A stretch of 7,510 bases of DNA from Deltaproteobacteria bacterium (lineage in GTDB: Bacteria; Desulfobacterota; Dissulfuribacteria; Dissulfuribacterales; UBA3076): NCBI GenBank assembly GCA_013138705.1, contig WTCF01000123.1:1-7510 (forward strand), given 5' to 3'. Below the pieces are notes generated by a model. The model was not told the origin of the DNA. It saw only the letters and a program-made list of their open reading frames with translations, and did not search any database. Positions 1-7,510 of this stretch are shown piece after piece (position 1 is the stretch's first letter; the number at the start of each line of letters is the position of its first letter). The translations under genes and the position numbers were made by a program.

Positions 1-211
1 TGCAGATATTAGAATAGTTTATGTGCTGATTATAGATATAATAGGCCTGGTTTCCGTTAAGCCTTTCTCTTTTCAGGTTGGCCAGATAACCAAGGGCCGG
101 CAGATGAGTAGTGGAGAAGAGCAGTTCTCCATCTTCAGCACTTAAGCGAGTGTCGGACAGGATCTTTTCGTATATTTCAAAGAGTCCTGCTTCTTTAAGG
201 GCTTTTTCCAT
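1..211 (-). CDS. mqnE: Aminofutalosine synthase-like radical SAM enzyme, N-terminal part (cut by window edge)
   Basis: The reading frame from ATG at 211-209 stays open to the window edge (70 codons). It ends in ...YNQHINYSNIC, which matches the stretch leading into the CxxxCxxC [4Fe-4S] motif of MqnE/MqnC-type radical SAM enzymes; Cys70 would be the first cluster ligand. The upstream helical part (LLFSTTHLPALGYLANLKRERLNG) also fits the N-terminal region of this family. MqnE makes aminodeoxyfutalosine in the futalosine route to menaquinone, in the cytoplasm. An AGGAGGT-like Shine-Dalgarno lies at 223-228, 11 nt before the ATG, which supports this start. It follows the SlyD-like gene on the same strand with a 52-nt gap, so it may belong to that operon. 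The sister enzyme MqnC (cyclic dehypoxanthinyl futalosine synthase) shares the motif and cannot be excluded, because about 80% of the protein lies outside the window. Confidence 0.7.
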   Translation of the reverse strand, partial: MEKALKEAGLFEIYEKILSDTRLSAEDGELLFSTTHLPALGYLANLKRERLNGNQAYYIYNQHINYSNIC

Positions 212-221
212 AGTTTGAAGT

Positions 222-247
222 TACCTCCACCCAATCAATGGGGAGGG
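222..247 (-). promoter_or_regulatory. RBS of the mqnE-like gene, possibly held in a small hairpin
   Basis: Read on the minus strand, GGAGG (228-224) is the Shine-Dalgarno of the downstream gene. A complementary CCTCC lies at 246-242, and extra C/G pairs (240-241 with 231-232) tighten the loop. The 5+2 bp hairpin could hide the ribosome site and couple translation to the upstream SlyD-like gene. The complementarity is seen in the sequence; the regulatory role is inference. Confidence 0.35.
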
Positions 248-263
248 AAGGTGGTGTGGGCGG

Positions 264-734
264 TTAATTATCCTTTTGCGTTGTGGTAATGCGGACATCT
301 TTTACAAATACTTCAAAATGCAGGGTCTTGCCGGCCAGGGGATGGTTAAAGTCCAGCATCATGGCGCCTTCCCAGATGGACTTAATCAGAGCTGGTCGTC
401 TTAAACCAAATTCGTCAGGGGCCTTGACTACCTTGCCTATTTCCACTTCCCCTGTAACCCTTTCGACAGCCACCAGTGACACCTTCCCAGGATCATAGCG
501 GCCATAAGTATAGTTTGGAGGGACAAATATTAACTTTTTTTCTCCAGGAGCAAGCCCGACAATATTTTCCTCAACAGGTTTGGGAAAATTACCCTTTCCG
601 CATACAAAGGTTACCGGTCCCCCTGACTTTTCAGAGGAATCTACTACTTTTCCCGATGATAGCCTGACCTGGTATTCCATTTCCACCAGTCTTCCATGTT
701 TTACACGGAGTAGAACCTTTTTTGTTATATCCAT
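264..734 (-). CDS. slyD: SlyD-like FKBP-type peptidyl-prolyl cis-trans isomerase
   Basis: 156 residues. The order of elements is that of SlyD-type FKBPs: a first beta strand (VEMEYQVRLSSGKVVDSS, residues 17-34), a GxxxPxxEENIxGLxPGE segment (48-65), VPPNYTYGRYD (71-81) leading into the insert-in-flap chaperone domain (about 82-125), and the family signature DFNHPLAGKTLHFEV (128-142). These proteins isomerise Xaa-Pro bonds and act as chaperones in the cytoplasm; E. coli SlyD also delivers nickel. The His/Cys-rich metal-binding tail of E. coli SlyD is absent: the protein ends shortly after the last strand. There is no signal peptide. The ATG at 734-732 lies 7 nt after the stop of the DUF1178 gene, with no strong Shine-Dalgarno of its own, so translational coupling is likely. 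An N-terminal extension of about 15 residues precedes the conserved domain. Confidence 0.9.
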   Translation of the reverse strand: MDITKKVLLRVKHGRLVEMEYQVRLSSGKVVDSSEKSGGPVTFVCGKGNFPKPVEENIVGLAPGEKKLIFVPPNYTYGRYDPGKVSLVAVERVTGEVEIGKVVKAPDEFGLRRPALIKSIWEGAMMLDFNHPLAGKTLHFEVFVKDVRITTTQKDN

Positions 735-741
735 GGTTGCT

Positions 742-1164
742 TCAATGACCCTTTGTAGAGGTTTTTTCCGGTACTGGTATTTTCATAAAGGAAATTCCTT
801 CTTCCTTCAGAGTTTTTTCTTCCTCTGGTGTAGCAACACCCCTTATGTTACGGTTTTCAGTCACACCGTAATGTATCTTGAGGGCCTCTTGCGCAAATGC
901 CGTCCCTACGTCTTCTGTATTTTTTTTCACCACAGTGTAGAGCTTATTCAGCATCTCATTCAAGGCCGCTTCCGAGGTGTCGCCGTCTTTGCCGACGGAC
1001 CTGGTGCATACTGCAACTGCAGAGGGGGTTTTCTGGACATTATTACTGCCACAGACAGGACAAGTCAGCAGACCCCTCTCCTTCTGTGTCTCAAACGCCT
1101 CCCCATCCTGAAACCAGGCTTCAAAGGTATGATCTTGATCGCAACGCAAATCAAAGGCTATCAT
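742..1164 (-). CDS. DUF1178 family protein with a CxxC zinc-ribbon-like motif
   Basis: 140 residues. It starts MIAFDLRCDQDHTFEAWF, the typical DUF1178 opening, followed by a CPVCGS knuckle (Cys35, Cys38) that, together with Cys8, could bind a metal. The C-terminal signature (DVGTAFAQEALKIHYG, residues 85-100, then ATPEEEKTLKEEGI, 111-124) is also typical, and the length is normal for the family. The function is unknown; the family is cytoplasmic and common in proteobacteria. The conserved MI-x-F/Y-DL opening fixes the ATG at 1164-1162, although no clear Shine-Dalgarno precedes it. It is the first gene of a likely operon with the SlyD-like gene, 7 nt downstream, and probably the mqnE-like gene. 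It diverges from lolA across a 255-nt spacer. Confidence 0.88.
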   Translation of the reverse strand: MIAFDLRCDQDHTFEAWFQDGEAFETQKERGLLTCPVCGSNNVQKTPSAVAVCTRSVGKDGDTSEAALNEMLNKLYTVVKKNTEDVGTAFAQEALKIHYGVTENRNIRGVATPEEEKTLKEEGISFMKIPVPEKTSTKGH

Positions 1165-1419
1165 AATGTAAAATTGATAACATTTTGTGAATGGAAACGC
1201 AATCCGAACCCCTGAGCATGAAAATTAACCGCCCAAAAAAACCGGACCAAGTTCCCTGTGAATCTCGATTGAAATTCAACTGGTCCAGTATATTCTATTC
1301 CTTTCGTGCTTTCGTGATAATTCTTTTCTTTTTCGAAAGCATGTAAGGCTGGATGAACCTGAAAAAATACTTTAATATTCGGACAAGGTATTGTTTTGTA
1401 GCCGAATGGAGGCCTAATT
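1165..1419. other. Divergent intergenic region between DUF1178 gene and lolA
   Basis: 255 nt without a convincing gene, which must carry promoters for both flanking genes. Visible elements are a weak sigma-70-like pair on the plus strand (listed separately), a tandem TTTCGTG at 1302-1308 and 1310-1316, and an 8-bp inverted repeat (TGCTTTCG at 1307-1314, CGAAAGCA at 1334-1341). The minus-strand open frame across 1161-1427 has no family resemblance and no ribosome site, and I regard it as chance. Confidence 0.6.
1269..1296 (+). promoter_or_regulatory. Candidate sigma-70 promoter for lolA
   Basis: TTGAAA (1269-1274) and TATTCT (1291-1296) are separated by 16 nt. Transcription would start near 1303, about 115 nt before the lolA ATG. 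Each hexamer matches the consensus only moderately, so this is a weak call. Confidence 0.25.
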
Positions 1420-2106
1420 ATGCACAATGTGCGTTTATTTTACCTTTTGTTACTTATAGTTATGGTATTTACTTTTGTTTCGAAGTCCCTGGCAGTAGGG
1501 CTTTCAGATCGTGGAAAAGATCTTGTGTCCCTGTTACAGAAAAAATACGAAACCACCACTGATATTACCTCTAACTTCGAGCAGGAGACGTTTGCTGCCG
1601 GTTCTTCAGAGGGTCTCAAGGCAGAAGGAAAGGTCTATTTCAATCGTCCGCACCAGATGCGCTGGGAATACAGTCAACCGGAACCGCAGCTTATTGTCAC
1701 CAGTGGGAAAGAGGTATATGTGTATGAGGAGGAAGCCAACCAGGTAATGGTGCTTCCCAGGGATCAATTACTTTCTACTGAGATAAGCAAGGCCTTTTTT
1801 TTTGGAAAAGGTGACCTCAAGCGTTATTTTATTGTAGAGCATCCAGTAGAAGGCCAACCGGATGCCAGGTGGGTGCTGAAGCTTACCCCAAGGAATCCGG
1901 TACCGCAGGTATGCACCATATGGATTATCGTAGATCCTGATACCCATCTGGTAAAGGAGATGTGGCTGGAAGACCAGTTAGGTAGCAGGACACATCTTGT
2001 ATTCAGCAATGTCAAGGTTAATAAAGGCCTTTCTAACGATCTTTTCCGGTTTGTTCCACCTCCAGGTGTGGAAATTTACCGTACAGATGACCAAGATCAG
2101 GAGTAA
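1420..2106 (+). CDS. lolA: LolA-family outer-membrane lipoprotein carrier protein
   Basis: 228 residues. Residues 1-25 form a signal peptide: a short basic start (MHNVR), a hydrophobic core (LFYLLLLIVMVFTFV) and an SLA cleavage site before VG. The mature part shows LolA hallmarks: an N-terminal helix, then DITSNFEQETF (48-58), GKVYFNRPHQMRWEY (70-84), LIVTSGKEVYVY (91-102), and a C-terminal NDLFRFVPPPGVEIY (206-220). LolA binds lipoproteins released by LolCDE at the inner membrane and ferries them across the periplasm to the outer membrane. A GGAGG Shine-Dalgarno at 1408-1412, 7 nt before the ATG, supports the start. The gene diverges from the DUF1178 operon and is followed on the same strand by nadA after 135 nt. 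Its presence implies an outer membrane. A single Cys occurs in the mature part (Cys165). Confidence 0.92.
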   Translation: MHNVRLFYLLLLIVMVFTFVSKSLAVGLSDRGKDLVSLLQKKYETTTDITSNFEQETFAAGSSEGLKAEGKVYFNRPHQMRWEYSQPEPQLIVTSGKEVYVYEEEANQVMVLPRDQLLSTEISKAFFFGKGDLKRYFIVEHPVEGQPDARWVLKLTPRNPVPQVCTIWIIVDPDTHLVKEMWLEDQLGSRTHLVFSNVKVNKGLSNDLFRFVPPPGVEIYRTDDQDQE

Positions 2107-2108
2107 CC

Positions 2109-2189
2109 GTTCAGGGTTATCTTTTTTTAAATTCAGCCTCCATTCAGAACTCATGAATCAACGGCTTAGATTTTCGGTGAACCCTGAAC
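2109..2189. repeat. Inverted repeat between lolA and nadA
   Basis: GTTCAGGGTT (2109-2118) is the exact reverse complement of AACCCTGAAC at 2180-2189, and of a second copy at 2187-2196 inside the tandem array. A transcript could form a 10-bp stem with a loop of about 60 nt. It starts 3 nt after the lolA stop codon. Confidence 0.6.
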
Positions 2190-2220
2190 CCTGAACCCTT
2201 GAACCCTTGAACCTTTGAAC
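2178..2220 (+). repeat. Short tandem repeat array (TGAACCC / TGAACCCT units) upstream of nadA
   Basis: Five units and a partial sixth run head to tail: TGAACCC at 2178 and 2185, TGAACCCT at 2192 and 2200, TGAACCTT at 2208, then TGAAC at 2216. The unit length changes from 7 to 8 bp part-way. The array ends 21 nt before the nadA ATG and could change length by slippage. Similar GAACCCT/GAACCTT strings occur between genes in many bacterial genomes; no function is established. Confidence 0.85.
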
Positions 2221-2241
2221 GCCTATAATCAGGAGAACAAA

Positions 2242-3159
2242 ATGTCCAATGAAAGTTTAGCTGGAGAAATCCGTGCATTGGCACAGGAGAAAAACGCCAT
2301 CATTCTTGCTCACAATTACCAGGTGCCGGAGGTCCAGGATATTGCGGACCTTACTGGGGATTCTCTGGCCCTGAGTATCCAGGCCTCAGAGACCGAAGCC
2401 GGTATCATAATATTTTGCGGAGTCCGTTTTATGGCTGAGACCGCGGCCATTGTTTGTCCGGATAAAAAAGTGATACTGCCTGTAAAAGAGGCAGGCTGTG
2501 GTATGGCGGATATGCTGAACGCCGCGGAGCTGATGGTTGAGAAAGCAAAGTATCCGGGCGTGCCTGTGGTCACATATGTGAATTCTACAGCCGAAGTAAA
2601 GGCAGAAAGCGACATCTGCTGTACCTCAGCCAATGCGGTGCAGGTCGTTAAATCCTTAAAGACCCCTGAGGTCCTTATGACCCCGGACAAGAATCTGGCA
2701 ATGTGGGTACAGAGACATACAGATCAAAAAGTCCATTACTGGCTTGGTTACTGTCCAATTCACGATGATCTCACAGTTGCCCAAGTCAAGGAGGCAAAAG
2801 CCGCACACCCCGAGGCTCTGCTTATGGCCCATCCCGAGTGCCCTCCAGAGGTGCTGGACATGGCGGACGCGGTAAGAAGCACCAGCGGCATGCTGACCTT
2901 TGCAGCAGAATCCAAGGCAAAGGAATTCATTGTTGCCACAGAGATAGGGCTTTTACATACGCTGAAGAAGCAAGACCCAGGGAAGAAATTTTACGCTGCT
3001 TCTCCTGAGATGGTCTGCATAGACATGAAAAAAACAGGACTGAAGCAGGTGTTGCAGGCCCTTCAAACAGAAGGGCCAGTGATTGTTGTGCCCGAACCGA
3101 TTCGTTTAAAGGCCCTCAAGGCTGTTGAACGTATGATGGCCGTGCCCAGGGATTTATAG
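2242..3159 (+). CDS. nadA: Quinolinate synthase NadA
   Basis: 305 residues. NadA condenses iminoaspartate with dihydroxyacetone phosphate to quinolinate, the second step of de novo NAD synthesis, using an oxygen-sensitive [4Fe-4S] cluster in the cytoplasm. Visible motifs are AIILAHNYQVPEVQDIAD (19-36, substrate-binding His/Tyr), GDSLALSIQAS (39-49), FCGVRFMAETA (58-68), EAGCGMADM (84-91; Cys86), YVNSTAEVKAESDICCTSAN (112-131), GYCPIHDD (169-176; Cys171), AHPECPPEV (196-204), STSGML and PEMVCIDMKK (255-264; Cys259). Cys86, Cys171 and Cys259 are the three expected cluster ligands. I chose ATG 2242 because AGGAG at 2231-2235 lies 6 nt upstream; an in-frame TTG at 2215 would start inside the tandem repeat. 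No nadB or nadC is in the window. Confidence 0.97.
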   Translation: MSNESLAGEIRALAQEKNAIILAHNYQVPEVQDIADLTGDSLALSIQASETEAGIIIFCGVRFMAETAAIVCPDKKVILPVKEAGCGMADMLNAAELMVEKAKYPGVPVVTYVNSTAEVKAESDICCTSANAVQVVKSLKTPEVLMTPDKNLAMWVQRHTDQKVHYWLGYCPIHDDLTVAQVKEAKAAHPEALLMAHPECPPEVLDMADAVRSTSGMLTFAAESKAKEFIVATEIGLLHTLKKQDPGKKFYAASPEMVCIDMKKTGLKQVLQALQTEGPVIVVPEPIRLKALKAVERMMAVPRDL

Positions 3160-3174
3160 CCCGCCGGCATCCGG

Positions 3175-3612
3175 TTAGTGCTTATCCATCAATCGCAGAT
3201 CCCTTAAAAATTCATGAACAGGCTGCATATATGCCAGGCCCTTAGACTTTTTTCGTTTCAAATTATAGACGATCTGGACTGGCGCTGTATCTTTTAAAAA
3301 GTTCTGAAAACGTAATAATGATGGAGAAAATTTATCATCACTCACTTTTACTTCAATCATTTTTACCGGTCTGTTGTCAATAACAGGGAGAAAATCTACT
3401 TCATGTTTTTCTTTGTCCCTGAGATAATGAAGCGCCGCCTTACTGCCTGTTGTGTCTTCAACAAAGTGGAGTTCACGTAGAAGCGAACAGGCAACAATAT
3501 TTTCCAGTTTTGCGCCAAGGTCCCCTTCAACTGCTCCAGTGTCATACAGATAGTATTTCGATTCTTTTAAAAGACTGCGGGCTATATTTTTATGATAGGG
3601 ACGAACCGGAGT
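3175..3612 (-). pseudogene. C-terminal remnant of a DUF4143 AAA-family ATPase
   Basis: One open frame of 145 codons, from just after a TAA at 3615-3613 down to TAA at 3177-3175, encodes the C-terminal half of the DUF4143 domain found in ATPases of the 'ATP-binding protein, DUF4143' type. Recognisable stretches are RPYHKNIARSLLKESKYYLYDTG, GDLGAKLENIVACSLLREL, DTTGSKAALHYLRDKEKHEVDFLPV (the EVDF motif of a PD-(D/E)XK-like fold) and MIEVKVSDDKFSPSLLRF. Full-length members are about 380-450 residues and begin with a Walker-A ATPase domain, which is missing here. Upstream the frame is closed and the sequence turns into short repeats, so the gene was probably truncated by insertion or deletion. 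The best internal ATG (3360) would leave only 61 residues. Its 3' end converges on nadA with 15 nt between the stop codons. The family is often carried in accessory regions. Confidence 0.8.
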
Positions 3613-3698
3613 TTAGTCAAATCTTTGGGCAGGTTTAAACCAGATCGCTGCTGTCCGGAATCCCATTCACTTTCACCATACAGCATACATACCTTAAG

Positions 3699-3724
3699 TT
3701 GTATAAATTGGCAACGTCCCCTAT
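3699..3724 (+). repeat. 26-bp dispersed repeat, left copy
   Basis: The sequence begins TTGTATAAATTGG and ends CGTCCCCTAT. It is identical, base for base, to the reverse complement of 6298-6323. Flanking bases differ on both sides. The two copies face inward and enclose about 2.6 kb. Confidence 0.9.
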
Positions 3725-3748
3725 GTCCGTCACGTCCCCTATGTCCGT
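3714..3748 (+). repeat. Pair of perfect 17-bp direct repeats
   Basis: ACGTCCCCTATGTCCGT occurs at 3714-3730 and again at 3732-3748, with one base between (period 18). The first copy overlaps the end of the 26-bp repeat. The core GTCCCCTAT (ATAGGGGAC on the other strand) recurs at 6273-6281 and 6298-6306. Confidence 0.9.
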
Positions 3749-3766
3749 GCTTTCCACGGTTTTCCT

Positions 3767-3838
3767 GTCATTGCGAGAGAGGTACGACCGAAGCAATCTC
3801 CTGAAAATAAGGGGATTGCTTCATCGTTCGTTCCTCAG
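3767..3838. repeat. Interspersed palindromic repeat (TCATTGCGAG…GAAGCAATC type)
   Basis: GAAGCAATC (3790-3798) and GATTGCTTC (3814-3822) are perfect inverted arms around a 15-nt loop. The flanks (GTCATTGCGAG at 3767-3777 and a GTTCGTTCCTCAGG-like right arm) extend the palindrome imperfectly. The wording TCATTGCGAG plus GAAGCAATCTC is that of a widespread class of non-coding interspersed elements (MITE- or REP-like) in bacteria. It lies about 20 nt past the stop of the chelatase-like gene and could act as a transcript-end stem, but no T-run follows it. Confidence 0.7.
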
Positions 3839-3853
3839 GTTTTCGGTCACACA

Positions 3854-5548
3854 CTACTTAATGATGCGGACGCTATCACAACCCCAGAATTTCTCCCCAC
3901 TGAGTGTCTTGCCGCTCAGGCAGCCCTCCGTATCGTCAAGCTTTAAGTTCACATCCTGTGTCTCAAAGTGGAACACTACGTCCAGTAGCCCATCGCCGTT
4001 CACATCTTCGAGGGATTCTCCAATGGGAAGCGGACATATATTGGCAAATACCACGGTACCTGGGTCAATGGCAGTCGCATCGAAACCCGGGTCGCTCAGA
4101 ACGGCTACAGGAATCTTGCCTTTACTCTTAAGGTTGATGGAATTAGGGAAACTACTAGGCTTAATATCCACGTCTACCTCAATTTCGTAAAACGGGTCTT
4201 CTGCTGTTATTATCCTATCAATGAAGTGCTGTTTGGCACTCATAAATGCCTTTATCTGAGCCGGAGTAGCAGTACCTGCTTTTTTCATTGGCCTGATCCA
4301 GTTTCTGAATTCCAGAAATCTCTCTGGAAACACCTCCCGTTTCATATGAAGTGTAGTTGCATCACCAGTAGGTTTCCTAATAAACCCATACGTGTAATTT
4401 TCCATAGTCAGTTTTGCTGTGCTGGTCCCTTCTGGTATATCTAGCTCATAATCACCTCTAGTTACCGCCTTGGTAATATAATCAAATGCCTCCCTGTGAC
4501 CGTTTGAAGGATGAGAGGATATGACGTAGTAAGTATCATCACTTTGCGGTATTTCGTCTTCCCAAAGGAGATTAAATGCCTCCTGACATACCCGGAATGT
4601 AGCTACTCTGCAGCAACATAAGGGCTCGGGTTCTCGTACTTTAGCCAGCGTTATCTCTTCACTGTCTATCAAGATTGGCGGCAGTTCTACCAAAGCTTTA
4701 AGCGCGCTGAGTTCTATCCATCTGGCAAACCCGGGATGCGGTGCCAGCGCCTCACCATTGTACATATAAGAAAGCCCTGTAAGTTGCATAGGAATATACA
4801 TGTCGGTGAAGAAGCCTTCAGAAATCATCAGGGGAATTACTATTACTTCTGCCTCTGAAGCGGCCTCCTTCACTACATCCCCTAAGTATGGCTCCCTGCT
4901 TGGAAATACATATGAATGCCTTACATCCTTTACCCCAAGCTCCCATTTCATGCGGGCAGCCAGTGACTCCATATTCTCACTCCATTTGGCCAAATTTTCT
5001 CCAGCAGCCCCATGACCGGTAATTACCACAATCTCTTCACTGGGATTTGTGCTTAACTCTCTTGCCTTATCGCAGAGGACGTGGGCAATTATAGGATGAT
5101 CATCCAACGCACTGGTTAAAATGAACTCCGCATCACTTTCAATCGGAAATAGCCCTTCTTCGGCTAATGCTTCTTCATCAACTACTTCAGTGTCGTATGG
5201 AAGCCCCAGGATATACTTTATTTCCTCGATATGGCTACTATGAGAAGAAATAAAGCAAACAACGGCAACAATAATTTCATCTACACCTTGAGCTTCTAAT
5301 CTATCCACGGCATCCTGAACCCCTTCATCGGGGACAAACTCCAAAAAGGCCAATTCTACGGGATAGGCTAAACTTACCTGCGCCACTGTATCCCTAACAG
5401 GTTGATTCCAGGCTTCACTTGGGCTTCCATGGGCAATAACCAAGACACCAGGATTCTGTGCCCAGCAAGCAACGCTAAACCCAGCTAATAGCCATAATGA
5501 TACAAATAAACCTAGAAAAACCCTTTTTGAGCTACTTACCTTTTTCAT
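3854..5548 (-). CDS. Secreted multidomain protein: two CbiX-like chelatase halves, FmdE-like region, C-terminal Ca-loop domain
   Basis: 564 residues from ATG 5548, which has AGGAG at 5563-5559, 10 nt upstream; a longer frame opening at 5626 lacks a ribosome site and would bury the signal peptide. Residues 1-30 are a signal peptide (MKKVSSSKR, hydrophobic core, CWA before Q). Residues 34-115 are a class II chelatase (CbiX/SirB) half: VLVIAHGSP (His40) and CFISSHSSHIEEIKYILG (His103, His106). Residues 172-280 look like a second half with VVITGHGAAGE (His179) and PLMISEGFFTDMYIP, where the second histidine is missing. Then come Cys311-Cys313 in a row and Cys321, an FmdE-like segment (about 317-418, FRVCQEAFNLLW, VISSHPSNGHREAFDYIT), and a C-terminal domain (about 459-564) opening VDVDIKPSSFPNSINL with a DVNGDGLLD loop (515-523). 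It probably handles tetrapyrrole or metal outside the cytoplasm. The chelatase assignment is firm at fold level; the FmdE-like one is tentative and the substrate unknown. Confidence 0.75.
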   Translation of the reverse strand: MKKVSSSKRVFLGLFVSLWLLAGFSVACWAQNPGVLVIAHGSPSEAWNQPVRDTVAQVSLAYPVELAFLEFVPDEGVQDAVDRLEAQGVDEIIVAVVCFISSHSSHIEEIKYILGLPYDTEVVDEEALAEEGLFPIESDAEFILTSALDDHPIIAHVLCDKARELSTNPSEEIVVITGHGAAGENLAKWSENMESLAARMKWELGVKDVRHSYVFPSREPYLGDVVKEAASEAEVIVIPLMISEGFFTDMYIPMQLTGLSYMYNGEALAPHPGFARWIELSALKALVELPPILIDSEEITLAKVREPEPLCCCRVATFRVCQEAFNLLWEDEIPQSDDTYYVISSHPSNGHREAFDYITKAVTRGDYELDIPEGTSTAKLTMENYTYGFIRKPTGDATTLHMKREVFPERFLEFRNWIRPMKKAGTATPAQIKAFMSAKQHFIDRIITAEDPFYEIEVDVDIKPSSFPNSINLKSKGKIPVAVLSDPGFDATAIDPGTVVFANICPLPIGESLEDVNGDGLLDVVFHFETQDVNLKLDDTEGCLSGKTLSGEKFWGCDSVRIIK

Positions 5549-5558
5549 AACCGAATTT

Positions 5559-5563
5559 CTCCT
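5559..5563 (-). promoter_or_regulatory. RBS deciding the start of the chelatase-like gene
   Basis: AGGAG (within AAAGGAGA on the minus strand) lies 10 nt before ATG 5548 and directly precedes a good signal peptide. This selects the internal ATG over the upstream in-frame ATG at 5626. Confidence 0.75.
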
Positions 5564-5644
5564 TTCATAATATAAGGTGCTTTTTACAAATGATAGCGAG
5601 TTCACAATTTTGGGGTTTTCGCCCATTCGTCCCCACAGCCTTTT

Positions 5645-5663
5645 TTGGAATCAAGAATTCCAA
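5645..5663. other. Perfect 7-bp hairpin in the leader of the chelatase-like gene
   Basis: TTGGAAT (5645-5651) and ATTCCAA (5657-5663) enclose a 5-nt loop. In the minus-strand transcript the stem is followed by an A-rich run, so it is not a terminator for that gene. It lies about 100 nt before the start codon. Confidence 0.5.
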
Positions 5664-5769
5664 GATTGCCTCCATCTCCGTTTATGATTCACGGACTCTT
5701 CCGCTAAACCCATTATTGGACTATTCTATTATTTTGGTGAATGGGGCTAAATCCTATAACTGTATTTCA

Positions 5770-5796
5770 ATTACAATAGAGCTTGACAAATGTCAA
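5770..5796 (-). promoter_or_regulatory. Candidate promoter of the chelatase-like gene with a TTGACA palindrome
   Basis: On the minus strand a perfect TTGACA (5796-5791) is followed after 15 nt by TGTAAT (5775-5770, 5 of 6 matches to TATAAT). The -35 box is one arm of a perfect palindrome, TTGACA-AA-TGTCAA on the plus strand (5783-5796), a possible operator. The transcript would carry a leader of roughly 215 nt. The spacer is short, which lowers confidence. Confidence 0.4.
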
Positions 5797-6133
5797 CCCC
5801 CTGAAATTTCCTGATCTTCGCCAATATTCACTGATTCGCAAAAAAATTCAGCGGGCAAAATGATACTTGCTCATGACATTCGCCTGTGGGACTAGCATTG
5901 CTCTTTCGCTAAAATTGTGATTCAGGTATGCGCTTCATTTTTCACTCCCGTTCTCGATGTGAGCTCCATAAATCAGATGTGCCGTAACATTAATATTCAT
6001 TGTTATTGAGCCTCATTGACAAATAGTAGTTCCATTAAAGGTCCCTTATGAGGTTGACTGTTGTCCGTACAAGGATCAACATCTAGTATCTGGTGTTTGG
6101 TCTCACGTTTGTAGTCTATGCTCTTTTCTCCCG

Positions 6134-6217
6134 TACCGGGTGGTGAGTCCGGTAACCTTCACGCATATCCTTATCATGGTGATGGAAGGTGGGCTTAAAA
6201 CCACACTTAGGTGAGGT
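6134..6217. other. Run of three stem-loops, possible structured RNA or intron/transposon remnant
   Basis: Three consecutive inverted repeats with little space between them: TACCGG (6134-6139) with CCGGTA (6149-6154); ACCTTC (6155-6160) with GAAGGT (6185-6190), enclosing a nested ATCA/TGAT stem at 6173-6183; and ACCaCAC (6200-6206) with GTGaGGT (6211-6217) around a TTAG tetraloop. Neither strand encodes a recognisable protein here. I do not recognise a known RNA class. Confidence 0.35.
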
Positions 6218-6272
6218 GATAAGAAATTGCTTTTTCGAGCGATTCGGAAAAGCAGGGCATCAAATAAGGGAT

Positions 6273-6307
6273 ATAGGGGACGCTGTTTCTGAATGTAATA
6301 GGGGACG
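6273..6307 (+). repeat. Two ATAGGGGACG repeats, 25 bp apart
   Basis: ATAGGGGACG occurs at 6273-6282 and 6298-6307. The second copy begins the right 26-bp repeat. The same core forms the 17-bp direct repeats at 3714-3748 on the opposite strand, so both ends of the enclosed segment carry two cores each. Confidence 0.8.
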
Positions 6308-6323
6308 TTGCCAATTTATACAA
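6298..6323 (-). repeat. 26-bp dispersed repeat, right copy (inverted)
   Basis: The exact reverse complement of 3699-3724. The TTGTATAAATTGG end faces outward (right), mirroring the left copy, so the pair is arranged like terminal inverted repeats around the chelatase-like gene and its upstream region. The right copy lies about 180 nt past the end of vapC. Confidence 0.9.
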
Positions 6324-6504
6324 TATATTTAGGTCGTTCTCATATTCTCTCACGTTCGCTCGGCGGTATGGATATCCTTTTTCCACTTTAGATCTGACGA
6401 CCGGGCAAACATGACAAGTGCCAGGTCCGCCCTGTTTGCCACAGTTGCGGACCGTGTCGGGAAATTTCGTAAAAGGCGTGGGTTGAGGTTGGCTATTAAC
6501 CGGC

Positions 6505-6895
6505 TCAGGGACGCTTGACGCGGCAGTTGGAAAGGCCCTTGGCCCTGCGGATAAATTTGTTGTCAAAGGTCAGAAAAGAGGAATGTTGCTGGCTGGTTGC
6601 CAGATGGAGGGCATCGGCGAAATCAAGGCCGGATTCATGCCATTGAATTGCCTGATAAACAAGATCAGGGTTATTGACATGTACATTTGGCAGACCCAGG
6701 AGTCTTGTTAATGACATACGGATTTCCGTTGGATCGAACCGATAGGCAAATCGCAAAACCCACTCTGTTTCCATGAGCACTGTGTTCGGGATAAAAACAT
6801 CGCGGCTGCTGAAATTTTTTTTTGGCCTTTTGAAATTGCGCCTCATCGTCGCGGGTGAGCAAACGGACAATGATATTGGTGTCAACCGCAATCAC
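6505..6895 (-). pseudogene. vapC: VapC-type PIN-domain toxin, split by a frameshift at an A9 run
   Basis: The two halves of a PIN ribonuclease lie in different frames. The first starts at GTG 6895 (read as MIAVDTNIIVRLLTRDDEAQFQKAKKK), with the first catalytic Asp in AVDTN. The second continues SSRDVFIPNTVLMETEWVLRF (Glu of the METEW motif), then GLPNVHVNNPDLVYQAIQWHESGLDFADALHLA (the Asp-rich centre) and FLTFDNKFIRRA, to TGA at 6505. The frame changes at nine consecutive A on the coding strand (6823-6815); removing one base joins them into a normal protein of about 130 residues with all PIN acidic residues. GGAG at 6906-6903, 7 nt upstream, supports the GTG start. VapC toxins cut tRNA or rRNA and are neutralised by VapB, encoded 22 nt upstream. 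The split may be a true mutation, transcript slippage or a sequencing error, so the gene may still be active. Confidence 0.85.
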
Positions 6896-6917
6896 GGGCA
6901 GACTCCATTGCTCCCTG

Positions 6918-7145
6918 CTAGATGGCTTTCTCCATATCCTCCAGACTTTTTGGTTTGCCGTGATATTTCAGGCAGGAAGCCACCTCGTCAAGCGTGGTTT
7001 CCTGAAAAGGGGTTTCAGGCTTGAGCAATATCCCGTCGCCTGCATCAATGGCCATGAGTTTCTGCCCCGGCTCCCAGTGATGGGCGGTCCGTAAAGGCTT
7101 GGGAATAATAACCTGACCTTTGCTTGATAATTTTGTGGTTTGCAT
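6918..7145 (-). CDS. vapB: VapB antitoxin, SpoVT/AbrB-type DNA-binding protein
   Basis: 75 residues. The N-terminal part, MQTTKLSSKGQVIIPKPLRTAHHWEPGQKLMAID, is a typical SpoVT/AbrB swapped-hairpin DNA-binding domain (SSKGQVxIPKxLR, residues 7-19), followed by GDGILLKP. The C-terminal tail (about 46-75, TTLDEVASCLKYHGKPKSLEDMEKAI) is the part that usually wraps and inhibits the PIN toxin. Such antitoxins bind their own promoter, better in complex with the toxin. AAGGAT at 7157-7152 lies 6 nt before the ATG and supports the start. The stop lies 22 nt before the vapC GTG, so the two form one transcription unit. The gene appears intact even though its toxin is frameshifted. Confidence 0.92.
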   Translation of the reverse strand: MQTTKLSSKGQVIIPKPLRTAHHWEPGQKLMAIDAGDGILLKPETPFQETTLDEVASCLKYHGKPKSLEDMEKAI

Positions 7146-7181
7146 CGGCCCATCCTTGCAAGTAAGATTTATATAAGAATT

Positions 7182-7209
7182 ATGATAGCTGTAGAATAAA
7201 TTTTGTCAA
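7182..7209 (-). promoter_or_regulatory. Promoter of vapBC
   Basis: On the minus strand a perfect TTGACA (7209-7204), a 16-nt spacer and TATCAT (7187-7182, 5 of 6 to consensus). Transcription would start near 7175, about 30 nt before the vapB ATG. VapBC complexes usually repress this promoter; no clear operator palindrome is visible to me. Confidence 0.6.
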
Positions 7210-7266
7210 TATCCCGTTTTAGCGTAGCCATTTTTATACAAATCCCGCTTAATTTTTAGCAAAGCA

Positions 7267-7298
7267 ACTGTAACAAAAATTTGACACTGTAACAAAAA
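7267..7298 (+). repeat. 13-bp direct repeats over the higB promoter
   Basis: ACTGTAACAAAAA occurs at 7267-7279 and 7286-7298, 19 bp apart, close to two helical turns. The second copy starts at the last base of the -35 box and fills most of the spacer. This is where an autoregulating antitoxin would be expected to bind. Confidence 0.75.
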
Positions 7299-7308
7299 AT
7301 GATACAAT
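7281..7308 (+). promoter_or_regulatory. Near-consensus promoter of higB
   Basis: A perfect TTGACA (7281-7286), a 16-nt spacer and TACAAT (7303-7308, 5 of 6). The expected start of transcription, about 7 nt after the -10 box, falls at or next to the ATG at 7316. No Shine-Dalgarno lies between, so the message would be leaderless or nearly so. Confidence 0.7.
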
Positions 7309-7315
7309 ATAAAAA

Positions 7316-7510
7316 ATGATTAAAAGCTTTAAGCACAAAGGGCTCGCTGAACTGTTCGAGCGAGGCAGTTCCCGTCGGGTAAGACATGATTTACAATCAC
7401 GTTCCCTACGACGTTTGGAAGCTTTGGATCAAGCAGAGTCATTAACGGATATAAACGTACCCGGATTCAATTTCCACGGCTTGCAGGGAATACCTAAACG
7501 TTATTGTATC
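7316..7510 (+). CDS. higB: HigB-family (RelE/ParE superfamily) toxin, 5' part
   Basis: The frame from ATG 7316 stays open for 65 codons to the window edge. It begins MIKSFKHKGLAELFERGSSRRV, continues with a helix rich in Arg (DLQSRSLRRLEALDQAESL, about 25-43) and reaches NVPGFNFHGLQGIPKRY (about 47-63), the hallmark of HigB-type toxins (usually about 92 residues). These ribosome-dependent mRNA endonucleases are paired with a helix-turn-helix antitoxin, HigA, normally encoded directly downstream and so beyond this window. The gene is divergent from vapBC, 170 nt away. No ribosome-binding site precedes the ATG, and the strong promoter abuts it. The start fits the family's usual MI-x-SFxxKGL opening. 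Confidence 0.9.
   Translation, partial: MIKSFKHKGLAELFERGSSRRVRHDLQSRSLRRLEALDQAESLTDINVPGFNFHGLQGIPKRYCI

Follow-up and report, generated by a model that had tools for sequence, protein, structure and literature searches.

The gene at positions 3854..5548 (minus strand) of the window, the whole 7,510-nucleotide stretch analysed here, encodes a protein in which two CbiX-type chelatase lobes are joined to an FmdE-like domain behind a signal-like N-terminus, with a beta module at the C-terminus. Relatives of this protein lie beside Feo genes in archaea and bacteria alike, and these Feo-linked relatives probably belong to metal acquisition, mainly of iron. That the window protein itself acts as an exported de-chelatase, taking iron out of tetrapyrroles so that it can be imported as Fe(II), is a more tentative proposal, to which we lend somewhat less than even credence. 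The parts, CbiX and FmdE-like, are already known; their combination and its iron context appear to be new. A literature search found no published description of either, in agreement with the earlier note on this DNA, made from the sequence alone, which knew of no described system with such an architecture.

The assignment of the whole gene rests on its frame, Pfam matches and a structure model. The 564-residue frame runs uninterrupted from an ATG at 5548 to a stop at 3854, and with the in-frame ATG further upstream, at 5626, as its start it would be 590 residues long. Translation confirms the single frame and the motifs picked out earlier, namely HGS (residues 40-42), SSHSSHIEE (101-109), GHG (178-180), CCC (311-313) and DVNGDGLLD (515-523), and adds the strand, which had not been given. 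As the earlier note remarked, no cobalamin gene stands beside the gene within the window. The neighbours at 264-3159 are ordinary: an FKBP-type isomerase, DUF1178, LolA and NadA.

The tandem chelatase halves proposed earlier are borne out by Pfam CbiX, which matches over two stretches (9.7e-16), and by structural matches to class II chelatases within residues 30-300. The first lobe (residues 33-165; 5054..5452, minus strand) contains the best CbiX stretch (40-159), lies within a match to SirB (residues 29-290) and carries the metal triad. The second (residues 170-288; 4685..5041, minus strand) is covered by the same SirB match and by NCBIfam PRK02395 stretches at 169-260. Thus two features of SirB/CbiX-L class II chelatases are present: two alpha/beta lobes with CbiX homology and an N-terminal His/Glu/His triad. 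The CbiK family PF06180 did not match the window protein even with E values as high as 1 allowed, and no CobN-like class I sequence was found in the Pfam and NCBIfam scans, which give CbiX-type and ferrochelatase families only.

In SirB, the metal ligands are His10, Glu43 and His76 (PMC11301274). Their equivalents here, set by motif and alignment offset and not by residue-by-residue superposition, are H40 (5429..5431), E70 (5339..5341; from its FLE motif) and H106 (5231..5233), all on the minus strand. The triad is nearly invariant: among 105 distinct chelatase-domain rows, in which repeats inside one protein count as separate rows, H40 is kept in 99 and H106 in 101, and position 70 is E in 94 and D in 6. 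In the second lobe, H179 of the GHG motif (5012..5014, minus strand; 99 of the 105 rows) is the putative equivalent of SirB Arg134 or of the second His9 of CfbA; T248 is present, and the second His is not conserved. Since the triad and H179 are kept and the SirB R134H variant is able to use His base catalysis (PMC11301274), the active site looks complete, not decayed.

The predicted site of action is unusual for this fold, which normally inserts metal into heme-like rings inside cells. Residues 1-30 (5459..5548, minus strand) form a signal-like N-terminus, with a hydrophobic helix at 6-29 in the structure model, partly of low confidence. A strongly hydrophobic N-terminal segment is found in 41 of the 46 full-core relatives, the other five including contig-truncated or partial frames, against 0 of 39 neighbouring cytoplasmic proteins used as controls (FeoA3, DtxR, DUF3793). 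The earlier view that the protein is exported therefore finds support, and the window protein is predicted to work outside the cytoplasm, unlike the cytoplasmic siroheme and cobalamin chelatases. At the other end, residues 452-564 (3857..4195, minus strand) make up an appended beta-sandwich module (pLDDT 92.4 when folded alone) whose DVNGDGLLD loop is of the DxNxDGxxD type. The module also occurs in 10 unrelated aligned proteins, and in relatives it is replaced by dockerin, SLH or other modules, so that the surface modules appear swappable. The loop thus belongs to a generic appended module, and the earlier view of a C-terminal calcium-loop domain as part of the system is not supported. The core itself also varies in copy number. 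Two or three tandem chelatase-FmdE copies per protein are seen at L003:8667-13202, L004:7744-12300, L011:9782-12988 and L023:9902-13447, and Methanothrix-type relatives (L027, L029, L033, L099) have two chelatase-lobe pairs with no FmdE-like domain in the same frame.

An ordinary biosynthetic chelatase, inserting cobalt, iron or nickel and exported incidentally, would account for the CbiX/SirB fold and the complete triad. The signal-like N-terminus in 41 of 46 relatives, the surface modules with their dockerin and SLH fusions and the Feo context do not fit a cytoplasmic biosynthetic enzyme, and no tetrapyrrole-synthesis context was noticed. Moreover, another CbiX or CbiK frame is present in 7 of the 9 genomes searched (none in G007 and G058), so tetrapyrrole synthesis need not use the exported copy. 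We give this explanation almost no credence.

The FmdE-like domain spans residues 300-448 (4205..4651, minus strand). In a Foldseek comparison, 2glz_B matches the predicted structure with E 2.0e-3, probability 1.00 and target TM 0.65, ranking just 49th because chelatases occupy the match list; the alpha+beta core fold of the FmdE family is thus present in the predicted protein. By sequence, PF02663 matches 16 of the 30 aligned relatives; the Pfam scan gave no PF02663 match in the window protein itself, and a profile of the region matched no FmdE structure by sequence. The FmdE-like region named in the earlier note therefore stands by predicted structure and by its relatives, and not by sequence in the window protein. 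The metal loop known from FmdE has the motif FHGHxC, and FmdE structures bind Zn or Ni at a His-His-Cys-Cys site (PMC2954224). Many archaeal relatives have HGHxCPC. In the window clade the loop reads PEPLCCC, in which the cysteines are kept and the histidines (HGH) are lost. Since PEPLCCC aligns with the metal loop, the tri-cysteine motif (CCC, residues 311-313; 4610..4618, minus strand), earlier listed as a separate element, is part of the FmdE-like domain. Of the three residues CxC alone is conserved, with C311 present in 81 of 96 distinct rows and C313 in 86.

The main clue to function comes from the gene context of the relatives. Of 35 full-core loci from an unbiased genome scan, both domains being present in each, 11 have FeoB within 10 kb, as compared with 0.27 expected from 38 FeoB genes (at least 150 bits) in 55.2 Mb of 20 of these genomes. 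This expectation treats related loci as independent, and because the loci are related the computed tail value (1e-14) is not a probability. Among the full-core loci having at least 10 kb of flank the count is 10 of 20, and FeoB clusters occur in 13 of all 40 genome-scan loci. The linked loci are archaeal (L009, L010, L022, L024, L026, L028, L038), from Bacillota (L031, L036, L037) and from Armatimonadota (L035); two genomes in the phylum of L001's genome, in regions chosen later, are FeoB-linked as well (L088, L089). By Pfam on cluster representatives, the neighbours comprise FeoB, single or triple FeoA, a DtxR-type repressor, FeoC-like, DUF2325, DUF3793, flavodoxin, NifX-like, FecCD, periplasmic binding proteins and ZinT. 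FeoB is often accompanied by FeoA, a DtxR-type regulator or DUF2325. Typical orders are DtxR-FeoA-FeoB-DUF2325-NifX-core (L036) and FeoB-core-DUF2325-FecB-FecCD-ABC (L035). As to function, the earlier note left the choice between binding of a tetrapyrrole, its metallation and the sensing of a metal; the gene context of the relatives points to iron acquisition. In 12 of the 40 loci, all of them archaeal, the core is followed by a short protein whose HYDIN/ASH-like similarity is weak (L010:11637-12266 and relatives; L039 without a core frame).

The association is not universal. FeoB is absent from the available flank in 24 of the 35 full-core loci, of which 14 have less than 10 kb of flank and 10 have more (L003, L004, L006, L007, L011, which has FeoA, L013, L019, L021, L023, L032). 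There is no Feo gene in the 7.5 kb of the window or in the 3.5 kb of L001, nor near chelatase-only relatives from Bacillota such as L040 and L105. ZinT-like proteins adjoin the core in some archaea (L022:7367-8476, Pfam ZinT 2.4e-14; L033, L038, L099), and L091 has a ZnuA/ABC-3 type transporter upstream, not FeoB. Therefore, iron need not be the sole metal.

In the mechanism that we propose, an exported SirB-like class II chelatase with an FmdE-like metal-binding domain would carry out the first step for a locus of ferrous-iron uptake. Outside the cytoplasm it would bind an iron-containing tetrapyrrole, either heme or siroheme or a breakdown product of these. The H40/E70/H106 site, assisted by H179 in acid-base catalysis, would remove Fe(II), which would then pass to the cysteine site of the FmdE-like domain, or through it, and be imported by FeoB. 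The window copy would share the role of its Feo-linked relatives. Several observations speak against the de-chelatase reading: the 24 loci without FeoB, the lack of Feo genes in the window and L001, the ZnuA/ABC-3 and ZinT-like neighbours, the loss of the HGH of the FmdE metal site in the window clade, and the failure of the FmdE-like profile to match an FmdE structure by sequence.

The main rival is a non-catalytic carrier: the protein would serve as a metal or heme chaperone, its chelatase fold taking up Fe(II) or an intact metal tetrapyrrole outside the cell for delivery to FeoB or a FecBCD-type importer. It would have the same Feo and FecBCD context. CbiKP of Desulfovibrio vulgaris, which we take to be an exported heme-binding class II protein, also agrees with it. 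In some archaeal Feo loci, FmdE-like proteins without a chelatase lie directly behind FeoB and a small conserved protein (L022:15749-16591, L107:1820-3013, L076-L078). Furthermore, the FmdE structures bind Zn or Ni, as noted above, and most PF02663 genes adjoin metal-ion transporter genes (PMC2954224). However, a pure carrier would not need a complete H-E-H triad and H179, kept in 94-101 of the 105 rows, and we regard it as possible though rather doubtful. In another reading the protein would not supply iron but salvage or remodel tetrapyrroles (corrinoid, F430, or metal exchange of the kind proposed for FetB). Against it, the Feo, FeoC-like and DtxR-type genes, which are iron-specific by family, recur across lineages, and no cobalamin-synthesis gene was noticed beside the inspected loci, whose neighbours were scanned in part; we consider this quite unlikely. 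A DtxR-type regulator near the core in 11 of the 46 full-core loci could also suggest an extracytoplasmic metal sensor or regulator acting through DtxR-type or FeoC-like partners. This is very improbable, given that DtxR-type regulators themselves sense cytoplasmic iron and that the neighbourhoods scanned yielded no transmembrane signalling partner.

The distribution of the CbiX-CbiX-FmdE family is patchy. A protein search gave 42 matches, of which 30 (P0001-P0030) align along the core, and the same domain order behind a signal-like N-terminus is conserved among homologues in ANME and related archaea, Bacillota, Armatimonadota and a few other bacteria. The 40 genome-scan loci are mainly from ANME-1, ANME-2, ANME-3, Ethanoperedens-type and other Methanosarcinales or Methanothrix records; the remainder are from Desulfotruncus, Syntrophaceticus, Ammonifex, Moorella, Evansella, one Armatimonadetes, one other Firmicutes and one Deltaproteobacteria. 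In whole-genome draws, the core profile (422 positions) matched at 1e-20 in 8 of 395 genomes in the phylum of L001's genome (3 full length) and in 9 of 398 in the phylum of Ammonifex (2 full length). In the phylum of G010 it matched in 39 of 392, 18 of them spanning position 1 to at least 415 and many of the others being FmdE-only or chelatase-only.

The window and L001, a 3.5-kb contig that could be mis-binned, are 90.4% identical in DNA over 3855-5522, which takes in the gene only; at 1e-5 no sequence beyond it aligned. The window chelatase and that of G001 (L001) are 88% identical, whereas their NadA proteins are 57% identical; NadA of the window is 70% identical to that of G121 and 48% to that of G058. 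In a quick, unrooted chelatase tree, the window protein groups with metagenome proteins P0001-P0007 (support 96), this group adjoins an archaeal clade (SH-aLRT 86, not starred), and the G121 protein clusters with those of Bacillota (support 100, long branch). Horizontal movement of the chelatase gene is the simplest reading. A 26-bp perfect inverted repeat flanks the gene (3699..3724, plus strand; 6298..6323, minus strand) and may mark a mobile or insertion boundary. Beyond the right copy, on the minus strand, lie a PIN-domain and a MazE/AbrB-type gene (6505-6891 and 6918-7145; Pfam 1.1e-9 and 1.8e-8), likely a toxin-antitoxin module.

The multiheme cytochromes and Fe-S enzymes of ANME archaea and their syntrophic neighbours demand much iron, and free iron is scarce in sulfidic sediments. 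How these organisms acquire it is described as little known (PMC8351635). A comparative genomics paper on ANME archaea reports many dockerin proteins, and its main text mentions neither a chelatase nor Feo. As the chelatase fold is here apparently secreted and many relatives lie beside iron-uptake genes, it may help microbes of methane-rich sediments to take iron from heme-like molecules. A bolder version, which we hold to be unlikely on present evidence, is that the modular, surface-displayed CbiX-CbiX-FmdE protein, with its dockerin, SLH or other anchor, represents an undescribed cross-domain system of anaerobic iron scavenging. It would have been passed among archaea and bacteria of methane-oxidising and syntrophic communities, and would demetallate extracellular tetrapyrroles and supply Fe(II) to FeoB, as the class II equivalent of HmuS, a class I de-chelatase. 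If true, a surface-exposed chelatase in ANME Feo loci would be a concrete route of iron acquisition, anaerobic heme-iron extraction would extend beyond Bacteroidota and beyond class I chelatases, and secreted proteins annotated as sirohydrochlorin ferrochelatase or hypothetical would gain a context.

Among known systems, the cytoplasmic sirohydrochlorin chelatases SirB and CbiX(L) share the two-lobed fold with the metal triad in the N-terminal lobe. The window protein differs from them in its predicted export, its added FmdE-like domain, the His in place of Arg at the presumed equivalent second-lobe position, and relatives in Feo context and not among siroheme or cobalamin genes. The FmdE family (PF02663) resembles only the second domain, which in the window copy is predicted to be exported and is fused to a chelatase, devoid of the HGH and below Pfam detection. 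DR2241 of Deinococcus (2jh3) has other added domains. Class II chelatases that are exported and linked with heme or iron are already known, namely CbiKP and FetB/IhtB. The chain of the periplasmic CbiKP (2xvz) is without an FmdE-like domain or surface modules. FetB and IhtB of Porphyromonas gingivalis, presumably two names of one protein, share the fold, but FetB is a single chelatase of a Bacteroidota heme system, with a 261-residue chain and no FmdE-like domain. In Salmonella CbiK the histidine pair is in the C-terminal lobe (PMC7689651), whereas here it is in the N-terminal lobe. FetB shows that a class II chelatase can act at the cell surface (PMC13402209). A parallel in working only is offered by the HmuS/BtuS de-chelatases of Bacteroidota, found with FeoAB, although these are class I, CobN-like, membrane-bound proteins of 1469 residues, unrelated in sequence. 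HmuS was shown to be a de-chelatase (PMC12583661), and Bacteroides frees heme iron in the periplasm and requires FeoAB (PMC6460266). By analogy, the window protein and its relatives could likewise take part in anaerobic, extracytoplasmic removal of iron followed by import through FeoB.
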